A program made the position numbers and the translations under genes. This document shows positions 1 to 64,000 of a stretch of 64,000 nt of DNA, one piece after another. The stretch comes from Burkholderiaceae bacterium. GTDB lineage: Bacteria; Pseudomonadota; Gammaproteobacteria; Burkholderiales; Burkholderiaceae_C. The DNA lies in contig JAKLLA010000017.1 in assembly GCA_023150375.1 (NCBI GenBank), positions 1 to 64,000 on the forward strand, read 5' to 3'. The notes beneath the pieces were generated by a model. It ran no database searches. It had not been told where the DNA came from and saw nothing but the letters and a program-made list of their open reading frames with translations. Numbering within the stretch: position 1 is the first letter of the stretch; each line of letters opens with the position of its first letter.

Positions 1-311
1 TGACAAACGTGCATCTGGCCCCACCTATGAAAGTTGGAGGATTCCCGATGGAGGGTCCTTTGACGGGAGATGGAGGGTGCCAGCGGGGCCGGAGCGTTAT
101 GCGACGCGGACTTAGGTGCGATTTCCATGTGATGATCGACAGCATGTGAGGCCGCGCCAGCGCGTTGCCCGACGCCCCGTCACCCTCCGGCAGGCCCTTC
201 ATCGCCAGGTGAGGGGCTTGGCTCTTTCTCCAGCGGGCGAGCAGCAAGGCTGGGGGACGTTACACGCAGGTCATCGGAACCCGTAGCATCCGGACTTTCG
301 AGGAGGCCTTC
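1..311. other. Left-edge region without a recognised gene
   Basis: No reading frame here has a recognisable product, and no tRNA, hairpin terminator or clear promoter was seen. An AGGAGG ribosome-binding site at 301-306 belongs to the GST gene that starts at 312. The region may include the tail of a transcription unit lying left of the window. Confidence 0.5.
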
Positions 312-941
312 ATGGCTGATCTGGTCCTGTACACGAATCCGCAGTCGCGTGGCCGCATCGCGCACTGGATGATGGAAGAGCTGGGCGAGCCCTACGACAC
401 CGTCTGGCTCGACTACGGCAGCACCATGAAGGCGCCGCAGTACCGGGCGATCAACCCCATGGGCAAGGTGCCGGCCCTGCGCCATGCCGCGGTGGTGGTG
501 ACCGAGGCGGCAGCCATCTGCGCCTACCTGGCCGATGCCTTTCCCCACCGCGACCTGCTGCCGCAGACGCCGGCCGAACGGGCGGCCTACTTCCGCTGGC
601 TGTTCTTTGCGGCCGGTCCGGTGGAACAGGCCGTGGTGGCCCGCGCACTGGGCTGGACCGTGCCCGAAGGGCGCAGCGCGATGGTGGGGTTCGGAAGCTA
701 TGCCGACACCGTCGACGCCCTGGCCACCGGGCTGGGCGACGGCCCCTTCGTCTGTGGCCAGCGCTTCACGGCCGCCGATGTGTATGTGGGGTCCAGCGTC
801 ATCTGGGGCCTGCAGTTCGGCACGCTGGAAAGGCGGCCGCAGTTCGAGGCCTACGCGCAGCGGCTGGCCACGCGGCCGGCCTACCTGCGCTCGGTGCAGA
901 TCAACGAATCTCGCCTGACGTCAGGGGCCGCCGAGGGCTGA
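312..941 (+). CDS. Glutathione S-transferase family protein
   Basis: The 209-residue protein has the usual two-domain GST layout: an N-terminal thioredoxin-like glutathione-binding half (about residues 1-80) and an all-helical C-terminal half. Visible landmarks are the N-terminal TNPQSR segment (Ser12 is a candidate catalytic residue), the cis-proline loop GKVPAL (51-56) and the glutathione-contacting TEAAAI segment (64-69). Length is typical for cytosolic GSTs. The ATG at 312 follows AGGAGG with 5 bases between. It precedes a PuuD-like hydrolase and a YbdK-like ligase on the same strand, so a role in gamma-glutamyl thiol chemistry is plausible, but the substrate is unknown. Confidence 0.9.
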   Translation: MADLVLYTNPQSRGRIAHWMMEELGEPYDTVWLDYGSTMKAPQYRAINPMGKVPALRHAAVVVTEAAAICAYLADAFPHRDLLPQTPAERAAYFRWLFFAAGPVEQAVVARALGWTVPEGRSAMVGFGSYADTVDALATGLGDGPFVCGQRFTAADVYVGSSVIWGLQFGTLERRPQFEAYAQRLATRPAYLRSVQINESRLTSGAAEG

Positions 942-1052
942 CATCAGCTTTCGGCCCCAGCCATGGGATGATCTGTGGCCAGTGCAGGTCCTGCACCGGC
1001 CATGGGGACCGGTCTGCCGGGCCGGCATGTCGCCTTTCGAGGAGCCGGCTCG

Positions 1053-1871
1053 ATGCCCTACCGCAAACCCACCCTGCTGATCGGCGTCTCGGCGCGCATC
1101 TACTATCCCAACACGCCGGTGCTCGACCTGGGCGGCGTGTGGACCAAGACGCTGCACTACCTGGAGCAATCGGTGGCGCTGTGGCTGGCCGCGGGCGGTG
1201 CGCTGCCGGTGATGGTGCCGGCCCTCGAGTCCAGCGGCCTGCTGCGGCGCGAGGACCTCAACCTGCGCCACTACGTCGACGCGCTGGACGGCCTGGTGCT
1301 GCAGGGCGGCAACGATGTGGCGCCGGAGAGCTACGGGGAGCAACCGCTGCAGCCGCAATGGGCGGGCGACCCGGTGCGCGACCGCTACGAAATGGAGCTG
1401 ATCCGCGCCTTCGTCGACGCCGGCAAACCGGTGTTCGGCATCTGCCGCGGACTGCAGATCCTCAATGTGGCCTTCGGCGGCACGCTCTACCAGGACTTGC
1501 CGACGCAGCGCGAGGGCGGGGCTCGGCACCACGATCCGGCGCGCTACGAGAAGAACCTGCACGGCATCGTCCTCGAGCCGCAGGGCTGGCTGGCCGGTCT
1601 GTACCCCGATGGGGCGCACCGGCCGGTCAACAGCATCCACCACCAGGCCATCCGTGATCTGGCGCCGGCGCTGCGGGTGGAGGCGCGCTGCGCCGAGGAC
1701 GGCCTGATCGAGGCCGTGCGGCGGCCTGCCGGCAGCTTCGTGGCCGGGGTGCAGTGGCATCCCGAGTTCCACCACGGCGCCGCGCCGGGCGTGTTCGACG
1801 ACGACGCCATCCTGCGCGACTTTCTGCAGGCCTGCCGGCGTGCGCGCGACGGCCGGGGAACCGAACGCTGA
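1053..1871 (+). CDS. Gamma-glutamyl-gamma-aminobutyrate hydrolase family protein (peptidase C26, PuuD-like)
   Basis: This 272-residue class I glutamine-amidotransferase-like hydrolase cleaves gamma-glutamyl amides in characterised relatives such as PuuD of the putrescine pathway. The nucleophile elbow GICRGLQ places the catalytic Cys at residue 131. The QGGNDVAP loop (84-91) and the late GVQWHPEF segment with the catalytic His are present. The ATG at 1053 is preferred over an in-frame upstream start at 975 because GGAG lies at 1041-1044 and the family domain begins immediately (TLLIGVSARIYY). It lies 50 bases before a YbdK-like ligase and is probably cotranscribed with it. No other put genes are nearby, so the true substrate is open. 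Confidence 0.9.
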   Translation: MPYRKPTLLIGVSARIYYPNTPVLDLGGVWTKTLHYLEQSVALWLAAGGALPVMVPALESSGLLRREDLNLRHYVDALDGLVLQGGNDVAPESYGEQPLQPQWAGDPVRDRYEMELIRAFVDAGKPVFGICRGLQILNVAFGGTLYQDLPTQREGGARHHDPARYEKNLHGIVLEPQGWLAGLYPDGAHRPVNSIHHQAIRDLAPALRVEARCAEDGLIEAVRRPAGSFVAGVQWHPEFHHGAAPGVFDDDAILRDFLQACRRARDGRGTER

Positions 1872-1921
1872 CGGGGCGGGTCGACTCTGCCTCCGTCCGA
1901 TCGACTCCCAGGAGGCACACC

Positions 1922-3064
1922 ATGGAATTCCGCCGATCCGAAGCGCTGTCGCTCGGGCTCGAGCTCGAACTGCAGATCGTCGATCCGGCCACCGGCCGCT
2001 TGTCGCCTTCGGCGCCGGCGCTGTGGGAGCGGCTCGGCGGCACGCCCTTCGCTTCGCGCTTCGCGCTGGAGGCCACCCAGTCGACCCTCGAGGTCAACTC
2101 CGGCGTGCATCGCTGCTGTACGGACCTCGAGGCGGAGTTGCGCGAACTGGTGGGCGGCCTGCGGCACATCGCGCGGGATCTGCACCTCGACATCCGCGGT
2201 GGCGGCACCCAGCTGACCCAGTTCTGGAACGAGCGCATCGTCACGCCCAGCCCGCGCGCCGTCGAGCTGGCCGGCCGTTACGGCTTCCTGCCCAAGCGCT
2301 TCTCCACCTACGGCATGCATGTGCACGTGGGCATGCCCGGGCCGCAGGAGGCGCTGCGGGTGGCCAACGTGCTGCAGGCCTGCGTGCCGCTGTTCATCGC
2401 GATGTCGGCAGCCTCGCCCTTCCTGCAGCTGGCCGACACCGGCTTTGCCGCCTGCCGGCCGCTCGAGCCGCTGGTCTACCCGCACGGCGGACCGATGCCC
2501 CGGCTGAACGACTGGAGCGAGCTGGAGGCGCTCCTGCAGGCCTACCAGGCCACCGGGCTGGCGCAGTCGCTGAAGGACCTGTACTGGGACGTGCGTCCGA
2601 AGCCCGAGTTCGGCACGGTCGAAGTGCGCGTCTTCGACACGCCGCTGTCGCTTTCCAAGGCCGTCGCGCTGGCCGCGTTCACGCGGGCGGTGGCGGCCTG
2701 GGCGCTGGAGGGTCGCATCGGGCTGGACGGCCCGACGCCCTGCGAGGTGGCGGCCCGGGTGAGCCGCTTCGTCGCCTGCCGGGACGGTCTGGAGGCCCGC
2801 CTGTACAGCCCCTTGGAGGCGCAGTGGCTGCCCGCACGGGAGTGGCTGGGCCGCTGGCTGACGCGTCTGCAGGCGGGCCCGCCGCTGCCCGAGGATGCCT
2901 CGACCCTGGCCGGACTGGCGCGGCTGGCCGAGGCCGAGGAGGAGCATGCGGCCATGCGCCGCAGCTGGGCGCAGGCCGTGGCCGAGGCGGGCGCCGATCC
3001 GGCATCCGTCGAGGTGCTGCAGCGTCATTCGGCGCAGATGTGCGGCCGCCTCCTGGCGGTCTGA
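1922..3064 (+). CDS. YbdK family carboxylate-amine ligase (glutamate-cysteine ligase type 2)
   Basis: The 380-residue protein matches the GCS2/YbdK family, whose E. coli member is 372 residues and has weak ATP-dependent glutamate-cysteine ligase activity in vitro. The N-terminal LGLELELQ segment (11-18) is the conserved acidic metal/substrate strand, and YGMHVHVG includes HVHVG at 133-137. The ATG at 1922 is chosen because the family fold starts there and AGGAGG sits at 1911-1916. A longer in-frame start at 1754 would overlap the upstream hydrolase by more than 100 bases and add unrelated sequence. Pairing with a gamma-glutamyl hydrolase suggests a make-and-break pair acting on one gamma-glutamyl amide; this is inference. 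Confidence 0.9.
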   Translation: MEFRRSEALSLGLELELQIVDPATGRLSPSAPALWERLGGTPFASRFALEATQSTLEVNSGVHRCCTDLEAELRELVGGLRHIARDLHLDIRGGGTQLTQFWNERIVTPSPRAVELAGRYGFLPKRFSTYGMHVHVGMPGPQEALRVANVLQACVPLFIAMSAASPFLQLADTGFAACRPLEPLVYPHGGPMPRLNDWSELEALLQAYQATGLAQSLKDLYWDVRPKPEFGTVEVRVFDTPLSLSKAVALAAFTRAVAAWALEGRIGLDGPTPCEVAARVSRFVACRDGLEARLYSPLEAQWLPAREWLGRWLTRLQAGPPLPEDASTLAGLARLAEAEEEHAAMRRSWAQAVAEAGADPASVEVLQRHSAQMCGRLLAV

Positions 3065-3162
3065 GACCGGTCCCGGCGGTCGGGACGCATCCCGGTGGCC
3101 GCTGGCAGGGCGGGCGCGGCGTCGGGTCTTTGATGTTCGTCAAGAGCCGTACCGGAACGTGC

Positions 3163-3180
3163 CGGACCGGGGCCGGTCCG
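3163..3180. repeat. GC-rich inverted repeat upstream of the P-type ATPase
   Basis: Arms CGGACCGG (3163-3170) and CCGGTCCG (3173-3180) are perfect complements separated by two bases. It lies between the ligase stop and the ATPase start. There is no following T-tract, so it is more likely an operator-like palindrome than a terminator. Confidence 0.4.
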
Positions 3181-3243
3181 ATCGGGTGACCCGCCGCAGC
3201 CGCGGCGGCCTTTCCCCGAACCCGCGCCCCCTCCGGAGAGCCG

Positions 3244-6057
3244 ATGCCTGTCGATACCGGTCCTGCACGCCGAGCCGCCCCCGAACGTCCCGATCGCTCC
3301 GATCGCTCCGATCGCTCCGATCGCTCCGATCGTCCCGGCCGCCCCGAGGAGATCCCCTGGCACGCCGCCACGGCGGAGCAGGCGCTGCTGGCGATGCGAG
3401 CCGGCGTCGCAGGCCTGTCGACCGCCGAGGCCCAGGCCCGGCTGGCGCAGCACGGGCCGAACCGCCTGCCCGAGCCGCCGGCACCGGGGCTGCTGCGCCG
3501 CCTGCTGCGCCAGTTCGACAACCTGCTGCTCTACGTGCTGATGGGCGCGGCCTGCATCACCGCGGCGATGGGTCACTGGGTGGATACCGGCGTGATCGCC
3601 GCGGTGGTGCTGCTCAACGCCCTGATCGGCTTCGTGCAGGAGGGCAAGGCCGAACAGGCCCTCGAGGCGATCCGCCACCTGCTGTCGCCGCGTGCGGTGG
3701 TGCTGCGCGACGGGCGGCCGCACGAGGTCGATGCGGCCGATCTGGTGCCGGGCGACGTGGTGCTGCTGGCCTCCGGCGACAGCCTGCCGGCCGACGTGCG
3801 GCTGCTGCAGGCGCGCAACCTGCGCGTCGACGAGTCGGCCCTGACCGGCGAATCGATGCCGGTGGACAAGTCGGTCGAGCCGGTCGCCGCCGCGGCGGCG
3901 ATCGGCGATCGCAGCTGCCTGGGCTTTGCCGGGACGCTGGTGACGCAGGGCCAGGCCCGGGCCCTGGTGGTGGCCACCGGCGCGGGCACCGAGATCGGGC
4001 GCATCGGCCGGATGCTGGCCTCCGTGGAGGCCGGCACGACCCCGCTGCTGCAGAAGATGGCCGAGTTCGGCCGGCGCCTGACCTTCGTGATCCTGGCCGC
4101 GGCCGCCGTCCTGTTCGCCTTCGGGACCTGGGTGCGGGGCATGGACATGGGCAGCATGTTCATGACCGCGGTCGGCCTGGCGGTGGCGGCCATCCCGGAG
4201 GGCCTGCCGGCGATCCTGACGATCACGCTGGCCATCGGCGTGCAGCGCATGGCCCGGCGCCACGCGGTGATCCGCCGCCTGCCCGCGGTCGAGACCCTGG
4301 GGTCGGTCACCGTGATCTGTTCGGACAAGACCGGCACGCTCACGCGCAACGAGATGACGGTGCAGGAGGTGGTGCTGGCCGACGCCTGCCTGAGCGTCGA
4401 GGGCGCGGGCTATGCGCCCGAAGGGGCGCTGCACTGCGGCGGGCAGCGGCTCGACGTCGCGCAGCTGCGCGAGCGCTGGCCGGCCATCGGGCCGCTGCTG
4501 CAGGCGGCCGTGCTCTGCAACGACGCCAGCCTGCATGCCGCTCCCGAAGGCTGGAGCCTGGCGGGCGACCCCACCGAGGGCGCCCTGCTGACCCTGGCGA
4601 TGAAGGCCGGCGTGCAGCCCGCGACCCTGCGTGCCGAGCTGCCGCGGCTGGATGTCGTGCCCTTCGAGTCCGAGCACCGCTACATGGCCACGCTGCACGA
4701 CCTGGCCGGGCAACGGGTGGCCTTCGTGAAGGGGGCCCCGGAGCGCGTGCTGGACATGTGCCGCCAGGAGCTGGACGCGCAGGGCCGGCCGCGGCCGCTG
4801 CGACCCGAGTTCTGGCACGCTGCGGTGGAACAGCAGGCGCAGGCCGGCCGGCGGGTGCTGGCGCTGGCCATGTGCCACCCGGCCGCCGCGCCGGCCGATG
4901 CCGCCGCACAGCTTGCGCCGCAGGACCTGGCGCGCGACCTGACGTTGATCGGCCTGGTGGCGATCATCGACCCGCCGCGCGAGGAGGCGGTGCGCGCCGT
5001 GGCGCAGTGCCGCGCGGCCGGCATCCGGGTGGTCATGATCACCGGCGACCACGGCGTGACCGCGGCGGCGATTGCCGCCCAGCTCGGCATGGGCGAGTCG
5101 CTGCGCCCCCTGACCGGTCCGCAGCTCGAGCAGATGGACGAGGCCGCGCTGCGCGAGGCGGTGCGCGACACCCGTGTCTTCGCGCGCGCCAGCCCCGAGC
5201 ACAAGCTGCGCCTGGTGCGTGCCCTGCAGGCCAACGGCGAGGTGGTCGCGATGACCGGCGACGGGGTCAACGATGCCCCGGCGCTCAAGCAGGCCGATGT
5301 CGGCGTCGCCATGGGCCGCAAGGGCACCGAGGCGGCCAAGCAGGCCGGCGCGATCGTGCTGGCCGACGACAACTTTGCCTCCATCGCCCATGCGGTGGAG
5401 GAGGGTCGCACGGTCTACGACAACCTGAAGAAGACGGTGACCTTCCTGCTGCCGATCAACGGCGGCGAGTCGCTGTCGCTGCTGCTGGCGGTGCTGCTCG
5501 GGGTGGCGCTGCCGATCGCGCCGGCGCAGATCCTCTGGGTCAACATGGTCAGCTCGATCGCGCTGGCGCTGGTGCTGGCCTTCGAGCCCACCGAAGCCGA
5601 CGTGATGCGCCGCCCGCCACGCCGGCCGGACGAGCCGATGCTGTCGCGCTTCGTGGTCTGGCGCATCGTCTTCGTCTCCGCGCTCTTCCTCTGCGGCATC
5701 TTCGGCATGTACGAATGGTCGCTGGCGCGCGGCGATTCGGTCGAGACGGCCCGCACGGTCGCGGTGAACACGCTGGTGGCCATGGAGGTGTTCTACCTGT
5801 TCAGCGTGCGCTACCTGAAGGCGCCTTCGTTCACCTGGGTGGGCGTGCAGGGCACCCCGAGGGTGCTGGCCGCGGTGGCCGCGGTCTTCCTGCTGCAGCT
5901 GATGTTCACCTACGCGCCCTTCATGCAGCAGTTCTTTGCCAGCACGGCGCTGCCGTTGCCGGTGGGGATGGCGATCGTCGCGGTCGGGGTGGCTGTGCTG
6001 CTGGTGCTGGAATGCGAGAAGCTGCTGCTGCGCCGCTGCGGGGTGGATCTGCGCTGA
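3244..6057 (+). CDS. P-type cation-transporting ATPase (P2-type)
   Basis: The 937-residue membrane pump couples ATP hydrolysis to cation transport. The actuator motif LTGES lies at 200-204, the phosphorylation motif DKTGTLT begins at Asp361, KGAPE marks the nucleotide domain, and TGDGVND lies at 671-677. The membrane motif IPEGLP is of the Ca2+/Mg2+-like P2A type, and the protein lacks the CPC and N-terminal metal-binding domains of heavy-metal pumps. About ten membrane helices are visible, four before and six after the cytoplasmic domains. The N-terminus carries an odd low-complexity DRS repeat encoded by a 9-base tandem repeat. The ion carried (Ca2+, Mg2+ or other) cannot be told from sequence alone. 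Confidence 0.92.
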   Translation: MPVDTGPARRAAPERPDRSDRSDRSDRSDRPGRPEEIPWHAATAEQALLAMRAGVAGLSTAEAQARLAQHGPNRLPEPPAPGLLRRLLRQFDNLLLYVLMGAACITAAMGHWVDTGVIAAVVLLNALIGFVQEGKAEQALEAIRHLLSPRAVVLRDGRPHEVDAADLVPGDVVLLASGDSLPADVRLLQARNLRVDESALTGESMPVDKSVEPVAAAAAIGDRSCLGFAGTLVTQGQARALVVATGAGTEIGRIGRMLASVEAGTTPLLQKMAEFGRRLTFVILAAAAVLFAFGTWVRGMDMGSMFMTAVGLAVAAIPEGLPAILTITLAIGVQRMARRHAVIRRLPAVETLGSVTVICSDKTGTLTRNEMTVQEVVLADACLSVEGAGYAPEGALHCGGQRLDVAQLRERWPAIGPLLQAAVLCNDASLHAAPEGWSLAGDPTEGALLTLAMKAGVQPATLRAELPRLDVVPFESEHRYMATLHDLAGQRVAFVKGAPERVLDMCRQELDAQGRPRPLRPEFWHAAVEQQAQAGRRVLALAMCHPAAAPADAAAQLAPQDLARDLTLIGLVAIIDPPREEAVRAVAQCRAAGIRVVMITGDHGVTAAAIAAQLGMGESLRPLTGPQLEQMDEAALREAVRDTRVFARASPEHKLRLVRALQANGEVVAMTGDGVNDAPALKQADVGVAMGRKGTEAAKQAGAIVLADDNFASIAHAVEEGRTVYDNLKKTVTFLLPINGGESLSLLLAVLLGVALPIAPAQILWVNMVSSIALALVLAFEPTEADVMRRPPRRPDEPMLSRFVVWRIVFVSALFLCGIFGMYEWSLARGDSVETARTVAVNTLVAMEVFYLFSVRYLKAPSFTWVGVQGTPRVLAAVAAVFLLQLMFTYAPFMQQFFASTALPLPVGMAIVAVGVAVLLVLECEKLLLRRCGVDLR
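3292..3336 (+). repeat. 9-base tandem repeat (GATCGCTCC) inside the ATPase N-terminus
   Basis: Four perfect units run from 3292 to 3327, followed by a near copy (GATCGTCCC) to 3336. Each unit encodes Asp-Arg-Ser. Because the unit is three codons long, slippage would change the length of the N-terminal tail without shifting frame. Confidence 0.85.
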
Positions 6058-6064
6058 ACGACGG

Positions 6065-6090
6065 GCCCCGGGCAGGCTGAAGCCCGGGGC
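6065..6090 (+). terminator. Possible hairpin after the P-type ATPase
   Basis: GCCCCGGGC (6065-6073) and GCCCGGGGC (6082-6090) form a 9-base-pair stem with an 8-base loop just after the ATPase stop at 6057. No T-run follows, so intrinsic termination is uncertain. Confidence 0.4.
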
Positions 6091-6112
6091 CTGCCGGGAC
6101 CCCCCAAGGCCG

Positions 6113-6148
6113 CCGGAAAAGCGAAGGGGCCCGCAGCGCGGGCCCCTT
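6113..6148 (-). terminator. Intrinsic terminator of the cold-shock gene
   Basis: Read on the minus strand, a perfect 11-base-pair stem (AAGGGGCCCGC with its complement at 6138-6148, 3-base loop) is followed by a T-rich stretch (the complement of GGAAAAGCGAA). It lies 21 bases beyond the stop of the cold-shock gene. Confidence 0.75.
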
Positions 6149-6169
6149 GCGTCGATCCGAAGGTCGGCT

Positions 6170-6391
6170 TCAGCCGGCCGCAGGAGGCTCGGCCTGGCAG
6201 ATGTTCTGCGCCAGCTTGCCCTTGGGACCGTCGACCACTTCGAACATCACCTTCGCACCCTGCTTGAGCGTGCGGAAGCCTTCCATCTGGATGGCGGAGA
6301 AATGTGCGAACACGTCCTCACCGCCCCCTTCGGGCTCGATGAACCCGAAACCCTTCACATCGTTGAACCATTTCACGATCCCGATCGCCAC
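6170..6391 (-). CDS. Cold-shock protein (CspA family)
   Basis: The 73-residue single cold-shock domain has the RNA-binding motifs KGFGFI (RNP1, residues 13-18) and VFAHF (RNP2, 27-31). Such proteins bind single-stranded nucleic acid and melt mRNA structure. I chose the GTG at 6391 because GAGGGG lies about 6 bases upstream and the family begins exactly there (xxGIVKWFN). The in-frame ATG at 6418 would add nine residues unlike the family and lacks a good ribosome-binding site. The gene diverges from clpS-clpA, an order often seen in betaproteobacteria. The 185-base gap to clpS leaves room for a cold-shock leader, which I cannot fold here. Confidence 0.9.
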
Positions 6392-6561
6392 GCTGTACCC
6401 CTCACTTCTTGTTGGCATCGCGTGAAATTTTCCGAAGGGCCCCGACGACTGTCAAGAAAATGCAAAATCTGCAGCAGGAAAGATGTCGCGCTGCAACATG
6501 GAACGAATCCTGCGTCTCCAACGGCCAACGTCCCGCTGCGCTGCGGGTGTGCACGCGGCTC

Positions 6562-6569
6562 TATAGAAT
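6562..6569 (+). promoter_or_regulatory. Candidate -10 box of clpS
   Basis: TATAGAAT lies 7 bases upstream of the ATG at 6577, with no ribosome-binding site between them. Transcription would start at or near the ATG, giving a leaderless or nearly leaderless message. No good -35 hexamer is visible. Confidence 0.4.
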
Positions 6570-6576
6570 GTTCCTC

Positions 6577-6924
6577 ATGTCCAGTCTCCCCCCCGGCACA
6601 CCCCAGCCTCCCGGCGTCCCCGACGACGGGCAGGGTTCGGTCGTCGCGGAGCGGCAGATGCAACGGGTGGAGCCGCCCCCGGTGTATCAAGTCATCCTGC
6701 TCAACGACGATTACACCCCGATGGAATTCGTCGTCATGGTTCTGCAGCACTTCTTCCGGCATGACCTGGAGACGGCCACGCAGATCATGTTGAAGATCCA
6801 CCACGAGGGCCGCGGGGTTTGCGGCGTGTTCACCCGGGATGTGGCGGCGACGAAGGTCGAACTGGTACTGGCAGCCGCGCGGCGTGCGGGGCACCCGCTG
6901 CAGTGCATTATGGAGGTCGCATGA
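6577..6924 (+). CDS. clpS: ATP-dependent Clp protease adaptor ClpS
   Basis: The 115-residue ClpS binds the N-domain of ClpA and hands over N-degron substrates with Leu, Phe, Tyr or Trp at the N-terminus. The conserved [13 protein letters not shown] segment forms the N-end residue pocket, and [13 protein letters not shown] and AxxKVE follow in order. A 35-residue variable tail precedes the core, as in other betaproteobacteria. Its stop overlaps the clpA start (ATGA at 6921-6924), so the two are cotranslated. An ATG at 6568 is an alternative start; a much longer frame from 6409 has no family support. Confidence 0.93.
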
Positions 6925-9218
6925 TCGCGCAAGAGTTGGAAGTCAGTCTGCACATGGCGTTCGTCGAGGCGCGCCAGCAGCGGCACGAGTTCATCACGGT
7001 CGAGCACCTGCTGCTGGCCCTGCTGGACAACCCTTCGGCCTCCGAAGTGCTCAAGGCCTGCGCGGCCAACCTCGACGACCTGCGCAAGAGCCTCGCGCAG
7101 TTCATCAAGGAGAACACGCCCACCGTGGGCGGCAGCGACGAGGTGGATACCCAGCCGACGCTGGGCTTCCAGCGCGTGATCCAGCGCGCCATCATGCATG
7201 TGCAGTCCACCGGCAACGGCAAGAAGGAGGTCACCGGCGCGAACGTGCTGGTGGCGATCTTCGGCGAGAAGGACTCCCATGCGGTGTACTACCTGCACCA
7301 GCAAGGGGTGACGCGCCTCGATGTGGTGAATTACATCGCCCACGGCATCAAGAAGAGCGAGCCGCCCGAGCCGGCCAAGCCCAACGAATCCTCCTCCGGC
7401 GAAGGCGAGAAGGAAGAGGGCGAGAGCAAGGGCTCGCCGCTGGACCAGTACACCCAGAACCTGAACCAGCAGGCGCGTGACGGGCGCATCGACCCGCTGA
7501 TCGGCCGCGAGCACGAGGTCGAGCGCGTCATCCAGGTGCTCTGCCGCCGGCGCAAGAACAACCCGCTGCTGGTCGGCGAGGCCGGCGTGGGCAAGACCGC
7601 GATCGCCGAAGGCCTGGCCTGGCGCATCACCGAGGGCGATGTGCCGGAGGTGCTGGCCGACGCCACCGTCTACGCGCTGGACATGGGCGCGCTGCTGGCG
7701 GGTACCAAGTACCGCGGCGACTTCGAGCAGCGCCTCAAAGGCGTGCTCAAGCAGCTCAAGGAGCACCCGCACGCGGTGCTCTTCATCGACGAGATCCACA
7801 CCCTGATCGGTGCGGGTGCGGCTTCGGGCGGCACGCTGGACGCGAGCAACCTGCTCAAGCCGGCGCTGAGTTCCGGCCAGATCAAGTGCATCGGCGCGAC
7901 CACCTTCACCGAGTACCGGGGCATCTTCGAGAAGGACGCGGCGCTGTCGCGGCGCTTCCAGAAGGTCGATGTGGTCGAGCCCTCGGTCGAGCAGACGGTG
8001 GAGATCCTCAAGGGGCTGAAGTCGCGCTTCGAGGAGCACCACGGCGTCAAGTACGACCTGGGGTCGCTGCAGGCCGCCGCCGAGCTGTCGGCCAAGTTCA
8101 TCAACGATCGCCACCTGCCCGACAAGGCGATCGACGTGATCGACGAGGCCGGTGCCGCCCAGCGCGTGCTGCCCAAGAGCAAGCAGAAGAAGAAGATCAC
8201 CCGCAACGAGGTCGAGGACATCGTCGCGAAGATCGCGCGCATTCCGCCGGCGTCGGTGTCCAGCGACGATCGCAGCAAGCTCAAGAGCCTGGACCGCGAC
8301 CTCAAGAGCGTGGTGTTCGGGCAGGACCCGGCCATCGACGCGCTGGCCAGCGCGATCAAGATGGCGCGCTCCGGCCTGGGCAAGCCCGAGAAGCCGATCG
8401 GCGCCTTCCTGTTCAGCGGCCCCACCGGCGTGGGCAAGACGGAAGTGGCCAAACAGCTGGCCTACATCCTGGGCATCGACCTGATCCGCTTCGACATGTC
8501 CGAGTACATGGAGCGCCACGCGGTCAGCCGGCTGATCGGCGCGCCCCCGGGCTATGTCGGTTTCGATCAGGGCGGTCTGCTGACCGAGGCGGTGACCAAG
8601 AAGCCGCACTGCGTGCTGCTGCTCGACGAGATCGAGAAGGCGCACCCGGATGTCTTCAACGTGCTGCTGCAGGTGATGGACCATGGCACGCTGACCGACA
8701 ACAACGGGCGCAAGGCCGACTTCCGCAACGTCATCATCATCATGACGACCAATGCGGGCGCCGAGACGATGCAGAAGGCCACCATCGGCTTCACCACGCA
8801 GCGCGAGAGCGGTGACGAGATGGCCGACCTCAAGCGCATGTTCACGCCCGAGTTCCGCAACCGGCTCGACGCCATCGTCAGCTTCCGCGCGCTGGACGAG
8901 GAGATCATCCTGCGCGTGGTCGACAAGTTCCTGCTGCAGCTCGAGAGCCAGCTCACCGAGAAGAAGGTCGAGGTCACCTTCACCGACGCGCTGCGCAAGC
9001 ATCTGGGCAAGAAGGGCTTCGATCCGCTCATGGGCGCGCGTCCGATGCAGCGCCTGATCCAGGACACCATCCGCCGCGCGCTGGCCGACGAACTGCTGTT
9101 CGGCCGACTGGTGGACGGGGGGCGCCTGACGGTCGACATCGACGACGAGGGCCAGGTCAAGCTCGACATCGAGCCGCGCAAGAGCGACAAGCCCCGGGCG
9201 GAACCGGTGACGGTCTGA
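6921..9218 (+). CDS. clpA: ATP-dependent Clp protease ATP-binding subunit ClpA
   Basis: The 765-residue AAA+ unfoldase feeds substrates to ClpP. It has the paired Clp N-repeats (about 1-150), an acidic/charged linker, AAA module 1 with Walker A GEAGVGKT (219-226) and AAA module 2 with Walker A GPTGVGKT (500-507). An IGF loop (622-624) for docking on ClpP is present. It lacks the long coiled-coil middle domain of ClpB, and with clpS directly upstream the assignment is firm. clpP is not in the window. The start overlaps the clpS stop and GGAGG precedes it. Confidence 0.97.
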
Positions 9219-9256
9219 CCCATCAGCGTCGCCGCGAGGTGACGGCGTGACCGGCG

Positions 9257-9283
9257 AGGGGCCTGCGGGCCCCTTGCTCTTTG
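9257..9283 (+). terminator. Intrinsic terminator after clpA
   Basis: AGGGGCC (9257-9263) pairs with GGCCCCT (9268-9274) around a 4-base loop and is followed by the T-rich TGCTCTTT. It stands 38 bases after the clpA stop, between convergent units. Confidence 0.6.
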
Positions 9284-9383
9284 CGGCTTCCGCGCCTGTC
9301 TCGGATGGCTGTGGCGCGGTCTGCCGCCCACCTGCCGCTCACATGCTGCTCACACGCATGCTCACATGCCGATCGGCGCCCGC

Positions 9384-10646
9384 TCAGCCGCGCGGCTGCA
9401 GCCCGTCGGCCAGCGACAGGCGGTAGGCCCGCCAGCCCGGCAGCAGGGCGGCCAGGGTGCCGGCGGCCAGCACCGCGGCGATCAGGCCGAGCTGTGCCGG
9501 GCCCCAGTGCTGCCATTGCAGCGCGATGCCCCAGTGGCGTTCCAGCCAGGGGCTGGCTGCCGCGCCGGCCAGCAAGGCGAGCAGGGCGCCGAGCAGCGCG
9601 CCCGCGGCGGTGACCAGGGCGCCTTCGAGCAGCAGCAGGGCGAGCAGCCGGCGTGGCCCGGCCCCCAATGCGCGCAGCACCGCCAGCTCGCGGCGGCGCT
9701 GCTCCAGGCCGGTGAGCACCACCGCGACCAGGCCGGCCAGGCTGACGCCGGCGACCAGGGCGGACATCACGGTCAGGGCCCGCTCGCCGGCACCGATCAC
9801 CTCCCAGAGCTGGTCCAGCGCCACCCCCGGCAGCACGGCCATCAGCGGCTCGTCGCGCCAGGCGGCCACCTCGCGCTGCATCGAGAAGACCGCGGCGCGC
9901 GACTTCAGTCCGAGCAGCAGCGCGGTGACGCTGCGCGGGGTAAGGTCCTGTGCCGCCGCCTGCTCGGCCGACAGGCGGCGCCCCGGCATCGGCAGGCCGG
10001 CGAACCAGTCCAGGTGCAGGGCCTCCATGCCCTCCAGGCCGATGTGCAGCGAGCGGTCCACCGGCGTGCCGGTGCGCGCCAGGATGCCGACCACGGTGAA
10101 GGGCTTGTCGTCGTGCGCGCTGCCTTCGATCGCGCCGCTGCCATGGGACAGCACCACCGCATCGCCCAGGCGGTAGCCCAGCCGCTCGGCCACCTCTGCG
10201 CCCAGCACGGCCTCGTAGACGGCGGCGAAGGGGCGTCCCTCGGCCAGCTGCAGCGGCTGGCGCTGGCCGTAGCGGAAGTGCTCGAAGTAGGCCGAGGTCG
10301 TGCCCACCACCGGAAAGCCGCGGTGCGAGTCGCCCAGCGAGATCGGCACGGCCCAGGCCACCCGCGGGTGGGCCGACAGCGCCTGCACGCTCTGCCAGCG
10401 GATGTTCTGCGTGGCGTCGCCGACGCGGAAGACCGCGTAGAGCATCAGCTGCACCGCCCCGGTGCGAGGGCCGACGATCAGGTCGGTGCCCGAGACCGAC
10501 TGCGAGAAGTGCGTGCGCAGGTCCTCGCGCAGGCGCTCGACGGCCAGCAGCAGGAAGGTGGACAGCGCCACCGAGACCAGCACCCACCCCAGTCCGACCC
10601 GGCGGTGCCAGGCGCTGGCGGCGGCCAGGGTGAGCAGGCCCTTCAT
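9384..10646 (-). CDS. FtsX-like ABC transporter permease of the zinc operon
   Basis: The 420-residue MacB/LolC-type permease has one N-terminal membrane helix, a large periplasmic domain (about 40-260) and three C-terminal helices. Its ATG overlaps the stop of the partner ATPase (ATGA at 10646-10643). It is the last gene of the zur-znu operon, next to a DUF2796 protein. In Vibrio cholerae a DUF2796 protein and an ABC system of this type (Zrg) are zinc-regulated and support zinc acquisition, so a zinc-linked envelope role is likely. What it moves is unknown. Longer in-frame upstream codons run into the ATPase gene and are not used. Confidence 0.88.
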   Translation of the reverse strand: MKGLLTLAAASAWHRRVGLGWVLVSVALSTFLLLAVERLREDLRTHFSQSVSGTDLIVGPRTGAVQLMLYAVFRVGDATQNIRWQSVQALSAHPRVAWAVPISLGDSHRGFPVVGTTSAYFEHFRYGQRQPLQLAEGRPFAAVYEAVLGAEVAERLGYRLGDAVVLSHGSGAIEGSAHDDKPFTVVGILARTGTPVDRSLHIGLEGMEALHLDWFAGLPMPGRRLSAEQAAAQDLTPRSVTALLLGLKSRAAVFSMQREVAAWRDEPLMAVLPGVALDQLWEVIGAGERALTVMSALVAGVSLAGLVAVVLTGLEQRRRELAVLRALGAGPRRLLALLLLEGALVTAAGALLGALLALLAGAAASPWLERHWGIALQWQHWGPAQLGLIAAVLAAGTLAALLPGWRAYRLSLADGLQPRG

Positions 10647-11407
10647 GTCCGGCCCTCCGCGATGTCCGCTGCCGTGCTCGACCGGGGGCTTTCCGCCGCA
10701 CTGCGGTCGGGCAGCTCGATGACGCGCCCGAAGTGCGCCGCCAGACGCGGATCGTGGCTGACGAAGAGCAGGGCGCTGCCGGCGGCGGCGCACTCGCGGC
10801 CGAGCAGGGCCATGAAGCCGTCGCGGCGGCGCTCGTCCAGCGCCGAGGTGGGCTCGTCGGCGATGATCAGCGCGGGGCGTCCGATCAGCGCCCGCGCGGC
10901 CGCCACGCGCTGCTGCTGCCCCACCGAAAGCGTCGCCGCCGGACGTCCCCACAGCGCGGCCGGCAGTTCCAGCGCCTCCAGCAGGCGCTGTGCCTCCTCG
11001 CGCGGCGACGCCGCGCCGCAGCGCCGGGCGCGCTCGCGGGAGAAGCGGCAGGGCAGCAGCACATTGCCCAGCACGTCCAGGTAGGGCAGCAGGTTGAACT
11101 GCTGGAACAGGTAGCCCACGTGGTCGGCGCGCCAGGCGTCGCGCTGCGCCGGGCGCATCGCCGCCCAGTCCCGTCCGAGCAGGCGCACCTGACCGCTGGG
11201 CGCCGGCAGCACGCCGGCGGCCAGCGACAGCAGGGTGCTCTTGCCGCAGCCGCTGTCGCCGCGCAGCATCAGCCGCTCGCCGGCCTGCAGATGCAGCGTG
11301 TCGATGCGCAGGGTGTCGGTGGGCGCCCCCGGCCAGCGCCAGCGCAGTCCTTCCAGCGCCAGCACCTCCTGCGCGCCGGCCTGGGCGGGGGGCTCGGGGG
11401 CGCTCAC
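10643..11407 (-). CDS. ABC transporter ATP-binding protein (LolD/MacB type) of the zinc operon
   Basis: The 254-residue ATPase has Walker A GDSGCGKST, signature LSVGQQQR and Walker B IADEPTSALD followed by the H-loop SHDPR. This pattern is typical of ATPases paired with FtsX-like permeases, and that permease follows with an ATGA overlap. The start is GTG at 11407, which overlaps the stop of the DUF2796 gene (GTGA). The overlaps at both ends argue for strict cotranslation with its neighbours and for a zinc-controlled function. Confidence 0.9.
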   Translation of the reverse strand: MSAPEPPAQAGAQEVLALEGLRWRWPGAPTDTLRIDTLHLQAGERLMLRGDSGCGKSTLLSLAAGVLPAPSGQVRLLGRDWAAMRPAQRDAWRADHVGYLFQQFNLLPYLDVLGNVLLPCRFSRERARRCGAASPREEAQRLLEALELPAALWGRPAATLSVGQQQRVAAARALIGRPALIIADEPTSALDERRRDGFMALLGRECAAAGSALLFVSHDPRLAAHFGRVIELPDRSAAESPRSSTAADIAEGRT

Positions 11408-11949
11408 GGCCAGCGCAGCGTGCGTGCGTCGGGGGTCAGGCGCCGGTGGGCCTGGCCCTGGGGGCCGACGAGCTGCACCTCGAGGCGACGCAGCCGCGGG
11501 AAGGCGTCGAAGAGGTCGACGCGCAGCGGTGTCAGGGCCTTCGGCTGGCTGCAGCGCCAGCGCCAGAGCACCGACAGGTCGGCATGGCCGTCGCCCGCCT
11601 TGCCGTGCGCCGCGCGGGCGGGGTCGAGCAGCCCGGCGTCGATCTGCGCCGGCTCGGCCTGGCAGCCCGCCTCGGCCGGCAGGCGAAACAGCGTCTGCGG
11701 CTGGCGCAGGCGCTGCAGCGCGGCGTCGGCCGCGCGCCGCTCTGCCGCGCTGCGCGGGGCGCGCTCGAAGCCCAGCAGGTTGTCCAGCGGGGTGTCGAGC
11801 TGCAATGTCAGGCCGTCGTCCTCGACGGCGACGTCGAGCTGCGCCACGCCGTGCTGGTGGGCGCCGTGGCCATGGGCGTCGGCCGCATGGGCGGCCGGCA
11901 GCAGGGGCGTGGCCAGCAGGGCGGCCAGGAGCAGGGCAGGGAGCTTCAT
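11404..11949 (-). CDS. DUF2796 (ZrgA-like) secreted zinc-associated protein
   Basis: The 181-residue protein has an N-terminal signal peptide (1-22, cleavage near AHA-AD) and then a His-rich stretch with His at 26, 28, 31 and 33, the hallmark of DUF2796. Members are predicted periplasmic zinc binders and are commonly Zur-controlled, as for ZrgA of Vibrio cholerae. It lies 55 bases after znuA and overlaps the following ATPase gene. It probably passes zinc to, or acts with, the FtsX-type ABC system downstream. That partnership is inferred from gene order. Confidence 0.85.
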   Translation of the reverse strand: MKLPALLLAALLATPLLPAAHAADAHGHGAHQHGVAQLDVAVEDDGLTLQLDTPLDNLLGFERAPRSAAERRAADAALQRLRQPQTLFRLPAEAGCQAEPAQIDAGLLDPARAAHGKAGDGHADLSVLWRWRCSQPKALTPLRVDLFDAFPRLRRLEVQLVGPQGQAHRRLTPDARTLRWP

Positions 11950-12004
11950 CGGCGAACGCGGTGCGGGGGCGACGGATCGGACGACGGGCGCGGCGGCGGC
12001 CTCG

Positions 12005-13006
12005 TCAGGGGGCCAGCGCGGCGGCGATGGCGCGCAGGTTGTGCTCGTAGAGCTTCAGGAAGCTGTCGGCCGGGCCGCCCGGGGCGGACAGCGCGTCCGA
12101 GTAGAGCGTGCCGCCCACGCGCACGCCGCCTTCGCGGGCGATGCGCTCGATCAGGCGCCGGTCGCTCATGTTCTCGAGGAAGACCGCGCGCACCTGCTGC
12201 TCGCGGATCTGCCGCACCAGCCGGGCCACGGCCGCCGCGGAAGGCTCGCTGTGGCTGGTCCAGCCGCGCGGGGCGTAGAACTGGATGCCCCAGGCCCGGC
12301 CGAGGTAGGCGAAGGCGTCGTGCGAACAGATCACCCGGCGCTGTGCGGGCGGCACCGGCGCCAGCAGCTGGGCCAGGCGCTGTTCGAGCTGGTCGAGGCG
12401 GGCCAGGTAGGCGTCGCGGCGCGTGCCGATCTCGCCGGCACGCTGCGGCCAGCGCTGCGCCAGCGCCTGGGCGATGTGGCGCACGTAGTGGCGCACATGG
12501 GCCAGGTCCTGCCAGGCATGCGGATCCTGCCCGCCGGCCGGCCCGTGCGAGTGGCCCGGGCCGTGCCCGTGGCCGTCCTGCCCGGCTGTGGGGGCCTTCA
12601 GGGCGGTGATGCCGTCGCTGGCCACGACCAGCGGGCCGCGGTAGCCGGAAACCTTCACCAGCCGGGTCAGCCAGCCCTCGTAGCCCAGGCCGTTGACCAG
12701 CACCAGGTCGGCCTGCGCGAGCCGGCGCGCGTCGGCCGGGGTGGGCTCGAAGGCGTGGGCATCGGCGTCGGGGCCGACCAGCGACTCGACCTGGAAGTCC
12801 GGCGGCGCCACTTCGCGCAGCAGGTCGGCCAGGATCGAGAAGCTGGCCAGCAGGCGCGGCGCCGGCGCCGTGGCCGCTGCGGCGCGGGCTGCGGTGGCGA
12901 GCGTCGCGCCCAGCGGCAGCAGGGTCAGGCCCAGCAGGCGGCGCGCCGCGCTGCGGCGGGACCGGGCGAGCCGGGGGGCGGGGCACAGGGGTCGGGAGGA
13001 GGTCAT
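12005..13006 (-). CDS. znuA: Zinc ABC transporter substrate-binding protein
   Basis: The 333-residue cluster A-I metal receptor captures Zn2+ in the periplasm for ZnuBC. The N-terminus carries an RR-containing signal (SRRSAARRLLG) that could be a Tat or Sec signal. Candidate metal ligands are His84 (DAHAFEP) and His163 (DPHAWQD), plus the SHDAF segment. A His/Gly-rich loop (about 144-163) between them is typical of ZnuA rather than manganese receptors. The ATG at 13006 overlaps the znuB stop. The frame is open far upstream, but that stretch is the znuB shadow and is not used. Confidence 0.93.
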   Translation of the reverse strand: MTSSRPLCPAPRLARSRRSAARRLLGLTLLPLGATLATAARAAAATAPAPRLLASFSILADLLREVAPPDFQVESLVGPDADAHAFEPTPADARRLAQADLVLVNGLGYEGWLTRLVKVSGYRGPLVVASDGITALKAPTAGQDGHGHGPGHSHGPAGGQDPHAWQDLAHVRHYVRHIAQALAQRWPQRAGEIGTRRDAYLARLDQLEQRLAQLLAPVPPAQRRVICSHDAFAYLGRAWGIQFYAPRGWTSHSEPSAAAVARLVRQIREQQVRAVFLENMSDRRLIERIAREGGVRVGGTLYSDALSAPGGPADSFLKLYEHNLRAIAAALAP

Positions 13007-13869
13007 CGTTGCAGGTGGTGGCGGATCTGCCAGCGCCGCGACAGCACGCCGTCGCGCGGGCCGAGCAGCACCGACAGCAGGTAGGCCGCGCCGCAGGTCA
13101 GCACGATCGCGGGGCCGCTGGGCAGTTCGGCGTGGTAGCTCCAGAGCAGGCCGGTGAACGAGGCGGCGGCGGCGATCAGGGTGGCCGCGCCCACCATGCC
13201 CGGCAGGCTGGCGGCCCAGAAACGCGCCGCGGCGGCCGGCAGCATCATCAGCCCCACGGCCATCAGCGTGCCCAGGGCCTGGAAGGCGCTGACCAGGTTG
13301 GCCACCAGCAGCAGCAGCAGCGCCATGTGCACCCAGGCGCCGGGGCCGCCGACGCTGCGCAGGAAGCCGGGGTCGCAGCTCTCCAGCACCAGCGGTCGCC
13401 AGATCGCCGCCAGCACCCACAGCGTCAGGCTGGTCACCACGGCGATCTGCAGCAGCGCGGCGTCGTCCACCGCCAGCACGCTGCCGAAGAGCAGGTGCAT
13501 CAGGTCCACCTGGCTGCCGCGCAGCGACACCAGCAGCACGCCCAGCGCGAGGGCCATCAGGTAGAAGGCGGCAAAGCTGGCGTCCTCGCGCTGCGGCGTC
13601 AGCCGGGTCACGAAGCCCGCCGCCAGCGCGACCAGCAGCGCCGCCACGAAGCCGCCCAGGCTCATCGCCGGCAGCGAGAAGCCCGCCAGCAGGAACCCTG
13701 CCGCCGCGCCGGGCAGCACCGCGTGCGACATTGCATCGCCCACCAGGCTCATGCGGCGCAGCACCAGCAGGCAGCCCAGCGGGGCGGCGCCCAGCGCCAG
13801 CGCCAGCGTGGCCACCAGGGCACGGCGCATGAAGCCGAACTCGACGAAGGGCTGCAGCCAGTCGGTCAT
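13003..13869 (-). CDS. znuB: Zinc ABC transporter permease
   Basis: The 288-residue polytopic membrane protein of the ABC-3 family has about eight hydrophobic helices and the characteristic LVGDAMSHAVLPG segment near the N-terminus. It forms the channel for ZnuA-delivered zinc. Its ATG at 13869 overlaps the znuC stop and its stop overlaps the znuA start, giving a continuous chain of ATGA junctions. Confidence 0.93.
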   Translation of the reverse strand: MTDWLQPFVEFGFMRRALVATLALALGAAPLGCLLVLRRMSLVGDAMSHAVLPGAAAGFLLAGFSLPAMSLGGFVAALLVALAAGFVTRLTPQREDASFAAFYLMALALGVLLVSLRGSQVDLMHLLFGSVLAVDDAALLQIAVVTSLTLWVLAAIWRPLVLESCDPGFLRSVGGPGAWVHMALLLLLVANLVSAFQALGTLMAVGLMMLPAAAARFWAASLPGMVGAATLIAAAASFTGLLWSYHAELPSGPAIVLTCGAAYLLSVLLGPRDGVLSRRWQIRHHLQR

Positions 13870-14735
13870 CGCCCCGCTCCGGTGGCGGCGGCCTCGCCGA
13901 GGTCGCAGCGCCGCGCCGCGTCGTCCCAGGCCTCGGCCATGCGGCGGGCGGCGAAGAGGTGCTCGGCACGCAGCACCTCGGCGGTCGGCCCCCAGGCGAT
14001 CGCCTCGCGCGCCAGCAGCAGGGTGTGGTCGAAGTGCTGGCGCACCTGCTCCATGTCGTGCAGCACCGCGATCACGGTGCGCGACTCGGCCTTCCAGCGC
14101 TGCAGCAGGGCCAGCAGGTCGGCGGTGGTGCGCGCGTCGATGGCGTTGAAGGGCTCGTCCAGCAGGATCAGCCCGGCGTCCTGCACCATCACGCGGGCGA
14201 ACAGCACCCGCTGCGTCTGCCCGGCGGAGAGTTCGCCGATCAGGCGCCGCTCGAACCCGGCCAGCCCGACCGCCTGCAGCGCCTGGCGCACCTGGGCGCG
14301 CCCGGCCGCATCGACCCGGCCGAAGCAGCCGATGCGCGACCACAGCCCCATCGCGACGAACTCCTCCACCCCGACCGGGAACTGGCGGTCCAGCTCGCTG
14401 GCCTGCGGCAGATAGGCCAGACGCAGCGCCGGGTCGCGCTCGATGCGCCCCTCGTAGCCGCGCCGGGCGCCGGCCAGCACCGACAGCAGGCTGCTCTTGC
14501 CCGCGCCGTTGGGCCCGACCACCGCGCAGAGCTGCCCGGCCGGGAAGGCACCGCTGACATGGTGCACCGCGGGGTGGCCGCGGTAGGCCACGGTGAGGTC
14601 CTGCACGCGCAGGGCCGCGGGCAGGTCGTGCGACGCCGCGCCGCCCGGCGCGGGTTCGTGCGGGTGGGCGTGGGGAGGGCGGTGGGCGTGCGTATGCGCA
14701 TGGGCATGCGCCGACCTCTGGGCGGCGGTGCTCAT
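13866..14735 (-). CDS. znuC: Zinc ABC transporter ATP-binding protein with His-rich N-terminal tail
   Basis: The 289-residue ATPase has Walker A GPNGAGKSS, signature LSAGQ and Walker B LLDEPFNAID, and powers ZnuB. Before the ABC domain (which starts around residue 40) there is a tail with eight His between residues 10 and 26. Such a tail is more often seen on the periplasmic components and could sense or buffer cytoplasmic zinc. Its ATG at 14735 overlaps the stop of a 29-codon membrane ORF. Confidence 0.93.
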   Translation of the reverse strand: MSTAAQRSAHAHAHTHAHRPPHAHPHEPAPGGAASHDLPAALRVQDLTVAYRGHPAVHHVSGAFPAGQLCAVVGPNGAGKSSLLSVLAGARRGYEGRIERDPALRLAYLPQASELDRQFPVGVEEFVAMGLWSRIGCFGRVDAAGRAQVRQALQAVGLAGFERRLIGELSAGQTQRVLFARVMVQDAGLILLDEPFNAIDARTTADLLALLQRWKAESRTVIAVLHDMEQVRQHFDHTLLLAREAIAWGPTAEVLRAEHLFAARRMAEAWDDAARRCDLGEAAATGAGR

Positions 14736-14821
14736 GACATCGCCCAGGCCACGCCGGCCCAGATCAGCGCCACCAGCAGGGTCGCGCCCAGCAGGCGGAT
14801 CGACGCGCCGGCCATCAGCAT
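14732..14821 (-). CDS. Putative 29-residue single-pass membrane protein between zur and znuC
   Basis: A 29-codon frame begins with ATG at 14821, inside the last codons of zur (7-base overlap). It ends with TGA overlapping the znuC ATG (ATGA). The product is almost entirely one hydrophobic helix (LLGATLLVALIWAGVAWA). Overlaps on both sides, in an operon where most junctions overlap, suggest it is translated. I recognise no family. The alternative is a non-coding translational-coupling spacer. Confidence 0.5.
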   Translation of the reverse strand: MLMAGASIRLLGATLLVALIWAGVAWAMS

Positions 14822-15237
14822 GCGCAACTCCCCGGCGGGAGGTCGGCGCGGGCCTGCGCTCGCCCCGGGGCGCCGCAGTCCCGGCAACGGCCGTACAGCG
14901 TCAGTTCGTGCGACTCGATCTGGAACCCTTCCGGCGCCAGCCGCTGCAGGTCGCCCGGGCAGGCGTGCACGTCGAAGACGCGGCGGCAGTCGGTGCACTG
15001 GAAATGGTGGTGGTGCGGCGACACCGCCGGCTCGTAGCGCACGTTGTCGCCGGGCAGCTGCACGGTGGCGATGCTGCCCTCCTCGGACAGCGAGCGCAGC
15101 GTGCGGTAGACCGTCGCCAGCCCCAGCGCCGGCACCTCGCGCTGGGCCTGTTCGAGCACTTCCTGCGGCAGCAGCGGGCGGCCGGCCTGCGCGATGGCGG
15201 CCCGGATGGCCGCGCGCTGACGGGTCTGGCGTTCCAT
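14815..15237 (-). CDS. zur: Fur family zinc-responsive repressor Zur
   Basis: The 140-residue regulator has a winged-helix domain with recognition-helix segment LATVYRTLRSL (40-50). Its dimerisation and metal domain has HHHH (75-78) and structural-zinc motifs CTDC (81-84) and CRDC (118-121). The C-terminus ends in Cys-Ala-Cys. It heads the znu operon it presumably represses. A palindrome overlapping a TATAAT box lies 16 bases upstream of the ATG, suggesting autoregulation. The znu context separates it from Fur and PerR. Confidence 0.93.
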   Translation of the reverse strand: MERQTRQRAAIRAAIAQAGRPLLPQEVLEQAQREVPALGLATVYRTLRSLSEEGSIATVQLPGDNVRYEPAVSPHHHHFQCTDCRRVFDVHACPGDLQRLAPEGFQIESHELTLYGRCRDCGAPGRAQARADLPPGSCAC

Positions 15238-15252
15238 GGGGGTGTATTTGAG

Positions 15253-15269
15253 AATGAAGATTCATTATA
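15253..15269 (-). promoter_or_regulatory. Candidate Zur operator overlapping the zur-znu promoter
   Basis: A perfect palindrome AATGAA-GA-TTCATT spans 15253-15266. Read on the minus strand, a consensus TATAAT occupies 15269-15264 and shares three bases with it. Transcription would begin inside the palindrome, about 20 bases before the zur ATG, so a bound dimer would block it. The -35 region is not recognisable. Confidence 0.55.
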
Positions 15270-15479
15270 GATCCGGGTCTCCCTACGCGGCCGGCGGATC
15301 TCCACCCGCGGCTATCATGCGCGCACGGCAGGTCCCGTCCCTCCGTGTCGCCACGCCCGGCCTGGCAGCGGCCTGCGCCGGGCGCTGTCGTCCTGCGACG
15401 ATGGTGAGGGGCCTGCGGGCCTGGCTTGCCGGCCGCTCTTCCCGACCTTTCGCGTCCGCGCCGCCCGCGCGCCCCCGCC

Positions 15480-17945
<2,466 letters not shown>

Positions 17946-17954
17946 GTGCCTGAA

Positions 17955-19232
17955 TCAGGCCCGGCGCCGCTCCCGCGCCCTCAGCACCACCAGCAGCCCG
18001 ATGCCCACCCCCATCACCGCCGCGGTGAGCAGCAGCGCGCCGCGGTAGCTGCCGCTGGCCTGCGCCATCTGGCCGGCCAGCGCGGGGGCCAGCACCTGGG
18101 CGACGCCGTAGCTCAGGGTCAGCCGGGCCATCGCCTTGGCCGGGTTGGCCGGGAAGGCCCGGCCCACCAGGGCCAGCGTCAGGCTGACGATGCCGATGAA
18201 GCTGCCGCCGTAGAGCAGTGCTGCGGCCAGGAAGACGGCCGGCCGGTCGCTGAAGGCCGGCAGCAGCACCGACAGCGTCTGCGCCGCGAAGGCCCAGAGC
18301 AGCGCCGGCAGGTCGCCGATGCCCCGGGCGATGCGGTCCCAGGCCAGCACCGCCGGCACCGCCGCCAGCCCCACCATCACCCAGGCCAGCCCGCCGGTGT
18401 GCGCCAGGCTGCTCTGCCTGGCCGCGATCGCCACCGTGAAGGTGGCGCTGATGACGAAGCCGAAGCCGGCGCAGAAGTACATCGCCAGCATCAGGCGCAT
18501 CCAGGCGGCCGACGGCGCGGCGGGGGCGGCGGCCGACAGTGCCGGTGCCGGTGAGGAGCCCTGGGAAGTGGCCTTGGAGGTGGCCTGGGTCGTGGCCTGG
18601 GAGGTGGCCGACGGGGACACCGGGCGGGGTGGCCCGGGCGTGGCCGGTGCAGCCGGTGGCGGCACCCAGGCCCAGGCCGGCCAGGCCAGCAGCAGGCCCA
18701 GCGCCGCGAAGACCTGCCACTGCGTCGCCCAGTCCAGGCTCAGGCGGTTGAGCAGCATCACCACCACGCCGGAGACGATGATGCCCAGGCCGATGCCGCT
18801 GAAGTGGATGCCCAGCTCGGCCCGGTGGCCGTGGCGCATCAGCCAGTTCAGCACCAGGCCGGAGGCCAGCAGCATGCCGGCGGCCGAGCTCAGGCCGGCG
18901 ACATAGCGCAGCAGGGCCCAGGTGGTCAGGTCCTGCGTCAGCGCCATGCACACGGTGCTGACCAAGGCCAGCAGCACGCCGGCGCGGTAGAGCTTGAACT
19001 TCAGCGGCAGCGACGACAGCGAGGCCGCCAGCAGCGCGCCGCTCATGTAGCCCAGGTAGTTGGCGGTGGCCAGCCAGCCGCCGGCCGCATCGCTCAGGCC
19101 GGCCTGGGCCTGCATCAGCGGCAGCAGCGGGGTGTAGGCGAAGCGGGCGATGCCGATGGTGAGGATCAGCGTGCAGATGCCGCCGAGCATGACCTGCCAG
19201 GGCTGCCGCGTGGCGGGGGAGGGTGCACTCAT
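17955..19232 (-). CDS. YbfB/YjiJ family MFS transporter
   Basis: The 425-residue protein has twelve predicted membrane helices and the N-terminal pattern of the YbfB/YjiJ branch (GIARFAYTPLLPLM, then GWLATANYLGYMSGAL). The central cytoplasmic loop (about 200-235) is a low-complexity Ser/Thr/Ala stretch with imperfect ATSQ repeats. No substrate is known for the family. Confidence 0.88.
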   Translation of the reverse strand: MSAPSPATRQPWQVMLGGICTLILTIGIARFAYTPLLPLMQAQAGLSDAAGGWLATANYLGYMSGALLAASLSSLPLKFKLYRAGVLLALVSTVCMALTQDLTTWALLRYVAGLSSAAGMLLASGLVLNWLMRHGHRAELGIHFSGIGLGIIVSGVVVMLLNRLSLDWATQWQVFAALGLLLAWPAWAWVPPPAAPATPGPPRPVSPSATSQATTQATSKATSQGSSPAPALSAAAPAAPSAAWMRLMLAMYFCAGFGFVISATFTVAIAARQSSLAHTGGLAWVMVGLAAVPAVLAWDRIARGIGDLPALLWAFAAQTLSVLLPAFSDRPAVFLAAALLYGGSFIGIVSLTLALVGRAFPANPAKAMARLTLSYGVAQVLAPALAGQMAQASGSYRGALLLTAAVMGVGIGLLVVLRARERRRA

Positions 19233-19293
19233 GGCGGCAAGGTAGCACCCTTGCGCACGGCGCCGCGTCCTGCAGGCGACTCCCGCCCGCCCT

Positions 19294-19299
19294 TATGAT
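19294..19299 (+). promoter_or_regulatory. Candidate -10 box directly upstream of the methyltransferase
   Basis: TATGAT ends 6 bases before the ATG at 19306 and no Shine-Dalgarno sequence lies between, which fits a leaderless transcript. The -35 region is not evident. Confidence 0.35.
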
Positions 19300-19305
19300 G
19301 TCGGC

Positions 19306-20046
19306 ATGAATACCCCCGCCCCTACCGACTTCCTGATCCGCGACGAACTCGCCCTGCTGGGCAGCCTGGTGCCGCTGGACGGCGCGAACCTGATCGAGCT
19401 GGGCTGTGGTGCGGCCGATCTGGCGCGTCGCCTGGTGGCGGCTCATCCGGGCGCCACCGTGCTGGGCCTGGAGGTGGACGCGCGCCAGATGGCGAAGAAC
19501 CGCGCCCAGCCTGAAGGCAGCTGGGCCGGCATCCGCCTGGTCGAGGCCGGCGCCGAGGCGATTCCGGCGCCCGATGCGAGCTTCGACGGCGCGCTGATGC
19601 TCAAGTCGCTGCACCATGTCCCGCTGGACCGCCTGGACCAGGCGCTGGCCGAGGTGCACCGGGTGCTGAAGCCGGGGGGCTGGCTGTACGTCTCCGAGCC
19701 GGTCTACGACGGCCTGTCCAACGAGGTCATCCGGCTCTTCAACGACGAGGGCGAGGTGCGCCGCGCCGCCTACCAGGCGCTGATGCGGGCGCTGGCGAAC
19801 AGCGGTCCCGCCGGCGGCTGGGAGATGGTCGCCGAGCGCTTCTTCGAGATGCCCACGCGCTACCGCGACTTCGAGGACTTCGCGCGGCGCATGATCGACG
19901 TCACCTTCGCCGAGCGCCATCTCGACGACGCGCTGCGCGCCGAGGTGCAGGCCCGCTTCGAGCGGCTCGCCCGCCGCGGCGAGGACGGGCAGTGCCACTT
20001 CACCCGGCCGATGCGCATCGACCTGCTGCGCAAGCGCGGGGGCTGA
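19306..20046 (+). CDS. Class I SAM-dependent methyltransferase
   Basis: The 246-residue protein has motif I LIELGCGAADLA, an acidic residue ending strand 2 (LGLEVD), and the motif III/post-III region HRVLKPGGWLYVSEP of the Methyltransf_11 fold. The substrate cannot be inferred. It is probably monocistronic: it diverges from the MFS gene and converges on thpR. Confidence 0.88.
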   Translation: MNTPAPTDFLIRDELALLGSLVPLDGANLIELGCGAADLARRLVAAHPGATVLGLEVDARQMAKNRAQPEGSWAGIRLVEAGAEAIPAPDASFDGALMLKSLHHVPLDRLDQALAEVHRVLKPGGWLYVSEPVYDGLSNEVIRLFNDEGEVRRAAYQALMRALANSGPAGGWEMVAERFFEMPTRYRDFEDFARRMIDVTFAERHLDDALRAEVQARFERLARRGEDGQCHFTRPMRIDLLRKRGG

Positions 20047-20055
20047 GCACCCGTG

Positions 20056-20070
20056 AGCCGAGCCTCGGCT
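20056..20070. repeat. Short inverted repeat between convergent genes
   Basis: AGCCGAG and CTCGGCT flank a single base between the methyltransferase stop and the end of thpR. It could act as a weak bidirectional terminator, but the loop is short and there is no T-run. Confidence 0.3.
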
Positions 20071-20623
20071 AGCGCGGCGGCAGCGCCTCCCAGCGGGCCA
20101 GGATGCGGTAGCCGCCGCCGGCGCCGAGCTGCGACTCGACCAGCACATGGCCCTGCACCGGCCAGGGCAGGGGGTCGAGGTCGGCCGGCGGCACGGCGCC
20201 GGCCGCCCGGCGCGCCAGGGTGACATGGGGCCGCCAGGGCCGGCGTTCGAGCGGCAGGCCGGCGGCGGCCACCGCTGAACCGAGGCGGCGCTGCCAGTCG
20301 CGCAGCGCCTCGGGCGGATGACAGGCCTGCAGCACCGCGGTGCCGCCGGGCCAGAGCGCGGCGCGATCCAGCCACAGCGTGCAGGGCGGGCCGGGCAGGG
20401 CGAAGGCCTCGCGCAGCGCCGGCAGCCGCGTGCGCGCCACGGCGCCGAGGAAGTGCAGCGTGACATGGCGCTTCGCCGCCGGCACACGGGCGGCCTGCGG
20501 CGGCCACTGCCAGCGCAGCGTGGCGGCCTCCAGCGCGTCCTGCAGCTCGGGCGGCGGCCAGAGCGCCAGGAACAGGCGGGCCTGTGGCGGCGGCGCCGCG
20601 CGGGTCGGGGTGCGCTTCGACAT
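20069..20623 (-). CDS. thpR: RNA 2',3'-cyclic phosphodiesterase (ThpR/LigT family)
   Basis: The 184-residue protein has the two HxTx motifs of the 2H phosphoesterase fold, HVTLHFLG and HVTLAR, about 80 residues apart. The N-terminal RLFLALWPP strand is typical of the family. ThpR opens 2',3'-cyclic phosphates to 2'-phosphates in RNA; the physiological substrate is unclear. Confidence 0.9.
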   Translation of the reverse strand: MSKRTPTRAAPPPQARLFLALWPPPELQDALEAATLRWQWPPQAARVPAAKRHVTLHFLGAVARTRLPALREAFALPGPPCTLWLDRAALWPGGTAVLQACHPPEALRDWQRRLGSAVAAAGLPLERRPWRPHVTLARRAAGAVPPADLDPLPWPVQGHVLVESQLGAGGGYRILARWEALPPR

Positions 20624-20688
20624 GCTGGCATCATCCCAGCTTCTGTCGTCCCATCGCCGTGCGGCCCGCCGGGCCGTGCGAAGGAGAA

Positions 20689-21705
20689 ATGATCGTGTCG
20701 CTGCGCCGTCGTCCCCTGTTGCATCTCGCCCTCGGTCTCGGCCTGCACAGCCTGGCTGCGACGGCCGCGCTGGCCGCCGGGCCGGCCGCGGCGCAGGGCG
20801 CGGACGCCTGGCCGCAGCGCCCGGTGCGCGTCGTGGTGCCGGCGCCGGCGGGCAGCTCGCTGGACGTGATCGTGCGCCTGCTCGGCGAGCGCCTGAAGGA
20901 GCGCTGGGGCCAGCCGCTGGTGGTGGAGAACAAGCCCGGCGCCGGCGGCATGCTGGGCATGGATGTCGTGGCCAAGGCGGCGCCGGACGGCTACACGCTG
21001 GGCATCGGCTTCAACGGGCCGATCGCCTTTGCGCCCTTCATGTATCGCAAGATGCCCTACCAGCCGGCGCGCGACCTGCTGCCGGTGGTGCTGACCACCT
21101 CCCAGCCCAACGTGCTGGCGGTGCCGGCCTCGGTGCCGGCGCAGACGCTGCCCGAGTTCGTCGCCTGGGCGAAGCAGCAGGCCGGCAAGGTCAGCTACGC
21201 CTCGGTGGGCAATGGCAGTTCCTCGCACCTGGCGATGGAGCTGTTCCGTCAGACCGCCGGCTTCGAGGCGGTGCACGTGCCCTACAACGGTTCGCCCCCG
21301 GCGGCCGCGTCGCTGGCGGCGGGCGAGACCCAGGCGCTGATGGCGGTCGCCCCGGCGCTGCTGCCGCTGGTGCAGGCCGGCAAGGTGAAGTTCCTGGCGG
21401 TCACCAGCGCGCAGCGCGTCGACAGCCTGAAGGCGCTGCCCACCGTGGCCGAAAGCGGCTTTGCCGGCTTCGAGGCGCTGGCCTGGAACGGCCTGTTCGC
21501 GCCCGCCGGCACGCCCGATGCGGTGGTGCGACGCCTCGAGACCGATGTGAATGCACTGCTGAAGGACCCGGCGGTGATCGAGTCCTTCCACCGCCAGGGG
21601 CTGATCCCCGGGGGCGGCAGCGCGGCCCAGTTCAAGGCCTACATCGAGGCCGAGAGCGCCAAGTGGGGCGCCATCATCCGGCGCGCCCAGATCTCGATCG
21701 ACTGA
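20689..21705 (+). CDS. Bug (TctC) family tripartite tricarboxylate transporter substrate receptor
   Basis: The 338-residue secreted receptor has a signal peptide (about 1-36), then the Bug signature RPVRVVVPAPAGSSLD and the VVENKPGAGG segment around the ligand pocket. The ATG at 20689 is preceded by AAGGAGA. No TctA or TctB membrane partners are in the window, so it is an orphan receptor of the kind greatly expanded in Burkholderiales. The ligand is probably a carboxylate. Confidence 0.9.
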   Translation: MIVSLRRRPLLHLALGLGLHSLAATAALAAGPAAAQGADAWPQRPVRVVVPAPAGSSLDVIVRLLGERLKERWGQPLVVENKPGAGGMLGMDVVAKAAPDGYTLGIGFNGPIAFAPFMYRKMPYQPARDLLPVVLTTSQPNVLAVPASVPAQTLPEFVAWAKQQAGKVSYASVGNGSSSHLAMELFRQTAGFEAVHVPYNGSPPAAASLAAGETQALMAVAPALLPLVQAGKVKFLAVTSAQRVDSLKALPTVAESGFAGFEALAWNGLFAPAGTPDAVVRRLETDVNALLKDPAVIESFHRQGLIPGGGSAAQFKAYIEAESAKWGAIIRRAQISID

Positions 21706-21711
21706 TCCCCC

Positions 21712-21740
21712 GACCCCCACCCCCCCACCCCCCCACGCCC
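21712..21740 (-). other. C-tract block with G-quadruplex potential
   Basis: Between the Bug gene and DUF808 the plus strand carries C5-A-C7-A-C7. Read on the minus strand this gives G-runs of 7, 7 and 5 separated by single T residues, then another G5 two bases on. It fits the intramolecular quadruplex pattern and lies immediately before the DUF808 start, where no ribosome-binding site is seen. Confidence 0.5.
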
Positions 21741-22693
<953 letters not shown>

Positions 22694-22697
<4 letters not shown>

Positions 22698-23863
22698 AGG
22701 CGGGAGCGCCGGAGCCCCCGGCGGGCCGGCCCGATCCCGCCGAGGCCTCGGACACCGCCCACGCCGCCGGCAGCGCGGCTGCGGGTCGCCGTGGCGGCCT
22801 GCTGCTGGCGCCGATGGAAGGGCTGATGGATGCCACGCTGCGCGACCTGATCACCCGCGTGGGCGGGGTGGAGCGCTGCGTCTCGGAGTTCGTGCGCATC
22901 ACCGACACCCTGCTGCCGGCACGGGTGTTCCACCGCATGGTGCCCGAGCTGCGCCAGGGGGGACGCACCCCGGCCGGCGTGCCGGTGCGGGTGCAATTGC
23001 TGGGCAGCGATGCCGCCTGCCTGGCCGACAACGCCGCGCTGCTGGCCACGCTGGGGCCCGAGGGCGTGGACCTGAACTTCGGCTGCCCGGCGCGCACCGT
23101 GAACCGCCACCGCGGCGGCGCGGCCCTGCTCGACGAGCCCGAACTGATCGGCCGCATCGTCGAGGCGGTACGCCGTGCAGTGCCCGCGCACCTGCCGGTG
23201 TCGGCCAAGATGCGCCTGGGCCTGCGCGACGACCGGCGTGCGCGCGACTGCGCCCAGGCCATCGAGGCCGCCGGAGCCTGCGAGCTGGTGGTGCATGCCC
23301 GGCTGCAGGTGCACGGCTACCGCCCGCCCGCCTACTGGGACCGCATCGCGACGCTGCGCGAGGCGGTGTGCCTGCCGCTGGTGGCCAATGGCGAGATCTG
23401 GACCGTCGAGGATGCGCGGCGCTGTCGTGCCGAATCGGGCTGCGAGCGGCTCATGCTCGGTCGCGGCGCGGTGGCCGACCCGGGGCTGGCGCGGGCGATC
23501 CTGGCGGCCGACGCGGGTGGGGCCGACGCGGCTGCCGAAACCGACCCCGTCGCCGACCTGACCGCCGCCGACCTGACCGCCTCCCAAGGGGCCGGCGTGG
23601 CGGACGCTGTTCCCGGCGCGGCCGTCGGCCTGCCCTGGACCCAGGTGCTGGGGCTGCTGGAGGATTTCTGGAGCCGCACCACGCATTCGCTCGAGCCGCG
23701 CCACCGGGCGGGCCGACTCAAGCAGTGGCTGCAACTGCTGCGTCTGCGCCACCCCGAGGCGGCGCAGGCCTACGCCGAACTGCGCACCGAGCACGACAGC
23801 CGGGTGATCGCCCTGCGCCTGTTCGGCCACCTGCCGACGCGGCCGTCGGTCGGGCCGGGCTGA
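22694..23863 (+). CDS. dusC: tRNA-dihydrouridine synthase (DusC type)
   Basis: The 389-residue flavoenzyme reduces uridine in the tRNA D-loop. The FMN-site strand LLLAPMEGLMD, the catalytic-Cys segment LNFGCPA and the NGEIW phosphate-binding loop are all present. DusC-type enzymes modify U16; the assignment to DusC rather than DusA or DusB rests on APMEGL and VNRHRGGAALL. The only start that keeps the N-terminal strand is GTG 22694, overlapping the DUF808 stop. An insertion rich in Ala/Asp (about 275-310) is longer than in E. coli DusC. Confidence 0.9.
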
Positions 23864-24046
23864 CGGTCCGGGCTCACGGGCCTACAGGCCCGCCGCCTCC
23901 GGCCGAAATCACGGGCAGACCCATCGGTGGCCCCGGCCGGCCGGTGCGGTCGACCGGTCGGGCGGGCCTTGAAGCCGCGCGTCCGGTCCCCACGTCTGCC
24001 GGCAACGGGACGCTTTGCCCCGTTGGCTCCCGAGAAGGTGACCCCG

Positions 24047-24394
24047 ATGAGATCGAACCCGACGAGTTCCGTGCGCCTGCCGCCGCACCTGACGGCGGTG
24101 TTCACCCTGGCCCGCCTGCTGCAGCGCATGGAGCTCGGCCACACGGTCGATGCCGGGCAGTACCGCAGCGTGGCCGAGCGCCTGGCGCAGGCGCTCGAAG
24201 CCGTGCCGGCTGACGAGGCCCTGTCGGCGGTGCTGCAGGCCCACCCGGCCGCCGCCGAGCTGTACGAGAACCTGCACTACCGCCACGCCGGTCTGTGCCG
24301 CTCGCCGCTCGAGCTGGCCGTCGAGGCCGAGAACCGCACCCGCGCGCTACTGGCCCGCCTGGGCCGCCACGACGAGGCGGGCCGTCCGGTCTGA
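24047..24394 (+). CDS. Hypothetical helical protein (115 residues)
   Basis: I do not recognise the family. The product is cytosolic and mostly helical (FTLARLLQRMELG, then AERLAQALEAV), with no membrane segment or metal motif. The ATG at 24047 follows GAAGG with suitable spacing, and codon use matches the neighbours, which supports a real gene. It stands alone between dusC and a convergent nitroreductase-like gene. Confidence 0.6.
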   Translation: MRSNPTSSVRLPPHLTAVFTLARLLQRMELGHTVDAGQYRSVAERLAQALEAVPADEALSAVLQAHPAAAELYENLHYRHAGLCRSPLELAVEAENRTRALLARLGRHDEAGRPV

Positions 24395-24466
24395 TCCGCC
24401 CCCGGGCCGTACGACGCGAGTCCGCGCCCCGATGGCGCGGCCGCGCTGCCCGCTGGCCGAGCGCCT

Positions 24467-25699
24467 TCAGCCCGCCTGCACGATGTCCGCCAGCGGCCGG
24501 CGCGGCGCCGGCCCCACCGGCGGGGCGTGGCCGATGCGCGCCCACATCTGCACCGTCTGCGGCGCCGGCCCGGCGCCCATCAGCGCCCGGGCGTCGGCAT
24601 AGGGCCCGGCCTGCTCCGGATACTCCTGCAGCGCCTGCTGCAGCGGGTGCACCGCCAGGCCCTGCGCGGTGGCGGCCAGCTGCACGCGGGCGTAGGCCCG
24701 GCCGGCCTGCACCTGCGTGGCCCGGGCGTTGTCGTCGCTGCGGATCCAGAAGAAGGCCGGGGTGGAGGCCAGCTTCGCGCTGAACGCCTCGAGCTGGCTG
24801 CGGGTGGCCCAGCTGTCGGGGGCCGGCGCCTGGCGGCGGTCGAACAGGCCCAGCCGGTCCAGCCAGACCACCTGGGCGTCCAGCAACGTCAGCCCGTCGC
24901 GGTGGCGCGCCACCTCGTCGGCGCCGACGCGCAGCACCCGGTAGGACTCGAGGATCGTTCGCGGCGTGGTCAGCTCGATGCGCCAGGCCTCGTCGGCGAC
25001 GGCGCGGTGGCGCGCCAGGGTCGCCGCATCCTGCCCGTCCACCCAGCCGAAGTGCAGCCCCGGGCCGGCGGCCGCCATCGCCGCGGCCAGCGCCTGCCAC
25101 TGGGCCGCCGACGGGGTCCGCTGCGGGTCGTAGGCGTTGCGGTTGGTGTGCCGCCGGGCGATCTGCGCGAACAGCGCATCGCGCGGCACGGTGGCATCGG
25201 GGTGCAGGCGGATCTGCGCCACCGGCCGGTCGTCGACCCGGTCGGCGGCGAAGACACCCTGCGGAAAGAGACGGATCTCGCAGCGCTGGCCGCGCTCGCG
25301 CGCAGCCAGGTCCAGCAGCTCCAGGAAGGTGCCCTGGCTCATCATGATCTGGCGCGACTGCGGATCGGTCTCGGGCAGCAGCCGGCTCGGGTCGCAGCGC
25401 AGCAGGATCTCGCCGGGTGTCGACAGATCCACCCGCCAGGACTGCAGGTTATGCGAGTGCGGCGCCAGCAGGGCCCAGCTCAGCGCCCAGCGGCGCACAT
25501 CGGACTCCGAGTCCGGCGGGCCCTGCCAGGCGGCGATGGCCTCGGGCGGCATGGCCGGTTGGCCGCAGCCGGCCAGCGTGACCGGCAGGGCCGCCAGGAT
25601 CGGCGCGCCGCCGAGCACGCGCAGCACGGCGCGGCGGGAGGGGGCAGCCGGGGCCGCCGGGACGGCCGACGATCGCGCAAGGGAGCGGGGGGTGTCCAT
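24467..25699 (-). CDS. Acg-like nitroreductase family protein with Tat lipoprotein signal
   Basis: The 410-residue protein resembles the Acg/nitroreductase-fold family (ALLAPHSHNLQSWRVDL for FMN binding, then IARRHTNRNAYDP). The N-terminus has SRRAVLRVLGG followed by a hydrophobic stretch and the lipobox LAGC, suggesting Tat export and lipidation. That is unusual for a flavin enzyme, though known in this family. I chose ATG 25699 because the signal starts nearby; 25771 is an alternative. The substrate is unknown. Confidence 0.8.
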   Translation of the reverse strand: MDTPRSLARSSAVPAAPAAPSRRAVLRVLGGAPILAALPVTLAGCGQPAMPPEAIAAWQGPPDSESDVRRWALSWALLAPHSHNLQSWRVDLSTPGEILLRCDPSRLLPETDPQSRQIMMSQGTFLELLDLAARERGQRCEIRLFPQGVFAADRVDDRPVAQIRLHPDATVPRDALFAQIARRHTNRNAYDPQRTPSAAQWQALAAAMAAAGPGLHFGWVDGQDAATLARHRAVADEAWRIELTTPRTILESYRVLRVGADEVARHRDGLTLLDAQVVWLDRLGLFDRRQAPAPDSWATRSQLEAFSAKLASTPAFFWIRSDDNARATQVQAGRAYARVQLAATAQGLAVHPLQQALQEYPEQAGPYADARALMGAGPAPQTVQMWARIGHAPPVGPAPRRPLADIVQAG

Positions 25700-25960
25700 G
25701 CCGGCAGTCTGCGCCGCGGGCGGACCGCCGGGAAGTGTCGATCGCGGCAAACCAGCTATGCGTTCGCGCATGGCCGATGCCGCCTGTCACAGGACCGGGG
25801 GGCGCAGCGATCCGGCGGGGTCGGCGCAGGGAGCTGCGCGAAGTCCGCGGCAGCGCCGTATCGCAGTGGGTCGACCCCTTCCTGGCGCGGGCGATTCCTG
25901 TCGCGCCGAGGGGGCAGGATCCGGTGCACGCCGCCCCGCCATGCCCATAATCGCGCAACG
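25700..25960. other. Divergent intergenic region
   Basis: The region holds the upstream sequences of the nitroreductase-like gene (minus) and the MFS gene (plus). A small hairpin ATGCG-TTCG-CGCAT lies at 25758-25771. CATAAT (25946-25951) ends 9 bases before the MFS ATG and may be its -10 box. I see no gene here. Confidence 0.4.
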
Positions 25961-27706
25961 ATGAGCCCGCCGCCGACCGACGCCCCGCCCGCCCGAACCT
26001 CTGCACCGGGGTCCGCGCCGGGGTCTGCGCCGGGGTCTGCGCCGGGGTCTGCCCCGGAAGGGGGCCGCAGCTCCACCTGGTCGACCCTGCGCCATCCGGC
26101 GTTTCGCGGCATCTGGCTGGCCAGCGGGCTGTACTTCGTCGCCAACGCGATGCACACGATGGCCGCGGCCTGGCTGATGGTGGACCAGGCCGGCTCCACC
26201 TTCCTGGCCGCGCTGGTGCAGACGGCGGTGTTCCTGCCGATGTTCGCGCTTTCCCTGCCCGCGGGTGTGCTGGCCGACACCACCGACCGGCGCCGGCTGA
26301 TCCTCGCCGCGCTGGCGGCGCAGGGCGTCGCGCTGCTGCTGCTGGCGCTGCTGCTCATGCTGGGCTGGGCCGGCCCGGCGACGGTGCTGGCGCTGACCTT
26401 CGTCACCGGTTGTTCGACGGCGCTGCTGTCGCCGGCCTGGAACTCGGCGGTGGAGGAGATCCTGCCGCGCGAGCGGCTGCCCGATGCCATCGTCGCGGTC
26501 AGCATCGCCTACAACGCCGCGCGGGCCCTGGGCCCCACCGTGGCCGGTCTGCTGTACGCCGGCGTGTCGGCCTGGGTGCTGGGCGGGGCGCAGCGCGACG
26601 CGGCCGGCGCCGAGGCGCTGGCGCGGGCCTCCGGCTGGGCCGGCGGCAGCGTGCTGCTGCTGTCGCTGGGCGGGGTGCTGGTGCTGGCCTGGGCGATGAA
26701 CCACTGGCCGCCGCGCCCGCACCCGCCCAGCCGCCTGCCGCCGGAGCGGCTCTGGGGCGGCACGCTGGCCGGGCTGCGCTACGCCTGGCATTCGCGGACC
26801 ATCCTGGCGCAGCTGCTGCGCACGGCGGCCTACGGCGGCGCCGGCTCGGCGCTGTGGGCGCTGCTGCCGGCCATCGGTGCGCAGCGCCTGGGCTCCGGGG
26901 CCGAAGGCTACGGCCTGATGATGGGCTGCCTGGGCGGCGGGGCGGTGCTGGTGGGCCTGGGCATCGGGCCGCTGCGCCAGCGCCTCGGCCTGGACGGCCT
27001 GGTCGCCGCCGCCTGCATGGTCTTCGCCGCCGCGATGGCGGTGGCGGCGCTGTCGCGCTGGGCGCTGCCGGTCTATCTGGCGCTGGCCGCGGCCGGGGGG
27101 GCCTGGATGAGCGTGATGTCCACCTTCAACACCGCCACCCAGACCAGCGCGCCGCCCTGGGTACGCTCGCGCGCGACCGCGCTGCACGTGCTGTCGGCGC
27201 TCGGCTCCTTCGCGCTGGGCTCGGCGCTGTGGGGGGCGGTGGCCGGCATGGTCGGGCTGCAGGCCGCGCTGCTGATCGCCGCGGCGCTGCTGCTGGCCGG
27301 GCTGCTGCTGGCCCGGCCCTTTCCGCTGCGCATGGGCCAGGCGCAGGAGGTCCGCCAGATGCCCTTCAAGGCCCTGCTGCTGGCCGACGAACCCGACCCC
27401 GAGGCCGGGCCGGTGGCGGTGGAGCTGATCTACCGCGTGCGCGCCGACGACGTGGCCGGCTTCCTGGCCGAGGCCGAGCAGCTGCGCGCACCGCGCCAGC
27501 GCGACGGGGCGAGCTTCTGGCGCCTGTACCGCGACCTGGACGATCGCACCCGCTACGTCGAGCGCTTCATCGTGCGCAGCTGGGCCGAGTACCTGCGCCA
27601 GCGCGAGCGCGCCACCGAGGCCGACCGCGCCCTGCAGGCGCGCGTCAACGCCTTCCTGGTCGAAGGCGAGCGGGTGCAGGTGCGGCACTATCTGGCCGAG
27701 CGCTAG
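25961..27706 (+). CDS. MFS transporter (EntS-like) with C-terminal monooxygenase-like domain
   Basis: The 581-residue fusion protein has a Pro/Ala/Gly-rich tail with four GSAP repeats (about 15-31). A 12-helix MFS carrier of the MFS_3/EntS type follows (SLPAGVLADTTDRRRL in loop 2-3). The C-terminus is a soluble domain of about 110 residues (VAVELIYRVRADDVAGFLAEAEQL, cited here as the segment near residue 485) that looks like an antibiotic-biosynthesis-monooxygenase ferredoxin-like fold. Carriers with this fused domain are known but have no defined substrate. No Shine-Dalgarno sequence precedes the ATG, so it may be leaderless. Confidence 0.85.
   Translation: MSPPPTDAPPARTSAPGSAPGSAPGSAPGSAPEGGRSSTWSTLRHPAFRGIWLASGLYFVANAMHTMAAAWLMVDQAGSTFLAALVQTAVFLPMFALSLPAGVLADTTDRRRLILAALAAQGVALLLLALLLMLGWAGPATVLALTFVTGCSTALLSPAWNSAVEEILPRERLPDAIVAVSIAYNAARALGPTVAGLLYAGVSAWVLGGAQRDAAGAEALARASGWAGGSVLLLSLGGVLVLAWAMNHWPPRPHPPSRLPPERLWGGTLAGLRYAWHSRTILAQLLRTAAYGGAGSALWALLPAIGAQRLGSGAEGYGLMMGCLGGGAVLVGLGIGPLRQRLGLDGLVAAACMVFAAAMAVAALSRWALPVYLALAAAGGAWMSVMSTFNTATQTSAPPWVRSRATALHVLSALGSFALGSALWGAVAGMVGLQAALLIAAALLLAGLLLARPFPLRMGQAQEVRQMPFKALLLADEPDPEAGPVAVELIYRVRADDVAGFLAEAEQLRAPRQRDGASFWRLYRDLDDRTRYVERFIVRSWAEYLRQRERATEADRALQARVNAFLVEGERVQVRHYLAER
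26012..26054 (+). repeat. 12-base tandem repeat encoding GSAP
   Basis: About four copies of a 12-base unit (GGGTCTGCGCCG with minor variants) encode Gly-Ser-Ala-Pro in the MFS N-terminal tail. Slippage would keep the frame. Confidence 0.8.
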
Positions 27707-27876
27707 CAGGCGGGCCGACCCGGGGCGCCGGCGGCCGACCGGCCGCAGCGGTCCGACCCTCCCCGCCTTCCCGTTCCTTCGGCCGGCCATCGGTACGCGA
27801 TACCGAGGAAGGCCGTGCTCGATCGCGCCGCGGCATGATGGCGCCCATTCCCCATGCGCAGCGGGAGACAGATGCA

Positions 27877-28383
27877 ATGAAGGTATTCGGCATGGCCGGC
27901 TGGTCCGGCTCGGGCAAGACCACGCTGGTCGAGCGGCTCATCCCGGTGTTCACCGCACAGGGCCTGAGCGTGTCGGTGATCAAGCACGCCCACCACGGCT
28001 TCGACCTCGACCGGCCCGGCAAGGACTCCTGGCGGCACCGCGAGGCCGGCGCCACGCAGGTGCTGATGCTGTCCAACGACCGCTGGATCCTGATGCACGA
28101 GCTGCGCGGCGCGCCCGAGCCGACGCTGGAGGAGCAGCTACGCCTGCTCGCCCCCTGCGACCTGGTGCTGATCGAGGGCTACAAGGCCGCCGCGGTGCCC
28201 AAGATCGAGATCCACCGCCCCGCCCACGGGCGCCCACCGCTGTGGCCCGAGAACCCGCACGTGGTCGCGGTGGCCAGCGACGACGCCATCGACTGCCCGC
28301 TGCCGGTGTTGCCGCTGAACGAGCCGCAGGCGGTGGCGGAGTTCATCCTGGCGCACCCTCAGGCGGCCTCCAGGTCCGACTGA
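27877..28383 (+). CDS. mobB: Molybdopterin-guanine dinucleotide biosynthesis protein B
   Basis: The 168-residue P-loop GTP-binding protein assists MobA in making the guanine dinucleotide molybdenum cofactor. The P-loop GWSGSGKT lies at 8-15 and the characteristic VIKHAHHGFDLDRPGKDSW segment (written here as residues 34-52) and LVLIEGYK follow. GGGAGA lies at 27862-27867, about 9 bases before the ATG. No other mo genes are adjacent. Confidence 0.93.
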   Translation: MKVFGMAGWSGSGKTTLVERLIPVFTAQGLSVSVIKHAHHGFDLDRPGKDSWRHREAGATQVLMLSNDRWILMHELRGAPEPTLEEQLRLLAPCDLVLIEGYKAAAVPKIEIHRPAHGRPPLWPENPHVVAVASDDAIDCPLPVLPLNEPQAVAEFILAHPQAASRSD

Positions 28384-28504
28384 TCGACCTCCCCGGGCTT
28401 GGGCATACTGCGCGCACCGGTCGGACGCAGCGTCGGCTGCGGCCATGACACGACCCGGCCGCAGGACCGTCTCCGGCCGTCCGCGACCTGCTGGGCCCCC
28501 CGCC

Positions 28505-29431
28505 ATGGAACTTCGTCAGCTGCGCTACTTCGTCCGCGTGGTCGAGCGCGGCAGCATGGGCCGTGCCGCGCAGGACCTGGGGGTGCACACCTCGGCGCTG
28601 AGCCAGCAGATCAGCCGCCTGGAAGGCGAGCTGTCCACCCGGCTGCTGCAGCGCAGCGCCACCGGGGCGGTGCCCACGGATGCCGGCCTGGCCTTCTTCC
28701 AGCAGGCCCAGCTCGCGCTGCGCCATGCCGACGACGCGGTGCAGGCCGCGCAGCAGGCCCGACTGGCCGGGCATGTCAGCGTGGGCCTGGCCCCTTCCAC
28801 CTCGGCCGTGCTGGCGCTGCCGCTGATGCAGGCCATGCGCGCACGCTACCCGGACGTGCGCCTGCGCCTGGTCGAAAGCCTGTCGGGCAACCTGGCGGCG
28901 CTGCTGGACACCCGCCGGCTCGACCTGGCGGTGCTGTTCGAGACCGAGGCCGCGCGCCGCTGGAGCGTGCAGCCGCTGCTGGAGGAGCGGCTGTTCCTGA
29001 TCGGCCGGCGTGACCTGCCCGGCATGCCCGCCGGGCGCAGCGTGCGCATCGCGCAGCTCTGCGGCCTGCCGCTGGTGCTGCCCAGTGGCGGCCATGGCCT
29101 GCGCGCCATCGTCGACGCCGCGTTCGCACGCGAGCGCCGCGAGGCGCAGGTGGTGCTGGAGGTCGACGGCCTGGCCGTGCTGATGGACGCGGTGCGCGCC
29201 GGCCTCGCGGCCACCGTGCAGCCCGGCGCGGCGACGGTGCGCCTGCCGGCCGACGAGATGCTGCGCATCGCGATCGCCGAGCGCAGCGCGCGGCGGCGCA
29301 ATGTGCTGGCCAGCCTGTGTGACGACGAGCTCTCCCCCGCCGCGCTGGCCGCCCGCGTGGTGCTCCAGCAGGTGGCCACCGAGCTGGTCGCGGCGCGGCG
29401 CTGGCCCGGCGCGACCCTTCACGAAGCCTGA
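28505..29431 (+). CDS. LysR family regulator, probable TcuR of the tricarballylate genes
   Basis: The 308-residue LysR protein has an N-terminal winged helix (MELRQLRYFVRVVERGS, then AAQDLGVHTSALSQQISRLE) and a C-terminal ligand-binding domain. It lies 78 bases upstream of tcuA on the same strand. In Salmonella the tcu genes are controlled by the LysR protein TcuR, so this is the likely equivalent. The effector would be tricarballylate or a related tricarboxylate. Confidence 0.82.
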   Translation: MELRQLRYFVRVVERGSMGRAAQDLGVHTSALSQQISRLEGELSTRLLQRSATGAVPTDAGLAFFQQAQLALRHADDAVQAAQQARLAGHVSVGLAPSTSAVLALPLMQAMRARYPDVRLRLVESLSGNLAALLDTRRLDLAVLFETEAARRWSVQPLLEERLFLIGRRDLPGMPAGRSVRIAQLCGLPLVLPSGGHGLRAIVDAAFARERREAQVVLEVDGLAVLMDAVRAGLAATVQPGAATVRLPADEMLRIAIAERSARRRNVLASLCDDELSPAALAARVVLQQVATELVAARRWPGATLHEA

Positions 29432-29479
29432 ACACCGCTTGCCGGCGCGCCGGCTACCGGCATCCACCGGCTCTCCCTA

Positions 29480-29495
29480 GAGTGCGCCTGCACTC
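29480..29495 (+). promoter_or_regulatory. Candidate LysR operator or hairpin upstream of tcuA
   Basis: GAGTGC and GCACTC form a perfect inverted repeat around GCCT, ending 14 bases before the tcuA ATG. A second palindrome (GCCGGCGCGCCGGC, 29441-29454) stands upstream. Either could be bound by the adjacent LysR protein, but their closeness to the start also allows an mRNA hairpin. Confidence 0.35.
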
Positions 29496-29509
29496 GAAAT
29501 GGAGAGACG

Positions 29510-30913
29510 ATGGTCGACGTGTTGGTGATCGGAGGCGGCAACGCGGCGCTCTGCGCGGCGCTGATGGCGCGCGAGGCCGGCGCCTCGGTGCTGCTGCTGG
29601 AGGCCGCGCCGCGCGAGTGGCGCGGCGGCAACTCGCAGCACACCCGCAACCTGCGCTGCATGCACGATGCCCCGCAGGACGTGCTGGTCGACGCCTATCC
29701 CGAGGAGGAGTTCTGGCAGGACCTGCTGAAGGTCACCGGCGGCGCGACCGACGAGGCGCTGGCGCGGCGGGTGATCCGTGACTCGGGCACCTGCCGGCCC
29801 TGGATGGTGCGCCACGGCGTGCGCTTCCAGCCCTCGCTGTCGGGGGCGCTGCACACCGCGCGCACCAACGCCTTCTTCATGGGGGGCGGCAAGGCGCTGG
29901 TGAACGCCTATTACCGCAGCGCCGAGCGGCTGGGCGTGGCGATCCGCTACCAGGCGCCGGTGGACCGGCTGGAACTGCAGGACGGCCGCTTCGTCGCCGC
30001 CCATGTGGGCGGTGAGCGCCTCGAGGCGCGCAGCTGCGTGCTGGCCTGCGGCGGCTTTGAGTCGAACCGCGAGTGGCTGCGCGAGGCCTGGGGCGTGAAC
30101 GAGCGCGGCGAGTACCCGGCCGACCGCTTCCTGATCCGCGGAACCCGCTTCAACACCGGCGTGCTGCTGAAGTTCATGCTGGAGGCCGGCGCCGACCGCA
30201 TCGGCGACGCCACGCAGGCCCACATGGTGGCCATCGATGCGCGCGCGCCGCTCTACGACGGCGGCATCTGCACCCGCATCGACTGCGTGTCGCTCGGCGT
30301 GGTCGTCAACCGCGATGCCGAGCGCTTCTACGACGAGGGCGAGGACTTCTGGCCCAAGCGCTACGCCATCTGGGGCCGGCTGGTGGCGCAGCAGCCCGGG
30401 CAGCAGGCCTGGTCGATCATCGACGCCAAGGCGGTGGGCCGCTTCATGCCCCCGGTGTTCCCGGGTACCCGCGCCGACAGCCTGCCGGAACTGGCGCGCG
30501 CGCTCGGCCTGGACGAGGCGCGCTTCATGCACACGCTGAACGCCTACAACGCCGCCTGCCGCGAGGGCCGCTTCGACCACACCGTGCTGGACGACTGCGC
30601 CACCGTCGGGCTGCTGCCGGCCAAGACGCACTGGGCCCGGCCGATCGACACGCCGCCCTTCTACGGCTACGCGCTGTGCCCGGGCGTGACCTTCACCTAC
30701 CTCGGCCTGAAGACCGACGCCACCGCGGCGGTGCACTTCGGCGGCCGGCCCAGCCCGAACCTCTTCGTGGCCGGCGAAATGATGGCCGGCAACGTGCTCG
30801 GCCGCGGCTACACCGCCGGCGTGGGCATGTCCATCGGCACCGCCTTCGGGCGCATCGCCGGCACCGAGGCCGCCCGTGCGGCCGGCAAGGAGAGCTCCCG
30901 TGCAGCAGCCTGA
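29510..30913 (+). CDS. tcuA: FAD-dependent tricarballylate dehydrogenase
   Basis: The 467-residue flavoprotein belongs to the fumarate reductase/succinate dehydrogenase flavoprotein family. The dinucleotide fold [17 protein letters not shown] is at 6-22, the [14 protein letters not shown] segment and the GGFESNREW motif are typical of TcuA, and [21 protein letters not shown] closes the FAD domain (cited as the segment near residue 425). It oxidises tricarballylate to cis-aconitate. GGAGAG precedes the ATG. tcuB starts inside its last codons. Confidence 0.92.
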
Positions 30914-32129
30914 AGCGGGCCGGGCCCGCGTCATTCCCATCCACGCGCTGCCGGCCGGCGAGCGTACAGACCCCGCCCGCTCCACCGATGCGGCCGGCGA
31001 GGTGGCCGAGGTGGCCCGCGTGATGCAGATCTGCAACGCCTGCCGCTACTGCGAGGGCTTCTGCGCCGTCTTCCCGGCCATGACGCGGCGGCTGGCGTTC
31101 GGCCCGGCCGATGCGCACTACCTCGCCAACCTCTGCCACAACTGCGGCGCCTGCCTGCACGCCTGCCAGTACGCACCGCCGCACGAGTTCGCGCTCAACG
31201 TGCCGCAGGCGATGGCCCGGCTGCGCCGCCGCACCTACGCGCAGTACGCCTGGCCGGCGGCGCTGGGCGGGCTGTACCAGCGCAACGGCCTGACGCTGGC
31301 GGTGGCGCTGGCCGCCGGGCTGGCGCTCTTCCTGGCGCTGGCGGTGGCGCTGTCCGGGCAGGGCGTGGCCGGGCTGTGGCAAGCGCGGCCCGATGGCGAC
31401 TTCTACGCCATCTTTCCCCACCACCTGATGGTGAGCCTGTTCGCGCCGGTGTTCGGCTTTGCGCTGCTGGCGCTGGGCCTGGGCGTGCGGCGCTTCTGGC
31501 GTGACGGCAGCGCGGGGGAGGCGACCGCGCCGCCCGCACCGGTCCCGATCCCCGGTGCGGCGGCGGCCGAGGCCGCGCGCGACGCCCTGCGGCTGAAGTA
31601 CCTCGACGGCGGCCACGGCGAGGGCTGCCACGAGGAGGACGACGCCGCCACGCTCGCGCGGCGCCGCCTGCACCACTTCACCTTCTACGGCTTCCTGCTG
31701 TGCTTCGCGGCCACCGGGGTGGCCACGCTCTACCACTACCTGCTGGGCTGGAGCGCCCCGTACGCCTGGACCAGCCTGCCCAAGCTGCTGGGCATCTCCG
31801 GCGGGCTGTCGCTGATGGTGGGCACGCTGGGGCTGTGGCGACTGAACCTGCGCCGCCACCCGCTGCAGCAGGACATCGCGCAACGGCCGATGGACCGCGG
31901 CTTCATCGCGCTGCTCTTCCTCACCGCCTCCAGCGGCCTGCTGCTGATGCTGCTGCGCAGCACGCCCGCCCTGCCGCTGGCGCTGTGCCTGCACCTGGGC
32001 GCGGTGATGGCGCTCTTCGCGACGCTTCCCTACGGCAAGTTCGCCCACGGCATCTACCGCGGAGCGGCGCTGCTGAAGTTCGCGGTCGAGCGTCGGCTGC
32101 CGAACCGCCTTGCGCTCGGCGACGACTGA
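30900..32129 (+). CDS. tcuB: Tricarballylate utilization protein TcuB (iron-sulfur, membrane)
   Basis: The 409-residue protein has two CxxCxxCxxxC clusters ([11 protein letters not shown] and [11 protein letters not shown]) and then six or so membrane helices. In Salmonella TcuB reoxidises the reduced FAD of TcuA and passes electrons to the quinone pool. The GTG at 30900 is chosen because AAGGAGAG precedes it by 5 bases; it overlaps the tcuA end by 14 bases. An earlier in-frame GTG at 30876 lacks such a site. Confidence 0.9.
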
Positions 32130-32210
32130 ACGCTGCGCTGTCCCCCTTTGCCGACCGCTTTCGGCGGCCTTCGGCGCCACTCGACCGCTTTCCCCCTACG
32201 GAGACACACC

Positions 32211-33185
32211 ATGAATCGACGCCACACTGCCCTGGCCCTGGCCGCCGCCCTGTTCGCTGCGACGGCTTCCCCGCCTGCGGCCGCCCAGGAATGGCCGCCC
32301 AAGGTCACCACGATCGTGGTCGGCTTCGCCGCTGGCGGGGCGGCCGACGGCGCTGCGCGCGTCATTGCCCGGCGGCTGCAGGAGAACCTCGGCCGCACCG
32401 TCGTGGTCGAGAACCGCGCCGGCGCAGGCGGCAACCTGGCGCATCAGTACGTCGCCAAGGCCCCGGCCGACGGCTCGGTGATCCTGCTCGGCTCGATCGG
32501 GCCGCTGGCGATCGCGCCGCACATGATGAACGTCGGCTACGACGTGCAGAAGGATCTGGCGCCGCTGACCATGGGCCTGTCCTTCCCGAATGTGCTGGTG
32601 GTGCACACCGGCGTGGGCGTGAAGACGCTGGGCGAGTTCATCGCCAAGGCCAAGGCCCATCCGGGCGCGCTGGATTTCGCCTCCACCGGCAACGGCTCGG
32701 CCTCGCACCTGGCCGGCGAGCTGCTGAACCTGCGTGCCGGCATCGACACCGTGCACATCCCCTACAAGGGCGGCGCACCGGCGCTGCAGGACCTGCTGGG
32801 CGGGCGTGTGGCGGCCTACTTCTCCACGCCGGCCACCGCGCAGCCGCACATCGAGGCCGGCAAGCTGCTGCCGCTGGCCACCACCGGCCTGGCGCGCTCG
32901 CCCTTCATGCCTCAGGTGCCGACGGTGGCCGAGTCGGGCTTCCCGGGCTTCAGCGCGACCAACTGGTACGCCTTCGTCGCCCCGGGCCGCACCCCCGCGG
33001 CCCTCCTGGATCGCTGGAACGCCGAGCTGGTCAAGGCCCTGAACGCCCCCGACGTGAAGGCGGAACTGGACAAGCACGGCCTGACGGCTGCGCCCGGCTC
33101 GCGCGACGAGCTGGCACGCTACATCGCCGCGGAGTCGAAGGCCTGGGGCCAGCTGGTGCGCGAGCGGCGCATCAAGCCGGACTGA
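32211..33185 (+). CDS. Bug (TctC) family substrate receptor, likely tricarboxylate-specific
   Basis: The 324-residue secreted receptor has a signal peptide (about 1-25, ending AAA-QEW). The Bug segments VTTIVVGFAAGGAADGAARV (residues near 32-51) and VVENRAGAGGN follow. ACGGAGA precedes the ATG. It follows tcuB on the same strand with an 81-base gap, where Salmonella instead carries the MFS carrier gene tcuC. It may therefore deliver tricarballylate or citrate, but no TctAB membrane partner is present. Confidence 0.87.
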   Translation: MNRRHTALALAAALFAATASPPAAAQEWPPKVTTIVVGFAAGGAADGAARVIARRLQENLGRTVVVENRAGAGGNLAHQYVAKAPADGSVILLGSIGPLAIAPHMMNVGYDVQKDLAPLTMGLSFPNVLVVHTGVGVKTLGEFIAKAKAHPGALDFASTGNGSASHLAGELLNLRAGIDTVHIPYKGGAPALQDLLGGRVAAYFSTPATAQPHIEAGKLLPLATTGLARSPFMPQVPTVAESGFPGFSATNWYAFVAPGRTPAALLDRWNAELVKALNAPDVKAELDKHGLTAAPGSRDELARYIAAESKAWGQLVRERRIKPD

Positions 33186-33383
33186 CCGGCCCGCAGACAC
33201 GCACGGGTCGGTCACGCCAGGGCGCCTGATCGGCCTGCGGCCTGGCCAGCCGACGCTTCTGGCTGCTTCCCGACCGGCAGCGGCCCGTTGCGCTCGGCAG
33301 GCTTTCCGGGCCACACACCCGCCCAGACCCCGGTGCCGGCGCGGCTGCCGGGCCGGCGCGCCTGCCCACCCCGGCGAAACGGT

Positions 33384-33389
33384 TATCCT
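33384..33389 (+). promoter_or_regulatory. Candidate -10 box directly upstream of the DUF924 gene
   Basis: TATCCT ends 6 bases before the ATG at 33396 with no ribosome-binding site between, the same arrangement as for the methyltransferase at 19306. The rest of the 210-base gap after 33185 shows nothing recognisable. Confidence 0.35.
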
Positions 33390-33395
33390 GCGGCG

Positions 33396-34007
33396 ATGGA
33401 TCCCTCATCGGCCCGTCTTCGTTCCTCCGCCCCCGTGGCGCTGCCGCCGGCCGCGGCCGAAGTGCTGGATTTCTGGTTTGCCGGGCAGGAGGCGCCGCGC
33501 GAGATCTGGTTTCGCAAGAGCAGTTCGTACGACGCGCTGGTGCGCGAGCGCTTCGCCGGGCTGATCGAGCAGGCGCTGGCCGACCAGCTGGGCGGCTGGA
33601 CCGCCCGGCCCGATGCCGCGCTGGCGCAGGTGCTGCTGCTGGACCAGTTCACCCGCAACGTCTTTCGCGACACCCCGCGCGCCTTCGCCGGCGACACGCT
33701 GGCGCTGGCCGCCGCGCAGGGCATGTGTGCCCGCGGCGACGACCTGGCGCTGGCGCCGGTGCAGCGGGTGTTCGTCTACCTGCCCTTCGAGCATGCCGAG
33801 GATGCGGCGATGCAGGCCGAGTCGCTGCGCCGCTTCGAGGCGCTGGCCCAGGCGCATCCCGGCATGGCCGGCTTCCTGGACTACGCGCGCCGGCACGCCG
33901 AGGTGATCCGGCGCTTCGGGCGTTTCCCGCACCGCAACGCCATCCTCGGGCGCGCCTCGACGCCCGAGGAGATCGAGTTCCTGCAGCAGCCCGGCTCGTC
34001 GTTCTGA
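33396..34007 (+). CDS. DUF924 family protein
   Basis: The 203-residue protein is a helical, TPR-like DUF924 member with conserved VLDFWFAG, LLLDQFTRNVFRDTP and VFVYLPFEHAED segments. No activity is established for the family. It converges on the prolyl oligopeptidase gene, with a short GC hairpin between the stops. Confidence 0.88.
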   Translation: MDPSSARLRSSAPVALPPAAAEVLDFWFAGQEAPREIWFRKSSSYDALVRERFAGLIEQALADQLGGWTARPDAALAQVLLLDQFTRNVFRDTPRAFAGDTLALAAAQGMCARGDDLALAPVQRVFVYLPFEHAEDAAMQAESLRRFEALAQAHPGMAGFLDYARRHAEVIRRFGRFPHRNAILGRASTPEEIEFLQQPGSSF

Positions 34008-34043
34008 CCGGGGCGGTGCCCCCGCCCGCCGGGGCCGCGAGGC

Positions 34044-36269
34044 TCAGCGGTCGACGCGGCGCCGTCCGGCGCGCCAGAGCGTGAAGGCGAACTCGTCGGC
34101 GCGCTGCTCGTCGATCTGGCTGCGCGTGCTGCCCATGCCGTGGCCCGCGTCGAAGTCCACCCGCAGCAGCACCGGGTTGGCCGAGCGGTTGGCCTGCTGC
34201 AGCCGGGCGGCCATCTTGCCGCCCTGCCAGGCCTCCACGCGCGGGTCGGTCATGCCGATGGTCAGCAGCACCGCCGGGTAGCGGGTGCCGTCCTGCACGT
34301 GGTAGAGCGCGTCCATCGCCTTCAGGCCCAGGAAGCCGGCGCGGTCGGTGACGCTGCCGAACTCGTCGATGTTGGGCGGGCCGTTCTGGCCGAACTCCAT
34401 GCGCAGCGCGTTGGAGACACCGACGTTGGAGATCACCCCGGCGAACAGGTCGGGCCGCTCGGTCAGGGCCCGCCCGACCGTGATGCCGCCGGCCGAGCCG
34501 CCCTGGATCGTCAGCGTGGCGCGCGAGGCCCAGCCGCGCCGGATCAGCTCCTCGCAGCAGTCGATCAGGTCGCGCCAGGTGTTGGGCTTGGCGAGCTTCT
34601 GCCCGGCCTTCCACCAGCGCTTGCCGTACTCGCCGCCGCCGCGCACATGCGCCACCGCGAACACCCCGCCGCGCTCGAGCAGCGCCAGGGTGCGCGGGCT
34701 GAAGTAGGGGCCCATCGAGATCTGGTAGGAGCCGTAGGCGCTGACCAGGGTGGGGTTGCGGCCGTCGCGGCGCAGGCCCTTCTTCGCGACGATGGACAGC
34801 GGCACGCGGGTGCCGTCGCGCGCGGTGGCGAAGCTGCGCTGCGCCTCGTAGCCCGACAGGTCCAGCGCCGGCGGCGGCACCAGGCCGGCCGGTTCGGTGC
34901 GCCCCGGGCCGTCGAGGCCGGGCCGGTGGCGGAAGGTGGTGAAGGGCAGCAGCCAGCTGCTGCCGTCCAGCCAGCAGCCGTCCTCGCCACTGTGCGCGCC
35001 GATCGCCTCGATCGAGCCCTCGAAGGGCAGCGGCACGTCGCTCACGCGGCCCTGGCGATCCAGGCGGCGCAGGCTGTGGTAGCCGCCGTCCAGGTCGAGC
35101 AGGTACAGCCCGTCGCGCGCCAGCGCGATCGACTCGATCACCTTCGGCCCTTCGGGCACCACGGTGACCGCGCGGGCGAAGGAGGCCTCGGCCAGCGGGG
35201 TGCGCAGCAGCCGGGCATTGGGGGCCTCCCGGGTGCTGAGCAGGTAGAGGTGCTCGGCATCGAAGGCGAAGCGCACCACCTCGTCGTCCAGGCTGGCCAC
35301 CGGTCGCCAGGCGGCCCGGCCGGCCAGCACCTCGGCCAGCGGCGCGACGAACAGCGGGTTCTCGCGCCGCACCCCGCCGAACAGCGCCAGCACGGCCCAG
35401 TCACTGCCCCGGGCGGTGACGATGGCGGGGAACTCCAGCTCGGTCAGCGGCAGCGCCGGGTCGCGGCCGTAGGCCACCAGCACCGGGTCGTCCTTCGGGT
35501 CCTGGCCCAGGCGGTGCAGCAGCACCGGCGAGCGCTTGTAGTAGTCCACCGAACCCAGCTTCGCAGGGTCGGCCACCCGGGCGTAGAAGAAGCCGCTGCC
35601 ATCGGGCAGCCAGGAGGGACCGGCGTACTGCGTGCCGGGGATGCGCTCGGGCAGCACCCGGCCGCTGTCGACCTCCATGATGTGCAGCACCGAGTTCTCG
35701 CTGCCCGCGCTGGACAGGCCGTAGACCACGTGGCGGCCGTCCGGCGAGGCCACCCACCAGTCCAGCGAGACATGGGCGCCGTCGTCTCCCTTCATGCCGG
35801 TGGGGTCGATCAGGATGCGCTCCGGCGCCTGGGCCTGCAGCCGCACGGCCAGCTTGAAGTTGTCGGCACCGGCCGGGCGCACCTGGTAGAACACCCGCCC
35901 GCCGGCCGACTGCACCCCGTAGGCCACCGCGGTGCCTGCCGACAGCTCGGTGATGCGCTGGCGCAGCCGGTCGCGCCCGGGAATGCCGCCCAGCACCTGG
36001 CGCGCGTAGGCATCCTGGCCGCGCATGAAGGGCTCCCAGTCGGGATCCTTCGGGTTCTCCATCCAGCGGTAGGGGTCGACCACGGTCTCGCCGTGGAAGG
36101 TCTCGCGCACCGGCTCGACGCGGGCGACCGGCGGGCGCAGGCGGGGGCTGGCGCCGGCCTCCCGGGCCGCCCGGGCGAGGGTGGACAGCGGGAACAGGCC
36201 GGCCAGGGCGCTGCCGGCGATCAGGCTGCGGCGGCGCAGGCCGCGGCGGGGGGGCAGGGGAGGGGTCAC
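34044..36269 (-). CDS. Exported prolyl oligopeptidase family serine peptidase (S9A)
   Basis: The 741-residue protein has an N-terminal beta-propeller (from PPVARVEPVRETFHG, about residues 40-400) and a C-terminal alpha/beta-hydrolase domain. The nucleophile is in IQGGSAGG, the acid probably in GMTDPRVEAW, and the His in DAGHGMG. The N-terminus RRGLRRRSLIAGSALAGLF looks like a Tat signal, so it acts outside the cytoplasm. I chose GTG 36269 because GGAG lies 5 bases upstream; a longer frame to 36425 adds no family sequence. It would cleave short proline-containing peptides. Confidence 0.88.
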   Translation of the reverse strand: MTPPLPPRRGLRRRSLIAGSALAGLFPLSTLARAAREAGASPRLRPPVARVEPVRETFHGETVVDPYRWMENPKDPDWEPFMRGQDAYARQVLGGIPGRDRLRQRITELSAGTAVAYGVQSAGGRVFYQVRPAGADNFKLAVRLQAQAPERILIDPTGMKGDDGAHVSLDWWVASPDGRHVVYGLSSAGSENSVLHIMEVDSGRVLPERIPGTQYAGPSWLPDGSGFFYARVADPAKLGSVDYYKRSPVLLHRLGQDPKDDPVLVAYGRDPALPLTELEFPAIVTARGSDWAVLALFGGVRRENPLFVAPLAEVLAGRAAWRPVASLDDEVVRFAFDAEHLYLLSTREAPNARLLRTPLAEASFARAVTVVPEGPKVIESIALARDGLYLLDLDGGYHSLRRLDRQGRVSDVPLPFEGSIEAIGAHSGEDGCWLDGSSWLLPFTTFRHRPGLDGPGRTEPAGLVPPPALDLSGYEAQRSFATARDGTRVPLSIVAKKGLRRDGRNPTLVSAYGSYQISMGPYFSPRTLALLERGGVFAVAHVRGGGEYGKRWWKAGQKLAKPNTWRDLIDCCEELIRRGWASRATLTIQGGSAGGITVGRALTERPDLFAGVISNVGVSNALRMEFGQNGPPNIDEFGSVTDRAGFLGLKAMDALYHVQDGTRYPAVLLTIGMTDPRVEAWQGGKMAARLQQANRSANPVLLRVDFDAGHGMGSTRSQIDEQRADEFAFTLWRAGRRRVDR

Positions 36270-36447
36270 GGACACTCCGGCGCAAAGCTGCACAGGGCGC
36301 CGATCTTGCCAGTTCCGCGGCGCTGGCGCGTGGTGCAGGGCCCACCGCCGGGCTGGCCGCACTGGGCAGCCCCGGTCGGCTGGGCTAGCATCCGGGCGGG
36401 GCGAGCGCGCCCCGTCCCGTGACAACCGTCACGCCCCAGGAGCAACG

Positions 36448-36759
36448 ATGAGCGACTACCTGCCGGATATCCAGAAGTACAGCGCCAACGTGAACGAGGC
36501 TGCCGTCAAGACCATCGTCAACTACTGCGGCATCGCCCTGCGCAATGCCGACTCGTCGCTGGTGTCCTCCACCGACAAGTCCGAACTCGACCGGGTCCGC
36601 GACGGCTTCGCCGCCAAGAAGCTCGGCCTGAGCTCCGAGGCCGCCGAGGCCGCCATCGCCCAGGTGGTGGAGAAGATGAAGGGCGTGCCGCGCAAGCACC
36701 GCGTGACCTTCTACTACCTGCTGGCCGAGGCCAGCGGGACGATGGGCAAGCTGGGCTGA
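36448..36759 (+). CDS. DUF2853 family protein
   Basis: The 103-residue protein matches DUF2853 (N-terminal YLPDIQKYSANVNEAAVKTI, residues 4-23; then a helical body ending FYYLLAEASGTMGKL). No function is known. AGGAG precedes the ATG by 6 bases. Confidence 0.85.
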   Translation: MSDYLPDIQKYSANVNEAAVKTIVNYCGIALRNADSSLVSSTDKSELDRVRDGFAAKKLGLSSEAAEAAIAQVVEKMKGVPRKHRVTFYYLLAEASGTMGKLG

Positions 36760-36839
36760 GCCGCGGCGCCGGGGTCGGGGCGGCGACAATCGCGGCCGCA
36801 GCCGGCCCCCCGGTCTGCGAGGATGCCGGAGATTGCCCG

Positions 36840-37244
36840 ATGACCGCCCCCGAAGACCTGAACCCCACCTACACCCGCGTCGCCCTGATCACCCGCCCGG
36901 ACGGACGGGCCGACTGGGAGGAGACGCCGATCGCGCTGACCGAGGGCTCGCCGCTGGCGCGGCTGTCGCCGCTGGCGCCCAGCAGCGGCTGGCAGCTGCG
37001 CCACAGCCCGGTGGGCTTTCGCAGCGACTTCCACTGCACGGGGCACCCGCAGTGGCTGTTCGTGCTCGGCGGTGCGATGGAGATCGGCCTGCAGGACGGG
37101 CGCAAGCGGGTCTTCCGCGCCGGTGAAGGCTTCTGGTCGGCCGATGTGCTGCCCGAAGGGGCCACCTTCGACCCCCGCCTGCACGGCCACTGCAGCGCCC
37201 AGGTGGGCGACGAGCCGCTGGTGACGCTGTTCGTGCGGGCATGA
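36840..37244 (+). CDS. Cupin-fold protein
   Basis: The 134-residue protein looks like a single-domain cupin: DFHCTGHPQWLFVLGGAMEIG holds the first conserved box with two His (around residues 64-84), and RAGEGFWSADVLP corresponds to the inter-box turn. It may bind a divalent metal. No substrate can be suggested. Confidence 0.75.
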   Translation: MTAPEDLNPTYTRVALITRPDGRADWEETPIALTEGSPLARLSPLAPSSGWQLRHSPVGFRSDFHCTGHPQWLFVLGGAMEIGLQDGRKRVFRAGEGFWSADVLPEGATFDPRLHGHCSAQVGDEPLVTLFVRA

Positions 37245-37323
37245 GCGCACCCGCTGTGCCGCAGCGGGGCCGGCGCGTGCTGCTCCGGGCGCGCAGGTCA
37301 TGCCGTGACCGGAGGGCCCGCCG

Positions 37324-37563
37324 GTGAGCGCGCTGGCGGCAGCCCCGACGAACCTGGCCGAGGCGCGGGCCCTGATCGCGCAGCTGCAGGCGGCCCTGCA
37401 GGGGCAGGGTCTGGCGCATCGCGCCGCGCCGCCCGAGCCGACCACCTGCTGCGGGCGCGGCTGCAACGGCTGCGTCTGGGAGGGTTACTACGCCGCGCTG
37501 GCCTTCTGGTGCGACGATGCGCAGGCGCTGCTGCAGGCGTCGCCGTCGGCCGGGAAAGGCTGA
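37324..37563 (+). CDS. Oxidoreductase-like domain protein (small Cys-rich)
   Basis: The 79-residue protein has the short oxidoreductase-like signature PPEPTTCCGRGCNGCVWEGYY, quoted here by its Cys pattern CCxxxCxxC (about residues 42-50). Members are small predicted metal or redox proteins without known function. The start is GTG 37324. It converges on selD; whether it belongs with the selenium genes is unknown. Confidence 0.75.
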   Translation: MSALAAAPTNLAEARALIAQLQAALQGQGLAHRAAPPEPTTCCGRGCNGCVWEGYYAALAFWCDDAQALLQASPSAGKG

Positions 37564-37618
37564 CGCCGCAGCGCGGGGCCGAGGCCGGGCCGCGACCGGC
37601 GCGGCGCAGCGATCCGCG

Positions 37619-38701
37619 TCAGTCCACCTGCAGCTTGGCGCCGCCGGCCTGCGGCAGGGCCTCGACGCGGCCGACCACCGCCGCCTGTTCGAAGCCGTGG
37701 CGGGCGAACACCGCCCGCACCGCGTCCAGCGTGTCCGGCCTGCAGGACACCAGCAGGCCGCCGCTGGTCTGCGGGTCGGTGAGCAGGGCGCGGTCGGCCT
37801 CGCCGAAGCCGGCGGGCAGCGCCACCTCGGCCCCGTAGCCGGCCCAGTTGCGCCCGGAGGCGCCGGTCACCAGGCCCTGCTCGGCCAGCGCCTGCACGCC
37901 CTCGAGGCGGGGCACGGCGGCCCAGTCGATCACCACCCGGCAGCCCGAGCCGCGCGCCAGTTCCAGGCCGTGGCCGGCCAGGCCGAAGCCGGTGACATCG
38001 GTGATCGCGTGCACGCCGTCGAGCTCGGCCAGTTCCGGGCCCGGGGTGTTCAGCCGCGTGGTGGTGGCGATCATGCGGGCGTAGCCGGCCTCGTCGAGGC
38101 GGCCCTTCTTGAGCGCGGCCGACAGCACCCCCACGCCGATGGGCTTGCCCAGCACGAGCAGGTCGCCGGCCTGTGCATCGGCGTTGCGGCGCACCCGCTT
38201 CGGGTGCACCAGGCCCAGCGCCACCAGGCCGTAGATCGCTTCCACCGAGTCGATCGTGTGGCCGCCCGCGATCGGGATGCCGGCGCTGCGGCAGACCGAG
38301 GCGCCGCCTTCCAGGATGCGGCCGATGGTGGCGGTGGACAGCACATTGATCGGCATGCCCACCAGCGCCAGCGCCAGGATCGGCCGCCCGCCCATGGCGT
38401 AGACGTCGCTGATGGCGTTGGTGGCGGCGATGCGGCCGAAGTCGAAGGGGTCGTCGACGATCGGCATGAAGAAGTCGGTGGTGGCGATCAGCGCCTGCTC
38501 GTCGTTGAGCTGGTAGACGGCCGCGTCGTCGGCGGTCTCGATGCCCACCAGCAGCTCCTTGGGGATGGGCATGGCCGCCGTGCCCTTCAGGATCTCGGAG
38601 AGCACGCCCGGTGCGATCTTGCAGCCGCAGCCGCCACCGTGCGACAGCGAGGTCAGACGGGGCTCGGCGGCGGGGGCGGGGCAGGCGGCAGGGGGCGTCA
38701 T
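37619..38701 (-). CDS. selD: Selenide, water dikinase (selenophosphate synthase)
   Basis: The 360-residue ATP-dependent enzyme makes selenophosphate from selenide. The glycine-rich loop HGGGCGCK places the catalytic Cys at residue 25 (Cys17 in E. coli) followed by Lys28. It is Cys, not selenocysteine: no in-frame TGA is needed. Asp-rich metal sites (TADDAAVY, TTDFF) follow. The ATG at 38701 overlaps the senB stop (ATGA), so selenophosphate production is translationally coupled to SenB, which uses it. No selA, selB or selU is in the window. Confidence 0.95.
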   Translation of the reverse strand: MTPPAACPAPAAEPRLTSLSHGGGCGCKIAPGVLSEILKGTAAMPIPKELLVGIETADDAAVYQLNDEQALIATTDFFMPIVDDPFDFGRIAATNAISDVYAMGGRPILALALVGMPINVLSTATIGRILEGGASVCRSAGIPIAGGHTIDSVEAIYGLVALGLVHPKRVRRNADAQAGDLLVLGKPIGVGVLSAALKKGRLDEAGYARMIATTTRLNTPGPELAELDGVHAITDVTGFGLAGHGLELARGSGCRVVIDWAAVPRLEGVQALAEQGLVTGASGRNWAGYGAEVALPAGFGEADRALLTDPQTSGGLLVSCRPDTLDAVRAVFARHGFEQAAVVGRVEALPQAGGAKLQVD

Positions 38702-39717
38702 GGGCGGGGTTCTCCGGGGGTGTTCGGGGCGCCGGTCAGGTCGGCCAGCAGGCGCAGCAGGTGGTCTCGCTCGCGCGCGGGCTCGAAGCGCGCGGCGCGC
38801 TCGGCGCACTGGGCGCGCAGGGCCGGCAGCATAGCGGCATCGTCGCGGGCGCGTTCGATCAGGGCCGCCAGCGCGGCGTCGTCGCCCCAGTCGAACAGGC
38901 CGCCGTAGTCCTCGCCCAGCAGGCCGAGGTTGCCGTCGATGCGCGAGGCCAGGACGGGGGTGCCGCTGACCAGGGCCTCGGTCACCACATGCGCGCCGCC
39001 TTCCATGCGGCTGGGGTGCACCAGCAGCTGCGCGTCGCGGATGCGGCGGCGTGTGGCCGCGTGCGGCAGCGCGCCCAGCCAGCGGTAGTGCGGGCACTCG
39101 GCCTGCAGCGCGCGCGCCTGGTCGGCCAGGGCCGGGTCGAGCGCGGCGCCGATGTGGTCGAAGCGCAGGTCGGTGCGCGCGGCCAGGCGGCGCACCGCGG
39201 CGAAGAAGGTGGCGGGCGACTTCTCCTCGCGCAGGTGGCCCACCATCAGCGCGCGCAGGTGGCGCCGCGGCCGCTGCGTTGCGGGCTGCAGGGCGCGCGC
39301 GGACTGCAGGATCACCGTGGTCTTCGCGCGCAGGGCGGGCGCCAGCCGCTGCGGGCCGCAGTCGTTGAGCACCACCAGCCGGTCGGCCAGTGCCAGCGAG
39401 CGCTGCGCGTCGGCGTCGGCGTCGATGTCGCGGTACAGGTCGGTGCCGGTGAGCACCAGCACCAGCGGCCGATCGGGATGCGTGGTCTTCCAGGCGAGGA
39501 TCGACGCGGCCGAGCGACGCGCGTGCAGCGCGATCATCAGCGCGGCGTCGGCGGCGCCCGGGCCGGCATGATCCGCCGCAAGCCCGTCCCAGCGGTCCCG
39601 CAGCTGCACTCGATAATGGCCCGCCAGCATGCCGGCCCAGCGTCGGGCGGTCTGCCAGTTGCCGTTGTTGGCGTCGGCCAGGGCTGGCGTCACCAGGACC
39701 AGGGCGGGGCGCTGCAT
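38698..39717 (-). CDS. senB: Selenosugar synthase SenB
   Basis: The 339-residue GT-B glycosyltransferase-like protein resembles SenB, which in Variovorax joins selenophosphate and a UDP-sugar to give a selenosugar. Visible features are the N-terminal LVTPALADANNGNWQTARRW segment, LTGTDLYRDI, a central MVGHLREEKSP and the donor-site HPSRMEGGAHVVTEAL segment. I start at ATG 39717 because the bases around it match those at the egtD start (CTCGAACGATGC); ATG 39729 is four codons upstream. It overlaps selD and diverges from senA with only 31 bases between starts. Confidence 0.9.
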   Translation of the reverse strand: MQRPALVLVTPALADANNGNWQTARRWAGMLAGHYRVQLRDRWDGLAADHAGPGAADAALMIALHARRSAASILAWKTTHPDRPLVLVLTGTDLYRDIDADADAQRSLALADRLVVLNDCGPQRLAPALRAKTTVILQSARALQPATQRPRRHLRALMVGHLREEKSPATFFAAVRRLAARTDLRFDHIGAALDPALADQARALQAECPHYRWLGALPHAATRRRIRDAQLLVHPSRMEGGAHVVTEALVSGTPVLASRIDGNLGLLGEDYGGLFDWGDDAALAALIERARDDAAMLPALRAQCAERAARFEPARERDHLLRLLADLTGAPNTPGEPRP

Positions 39718-39748
39718 CGTTCGAGCCATGCCAGGAGGTTAACCCCGG

Positions 39749-40993
39749 ATGTCGATCCACGATCGCCTGCACCACCCCGAGGCCGCGCTATTGCGCCAGG
39801 GCGACGCGGCGGCGCTGGGCGCCGCGCTGGCGGCCAGCCGCGCCGACACGCTGGCCACCTTCGAGGCCTGGCGCCGCGCCCTGCCCGAACTGGCCGTGCC
39901 GCTGCGTGACGCGCTGAACCCGCCGCTCTGGGAGCTCGGCCACATCGGCTGGTTCGAGGCGTTCTGGCTGGCGCGCAATCCCGAGCGCCACCGCGGCGTG
40001 GCCGCCGATCCCGAGGCGCCTCGCCCGGACAGCCTGCGCCCCGGTGGCGACGCGCTGTACAACTCCAGCCGGGTGCCGCACGACAGCCGCTGGGCCCTGC
40101 CGCTGCCCGATGCGAGTGCGACCCTGGACGATCTGGCCCGCCAGCGCGCGCAGACGCAGGGCCTGCTTGCCCAGCTCGGGCCGGGCTGCCGCGACGATGC
40201 GGCGCTGTACTTCTTCCGCCTCGCGCTGGCGCACGAGGACATGCACCACGAGGCTGCCCTGTACATGGCGCAGTCGCTCGGCCTGCCGATGGCCGATGTG
40301 CGCTGGCAGGCCGCGCGGCTGAGGCTGCCGCGCCAGCCCATCCGCATGGCGGCGCAGCGCTGGCGGCTCGGCTGGGCCGGGCCGGGCTTTGCGTTCGACA
40401 ACGAGCTGCAGGCGCAGGAACGGGAACTGGACGGCTTCGAGATCGACAGCCGCGTGCTGACCTGGGCCGAGTTCCTGCCCTTCGTCGAGGCGGGCGGCTA
40501 CCGGCAGCCGCAGTGGTGGGACGAGGCCGGTCGGGCCTGGCTGCGCGGCAGCGCGGCCGAGGCGCCGCGCTATCTGCGCTGCGCTGGCAGCGGCTGGCAG
40601 CAGTGGCGCCACGGCGCCTGGCGCGCGCTGCCGGCCGACGAGCCGGCCTGCCACCTGACCTGCTTCGAGGCCGAAGCCTGGTGTGCCTGGGCCGGACGCC
40701 GCCTGCCCACCGAAGCCGAATGGGAGTGCGCCGCGCTGGGGGCGCCGCAGCGCTTTCGCCACGGCGACGTGTGGGAATGGACCGCCAGCAACTTCGAGCC
40801 CTTCGCCGGCTTCGAGCGCCATCCCTACCGTGACTACTCGGCGCCCTGGTTCGGCGGCAGCCGGAGGGTGCTGCGCGGCGGCTCCTTCATGACCCAGCCG
40901 CGGCTGCGCCATCCACGCTATCGCAACTTCTTCCCGCCCGGGCGCAGCGACGTGCCGGCCGGCTTTCGCACCTGCGCCCGGCAGGGCGACTGA
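39749..40993 (+). CDS. senA: Selenoneine synthase SenA (EgtB-like)
   Basis: The 414-residue non-haem iron enzyme joins the selenosugar to hercynine on the way to selenoneine. The N-terminal DinB-like half has HIGWFEAFWL and the iron motif HEDMHHEA (HxxxHxE). The C-terminal FGE-sulfatase half has DVWEWTASNF, RVLRGGSF and a final AGFRTCARQ. The senB-selD genes next door separate SenA from the ergothioneine enzyme EgtB. AGGAGG (39733-39738) precedes the ATG by 10 bases. Confidence 0.92.
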   Translation: MSIHDRLHHPEAALLRQGDAAALGAALAASRADTLATFEAWRRALPELAVPLRDALNPPLWELGHIGWFEAFWLARNPERHRGVAADPEAPRPDSLRPGGDALYNSSRVPHDSRWALPLPDASATLDDLARQRAQTQGLLAQLGPGCRDDAALYFFRLALAHEDMHHEAALYMAQSLGLPMADVRWQAARLRLPRQPIRMAAQRWRLGWAGPGFAFDNELQAQERELDGFEIDSRVLTWAEFLPFVEAGGYRQPQWWDEAGRAWLRGSAAEAPRYLRCAGSGWQQWRHGAWRALPADEPACHLTCFEAEAWCAWAGRRLPTEAEWECAALGAPQRFRHGDVWEWTASNFEPFAGFERHPYRDYSAPWFGGSRRVLRGGSFMTQPRLRHPRYRNFFPPGRSDVPAGFRTCARQGD

Positions 40994-41156
40994 GCATGCC
41001 GCCCGAGTTTCCGGGGCGTGCGGTGTAACTTTCGCGCCGACGGCCGCGACTGGCAGGGCACGGGCGAACCGATGCGTTGGCGCCCGGTCGAAGCGGCAGT
41101 GCCTGGCCCGCCATGCCCGCCGCGACCCCTGACCTGCAACCTGGATCGGCAACACC

Positions 41157-41552
41157 ATGACCCTGCTTTCCACCTCCTTCCTGCGCGGCCTGTGCGCCGC
41201 CGTGGCCCTGACCGCCAGCGCCTGGGCGCAGGCCCTCGAGGTCAAGCCCTTCAGCGCCGAGGCGCTGGCCGCGGCCCAGCAGGCCGGCCAGCCGGTCGCG
41301 GTGCACTTCCATGCCGAGTGGTGCCCCACCTGCAAGCTGCAGGAGAAGGCGCTCACGCAACTGAAGGGCGAGTCCGGCCTGGACCTCACCGTGCTGGTGG
41401 CCGACTACGACAAGGAGAAGGAGCTGAAGAAGGCGATGCGGGTGCGCACCCAGTCCACCCTGGTGGTGTTCCGCGGCACGCAGGAGAAGGCCCGGCTGGC
41501 CGGCGACACCGCGGCCGACAAGATCCGCGCGGCCTTGAAGGCCGCCCTCTGA
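41157..41552 (+). CDS. Exported thioredoxin-fold protein
   Basis: The 131-residue protein has a signal peptide (1-25) and a thioredoxin domain with redox motif WCPTC (Cys56, Cys59). It resembles the C-terminal domain of DsbD. It is followed 16 bases later by a CcdA-like membrane protein, a normal partner that would pass electrons from cytoplasmic thioredoxin to it. Its position between senA and egtD raises the possibility of a reductive role for selenium species, which is inference only. Confidence 0.88.
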   Translation: MTLLSTSFLRGLCAAVALTASAWAQALEVKPFSAEALAAAQQAGQPVAVHFHAEWCPTCKLQEKALTQLKGESGLDLTVLVADYDKEKELKKAMRVRTQSTLVVFRGTQEKARLAGDTAADKIRAALKAAL

Positions 41553-41568
41553 GGCGGGGCGGCGCGTC

Positions 41569-42297
41569 ATGGAGCTGTCCCTGCCCCAGATGGGCCTGAG
41601 CCTGGCCGCCGGCAGCCTGACCACGCTGAGCCCCTGCGTCTTCCCGCTGCTGCCGCTGGTGCTGGGCGGGGCGCTGCAGGGGCACCGGCTCGCGCCGGTG
41701 GCGCTGGGGCTGGGCATGGCCGGCTCCTTCGCGCTGATCGGCATGCTGCTGGGCGCGCTCGGCCCTGCGCTGGGGCTGGACGGCGACGTGATCCGCCTGG
41801 CTGGCGCCTGGCTGCTGATCGGCTTCGCGCTGGTGATGCTGATCCCGGCCTGGAGCGAGCGCTTCACGAACTGGATGATGCCCCTTGCCAGCAGCGCCAA
41901 CGCCGCCTCGTCGCGGCTGTCCGGCGCATCGCTGGGCAGCGCCCTGCTGCTGGGTGGCGTGCTCGGCCTGGTCTGGAGCCCCTGCTCGGGCCCGCTGCTG
42001 GCCTCCGCGCTGACGCTGGTGGCCAGCGAGGGCGGCGTGGCCCGCGGCGGCCTGGTGCTGGGCCTGTTCGGCATCGGTGCGGCGATGCCGCTGGTGGCGG
42101 TGGCCTATGCCTCGCGCGCCGGCTTCGACCGCGCCCGCGGCTGGGTGCTGGGCCACATCGAGCGGGTCAAGAAGGGCTTCGCGCTGCTGCTCGGCCTGAT
42201 GGGTCTGGCCATCCTGAGCGGCGCCGACAAGTGGCTGGAAGCGCGCGTGAACAACTGGCTGCCCGAGTCCTGGCTGGGGCTGACGGTGGCGATCTGA
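41569..42297 (+). CDS. CcdA/DsbD-type transmembrane electron carrier
   Basis: The 242-residue protein has six or more membrane helices and the paired Cys-Pro motifs LSPCVFPLLP (Cys23) and WSPCSGPLL (Cys139), which form the membrane disulfide shuttle of CcdA/DsbD. It shares an operon with the preceding thioredoxin. Known uses in the family are cytochrome c maturation and periplasmic thiol reduction. Neither can be chosen from sequence, as no ccm genes are near. Confidence 0.88.
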   Translation: MELSLPQMGLSLAAGSLTTLSPCVFPLLPLVLGGALQGHRLAPVALGLGMAGSFALIGMLLGALGPALGLDGDVIRLAGAWLLIGFALVMLIPAWSERFTNWMMPLASSANAASSRLSGASLGSALLLGGVLGLVWSPCSGPLLASALTLVASEGGVARGGLVLGLFGIGAAMPLVAVAYASRAGFDRARGWVLGHIERVKKGFALLLGLMGLAILSGADKWLEARVNNWLPESWLGLTVAI

Positions 42298-42323
42298 GGC
42301 GATCGGCCGTCCGCTGCCGGACC

Positions 42324-43283
42324 TCAGGACGCCAGGAACACCGCGAAGTCGCCCGCCGCATCGCACCAGTGCTGCAGGCGGCGCCAGCCGGCGTCGTGCA
42401 GCAGCGCGGCAAAGCCCTCGGTCGTCCACTTGCAGGCGTTCTCGGTGTGGATGCGCTCGCCTGCCACGAAACGGCGCGCGCCGCCGGGCCAGCGCAGCGT
42501 CAGGTCGCGGCGGGCCTCGAGGTGCATCTCGATGCGCGAGTTCGCCGCGTCGAAGAAGGCGACGTGGCGCCAGTCGCGCAGGTCGAAGTCGCAGCCGGCC
42601 AGGCGGTTCAGGTGGCGCAGCAGGTTGAGGTCGAAGGCGGCCGTGACGCCCAGCGGGTCGTCATAGGCCGCCTCCAGACGCGCCTGGTCCTTCACCAGGT
42701 CCACGCCGATCAGCAGGGCGCCGGCCGGCGCCAGCGCGCGCGCCTCGCGCAGCAGCCGCAGGGCCTCGGGGGGCGTGAAGTTGCCGATGCTCGAGCCGGG
42801 GTAGAAGATCAGTGCGCGGGGATCCTCCCAGCCCGCCGGCAGCGCCAGCCGGGCCGAGAAGTCCAGTCCCAGGCCGGCCATCTCGATGTCCGGGTGGCGC
42901 TGCTGCAGCTGGCCCAGCGCCTCGCCCAGGTAGTCCACCGAGATGTCCAGCGCCAGGTAGCGGCGCGGCTGCAGGACCGGGAACAGGCGCGCCGCCTTGG
43001 CGCAGTTGCCCGCGCCCAGGTCGATCAGCGTGCGGTTGTCGCCACAGGCCGCCCGGGCGGCCGCTGCGATCTCGGCCTCGTGGGTGGACAGGATCTGCGC
43101 CTCGGCGCGGGTCAGGTAGTACTCGTCGAGCTCGGTGATGGCATCGAACAGCCGCGAGCCCAGCGCGTCGTAGAAGAACTTGGGCGACACCCGCGCGGCG
43201 GGCTGCTGCAGGCCGGCCAGGGCCTCGGCGGCCAGTTGCCGGGCATCGATCTGCAGGGTCTGGAGCAGGGTCGGCGAGCGCAT
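42324..43283 (-). CDS. egtD: L-histidine N-alpha-methyltransferase EgtD
   Basis: The 319-residue methyltransferase converts histidine to hercynine with three SAM; the mycobacterial enzyme is 321 residues. The SAM loop LIDLGAGNCAKA, the FYDALGSRLFDAITELDEYY region (residues near 36-55) and FYPGSSIGNFTP are characteristic. ATG 43283 matches the family N-terminus; the longer frame to 43532 is intergenic. Hercynine is the acceptor for SenA, whose gene lies about 1.3 kb away, so the pathway is complete in this island. It diverges from the selenate-type transporter. Confidence 0.93.
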   Translation of the reverse strand: MRSPTLLQTLQIDARQLAAEALAGLQQPAARVSPKFFYDALGSRLFDAITELDEYYLTRAEAQILSTHEAEIAAAARAACGDNRTLIDLGAGNCAKAARLFPVLQPRRYLALDISVDYLGEALGQLQQRHPDIEMAGLGLDFSARLALPAGWEDPRALIFYPGSSIGNFTPPEALRLLREARALAPAGALLIGVDLVKDQARLEAAYDDPLGVTAAFDLNLLRHLNRLAGCDFDLRDWRHVAFFDAANSRIEMHLEARRDLTLRWPGGARRFVAGERIHTENACKWTTEGFAALLHDAGWRRLQHWCDAAGDFAVFLAS

Positions 43284-43464
43284 CGTTCGAGTCGGCCGCA
43301 GCGGCGGGCAAGACACGGTTCGTGCAGCATGCCACGGCTCGAGGTCCAATCGGGGCCTTGCGGCCTGCGTTCGTCGTTGCCGTCGCCGTTCCCGGTTCCC
43401 CCGGTCCCCCCGTTTCCGTTCCCCGCCCCCGTCCATCCGGACCCGCTTCCAGGAGATTTTCGTC
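43284..43464. promoter_or_regulatory. Divergent control region of egtD and the selenate-type transporter
   Basis: This 181-base gap must hold both promoters. It is dominated by pyrimidine-rich direct repeats (variants of CCGTTCCC and GGTTCCCCC, about 43380-43435) with few recognisable promoter hexamers. AGGAGA at 43451-43456 is the ribosome-binding site of the receptor gene. I recognise no operator. Confidence 0.4.
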
Positions 43465-44328
43465 ATGCTGAGCCTGTCGCCTTCCCGCACCTTCAAGTCG
43501 CTGCTGACCTGCGCCCTGCTGGCCTTCGGCATCTCGAGTCATGCCCAGCAGGTCTTCCGCGTCACGGCGATTCCCGACGAGGCGCCGACCGAACTGGCGC
43601 GCAAGGCGGCCCCGCTGATGAAGTACCTGGAGAGCAAGCTGGCGGTGAAGGTGGAGTTCACCCCGGTGACCGACTACGCCGCCTCGGTGGAGGCGCTGGT
43701 CAACCGCAAGGTGGATCTGGCCTGGTTCGGCGGCTTCACCTTCGTGCAGGCGCATGTGCGCTCCGGCGGCAAGGTGATCCCGCTGGTGCAGCGCGAGGAG
43801 GACGAGAAGTTCCGCTCGGTGTTCATCACCAGCGATGCCTCCGTGAACAGCCTGGCCGACCTGAAGGGCAAGGACGTGAGCTTCGGCTCGCAGAGCAGCA
43901 CCTCCGGCCACCTGATGCCGCGCAGCTTCCTGCTGCAGGCCGGCGTCGACCCCGACAAGGCCTTCCGCCGCGTGGCCTACAGCGGCGCCCACGACGCCAC
44001 CATCGCCGCGGTGGCCGCAGGCAAGGTGCAGGCCGGCGCGCTGAACATCTCGGTGTGGGAGAAGTTCGTTGCGGAAAAGAAGGTCGACACCAGCAAGGTG
44101 CGCGCCTTCTACACCACGCCGGCCTACTACGACTACAACTGGACCGTCCATGCCGACATGCCGGCCGCCCTGCAGGCCAAGCTGCGCGACGCCTTCCTGG
44201 CCCTGAGCAAGTCCACGCCCGAGGGCAAGGAGATCCTGGAGCTGCAGCGCGCCACCCGCTTCGTGCCGACGAAGGCCGACAACTACAAGGGCATCGAGGC
44301 CGCGGCGCGCAGCGCCGGGCTGCTCTGA
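43465..44328 (+). CDS. Putative selenate ABC transporter substrate-binding protein (PhnD-like)
   Basis: The 287-residue receptor has a signal peptide (about 1-27) and the PhnD-type fold (VTAIPDEAPTELARKAAPLM, residues near 32-51; VDLAWFGGFTFVQA; GKDVSFGSQSSTSGHLMPR). A clade of this family is annotated as selenate-binding because it clusters with selD. Here it sits in a selD-senBA-egtD island, which fits that use. Phosphonate or phosphite binding is the alternative, but no phn or ptx catabolic genes are nearby. Confidence 0.85.
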   Translation: MLSLSPSRTFKSLLTCALLAFGISSHAQQVFRVTAIPDEAPTELARKAAPLMKYLESKLAVKVEFTPVTDYAASVEALVNRKVDLAWFGGFTFVQAHVRSGGKVIPLVQREEDEKFRSVFITSDASVNSLADLKGKDVSFGSQSSTSGHLMPRSFLLQAGVDPDKAFRRVAYSGAHDATIAAVAAGKVQAGALNISVWEKFVAEKKVDTSKVRAFYTTPAYYDYNWTVHADMPAALQAKLRDAFLALSKSTPEGKEILELQRATRFVPTKADNYKGIEAAARSAGLL

Positions 44329-44339
44329 GTGCAGCGGCG

Positions 44340-45173
44340 ATGAGGGTCGAGACCCAGGGCCTGGGCGTGCGCCATCCGGCCGCCCGTGCCGAGGCCCGCG
44401 CGGCGCTGGCGCCGCTCGAGTTGCGCATCGACGCGGGTGAGCAGGTGGCGGTGATCGGGCCCTCCGGCGCCGGCAAGACCAGCCTGCTGCATGCCCTGGC
44501 CTGTGCGCTGCCGCCGGCCCAGGGCCGGCTGCGGCTGGACGGCGTCGATCCCTGGGCGCTGCCGCGCCGCGGCCTGCAGCGGCTGCGTGGCCGGCTGTTC
44601 CTGGCGCCGCAGACGCCGCCGCTGCCGCCACGCCAGCGCGTGGTCACGGCGGTGCTGGCCGGTCGCCTGCCCGCGATGGGACTGGCGGCCAGCCTGGCGT
44701 CGCTGTTCTATCCCCGCGACATTCCGGCGGCGCACGAGGCACTCGCCGCTTTCGACCTGGCCGACAAGCTCTTCGAGCGGGTCGATCGCCTCTCCGGCGG
44801 CGAGCGCCAGCGCGTCGGCCTGGCGCGCACGCTGCTGGCGCCGGCCTCGCTGTGGCTGATCGACGAGCCCCTGTCGGCGCTGGACCCGGCGCGCTCGCGC
44901 CAGGCGCTGGCCGCGCTGACCGGCCAGGCCCGCGCGCGCGGCGCCACGCTGGTGGCCACGCTGCACCAGGTCGAGCTGGCGCTGCAGGCCTTCCCGCGCG
45001 TGATCGGCCTGCGCGACGGTGCACTGGCCTTCGACCTGCCGGCGTCCCAGGTGAGCCCGGCGCGGCTGGCGGCGCTCTACGCCCAGCACGAGGAGGAGCT
45101 GCGCGCGCCGCCCCCGCCCGCCGAGGCGTCGCTCCCGGCCGCTGCGGCCCCGGTGGTGATGCACTGCCGCTGA
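44340..45173 (+). CDS. ABC transporter ATP-binding protein of the selenate-type importer (PhnC-like)
   Basis: The 277-residue ATPase has Walker A GPSGAGKTS, signature LSGGERQR and Walker B LIDEPLSALD. It follows the receptor gene by 11 bases and precedes two permease genes, giving a complete importer. The C-terminus ends in an Ala/Pro-rich tail. A 122-base gap follows before the first permease. Confidence 0.88.
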   Translation: MRVETQGLGVRHPAARAEARAALAPLELRIDAGEQVAVIGPSGAGKTSLLHALACALPPAQGRLRLDGVDPWALPRRGLQRLRGRLFLAPQTPPLPPRQRVVTAVLAGRLPAMGLAASLASLFYPRDIPAAHEALAAFDLADKLFERVDRLSGGERQRVGLARTLLAPASLWLIDEPLSALDPARSRQALAALTGQARARGATLVATLHQVELALQAFPRVIGLRDGALAFDLPASQVSPARLAALYAQHEEELRAPPPPAEASLPAAAAPVVMHCR

Positions 45174-45295
45174 ACGTTGCCGACGATGCCCGGCTGCGAC
45201 GTTCCCCTCCACCCGCGCGCTGCCCCCGGATCGCGACGCGTGCGATCCCGCCTCGGACACCACCTCGGGTATCCTGTGCAGCCCTTTTCCCGTCC

Positions 45296-46138
45296 ATGAA
45301 CGCTGCCACCCTGTCTTCCTCCGACCCGCGGCTGCGCGACCCGGCGCTCTGGCCCCGCCTGGCCTGGACCAGCGCCGCACTGGTGCTGCTCTGGCCACTG
45401 GCCGTGGCCTGCGAGTTCCGGCCCTGGCGGCTGTTCGAGGCGGAGAACCTGCGCGTGGCGGGCCGCTTCCTGGCCGACTTCCTGCCCCCGGCGCTGGGGA
45501 CCGAGTTCCTCTGGCTGGTGGCGCGCGAGACCTGGCGCACCGTGGCCATTGCCACCGCCGGCATCACGCTGGCATTGCTGATCGCGCTGCCAGCCACCCT
45601 GATGACCGCCCGTGCGCTGTCGGTCTCGGCGCTGTCGGGGCGCATGGCCACCGCGCCCTTCCTGCTGCGCCAGGCGCTGCGCTGGAGCCTGATCGTGCTG
45701 CGCTCGGTCCCGGAGCTGGTCTGGGCGCTGGTGTTCGTGCGCGTCGTCGGGCTGGGCCCCACCGCGGGCGTGCTGGCCATCGCGCTGACCTACGGCGGCA
45801 TGCTCGGCAAGGTCTACGGCGAGATCCTCGACAGCGGCGAGCCCCAGGCCACCGAAGCGCTGCTGCGCAACGGCAGCGGCCGCCTGCAGGCCTTCTTCTA
45901 CGGCCTGCTGCCCCAGAACGCGGGGGAGCTGACCTCCTACACCGTCTACCGCTGGGAATGCGCGATCCGCTCCTCGGTGGTGCTCGGTTTCGTCGGGGCG
46001 GGCGGGCTGGGCCAGCAGCTCGACAGCTCGATGAAGATGTTCGCCGGCGGCGAAGTGGCCACCATGCTGGCGGTCTTCGTCGGCCTGGTGGCGCTGGCCG
46101 ACCGGGGCAGTGCGGCGCTGCGCCGTGTGCTTGCCTGA
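45296..46138 (+). CDS. ABC transporter permease 1 of the selenate-type importer (PhnE-like)
   Basis: The 280-residue inner-membrane protein has about six helices and the permease loop ECAIRSSVVLGFVGAGGLGQ (residues near 221-240) that docks on the ATPase. It is of the PhnE type and is followed by a second, diverged copy, a two-permease arrangement seen in PhnE-type importers. The ATG at 45296 has no strong ribosome-binding site. Confidence 0.88.
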   Translation: MNAATLSSSDPRLRDPALWPRLAWTSAALVLLWPLAVACEFRPWRLFEAENLRVAGRFLADFLPPALGTEFLWLVARETWRTVAIATAGITLALLIALPATLMTARALSVSALSGRMATAPFLLRQALRWSLIVLRSVPELVWALVFVRVVGLGPTAGVLAIALTYGGMLGKVYGEILDSGEPQATEALLRNGSGRLQAFFYGLLPQNAGELTSYTVYRWECAIRSSVVLGFVGAGGLGQQLDSSMKMFAGGEVATMLAVFVGLVALADRGSAALRRVLA

Positions 46139-46156
46139 AGCCGGAAGGCCGTTCCG

Positions 46157-46984
46157 ATGCGCGACCAGCCCGCTGCCAACCCACCGTACAAGCTGCCGCC
46201 GCCGCTGTTCGACGCCCGCTGCCGGGCCTGCTGGATCGTCGCCGGCCTGATCGGGCTGGTGCTGGCGAGCTTCTGGAGCCTGGACCTGCAGGTGGCGGCC
46301 TTCTTCTCCGCCGAGTCGGCCCGCTCGATGGGCCGCTTCCTGGGCGAGTTCTTCCCGCCGGATCTCGCGACGCCCTTCCTGGCCAAGGTGGCGGCGGCCA
46401 CCGTCGAGACCCTGGCGATGTCGGCGCTGGGCACGCTGCTGGCGGCGCTGGCCGGTCTGGCGCTGGCCCTGCCGGCAGCGCGCCTGCACGACGGCGACCG
46501 CGCCCTGGCCCGCGCGCCCACCCGGCTGCTGCTCAATGCGCTGCGTGCCATTCCCGAGCTGGTCTGGGCGGCGCTGCTGCTGATCTCCGCCGGCCTGGGT
46601 CCGCTGGCCGGTACGCTGGCACTGGCCCTGCACACCACTGGCGTGCTCGGCCGCCTGTTCGCCGAGGCGATCGAGAACGCACCGCCCGGGCCCGGCGACG
46701 CCCTGCGTGCCCAGGGCGTGGGCCTGCTGAAGGTGACGGCCTACGCCACGCTGCCGCAGGTGCTGCCGCAACTGGTCAGCTACAGCCTGTACCGCTGGGA
46801 GAACAACATCCGCGCCGCCGCGGTGCTGGGCGTGGTCGGCGCCGGCGGCCTGGGCCAGCTGCTGGCCTTCCACATGGGCCTGTTCCACATGAACAAGACC
46901 GCCACCATCCTCGCGGCCATGCTGCTGCTGGTGGCGCTGGTGGACGCGCTGAGCTACGCCTCGCGGCGCTGGCTGATGCGGTGA
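46157..46984 (+). CDS. ABC transporter permease 2 of the selenate-type importer (PhnE-like)
   Basis: The 275-residue permease is a paralogue of the one before it: the docking loop NNIRAAAVLGVVGAGGLGQL (residues near 215-234) aligns directly. The two probably form a heterodimer. The gap to the first permease is 18 bases. Its stop is followed closely by an ATP-grasp gene on the same strand. Confidence 0.88.
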   Translation: MRDQPAANPPYKLPPPLFDARCRACWIVAGLIGLVLASFWSLDLQVAAFFSAESARSMGRFLGEFFPPDLATPFLAKVAAATVETLAMSALGTLLAALAGLALALPAARLHDGDRALARAPTRLLLNALRAIPELVWAALLLISAGLGPLAGTLALALHTTGVLGRLFAEAIENAPPGPGDALRAQGVGLLKVTAYATLPQVLPQLVSYSLYRWENNIRAAAVLGVVGAGGLGQLLAFHMGLFHMNKTATILAAMLLLVALVDALSYASRRWLMR

Positions 46985-47031
46985 GGATCTCGGACCCGCC
47001 GACCGCATCGCCGCCCTATCGCCTTGCCCCC

Positions 47032-48459
47032 ATGAGCCGGCTCCCTCGCGTGGGTACCCTGTTCGCCTTCGACTGGGACGCCCAGGGCTACGCCGCGCTG
47101 GCGTCGCGCTGGCGCTGCGACCGGGCCGGCTTCGACCTGTTCAGTTTCCCGAGCAATGCCCGGCTGATCGGCTTCGACCTGGATCGCTTCGCCGCGGCGC
47201 AGGCCCGGCGCGGGCGGCGGCTGGGCTGGGCCGGGGTGGTGTCGCACCACGAGCAGTTCGGTGCGCTGGCCGCCGCGCTGGTGGCCGAGCGGCTCGGCCT
47301 GCCCGGCCCGCGGCCCGAGGCCATCCTGGCCGCCCAGCACAAGCTGCATGCCCGCCGCGTGCTGCAGCAGGTCGCGCCCGAGGCGGCCCTGCCGGCCCGG
47401 CCGCTGCCCTGCGCCTACGGCGAGGACATTCCGCAGGGGCTGGACTACCCCGCCTACGTCAAGCCGGTCAAGGCGGCGTTCTCGGTGCTGGCGCGGCGGG
47501 TGGATTCGCGCGAGGAACTGCAGCGCCACACCCGCTTCGGCCGGCGCGAGCTGTGGGTGATCCGCCACCTGGTCGAGCCCTTCGAGCGCGTCTGCCGCCG
47601 CCGCCTGCCCGAGGCCGGCACGGCGCACCGGATGATGCTGGAGGCCCCCTTGCCGCCCGACACGCCGCAGTACAACCTCGACGGCTGGGTGCACCGCGGT
47701 CGCGCCCATGCGCTGGGTGTGGTCGATGCGGTGATGTACCCGGGCACCCAGGCCTTCATGCGCTGGGAGCATCCCAGCCGGCTGGACGCGGCGGTGCAGG
47801 CGCGTGCGCTGGACGTGGCGCAGCGCTTCCTGAGCGCCATCGGCTTCGACCAGGGGCTGTTCAACCTGGAGTTCTTCCACGACCCGGTGACCGATCGCCT
47901 CAGCGTGATCGAACTCAACCCCCGCCTGGCCTCGCAGTTCGGCGACCTGTACCGGCGTGTGCAGGGGCGCGATCCGCACGAGATGGCGCTGCAGCTGGCC
48001 GTGGGCGGCGACCCCGACGCCCTGCCGCGCCGCCGCCCCACGGCCGGCGCTGCGGCCAGCCTGGTCTACCGCAGCCTGCGCCCCGGCGACGAACCGCCGA
48101 TGCCCGATGCAGCCCGGCGCGCCGCCTTCGCGCGCGCCCATCCGGACGGCCTGCTGTTCACCCTGCCCAAGACCGGCCATGCATTGGCGCGCGAGTACAA
48201 ATGGCTGGGCAGCCACCGCTATGGCCTGGTGCACCTGGGCGGGCGCGACGCGCAGCACCTGCGCGAGCGGGCCGAACACGCCAGCCTGCTGCTGGGCTGG
48301 CCGCCGCCTTATGCCGCCGAGGCCTTGCGGTCGACGGCCGCGCCGGGGGCCTCGAAGGCTTCGACCGGCGGCCTTGCGCAGCGCTTGCCTGGCGCGCAGG
48401 CCCGCGGTCCGGCGGGCGAGCGGGCCGGGCCGGCGGCGCGCATCCAGCCGCTGCGCTGA
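47032..48459 (+). CDS. ATP-grasp ligase of unknown substrate
   Basis: The 475-residue protein has an ATP-grasp core: PAYVKPVKAAFS gives the ATP-contacting Lys, and NLEFFHDPVTDRLSVIELN carries the Glu/Asn metal ligands near residue 290. Such enzymes join a carboxylate to an amine or thiol through an acyl phosphate. The ATG lies 47 bases after the permease stop; a GTG at 46981 overlapping that stop is in frame too. The C-terminal 120 residues are family-specific, then Ala/Gly-rich. Its place behind the selenium transporter is suggestive but unproven. Confidence 0.8.
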   Translation: MSRLPRVGTLFAFDWDAQGYAALASRWRCDRAGFDLFSFPSNARLIGFDLDRFAAAQARRGRRLGWAGVVSHHEQFGALAAALVAERLGLPGPRPEAILAAQHKLHARRVLQQVAPEAALPARPLPCAYGEDIPQGLDYPAYVKPVKAAFSVLARRVDSREELQRHTRFGRRELWVIRHLVEPFERVCRRRLPEAGTAHRMMLEAPLPPDTPQYNLDGWVHRGRAHALGVVDAVMYPGTQAFMRWEHPSRLDAAVQARALDVAQRFLSAIGFDQGLFNLEFFHDPVTDRLSVIELNPRLASQFGDLYRRVQGRDPHEMALQLAVGGDPDALPRRRPTAGAAASLVYRSLRPGDEPPMPDAARRAAFARAHPDGLLFTLPKTGHALAREYKWLGSHRYGLVHLGGRDAQHLRERAEHASLLLGWPPPYAAEALRSTAAPGASKASTGGLAQRLPGAQARGPAGERAGPAARIQPLR

Positions 48460-48549
48460 TCCGCAGGTCGCCGCAAGGGCCCCGGGCGGCGGCCCTGCGG
48501 GGTATCGGCAGTGGCGGCGGCCGAGCCCGAAACCGGACAATCGCGCCCC

Positions 48550-50826
48550 ATGTCGCCATTCACCTTCCTGTCCGGCCGGCGTGCGCGTGGCGGCGCCCTC
48601 GCGGCGCTGGCCCTCCTGCCGGCCCTGCCGCTGGCGGGCCCCGTGGCCGCGGCCGAGGTGGCCGCCGCCGCGCCTGCCGCCGCGGCCCCGCTGGCCGAGT
48701 TCCCGCCGCTGTTCGCGGTGCGCCTGGGCGCGGGCGAGCAGATCCGCCTGGACGGCCGCCTGGACCACCTGGCCTGGCAGCGCGCGCCGGCCTTCGAGGA
48801 CTTCGCCGAGAAGGATCCGCAGTTCGGCGCCCCGCCGGCCCAGCGCACCCGGGTGCAGGTGCTGTTCGACGACCGGGCGATCTACGTGGGCATCACCGCC
48901 TTCGACGACGCGCCCGACAGGATCCGCGCGCCACTGGTGCGGCACGACCAGGTGTTCCGCACCCAGGACTTCGTGGTGGTCTTCCTGGACGCGATCGGCC
49001 AGCGCCGGGCCGCGCAGTTCTTCCGCGTCGGCGCCTCGGGCAGCCTGGGCGACGGCATGTACACCGCCGACGACGACACCGAGGACTTCGCCCCCGACTT
49101 CGACTGGGACGCTGCGGTGCAGCAGGGGGACGGGGGCTGGACGGCGGTGCTGCGCCTGCCCTTTGCCTCGCTGCGCTTCTCGGAGGACCCGGGAGCCGTC
49201 TGGCGCATGCTGGTGGCCCGGCGCCTGCCGCGCGAGCAGTTCCACCTCTTCACCTCCGCGCCGGTGCCGCGCGAGGCGCCCAGCTTCATCCAGACCATGC
49301 CGCGCCTGGAGGGGGTGCAGCTGCCGCCGCAGCACCAGTTCCTGACGCTGCGCCCCAGCCTCACGGCCCGGCACGACAGCGCCAGCGGCACGCACTGGGA
49401 CCTGAGCCTGGACGCCAAGTGGCGTGCCAGCGCCGAGTGGGTGGTGGACGCCACCCTGAACCCGGACTTCTCGCAGGTGGCGCTGGACGTGCCCCAGCTG
49501 CGTGGCAACGAGCGCTACGCGCTGCAGCTCAGCGAGAAGCGGCCCTTCTTCTTCGAGTCCAGCGACCTGCTGCGCTCACCCACCGAGGCGCTCTACACCC
49601 GCAGCCTGACCCAGCCGCGCTGGGGCCTGCGCGGCAGCTGGCGCTCGGCCGGCCTGGCCGGCACCGCGATGGCCATCGACGACCGTGGCGGCGGCCTGGT
49701 GCTGCTGCCCGGCCCCTACGGCACCGACTACGCCGAGCAGCCGGGCTCGCAGGCCTGGGTGGCCCGGCTGCGGGCCGACCGCCCGGGTCTGCAGGGCGGC
49801 CTGGTGGCGGCGGCGCGGCGCTACGACGACGGCCGCGGGAGCAACGAGGTGGTCGGCCCGGACCTGAACTGGTCCTTCGCCGACGGCTGGCGGCTGCACG
49901 CCCAGTGGCTGCACGCCCGCAGCAGCGCGCTGCCGGACGCGCAGGGCGAGCTGCGGCGCGCCGCCGCGGTGGACGCCGACCGCGTCTACCTGCGCAGCTA
50001 CTACCAGGGCGACGCACTGGAGGCCCACCTGGGCGTGGACGACATCGGCGCGGGCTTTCGCGCCGACAGCGGCTTCGTCGGGCAGTCCGGCGTGCGGGAG
50101 TGGAAGGGCTGGCTGGCGCGGGCCTGGCGCGGCCAGCCGGGGCTGCACCGCATCGGCCTGAACGAGTTCTGGCTCAACCTCGAGCTGCAGCAGGTGCGCG
50201 ACCGCCGCACCGGCGAGGTGATCCAGGAGCGCCTGCGCCCGGGCCTGTGGGTGAACGGGCCGCGCAACTTCGAGGCCTGGCTGGAGTGGTACGGGCACGA
50301 GCGCCAGCGCCTGGCCGCTGCGGCCCCGTTGCTGGCCGAGCGCTACACCACGCTGGGCTTCATCCATTCGCCGGCGCCCTGGCTGTCGCACGTCGAGGCC
50401 AACCTCACGCAGGGCCGCCTGATCGACGCCGACCAGGGCGTGCTGCGCCCGGGTCGGCGCAGCTACCTCTTCATGCGCCTGCGCCCGCTGCCACGCCTGG
50501 AGCTCGAGCCGACGCACTCGACCGCCCGGCTCTGGGGCGGCGAGCGGCCCGGCTACCGCGAGAGCGCGCTGCAGTGGCTGGCGGTCTGGCACGTCGATGC
50601 GCGCAACCACCTGCGCGTCATCACGCAGCGCAGCCGCCTCGAGCGCGGCAGCCAGGTCGAGCCGGCCCAGCGCGTGGCCTCGCTGACCTGGAGCCGGCGG
50701 CATTCGGTGGGCACGGTGCTGCACGTCGGCGCCAGCCGCTCGCAGGCCGGCGGCCCCGAGCACCGCGTCACCGAAGGCTTCGTCAAGCTGCAGGTCGACC
50801 TGGGGGAACTGCGCGCCGGCTGGTGA
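48550..50826 (+). CDS. Exported DUF5916 protein with CBM9-like N-terminal domain
   Basis: The 758-residue protein has a signal peptide (to about residue 35), then a carbohydrate-binding family 9-like domain (from IRLDGRLDHLAWQRAPAFEDF, about 60-250), then the long beta-rich DUF5916 region with RPFFFESSDLLRSP. The C-terminal part is likely an outer-membrane barrel. Function is unknown. GACAAT ends 8 bases before the ATG with no ribosome-binding site, so the transcript may be nearly leaderless. Confidence 0.83.
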   Translation: MSPFTFLSGRRARGGALAALALLPALPLAGPVAAAEVAAAAPAAAAPLAEFPPLFAVRLGAGEQIRLDGRLDHLAWQRAPAFEDFAEKDPQFGAPPAQRTRVQVLFDDRAIYVGITAFDDAPDRIRAPLVRHDQVFRTQDFVVVFLDAIGQRRAAQFFRVGASGSLGDGMYTADDDTEDFAPDFDWDAAVQQGDGGWTAVLRLPFASLRFSEDPGAVWRMLVARRLPREQFHLFTSAPVPREAPSFIQTMPRLEGVQLPPQHQFLTLRPSLTARHDSASGTHWDLSLDAKWRASAEWVVDATLNPDFSQVALDVPQLRGNERYALQLSEKRPFFFESSDLLRSPTEALYTRSLTQPRWGLRGSWRSAGLAGTAMAIDDRGGGLVLLPGPYGTDYAEQPGSQAWVARLRADRPGLQGGLVAAARRYDDGRGSNEVVGPDLNWSFADGWRLHAQWLHARSSALPDAQGELRRAAAVDADRVYLRSYYQGDALEAHLGVDDIGAGFRADSGFVGQSGVREWKGWLARAWRGQPGLHRIGLNEFWLNLELQQVRDRRTGEVIQERLRPGLWVNGPRNFEAWLEWYGHERQRLAAAAPLLAERYTTLGFIHSPAPWLSHVEANLTQGRLIDADQGVLRPGRRSYLFMRLRPLPRLELEPTHSTARLWGGERPGYRESALQWLAVWHVDARNHLRVITQRSRLERGSQVEPAQRVASLTWSRRHSVGTVLHVGASRSQAGGPEHRVTEGFVKLQVDLGELRAGW

Positions 50827-50963
50827 ACGCTGCGCCGGTTTCGCCATACGGCTCCCGACCGCGGGAGCGGAGGGCACAGGCTCGCCGCCGCCGCCGCCTC
50901 CGGAGCCGGGAAGCTCCGTATACTTCATGGGGTATCTTGCGACGCCCTTGGATCGGACCCCCC

Positions 50964-51317
50964 ATGGACATTCCCGGCTTCCTGCGCGACAACTGGCCCC
51001 TGCTGCTCCTGGCCGCCTGGTTCGGCCATAAGTGGTGGCGCGCGCGGCGCGTCAAAGCCCTGCTGCCGACGCTGAAGCAACAGGGGGCGCTGCTGCTGGA
51101 CGTGCGCTCCGCCGCCGAGTTCGCTGCGGCCAGCGCGCCGGGCACGGTCAACATTCCCCTGGGTGAACTGAGCAGCCGCCTGGCCGAGATCCCCAGGTCC
51201 GCTCCCGTCGTGGTCGGCTGTGCCAGCGGCACCCGCAGCGGCATGGCCCGGATGCTGCTGCGCAAGAACGGCTATGCGCAGGTCTACAACATCGGGGCGT
51301 GGAAGCAGTTTCTGTGA
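50964..51317 (+). CDS. Membrane-anchored rhodanese-domain protein
   Basis: The 117-residue protein has one N-terminal membrane helix (NWPLLLLAAWFG) and a rhodanese domain with active loop CASGTRSG, so the catalytic Cys is present. Rhodaneses carry persulfide sulfur and some handle selenium. Its distance from the selenium island, with one unrelated gene between, makes that link speculative. TATACT at 50919-50924 may be its -10 box. Confidence 0.85.
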   Translation: MDIPGFLRDNWPLLLLAAWFGHKWWRARRVKALLPTLKQQGALLLDVRSAAEFAAASAPGTVNIPLGELSSRLAEIPRSAPVVVGCASGTRSGMARMLLRKNGYAQVYNIGAWKQFL

Positions 51318-51402
51318 GCTGAACCTGTGACCCACCCCTCCACGCCCACAGGCGCACGATGCGTCGTGGGCGCGGCAGATGGAACCGGGGTCGGTCCGTG
51401 TG

Positions 51403-51954
51403 TCAGTCCAGGCTGCTGATCGACTCGCCGATCACGAAGATCTCCGTGCGGCGGTTGGCCGCCCGGCCCTCCGGCGTGCCGTTGTCTGCCAGTGGCTTGC
51501 CCATGCCCAGGCCGCGGGCGGAGATGCGACTGGCGGCGACGTTGCGTTCGATCAGCGCCTGACGCACGGCCAGTGCCCGTCGTTCCGACAGGCTGTCGTT
51601 GTACGCAGCCGTGCCGACGTTGTCCGTGTGCCCCTCCACCAGGACGTTCGCCTGCGGCTTGTCCCGCAGCGCCTTGGCCAGCTTGTCCAGGAACTGCAGG
51701 CCGCCAGTCTTGACGGTGGCTTTGCCCGTGTCGAACAGCAGGCTCTCGTCGCCGGTGATCTGCGTACCGTTGCCGATCTGCTTGATGCGGACGCCGTTCT
51801 GGCTCTTCGCTTCGGCCGGGGCCTCTGCCTGCGCCGCGCGGCGCCGGCCGCCACAGCCGGGCAGCACCAGCGCACCCGCGCCGCCCAACCCCAGCCAGGT
51901 CAGCCAGGCTCGGCGGGTCGTGATGGCCGTGGCTGGAGTTGCGTGTGCGGGCAT
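51403..51954 (-). CDS. OmpA family lipoprotein
   Basis: The 183-residue protein has an RR-containing N-terminus, a hydrophobic stretch with lipobox LPGC, and a C-terminal OmpA peptidoglycan-binding domain (VEGHTDNVGTAAYNDSLSERRA, cited as residues near 107-128, and ANRRTEIFV). It would anchor the envelope to peptidoglycan. AGGAGAGGAAG precedes the ATG at 51954. It lies downstream of the Mla/Mce operon on the same strand, after a 152-base gap. Confidence 0.9.
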   Translation of the reverse strand: MPAHATPATAITTRRAWLTWLGLGGAGALVLPGCGGRRRAAQAEAPAEAKSQNGVRIKQIGNGTQITGDESLLFDTGKATVKTGGLQFLDKLAKALRDKPQANVLVEGHTDNVGTAAYNDSLSERRALAVRQALIERNVAASRISARGLGMGKPLADNGTPEGRAANRRTEIFVIGESISSLD

Positions 51955-52106
51955 GCTGGCTTCCTCTCCTGTCGATGGGTAGGACGCCAGTCTAGCGGCT
52001 GAAAGTGAAAAATGTGACGCATTGCACACGAGACTTGCCCCATCGTCAGGGTCGCCACCGTCCCGATGGCCGCACCGAGGGACCCGCGCCATGGCAGGTT
52101 GCGTGC

Positions 52107-52817
52107 TCAGCGCGCCTCGGCCACGATCTGCGCGGCCAGCCGGCGCAGCGCCTGGCGCATCGCCAGCGCCAGCGCGTCCGGCGGCGGGCCGGCCAGCGGC
52201 TGCGTCAGGCGGGTGCTGCCGACCTGCGGCGGCTGGGCGCCGTCGGGCGCCGCCAGGCTCCATTGCGCCTGCAGCAGCAGGTTGCGTCCTGAGGGGTCGG
52301 GCTGCAGCGCGAGGATCTGCAGGCGCAGCTGCCGGCCGATGCGCAGGCCGGGCGGCAGCGGGGCGCGCCAGACCTGCCCGGGCCCGCCCAGGGCGTCGGC
52401 CAGGTCCTGCTGCAGGACGCGCGGCAGCGCGTCGCGCAGCGGCTCGGCCCAGCGCAGCCCGGCGACGGGGCGCAGCCCGGCGGTGCCGTCGGGCTGCCAG
52501 ACGCGCTCGTCGTCCAGCCAGGCAGGCAGCGCCAGCGGCTCCATCAGCTGCCAGGGCCGCCCGGGAGGGCCGGGCCGATCCGTGGCCCCGGGCGGCCGGG
52601 CGGGCTCCGCGGCCGCGGGCAGATCCGGCAGGCGCAGGCGCCGCAGTTCGGGTGCGGGGCTGGCGCAGCCGGTCAGCAGCGTGGCCAGGGCAGCCGGCAG
52701 GGCGACAGGCAGCGCGAGGGGAAGGGTGAGCGCGCGGGTCAGCAGCGCCCGGCGGGTGGGCGCTGCGTGCCCATGCAGCGGCGGCGGGCAGTGGCGGGCG
52801 GCAGGCTTGGGGTTCAC
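52107..52817 (-). CDS. ABC-type transport auxiliary lipoprotein (PqiC-like)
   Basis: The 236-residue protein has an N-terminal signal ending in lipobox LTGC, then the PqiC/LptE-like fold (WAEPLRDALPRVLQQDLADAL, residues near 124-144). It closes an Mce operon, as PqiC does with PqiB, and probably supports lipid transfer at the outer membrane. Twelve bases separate it from the MlaD-like gene. Confidence 0.87.
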   Translation of the reverse strand: MNPKPAARHCPPPLHGHAAPTRRALLTRALTLPLALPVALPAALATLLTGCASPAPELRRLRLPDLPAAAEPARPPGATDRPGPPGRPWQLMEPLALPAWLDDERVWQPDGTAGLRPVAGLRWAEPLRDALPRVLQQDLADALGGPGQVWRAPLPPGLRIGRQLRLQILALQPDPSGRNLLLQAQWSLAAPDGAQPPQVGSTRLTQPLAGPPPDALALAMRQALRRLAAQIVAEAR

Positions 52818-52829
52818 GCGGGCTCCGGT

Positions 52830-53909
52830 TCAGCGCGGATCGCCGGGTTCGGGGGTGGCCGGGGCGGCCGTGGCAGCCGGGGCGGCCGGGGCGCCGCGCA
52901 GCAGGGCATCGGGGTGGTCGCGTAGCAGCTCGGCCAGCTCGCGCAGCGAGCGGGCGGCGCGGCCCACCTCGCCGACGCTGCGCTGCAGCTCCGGGGTCAG
53001 GCTGGATTCGTCGCCCAGCGTGCGGCGCAGCAGCGCGGCGCTGCGCGCCAGCTCCTCGGCGGCCTGCTGCCAGGCCTGCGGCAGCGGGGCCTGCGGGGCC
53101 AGCGTGGCCTCGGCCCGGGCGGCGGCCGCGCCGATCTGCCCGGCGGCGCTGGCGGCCTGCTCGCCGGCCCGGGCCAGGTCGCCGGCGGCCTGCCGGCCCT
53201 GCGCCAGGGTGGCCTGGGCCGACTTCGCCAGCGGGCCGACCTGGCGCTGCAGTGCCTGCGCCAGCTCGCCCAGGCGCTGCGCAGCCTGGCCGAGCTGTGC
53301 CAGCGTCTGTTCGGTGCGCGCACCGCCGGCCAGGCTGCGCAGCGCTGCAGCGGCACCACGGGCCTCCTGCAGCAGGCCGTCCAGGTCGAGCCGGGCGATC
53401 TGCTCCTGCAGCGACAGCGGCGCGGTCACGGTGGGAATCTCCGGCAGGCCGTCGCGGCGTGGCGCCACGGCGGCCGTCGCCCCCGCCGGCGGCGGCCCCA
53501 GGTCGAGCTCGATGTAGCGCTGCCCGGTCAGCAGGCTGCTGGTGGCCAGCTGCGCGCTCAGGCCGCGCTGCAGCAGCCGGGGCAGGGCGGCCGCCTCCGG
53601 CTGGGCCGCGGCGCCGAGCAGGCGGTCGAGCATCGGGCCTTCCAGCGTCACCTCCACCGGCAGGCGCAGTGCACCGCCGGGGCCGTCGTGCGCGACCCCG
53701 ATGCCGGTCACGCTGCCCACCGGCAGGCCACGGAACAGCACCGGCGCGCCCGGCGCCAGCCCGTACAGCGAGCCTTCGAAGTGCAGCAGGGCGCGTTCGC
53801 TGCGCTCGAACACGCGCAGGCCGAACACCGTCACCACCGCAGCCAGCAGTAGCGCCAGGCCGAGCAGCGTGAACAGGCCGAGCCGCCAGGCGCGCCGGAG
53901 ATCGGTCAT
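52830..53909 (-). CDS. MlaD/Mce domain protein
   Basis: The 359-residue protein has one N-terminal membrane helix and one Mce domain (LYGLAPGAPVLFRGLPVGSV, residues near 48-67). A long Ala/Gln-rich helical C-terminus, likely coiled coil, follows (about 190-340). It forms the periplasmic ring of a lipid transporter. Its ATG overlaps the stop of the ATPase gene (ATGA). Confidence 0.9.
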   Translation of the reverse strand: MTDLRRAWRLGLFTLLGLALLLAAVVTVFGLRVFERSERALLHFEGSLYGLAPGAPVLFRGLPVGSVTGIGVAHDGPGGALRLPVEVTLEGPMLDRLLGAAAQPEAAALPRLLQRGLSAQLATSSLLTGQRYIELDLGPPPAGATAAVAPRRDGLPEIPTVTAPLSLQEQIARLDLDGLLQEARGAAAALRSLAGGARTEQTLAQLGQAAQRLGELAQALQRQVGPLAKSAQATLAQGRQAAGDLARAGEQAASAAGQIGAAAARAEATLAPQAPLPQAWQQAAEELARSAALLRRTLGDESSLTPELQRSVGEVGRAARSLRELAELLRDHPDALLRGAPAAPAATAAPATPEPGDPR

Positions 53910-54772
53910 GCCGACGCCTCCACCGCGTCCGCAGGGTCCGCCGGGCCTGCTGCCGGACCTGCCGGGCTCGCCGCTGCGGCGACGCGCAGCGGTCGCACCG
54001 CCCGCCCGCGTGCCAGGAACTCTCGCACTGGCGCCGGCCCCTGTGCCAGCAGGGCGGCGGGGGTGTCGAAGGCGGTCATGGTCTGCTCCTGTTCGTCGAG
54101 AAACAGCGCCCGGTCGGCCACCGCGAAGACGCTGTCGATGTCGTGCGTGACCATCACCACCGTGCGGCCGAGGTCGTCGCGCAGGTGGCCGATCAGCTCG
54201 TCCAGCCGCGTCGCGTTGGGCGGATCCAGCCCCGAGGAGGGCTCGTCCAGGTACAGCAGCGCCGGGTCCAGCACCAGCGCCCGGGCGATCGCGGCGCGCT
54301 TGCGCATGCCTCCGCTCAGCGCCGAGGGCGCCAGGTCGAAGCCGCCGGGCAGCCCCACCAGCGACAGCTTGTGGCGGGCGCGCCGTTCGCGCTCGGCGGC
54401 CGGCCAGTCGGTGAACAGGCGCATCGGCAGCATCAGATTCTCGCCCACGCTCATCGAGCTCCACAGCGCGCCGGCCTGGAACATCACGCCGAAGCGGCGC
54501 CGCAGCGCGTCGCGGGTGGCTGCGTCGCAGTGGTGGAAGTCGTGCGCGCCGTAACACACCCGCCCGGCCAGCGGCGCCTGCAGCCCGATCAGGTGGCGCA
54601 GCAGCGTGCTCTTGCCGCAGCCGCTGGCGCCGACGATGGCCAGCACCTCGCCGCGCCGCACCGAGAAGGTCAGGTCGCGCTGCACCACGCGGCCTTCGTG
54701 TCCCACGGTCAGCCCCTCCACGCGCAGCAGCGGCAGCGTGGGGTCGTCGTGCAGCAGGTCGGCGGGCGCCAT
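53906..54772 (-). CDS. Mla-type ABC transporter ATP-binding protein (MlaF-like)
   Basis: The 288-residue ATPase has Walker A GASGCGKST, the Mla-type signature LSGGMRKR and Walker B LYLDEPSSGLDP. The M-R-K-R form of the signature is typical of ATPases serving MlaE permeases. It lies between mlaE-like and mlaD-like genes. The C-terminal Ala/Pro-rich tail is longer than usual. Confidence 0.9.
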   Translation of the reverse strand: MAPADLLHDDPTLPLLRVEGLTVGHEGRVVQRDLTFSVRRGEVLAIVGASGCGKSTLLRHLIGLQAPLAGRVCYGAHDFHHCDAATRDALRRRFGVMFQAGALWSSMSVGENLMLPMRLFTDWPAAERERRARHKLSLVGLPGGFDLAPSALSGGMRKRAAIARALVLDPALLYLDEPSSGLDPPNATRLDELIGHLRDDLGRTVVMVTHDIDSVFAVADRALFLDEQEQTMTAFDTPAALLAQGPAPVREFLARGRAVRPLRVAAAASPAGPAAGPADPADAVEASA

Positions 54773-54777
54773 GCGGA

Positions 54778-55560
54778 TCAGTACCCCAGCGAGGTGAAGA
54801 ACACCGTGGTCGCGCAGGCCGCCGCGACGATCCACACCAGCGCCTTGACCACCGCGCGGGTGGTGGCCTCGCCCACCGCCTCGGCGTCGCGGCCGGCGTA
54901 CAGGCCCTCGCGGCAGCCGGCCAGCGCCACCAGCGCGGCGTAGACCAGCGCCTTGAACTGGCCGATCCACAGGTGCGTCCAGGTCAGCGCCTTCAGGCTG
55001 CCGTGCAGGTACTCCGCCGCCGGCACGCCGAAGGCGCCCACTGCGGCCGGCAGCCCGGCCAGCACGCCGGCCAGCATGCCGAAGCCCACCAGCAGCGGCG
55101 TCACCAGCAGCAGCGCCAGCAGCCGCGGCAGCACCAGGTGGTCCACCGGGTCCACGCCCAGCACACGCAGCGCGTCGATCTCCTCGTGCGACTGCATGCT
55201 GCCCAGTTCGGCGGCGAAGGCCGCCCCCAGTCGGCCCGCCAGGATCACCCCGGTCATCAGCCCGCCGAGCTCGCGCACCATGCCCACCGTCACCACGTCG
55301 GCGATGTAGGCCTGCGCGCCGATGCGCTCGAGCTGCGCGCCGCCCATGTAGGCCAGCATCAGCCCGACCAGGAAGCAGGTCAGCAGCACGATCGGCAGCG
55401 CCAGCGGGCCGGTGCGGTCGAGCTGCTGCAGCAGGTCGCGCCCCTGCATGCGGCTGCGCCCGCGCAGCAGCCGTCCCGTGGCCAGCAGCACCTCGCCGAA
55501 GAAGGTGAGCGTGAGCTGGGCCGACGACGGGCGGCGGTAGGGCGTGGGCAGATCCGGCAC
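54778..55560 (-). CDS. MlaE family lipid ABC transporter permease
   Basis: The 260-residue permease has five or six helices and the conserved VRELGGLMTGVILAGRLGAAFAAELG segment (near residues 95-120) with EEIDALRVLGVDP. I chose GTG 55560 because it gives the family length; the frame stays open to 55815 but without similarity. It heads the four-gene Mce operon and diverges from the UPF0114 gene. Confidence 0.87.
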   Translation of the reverse strand: MPDLPTPYRRPSSAQLTLTFFGEVLLATGRLLRGRSRMQGRDLLQQLDRTGPLALPIVLLTCFLVGLMLAYMGGAQLERIGAQAYIADVVTVGMVRELGGLMTGVILAGRLGAAFAAELGSMQSHEEIDALRVLGVDPVDHLVLPRLLALLLVTPLLVGFGMLAGVLAGLPAAVGAFGVPAAEYLHGSLKALTWTHLWIGQFKALVYAALVALAGCREGLYAGRDAEAVGEATTRAVVKALVWIVAAACATTVFFTSLGY

Positions 55561-55762
55561 GGTGCGGATGATGCCTGGGCCCGGGCCGCTGCGGCACCGC
55601 CGATGGCCCCCGGATAGGCCCGTGGCACACGCCCGCCACCCGGATGTGGACAATGCGGCCGGCCGACGCCGCGGCACGCTGGCCTGCGGGTGCGGGTCGC
55701 ATCCCGGAACCTGCGCCCATCGGCCGGATCTCCCTCTCGCTCTGCCCTCGAGGAAACCACTC

Positions 55763-56281
55763 ATGGAGAAAATGCTCTCGGCCGTCGGATCGCTGCTGTA
55801 CGGCATGCGGTTCACGATGATGTTCTTCTACGTCGGCCTGGTGGTCATCATCATCGGCATCCTGGGCAAGTTCCTGGTCGAGACCTACAAGCTGATGACC
55901 ACGCTGCTCTTCGGCGACCTCGAGAAGATCGGCCTCATCATCAAGGTGCTCGAACTGGTGGACATGACCATGGTCGCCCAGCTGGTCTGGGTGGTGGCGC
56001 TGGCGGGGATCTCCCTGTTCGTCACCACCGGTCACTTCGACAACCGCAACATCGCCAAGCCCGACTGGCTGGACCACGTCAACACGTACAACCTGAAGCT
56101 GAAGCTGGCCTTCGCGATCATCTCCATCTCGGGCGTGCACGCATTGAAGACCTACCTGAGCGGCGACCTGAACCTGGAGAGCATCCAGATCATCACCCTC
56201 GTGGCCGTCATCCATTTCACCTTCGTGCTCTCGGCCATCGGCATCTCCTACGCGGAGAAGCTCACCCGGGAACAGCACTGA
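55763..56281 (+). CDS. UPF0114 (YqhA) family membrane protein
   Basis: The 172-residue protein has three or four membrane helices and the family segments YGMRFTMMFFYVGLVVIIIG (residues 13-32) and LELVDMTMVAQLVW. Function is unknown. The ATG is preceded by GAGGAAA. It diverges from the Mce operon across about 200 bases in which I see no clear promoter. Confidence 0.88.
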   Translation: MEKMLSAVGSLLYGMRFTMMFFYVGLVVIIIGILGKFLVETYKLMTTLLFGDLEKIGLIIKVLELVDMTMVAQLVWVVALAGISLFVTTGHFDNRNIAKPDWLDHVNTYNLKLKLAFAIISISGVHALKTYLSGDLNLESIQIITLVAVIHFTFVLSAIGISYAEKLTREQH

Positions 56282-56383
56282 GGCCGTTCCGCCGAGCACA
56301 AGGCAACGAGGCGCCGGGGCCGGCATGACAGGTGGCGCGCGCCTGCCGGCACGGGCCCTGCCCCATCGACGCAGGAGACATCG

Positions 56384-57259
56384 ATGCGCTTTGCCATCCT
56401 TCTCATCGCACTGGCGTCCGGGCCCTGGGCGGCCGCGGCCCGGCCCGCCGGCGGCGTGGCCGTGAACCCCGCCGCCACCCCTGTCGCAACCTCTGCCGCC
56501 AACCCCGCCGGAATCGACTGGCAGCCCGTCGGCGGCTTCGCCATGGCCCGCACCGAAACCACCGTCGGCCAGTTCCGCCGCTACGTGCAGGCCACCGGCC
56601 GCCTCACCCGGGCCGAACGCCAGGGCGGCGGCGAGGTCTACGAGGCCGGCTGGGTGCGCCAGCCTGGCTGGACCTGGCAAACCCCCTTCGGCGCGCCGGC
56701 CGCCGATGACGAGCCCGCGGTGCACCTGGGCTTCGACGAGGCGCAGGCCTTCTGCCGCTGGGCCGGTGGCCGGCTGCCCCGCGACGAGGAATGGGTACAG
56801 GCGGCCTACCTCGAGCAGCGCGCCGACCCGCCGGCGGGCTTCGAGCGCGGCCGGCGCTACGCCTTCCCCAGCGGCGCAAGCCCGGCGGGTGCCCAGTGCC
56901 TGGACGACTGCGGCAGCGCCGCCCGCACGCGTGCCCTGCGCCACGGGGCCACCCTGTGGCGCGGCCACGGCCATGCCCGCGTCGGCCAGACCCCGGCGGG
57001 CGTCAACGGCCTGCACGACATGGGCGGCAACGTCTGGGAGTGGGTCGACGAGCCCCCCAGCGCCCCCGCCGAGGCCGAGCACCGCACCCGCGGCGGCTCC
57101 TGGTGGTACGGCCAGGCGCAGATGCGGGAAGGGCACCTGCAGGGCAAGCCGGGGCACACCGCGGTGGTCTACATCGGGTTCCGCTGCCTGCGCGAGTCGT
57201 CGGCCGGCCCCGCGGCGCCGCAGGCGGCCACCGGCTCCCCCGGTCCGACGGGCGCCTGA
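56384..57259 (+). CDS. Exported formylglycine-generating-enzyme-fold (SUMF1) protein
   Basis: The 291-residue protein has a signal peptide (1-19) and one FGE-sulfatase domain: ARTETTVGQFRRYVQATG, GGRLPRDEEWVQAA, GGNVWEWV, RGGSWWY and GFRCLRE appear in order. It shares this fold with the C-terminal half of SenA but lacks the DinB-like iron domain and is exported, so it is not part of the selenoneine pathway. No sulfatase gene is adjacent. Confidence 0.85.
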   Translation: MRFAILLIALASGPWAAAARPAGGVAVNPAATPVATSAANPAGIDWQPVGGFAMARTETTVGQFRRYVQATGRLTRAERQGGGEVYEAGWVRQPGWTWQTPFGAPAADDEPAVHLGFDEAQAFCRWAGGRLPRDEEWVQAAYLEQRADPPAGFERGRRYAFPSGASPAGAQCLDDCGSAARTRALRHGATLWRGHGHARVGQTPAGVNGLHDMGGNVWEWVDEPPSAPAEAEHRTRGGSWWYGQAQMREGHLQGKPGHTAVVYIGFRCLRESSAGPAAPQAATGSPGPTGA

Positions 57260-57279
57260 AGGGCCCCTGACTGCGCGGC

Positions 57280-58305
57280 TCAGCGCGGCGCTGACGCCGG
57301 GTCCACTGCTGCCGAGGCTTCGGCCGCGGCCGCAGCCCCGGCATGCCAGCGCAGCAGCCAGTCCTGCACCGCCTGGCGCACCGGTGCCTGCGCCACCGCC
57401 AGCAGCAGGTGCCCGCCGTGGTCGAAGGCGACCAGCCGCGCCCCGGGGATCGTGCGCTCACCGGCCAGCGCATTGCCGAAGACCTGCAGGCTGTCGTCCC
57501 GGGCATGCAGCAGCAGCGTGGGCGCGCGGATCGCGGCCAGTTGCACGGCCTGCGGCATCGCGGCCCGGTTGTCGAAGGCGGCCCCGGCGGCGCGCCGTGA
57601 TGCGGGGTGCATGCCGTCCACCAGCCGATCGACCAGGGCGCGCTGCGCCGGCGACAGGCCGGCGCGCACCTTGGCGTCGGCCCCCATCAGCCCCAGGAAG
57701 CCGTCGCGCCAGAGCGTGGTCAGCCCCCAGTAGCGCCAGTCCTGCTGGAACAGCGCCTTCAGCGCATCGCCCTGGCGACCGGCCTGTGCCTGGGCCGGGT
57801 CCTGCGTGCCCGTGACGCCCGCCGAGATCAGCACCAGCGCACTCACCCGCTGCGGGAAGCGCGCCGCGAACAGCAGCGCCGACGGCCCGCCGTGCGAGAA
57901 GGCCAGCACCGCCACCCGATCGATCCCCAGGTGATCCAGCAGGCGGGCGTAGGCCTGCGCCTGCGCGTCGAAGTCGGCCTGCGGCGGCAGGCTCGAACGC
58001 AGGTAGCCGAAACGCGACGGCGCCACCCAACGCCACTCGGCCTGCAGCGCCGCTTGCGCCAGCAGCTCGCCCTGGTCGAAACCCCCGCCGCTGCCGTGCA
58101 CCACCAGCACCGGCGGCCCCCGATCGCCGCCGCCGACGCGGGACTCCACCCGGCCCCAGGCGGTCTCCAGCAACTCGCTGCGCCCCTCCACCCGAAGGCG
58201 CGCCTGCGCCATCTCGCGCTGAAACTCGCGCACCCCCCAACCCGCCAGCAGGGCTGCCCCGACCCCCAGGGCCGCCAGGCCCGCCACCCACAGCCGCTTC
58301 GCCAT
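57280..58305 (-). CDS. Membrane-anchored alpha/beta hydrolase
   Basis: The 341-residue protein has an N-terminal membrane helix (LWVAGLAALGVGAALLAGWG, 4-23), the oxyanion segment VVHGSGGGFDQG, the nucleophile elbow LAFSHGGPS, an acid in LHARDDSLQVFG and the catalytic His in FDHGGHLL. ATG 58305 is chosen because AAGAGGCAG precedes it. It is the last chromosomal gene before the CRISPR array. Substrate unknown. Confidence 0.88.
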   Translation of the reverse strand: MAKRLWVAGLAALGVGAALLAGWGVREFQREMAQARLRVEGRSELLETAWGRVESRVGGGDRGPPVLVVHGSGGGFDQGELLAQAALQAEWRWVAPSRFGYLRSSLPPQADFDAQAQAYARLLDHLGIDRVAVLAFSHGGPSALLFAARFPQRVSALVLISAGVTGTQDPAQAQAGRQGDALKALFQQDWRYWGLTTLWRDGFLGLMGADAKVRAGLSPAQRALVDRLVDGMHPASRRAAGAAFDNRAAMPQAVQLAAIRAPTLLLHARDDSLQVFGNALAGERTIPGARLVAFDHGGHLLLAVAQAPVRQAVQDWLLRWHAGAAAAAEASAAVDPASAPR

Positions 58306-58390
58306 CGCATCTGCCTCTTGGGCACACACTGTCGGCCTGGGGCCCCGGTGACGCGTTGCGCCCGGTCAAGCCGGGCGGCCCGCGGTGGGG

Positions 58391-58427
58391 TTCGCGGCGC
58401 CGATCGACCAGTTCCCCGGCCGGCGAC
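58391..58427 (-). repeat. Degenerate terminal CRISPR repeat
   Basis: The last 23 bases of this stretch match the array repeat at 21 positions (58405-58427), while the first 14 have decayed. It is exactly one 35-base spacer left of the first intact repeat, as expected for the old, leader-distal end of the array. Confidence 0.85.
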
Positions 58428-58534
58428 ACCCGCGAGGGCGCCGACGATCTGCACGTGCCGCTGTTTCAATCCACGCCGACCGGTTTCCCGGCCGGCGACA
58501 GCGCGGCGGGCTACGTCGCGAAGTACGTCGCCAA

Positions 58535-58571
58535 GTTTCAATCTACGCCGACCGGTTTCCCGGCCGGCGAC
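58535..58571 (-). repeat. Variant CRISPR repeat
   Basis: It is the second intact repeat from the leader-distal end. It differs from all others by one transition (C to T at 58544), changing the unpaired segment that follows the hairpin in the crRNA. Confidence 0.9.
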
Positions 58572-61500
58572 GACTGCCCTGCGGCCGATCGCGATGCTAT
58601 CCCCATGTTTCAATCCACGCCGACCGGTTTCCCGGCCGGCGACGATGTGGTGGATGGGCATCTCCGCGTCGAGCAGCAGTTTCAATCCACGCCGACCGGT
58701 TTCCCGGCCGGCGACGCGAGCACGCGCCCTGCTGTCGAGCGCTTGCCCTCGTTTCAATCCACGCCGACCGGTTTCCCGGCCGGCGACGCCGCCAATGCGG
58801 CACGCAGCGGCATCACGGTGCAGTTTCAATCCACGCCGACCGGTTTCCCGGCCGGCGACCGACGTAATCGCAGGGTTGTCCGCCGACTGGCAAGGTTTCA
58901 ATCCACGCCGACCGGTTTCCCGGCCGGCGACCGTGAGCCGTCGTCGCTGGTCTCCCAGCCTGCCCGTTTCAATCCACGCCGACCGGTTTCCCGGCCGGCG
59001 ACCGTGCTCGGGCAGATCGACCTGGCGTGGGTGCGCGAGTTTCAATCCACGCCGACCGGTTTCCCGGCCGGCGACTGGATGGTCTCGCGGACGCGCTGGC
59101 CGCTTTCGAGGTTTCAATCCACGCCGACCGGTTTCCCGGCCGGCGACCGACCACGCGGGCGGCCTGCGCCTGGTCGGCGAGGTTTCAATCCACGCCGACC
59201 GGTTTCCCGGCCGGCGACGTCCGCCGCGGCCGTCGTCGGGCTGTACAAGGCCGTTTCAATCCACGCCGACCGGTTTCCCGGCCGGCGACATGTGCAACTC
59301 GAGGAATTGCAGATCCTGGATCGTTTCAATCCACGCCGACCGGTTTCCCGGCCGGCGACCTCGAAGCACAAACTGGTGGCCATGGCCGCGGCAGTTTCAA
59401 TCCACGCCGACCGGTTTCCCGGCCGGCGACGAGGATCATGCTGGCAACTCAAGCCCCGACAGCGGTTTCAATCCACGCCGACCGGTTTCCCGGCCGGCGA
59501 CGCCCTGCTGCTGGCTCTCGAGGATGAGCATGTAGTCGTTTCAATCCACGCCGACCGGTTTCCCGGCCGGCGACGCGCCCACGCGGGCGGCCTGCGCCTG
59601 GTCGGAGAGGTTTCAATCCACGCCGACCGGTTTCCCGGCCGGCGACGGCTGCTGATGCATTTCGACGGGGGGTTCACCGATGTTTCAATCCACGCCGACC
59701 GGTTTCCCGGCCGGCGACGCCGCTCGGTCGGTAGGGCCCATTGCACGCGGGTGTTTCAATCCACGCCGACCGGTTTCCCGGCCGGCGACATCGATGCTCA
59801 GGGTGGTGCGGCCGGACATCAGCACGTTTCAATCCACGCCGACCGGTTTCCCGGCCGGCGACTGCGCGGCGGGCGAGAGATCGATCGGCACCAGGTAGTT
59901 TCAATCCACGCCGACCGGTTTCCCGGCCGGCGACTCTTATTGCCCTCGATGAGTCGCCCTCATACCGTCGTTTCAATCCACGCCGACCGGTTTCCCGGCC
60001 GGCGACGGCACGCAGATCACGGACGGGGCGATCAGCACTGCGTTTCAATCCACGCCGACCGGTTTCCCGGCCGGCGACCGGCCGGACCAGCACGACCCGA
60101 TCACCACGTGGCTGTTTCAATCCACGCCGACCGGTTTCCCGGCCGGCGACCGGCTGGATCGGGTGCGCAACCTGAAGCCGACGCCGGTTTCAATCCACGC
60201 CGACCGGTTTCCCGGCCGGCGACCGCAGGCAACAGCAGCCACGCCACGCACAGGAAGTTTCAATCCACGCCGACCGGTTTCCCGGCCGGCGACAGGATCT
60301 TGCAGACGGCAAGATCCGCGCTGTATGGTTTCAATCCACGCCGACCGGTTTCCCGGCCGGCGACGGTGCCCAGCGTGACCGGGCACTTCTCGTCCATGTT
60401 TCAATCCACGCCGACCGGTTTCCCGGCCGGCGACCATGCCTTCCTGCTCACGCACGCTCGGGGCAACCCGTTTCAATCCACGCCGACCGGTTTCCCGGCC
60501 GGCGACGCGGGGCTTGGCTCTCTGTTCAGGGGGTGGGGGGTTTCAATCCACGCCGACCGGTTTCCCGGCCGGCGACCGCCGCTGGGCGGGCCGCAGCCGC
60601 GCGGGCGCGTGTTTCAATCCACGCCGACCGGTTTCCCGGCCGGCGACCGGTGTGCGTCCACGGCGCCTCCAGGTCCAAAACGTTTCAATCCACGCCGACC
60701 GGTTTCCCGGCCGGCGACCACTGCGAAGCTGTCGGCCGGAGCCGTCACGACCGCGTTTCAATCCACGCCGACCGGTTTCCCGGCCGGCGACCATGCGCGC
60801 CAGGTCGCCCGACACGACGAGCGAGCGGTTTCAATCCACGCCGACCGGTTTCCCGGCCGGCGACGCGTCGACGTCTCGGTGATCCCTGGCACTACGCGCG
60901 TTTCAATCCACGCCGACCGGTTTCCCGGCCGGCGACCAAAAGCAGTGCCCGTCCACGGCGCCTCCAGGTCTAGTTTCAATCCACGCCGACCGGTTTCCCG
61001 GCCGGCGACTCGTTGGTTTGCAGTTCACCGATCGGCCTTAGGGTGTTTCAATCCACGCCGACCGGTTTCCCGGCCGGCGACTCGGCCACAGCGGCCCTTC
61101 TGGGCCGACGCGCAGTTTCAATCCACGCCGACCGGTTTCCCGGCCGGCGACACCGCCAACGACGCCTACAAGGCCAGCTTCACACTCGTTTCAATCCACG
61201 CCGACCGGTTTCCCGGCCGGCGACAGTTCGACGTCATCGTCCGGGATGCTTCCGGCCGGTTTCAATCCACGCCGACCGGTTTCCCGGCCGGCGACCGCGC
61301 TCGCGCTCCAGCCGCTTGAGCTTCTGCTCGTTTCAATCCACGCCGACCGGTTTCCCGGCCGGCGACACCATCTCGCCGCGATGGCCCGCCGCAAACTGTC
61401 GGTTTCAATCCACGCCGACCGGTTTCCCGGCCGGCGACCGGCTGGTCTGGCTGCGGTTTACAGGGGGTGGGGTGTTTCAATCCACGCCGACCGGTTTCCC

Positions 61501-63511
61501 GGCCGGCGACCAGGATCTTGCAGACGGCAAGATCCGCGCTGTGTGGTTTCAATCCACGCCGACCGGTTTCCCGGCCGGCGACGCCATCGAGCAGGTGAGC
61601 ATCGCCCGCCTGCGCGAGTTTCAATCCACGCCGACCGGTTTCCCGGCCGGCGACTTGACCGGGCGCAGCTGGGGATCGTCGACAAGTCGTTTCAATCCAC
61701 GCCGACCGGTTTCCCGGCCGGCGACAGCCGGACCGCGTCAGGAGACCGCCAGGCCTCGGTGTTTCAATCCACGCCGACCGGTTTCCCGGCCGGCGACGAC
61801 GGCGATGGGCGATGGCGGCGTGGCGGCTGTGTTTCAATCCACGCCGACCGGTTTCCCGGCCGGCGACCGTCGCTGAGGTTCTCGGCGTCGCCGGACAGGG
61901 CGTTGTTTCAATCCACGCCGACCGGTTTCCCGGCCGGCGACCGAGCCGTGCCGAGCTGGCCACCGGCACGTCGTGGTTTCAATCCACGCCGACCGGTTTC
62001 CCGGCCGGCGACGCCGCCTGCTCTGCCGCGAGGCGGCGCCTCAGGTTGTTTCAATCCACGCCGACCGGTTTCCCGGCCGGCGACCGGCGCGCCACTCGGC
62101 CACTTGCTCGGCCTGGCAGTTTCAATCCACGCCGACCGGTTTCCCGGCCGGCGACTCGTGTACCAGCCGCCCAACCCAGCGTTGGAGCCGTTTCAATCCA
62201 CGCCGACCGGTTTCCCGGCCGGCGACCGCAGCAGGGCGATGTGGTGCTCGACCCGTTCATGGGTTTCAATCCACGCCGACCGGTTTCCCGGCCGGCGACT
62301 TGATCGGGTCAGCTTGGTATTCACCGAAACCGCCGGTTTCAATCCACGCCGACCGGTTTCCCGGCCGGCGACACGTGGCGCAGCGCGAGAAGAACAGGTA
62401 CATGGCGTTTCAATCCACGCCGACCGGTTTCCCGGCCGGCGACTCGGCAACGCCGACAGCGTGACGGCCGCCTCCATGTTTCAATCCACGCCGACCGGTT
62501 TCCCGGCCGGCGACCGACGCCGTGGTGGCCGTGCCCACGGCGCCGTCGTTTCAATCCACGCCGACCGGTTTCCCGGCCGGCGACCGCCCGCTGCGCGCCG
62601 GGGTGGACGGGCCGTTGATGTTTCAATCCACGCCGACCGGTTTCCCGGCCGGCGACCCGGCGGCCAGCCGCAGCGCAACCCGTTCCACCCGTTTCAATCC
62701 ACGCCGACCGGTTTCCCGGCCGGCGACCGCGCCGACGCGGCGGATGCCTGCTCTTGCGATGTCGTGTTTCAATCCACGCCGACCGGTTTCCCGGCCGGCG
62801 ACCGCGGCGTTCTCGGGGCGGGCCGCGCCTCGCACTGTTTCAATCCACGCCGACCGGTTTCCCGGCCGGCGACTTCCCTGGCCGAGGCGCGCGACGCCGC
62901 CAGGCAGGTTTCAATCCACGCCGACCGGTTTCCCGGCCGGCGACCCAGCAGATGATGTCCAAGGGCATCGTCAGCGCGGTTTCAATCCACGCCGACCGGT
63001 TTCCCGGCCGGCGACGCGCGTTGCTGAGTGTGGTCACCCACCTGGGCAAGTTTCAATCCACGCCGACCGGTTTCCCGGCCGGCGACGGAAACGGGCTTCG
63101 GGTCAGCACTGGAGGTGCTGGTTTCAATCCACGCCGACCGGTTTCCCGGCCGGCGACGCGTCGTGCCAAGGTCGATCGACTGGCCGGCCAGGTTTCAATC
63201 CACGCCGACCGGTTTCCCGGCCGGCGACTGGACATGCCCGGCCCGCCGGACAGGTACGCCGTGTTTCAATCCACGCCGACCGGTTTCCCGGCCGGCGACG
63301 GTGGCTCCAGTGGTCGGTGTGTTGCGATGACTGTTTCAATCCACGCCGACCGGTTTCCCGGCCGGCGACTGCAGGACTGGGCTCTCTGTTCAGGGGGTGG
63401 GGGGTTTCAATCCACGCCGACCGGTTTCCCGGCCGGCGACCGTCGTCCAGCCCGTTCGAGGCGACGATCACCGAGTTTCAATCCACGCCGACCGGTTTCC
63501 CGGCCGGCGAC

Positions 63512-63699
63512 TCCGCGCTTCCAACGTGTTGTCGGGCTGGCGAGAACCGGGCGGTTCTCGCGAACCCGGGCGTCTCACGACGCCGGTCGGGTGTCTGGTT
63601 GGCGGTGAGGAGCACGGACTCCCTTGCAAATCAGTCACTTGCGCGGTGCGCGAACCTCCCGGGTGGCTTGGCGGTCACTGGGGGTTCGCGCGGGCTCCA
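63512..63699 (-). promoter_or_regulatory. CRISPR leader
   Basis: These 188 bases separate the cas2 stop from the first repeat and should hold the array promoter and the adaptation signals. A perfect inverted repeat GCGAGAACC / GGTTCTCGC (63540-63548 and 63553-63561, 4-base loop) lies about 30-50 bases from the first repeat. An A/T-richer patch (TTGCAAATCAG, 63624-63634) stands further upstream. No coding frame here resembles a gene. Confidence 0.8.
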
Positions 63700-63990
63700 T
63701 CATAGGACGAGCGGGTCCTCGAAGTCGGTGGCGCGGAAGCGCCCGTGTTCGCGCACTTCGCAGCCTTTGCCGTCGGCCAGGCGGTACAGGCGCAGGCAGT
63801 CGGTATCGAGGTCGATTTCGGCCAGCAGGCGGCGCTCCAGGTCTTCCATCTGGGCCAGGGTCACCTGGCACTCGAAGACGGATTTCTGGACCCGCTGGCC
63901 GGTGCTTTCGCAGACCTTGGCGACGCGGCGCAGGCGTCGGCGGCCGGCGCGGTCCTCGGTGTTGACGTCGTAGCAGACGATGACGAGCAC
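63700..63990 (-). CDS. cas2: CRISPR-associated endonuclease Cas2 (subtype I-C-like)
   Basis: The 96-residue Cas2 dimerises and bridges Cas1 dimers during spacer integration. The ferredoxin-like fold starts [11 protein letters not shown], with the conserved Asp8 after the first strand, then [20 protein letters not shown] (residues 16-35) and SVFEC, the pattern of subtype I-C Cas2. The start is GTG 63990, preceded by GGAGG with 5 bases between. cas1, cas4 and the interference genes would lie upstream on this strand, beyond the right edge. Confidence 0.96.
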
Positions 63991-64000
63991 GGGATCCTCC

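Follow-up and report, generated by a model that had tools for sequence, protein, structure and literature searches.

A 64,000-nucleotide stretch of a Burkholderiaceae contig (the window) carries genes of selenoneine synthesis close to egtD and the genes of a PhnD-type ABC importer, and we found that the receptor of this importer recurs beside selenium genes in relatives. We consider it rather probable, from gene content and gene order, that these genes form an extended sen island, in which the importer would bring in a selenium oxyanion and SelD, SenB, EgtD and SenA would make selenoneine, a selenium antioxidant. The first sen cluster (senA-senB-senC/selD) to be described came from Variovorax paradoxus (Kayrouz 2022, as covered in the commentary PMC9814287 and in excerpts of PMC10891094 and PMC10702425), and the locus described here shares with it orthologues of SenA, SenB and SelD and the known order of reactions. 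Unlike the three-gene cluster, as given in PMC9814287 and in the excerpts of the other two papers, it further holds egtD, the importer genes, a gene for an ATP-grasp ligase and a thioredoxin-CcdA pair. The sen cluster and the hint at selenium in NCBI's label for the receptor family TIGR04553 were already known; the recurrent island of importer, egtD and sen genes is new.

Gene content of the island

Gene calls were made by comparing NCBIfam profile scores with the curated cut-offs (Table 1). All genes named in an earlier note on this DNA were found in place, and SelD, SenB, SenA, EgtD and the receptor passed their cut-offs. The overlap of selD and senB by ATGA, also proposed there, was borne out, since positions 38698-38701 of the minus strand hold both the start codon of selD and the stop codon of senB. 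The same is true of the divergence of senB and senA, with 19 bp between the annotated starts; SenB possibly starts at its fifth codon (39717), as a solved relative suggests, and the gap would then be 31 bp. The reading of four further genes as an importer held at family level for the receptor (TIGR04553) and the second permease (TIGR01097), while the ATPase and the first permease scored below their cut-offs and are therefore named PhnC-like and PhnE-like. The thioredoxin-CcdA pair between senA and egtD and the ATP-grasp gene behind the second permease were absent from the earlier note.

Table 1. Features of the island in the window, with profile scores and curated cut-offs
Feature	Position	Strand	Profile evidence
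selD (senC-type selenophosphate synthase), Cys form GGGCGCK	37619..38701	-	NF002098, 533.6 vs 299 bits
senB, selenosugar synthase	38698..39729	-	TIGR04348, 437.8 vs 300 bits
senA, selenoneine synthase	39749..40993	+	NF041186, 494.9 vs 420 bits
Thioredoxin-like protein, hydrophobic N-terminus (signal-peptide-like), WCPTCK motif	41157..41552	+	PF00085, 43.7 vs 23.5 bits
CcdA/DsbD-type transmembrane electron carrier	41569..42297	+	PF02683, 62.9 vs 27.1 bits
egtD, histidine N-alpha-methyltransferase (hercynine)	42324..43283	-	TIGR03438, 348.7 vs 290.9 bits
Importer receptor (periplasmic), TIGR04553 clade ("putative selenate")	43465..44328	+	407.9 vs 250 bits
PhnC-like ATPase of the importer	44340..45173	+	TIGR02315, 165.6 bits, under cut-off 266.1
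PhnE-like permease 1	45296..46138	+	TIGR01097, 187.3 bits, under cut-off 216.7
PhnE-like permease 2	46157..46984	+	TIGR01097, 257.9 bits, over cut-off 216.7
ATP-grasp ligase (47-bp gap to permease 2)	47032..48459	+	Pfam/NCBIfam: no family over curated cut-off

Comparison with solved structures agreed with these assignments. SenB matched solved SenB structures and kept the EGGAHV motif in the alignment (motif from an excerpt of PMC10891094). SenA scored 419.7 bits against the selenoneine synthase chain 8ryz, compared with 147.7 for OvsA and 133.5 for EgtB; an identity as EgtB was ruled out, as the EgtB profile TIGR03440 gave 226.8 bits against a cut-off of 360 and the closest match among solved chains is to a selenoneine synthase. 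A profile search found the EgtD of the island as the sole EgtD match in the genome and no EgtB over the family cut-off, and SenA is therefore the only evident client of EgtD. SelU is encoded elsewhere in the genome, whereas no match to SelA was found in it. A role of SelD in selenocysteine synthesis was ruled out by the latter result, and a SelD reserved for selenoneine by the former, because SelU needs selenophosphate too. The product of selD is probably common to the selenoneine route and the tRNA selenouridine enzyme SelU.

Linkage and co-occurrence across relatives

The position of the receptor was followed in two samples, namely 300 genomes of the window's order, of which 65 carry the receptor (window included), and the 80 nearest named SenA loci, the best 80 of at least 562 relatives. 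Many of the named loci are short contigs, so that absences in them are soft, and at least five (L254, L256, L281, L299 and L305) apparently belong to the order sample as well. In the order sample, SelD or a SelD-like domain was found within 10 kb of the receptor in 15 of the 65 receptor genomes, and SenA or SenB in 11, in several gene orders, where SenA includes SenA-like proteins below the cut-off (L072, L074, L089, L091 and L101). SenB lay within this distance in 10 genomes, whereas random placement would give about 0.4 (assuming one SenB per genome, genomes of 3 Mb and no shared ancestry), and EgtD did so in 9. Of the 65 receptors, 50, some of them near contig ends, had no SenA, SenB or SelD within 10 kb.

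Among the 80 named loci, 39 held the receptor, after removal of a fortieth candidate (L281, 76-87 bits) that proved to be another PhnD-like protein. The receptor gene followed senA directly on the same strand in 15 of the 80, with gaps of 79-307 bp, and SelD, SenB, SenA, EgtD and the receptor were all present in 20. Carriers of the island include Hydrogenophaga pseudoflava NBRC 102511 (L296), and Rubrivivax pictus W35 (L258) is one in which the ATP-grasp gene is present. The comparison of neighbourhoods thus found egtD and the receptor recurring with SenA, and the placement of egtD and the importer around sen genes in relatives is non-random, which supports the earlier note on this point. Gene order varied: one locus (L101) has a SenA-like gene, SelD, receptor, ATPase, permeases and EgtD on one strand, and two others (L084 and L085) have SenB, SelD, receptor, ATPase and permeases on one strand. 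The order SenA-thioredoxin-CcdA-EgtD-ATP-grasp was seen again in L187 and L305, which are probably one locus. In a receptor tree built by a quick method with no bootstrap, the label for proximity to sen genes needed six changes, and branches with an SH-aLRT value of 95 or higher require no fewer than five of these. Outside the order, a phylum sample of 98 genomes (95 of them from other orders) gave seven receptor genomes, none with the receptor and a SenA match on one contig.

The Fisher and Poisson tests used here ignore shared ancestry. At the level of whole genomes, 32 carried both the receptor and SenA over its cut-off, where 14.3 would be expected (odds ratio 5.7, p 2e-8), and the association persisted within selenium users, defined by SelU, SelA or SenA (odds ratio 3.8, p 2e-5). 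Selenium users made up 63 of the 65 receptor genomes. As for the two exceptions, the receptor of one (G190) sits on a very long branch and is probably outside the clade, and the other (G150) has an assembly in fragments. Selenium use is as common, however, where the PhnD-like receptor is a distant one (54 of 56 genomes among the matches listed), which makes the co-occurrence with selenium use non-specific; we dropped it as proof of a selenium ligand, and the case is therefore based on linkage and on co-occurrence with SenA. Distant receptors showed a weak SenA excess (19 of 56 among the matches listed, p 0.016) when genomes that also carry the clade were kept. No such excess was seen in genomes with distant receptors alone (10 of 39, again among the matches listed, p 0.34) or within selenium users (p 0.19).

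A broader role of the island importer has to be weighed here, in which it would serve selenium uptake in general, feeding SelD for selenouridine, selenocysteine and selenoneine, and would lie near sen genes only by way of selD. We regard this as a serious possibility, though somewhat short of probable. It accords with the 33 of 65 receptor genomes that lack SenA over the cut-off, with the 18 that have SelU alone, and with an excess in receptor genomes of both SelA (33 of 65, where 18.2 would be expected; odds ratio 3.7) and SelU (61 of 65, odds ratio 7.6), SelU being present in the window's genome also. The receptor furthermore lies beside SelD with neither SenA nor SenB in L086, L096 (a 4.1-kb contig), L103 and L110, and selA is about 10-13 kb from it in three genomes (G170, G063 and G202). 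Two findings speak against a link by way of selD alone: 9 of the 65 receptors have EgtD beside them, an enzyme not known to act in selenouridine or selenocysteine synthesis, and in 15 named loci the receptor gene comes right after senA, on the side opposite to selD. The terms 'complete' and 'self-contained', used of the island in the earlier note, were overstated: no step reducing selenate or selenite is established, SelD should also serve SelU, and most receptors in the order sample stand apart from SenA, SenB and SelD.

The receptor pocket and the transported ion

The AlphaFold model of the receptor (pLDDT 84.6) gave PhnD1 (7s6g), 5lq8 and 5lq5 as its best PDB matches. The receptor resembles PhnD1 of Synechococcus and Prochlorococcus and the phosphite/phosphate receptor PtxB in fold and in ligand-contact residues, and differs from them in sequence, with at most 43% identity in the fold alignment. 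The contact residues of PhnD1 (Tyr, Ser-Thr-Ser, His, Asp/Asn and a capping Tyr) are all identical in the window's receptor. When 104 receptors were compared, with no row dropped, Tyr71, His176 and the capping Tyr224 were identical in all, and Ser145-Thr146-Ser147 was kept in 103-104. Position 38 was Asp or Glu throughout, position 194 Asn or Asp but Ser or Gly in three rows, and position 223 Asp or Asn but Glu in one. Beside the cap, Asn225 was found in 104 of 104 receptors, whereas PhnD1 (7s6g) has His; it is one of 18 positions that are more than 95% conserved in the clade (n = 104) and differ in 7s6g, where one is missing.

These contact residues do not tell selenate, selenite and phosphite apart, and the ligand of TIGR04553 is a guess within the name of that family. 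According to excerpts of PMC10284923 and PMC5700983, the ligands of its closest solved relatives are phosphite, phosphate and methylphosphonate, and the former gives micromolar levels for the binding of phosphite by PhnD1 proteins. Like PhnD1 and PtxB, the importer might carry a phosphorus anion, be it phosphite, phosphate or a small phosphonate, either for phosphate supply, or near selD through the ATP and phosphate chemistry of selenophosphate, or by coincidental operon building. We think this unlikely. It draws on the closeness of PhnD1 and PtxB, the nearest solved proteins by both sequence and fold, and on the conservation of the contact residues; against it stand the linkage to selD, senA and senB repeated in different gene orders, the clear SenA co-occurrence of the clade, which genomes with distant PhnD-like receptors only do not have, and the invariant Asn225 in place of His.

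The proximity of the receptor to egtD and senA could also reflect salvage of an organic compound, be it selenoneine, ergothioneine, hercynine or a selenosugar. An aromatic box is usually needed for betaine-type ligands. The residues with which PhnD1 holds small anions are all kept in the pocket, the capping tyrosine among them, and some receptors lie beside selD with no senA or senB in view, which makes salvage very improbable. For import of a selenium oxyanion, the pocket comparison suggests an XO3 anion such as selenite at least as much as selenate, and by shape selenite would be favoured over selenate.

Proposed route and the additional genes

The gene families, the recurrent linkage and the type of pocket were established here from sequence; we infer that the transported ion contains selenium, that it moves inward and that it is then reduced. 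In the proposed route, the PhnD-type periplasmic receptor, the PhnC-like ATPase and the two PhnE-like permeases would import a selenium oxyanion, more likely selenite, which is pyramidal like phosphite, than selenate. General thiols or some redox partner would convert the oxyanion to selenide in the cell. SelD would then form selenophosphate, SenB a selenosugar and EgtD hercynine, and SenA would join selenosugar and hercynine into selenoneine. The reactions of SenA, SenB and SelD/SenC are established for relatives and are assigned here by gene family. The thioredoxin-CcdA pair was ruled out as a general part of sen loci, as it was found in only 6 of the 80 named SenA loci, within the stretch covered around each.

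The AlphaFold model of the ATP-grasp ligase (pLDDT 83.8) matched the L-amino acid ligases 3wo1, 3vot and 3vmm best. It shares with BacD/YwfE, BL00235 and RizA a predicted ATP-grasp fold (TM 0.55-0.60 by query length), although identity to them is 13-17%. Lys144, Glu280, Glu294, Asn296 and Arg298, which we take to be typical ATP-grasp residues, are invariant in 13 sequences. Co-occurrence of the ligase and SenA was seen in 25 of 34 genomes, where 7.5 would be expected, and 14 of the 80 named SenA loci contain the ligase gene. In six other genomes its gene adjoins a methyltransferase-like gene, which resembles (as matched by eye) a gene near some sen loci, and the ATP-grasp gene may therefore belong to a separate module. 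That the island combines dedicated high-affinity selenite import with a ligase joining an amino acid to selenoneine or hercynine, giving an undescribed selenoneine conjugate, is a speculative idea to which we give little weight, and the enzyme is a possible tailoring enzyme.

Taken together, the island importer probably takes up a selenium oxyanion, judging by its sequence and surroundings. An importer joined repeatedly, and in varied orders, to selenoneine genes provides a specific candidate for dedicated bacterial selenium uptake that can be tested at low cost. The island would also be a portable cassette of importer, selenophosphate, selenosugar, hercynine and selenoneine steps with which selenoneine could be produced from trace selenium.

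Gene content of the island and its host genome

The earlier note had listed selD, senB, senA, egtD and a four-gene ABC importer, and this list proved correct, the importer genes being those for a receptor, an ATPase and two permeases; the ATGA overlap between selD and senB, on the minus strand, was confirmed as well. Of the eight products, the ATPase and the first permease matched PhnC and PhnE, respectively, with scores below the curated family cut-offs; SelD, SenB, SenA and EgtD exceeded theirs, as did the receptor and the second permease. The interval between senA and egtD encodes a thioredoxin-like protein and a CcdA/DsbD-type membrane protein, absent from the earlier note. Among solved structures, selenoneine synthases were nearest to SenA (419.7 bits, compared with 147.7 for OvsA and 133.5 for EgtB), and selenosugar synthases were nearest to SenB.

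Features of the selenoneine island and its downstream neighbours
Feature	Position	Strand	Remark
selD	37619-38701	minus	over curated cut-off
senB	38698-39729	minus	over curated cut-off; ATGA overlap with selD
senA	39749-40993	divergent from senB	over curated cut-off
egtD	42324-43283	minus	over curated cut-off
receptor, ATPase, two permeases	end 46984	plus	after egtD
ATP-grasp gene	47032-48459	same strand as second permease	begins 47 bp past the end of the second permease
rhodanese-like protein	~50964-51317	plus	membrane-anchored; named by eye; a few kb downstream of the island

The only EgtD match in the assembly was the island's own and no EgtB passed the cut-off there, the top match other than SenA scoring 131 bits, so that SenA is the one evident client for hercynine. 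SelU is present in the genome, and the selenophosphate made by the island therefore probably also feeds tRNA selenouridine. The genome search gave no match for SelA, and two SelD-family matches were counted, of which that of the island is the one among the matches listed.

Linkage of the importer to sen genes

Each family was searched in the same sample of 300 genomes of the order. SenA passed the cut-off in 66 genomes and SelU in 217 (218 at E 1e-60), and the receptor family (TIGR04553) was found in 65, SelD in 205, SelA in 84 and the ATP-grasp protein in 34 (E 1e-10). We took up to 20 kb around the 64 other receptors, and around cut-off-passing SenA matches outside those stretches. Besides the window, SelD or a SelD-like domain lay within 10 kb of the receptor in 14 of the 64 genomes, SenB in 9, SenA or a SenA-like protein in 8 and EgtD in 8, against ∼0.4 expected for each partner by random placement. 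In these relatives, the importer and egtD are thus not randomly placed with respect to the sen genes.

The cases with SelD near the receptor span eight families of the order, and their arrangement varies. At one locus (L101) a SenA-like gene, SelD, the receptor, the ATPase, the permeases and EgtD lie on one strand and SenB faces them; at two others (L084 and L085) SenB, SelD, the receptor, the ATPase and the permeases share a strand; and three (L067, L075 and L121) have a gene order like that of the window. On a receptor tree of 104 tips, built by a quick method without bootstrap, proximity to sen genes required 6 changes, at least 5 of them forced by branches with SH-aLRT of at least 95. Taken together, the varied gene orders and forced changes look as if a functional partner had been joined or lost several times, and not like a single inherited accident.

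Seen from SenA, the receptor was present at 4 of the 71 cut-off-passing loci of the order sample, window included, and all four fell within the 19 loci whose SenA scored at least 280 bits against that of the window; EgtD was near 26 of the 71. This indicates that not every sen cluster has the full island, which characterizes one SenA lineage and several independent arrangements. The receptor was more frequent (39/80) at the named SenA loci nearest to that of the window, the best 80 of at least 562, which come from Rubrivivax, Roseateles, Hydrogenophaga, Ideonella, Leptothrix, Ramlibacter, Methyloversatilis and many other Burkholderiales. SenB was found in 69 of these loci, SelD or a SelD-like domain in 57 and EgtD in 40, with SelD, SenB, SenA, EgtD and the receptor all together in 20; in 15, senA and the receptor gene share a strand and the latter begins 79-307 bp after the former.

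The importer could also serve selenium metabolism in general. An excess of the receptor with SelA (33 of 65 genomes, 18.2 expected) and SelU (61/65, 47.2 expected) is the pattern that such a system would give. Co-occurrence with selenium use as such is unspecific, since the 63 selenium users among the 65 receptor genomes are matched by 54 of 56 listed genomes with distant receptors, i.e., PhnD-like proteins outside the TIGR04553 clade. The partner that stands out is SenA, found in 32 of the 65 receptor genomes (14.3 expected). Among the matches listed, SenA occurred in 10 of 39 genomes carrying distant receptors alone (p 0.34) and in 19 of 56 when genomes with both kinds were added (p 0.016), the latter excess giving p 0.19 when limited to selenium users. 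In a phylum sample outside the order, the receptor occurred in 7 of 95 genomes, all in the same class, and in no case did it share a contig with a SenA match. Three genomes (G170, G063 and G202) carry selA ∼10-13 kb from a TIGR04553 receptor, another possible selenium link.

The earlier note had described a complete uptake-to-selenoneine unit with a dedicated importer. A path from uptake to selenoneine is a likely reading and the linkage is recurrent, but the evidence does not reach as far as 'complete' or 'dedicated'. Results that count against the reading include the 50 of 65 receptors, some near contig ends, with no SenA, SenB or SelD within 10 kb.

Ligand of the receptor

By sequence and by fold, the solved structures nearest to the receptor are PhnD1 and PtxB, whose ligands are phosphite, phosphate and methylphosphonate. 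The PhnD1 contact residues named in passages of PMC10284923 and PMC5700983 map to Tyr71, Ser145-Thr146-Ser147, His176, Asp223 and the capping Tyr224, with Asp38 and Asn194 as cap-holding positions, and the receptor is identical to PhnD1 at every one of them. Tyr71, His176 and Tyr224 are identical in all 104 receptors and Ser-Thr-Ser in 103-104; Asp38 is D or E, Asn194 is N or D (S or G in three), and Asp223 is D or N with one E. In the relevant passages of PMC10284923, the PhnD1 proteins tested did not bind hypophosphite, an anion with two oxygens, from which the authors deduce a requirement for three. Selenite shares the pyramidal XO3 shape of phosphite, and for this reason we favour it as the putative ligand over the selenate of the family name. 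Sequence alone cannot separate selenium from phosphorus. Next to the cap, all 104 receptors have Asn225 where PhnD1 (7s6g) has His, which makes Asn225 a candidate specificity residue.

Accessory genes and relation to known sen clusters

L-amino acid ligases best match the predicted structure of the ATP-grasp protein (pLDDT 83.8). Of the 34 genomes with this gene, 25 carry SenA (7.5 expected, odds ratio 15, p 7e-12), and it lies within 14 of the 80 nearest named SenA loci. The putative ligase often sits in sen/egtD loci (eleven, besides the window). Where it is placed elsewhere, a methyltransferase-like neighbour is common to six loci. Such a gene also lies near sen genes at six loci, and that of one (L276) matches several methyltransferase families, none listed over the cut-off; judged by eye, the sen-side and ATP-grasp-side genes, from different genomes, are similar. 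The ligase may tailor selenoneine, or may belong to another module travelling with it.

Other variations were seen. At seven loci, L067 and L075 among them, the place of SelD is taken by a distantly related SelD-like domain (150-165 bits to the SelD of the window) ∼2 kb from senB, possibly as part of a larger fusion protein. In L243/L244 (Roseateles puraquae and a MAG) and L287, senA is followed by the ATPase and both permeases, with no TIGR04553 receptor beside them. A MerA/glutathione-reductase-like FAD oxidoreductase near the sen genes of 6 of the 80 loci, which in L243 passes the NF004992 cut-off, is a possible selenium reductase. Six loci, from Hydrogenophaga and other Burkholderiales, have a HAD-type hydrolase (named by eye) on the selD side, and six carry a second, distant SenA/EgtB-like gene (94-122 bits) within the island, mostly behind the permeases. 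A second SenA-family gene in genome G245 (L168) has HEDMR in place of the HEDMH of SenA, and its family score still passes; the changed last His is presumably an iron ligand of SenA, lost there. SelD frames on contig C28 of genome G005 and contig C22 of genome G054 have one in-frame TGA each, as expected for selenocysteine-containing SelD.

The sen pathway has been described (PMC9814287; also passages of PMC10891094 and PMC10702425), and NCBI's name for TIGR04553 already guesses selenate; in excerpts of two papers, that name serves as an annotation label. Passages of two comparative genomics studies (PMC5322559, PMC5029168), whose main text lacks the word phosphonate, propose selenium candidates, namely YedE and an ABC ATPase. 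The literature searched, with subscription papers lying outside it, contained no account of an importer linked to sen genes and egtD. According to an excerpt of a 2026 review (PMC13188914), a specific high-affinity transport system for selenium has yet to be identified in any prokaryote, and a 2022 review (PMC9312934) states nearly the same in the excerpt concerned. The locus is an extended sen island, new as a variant of the known sen cluster, and its putative importer is a good but unproven candidate for a selenium importer, with which the island would likely lead from uptake to selenoneine.
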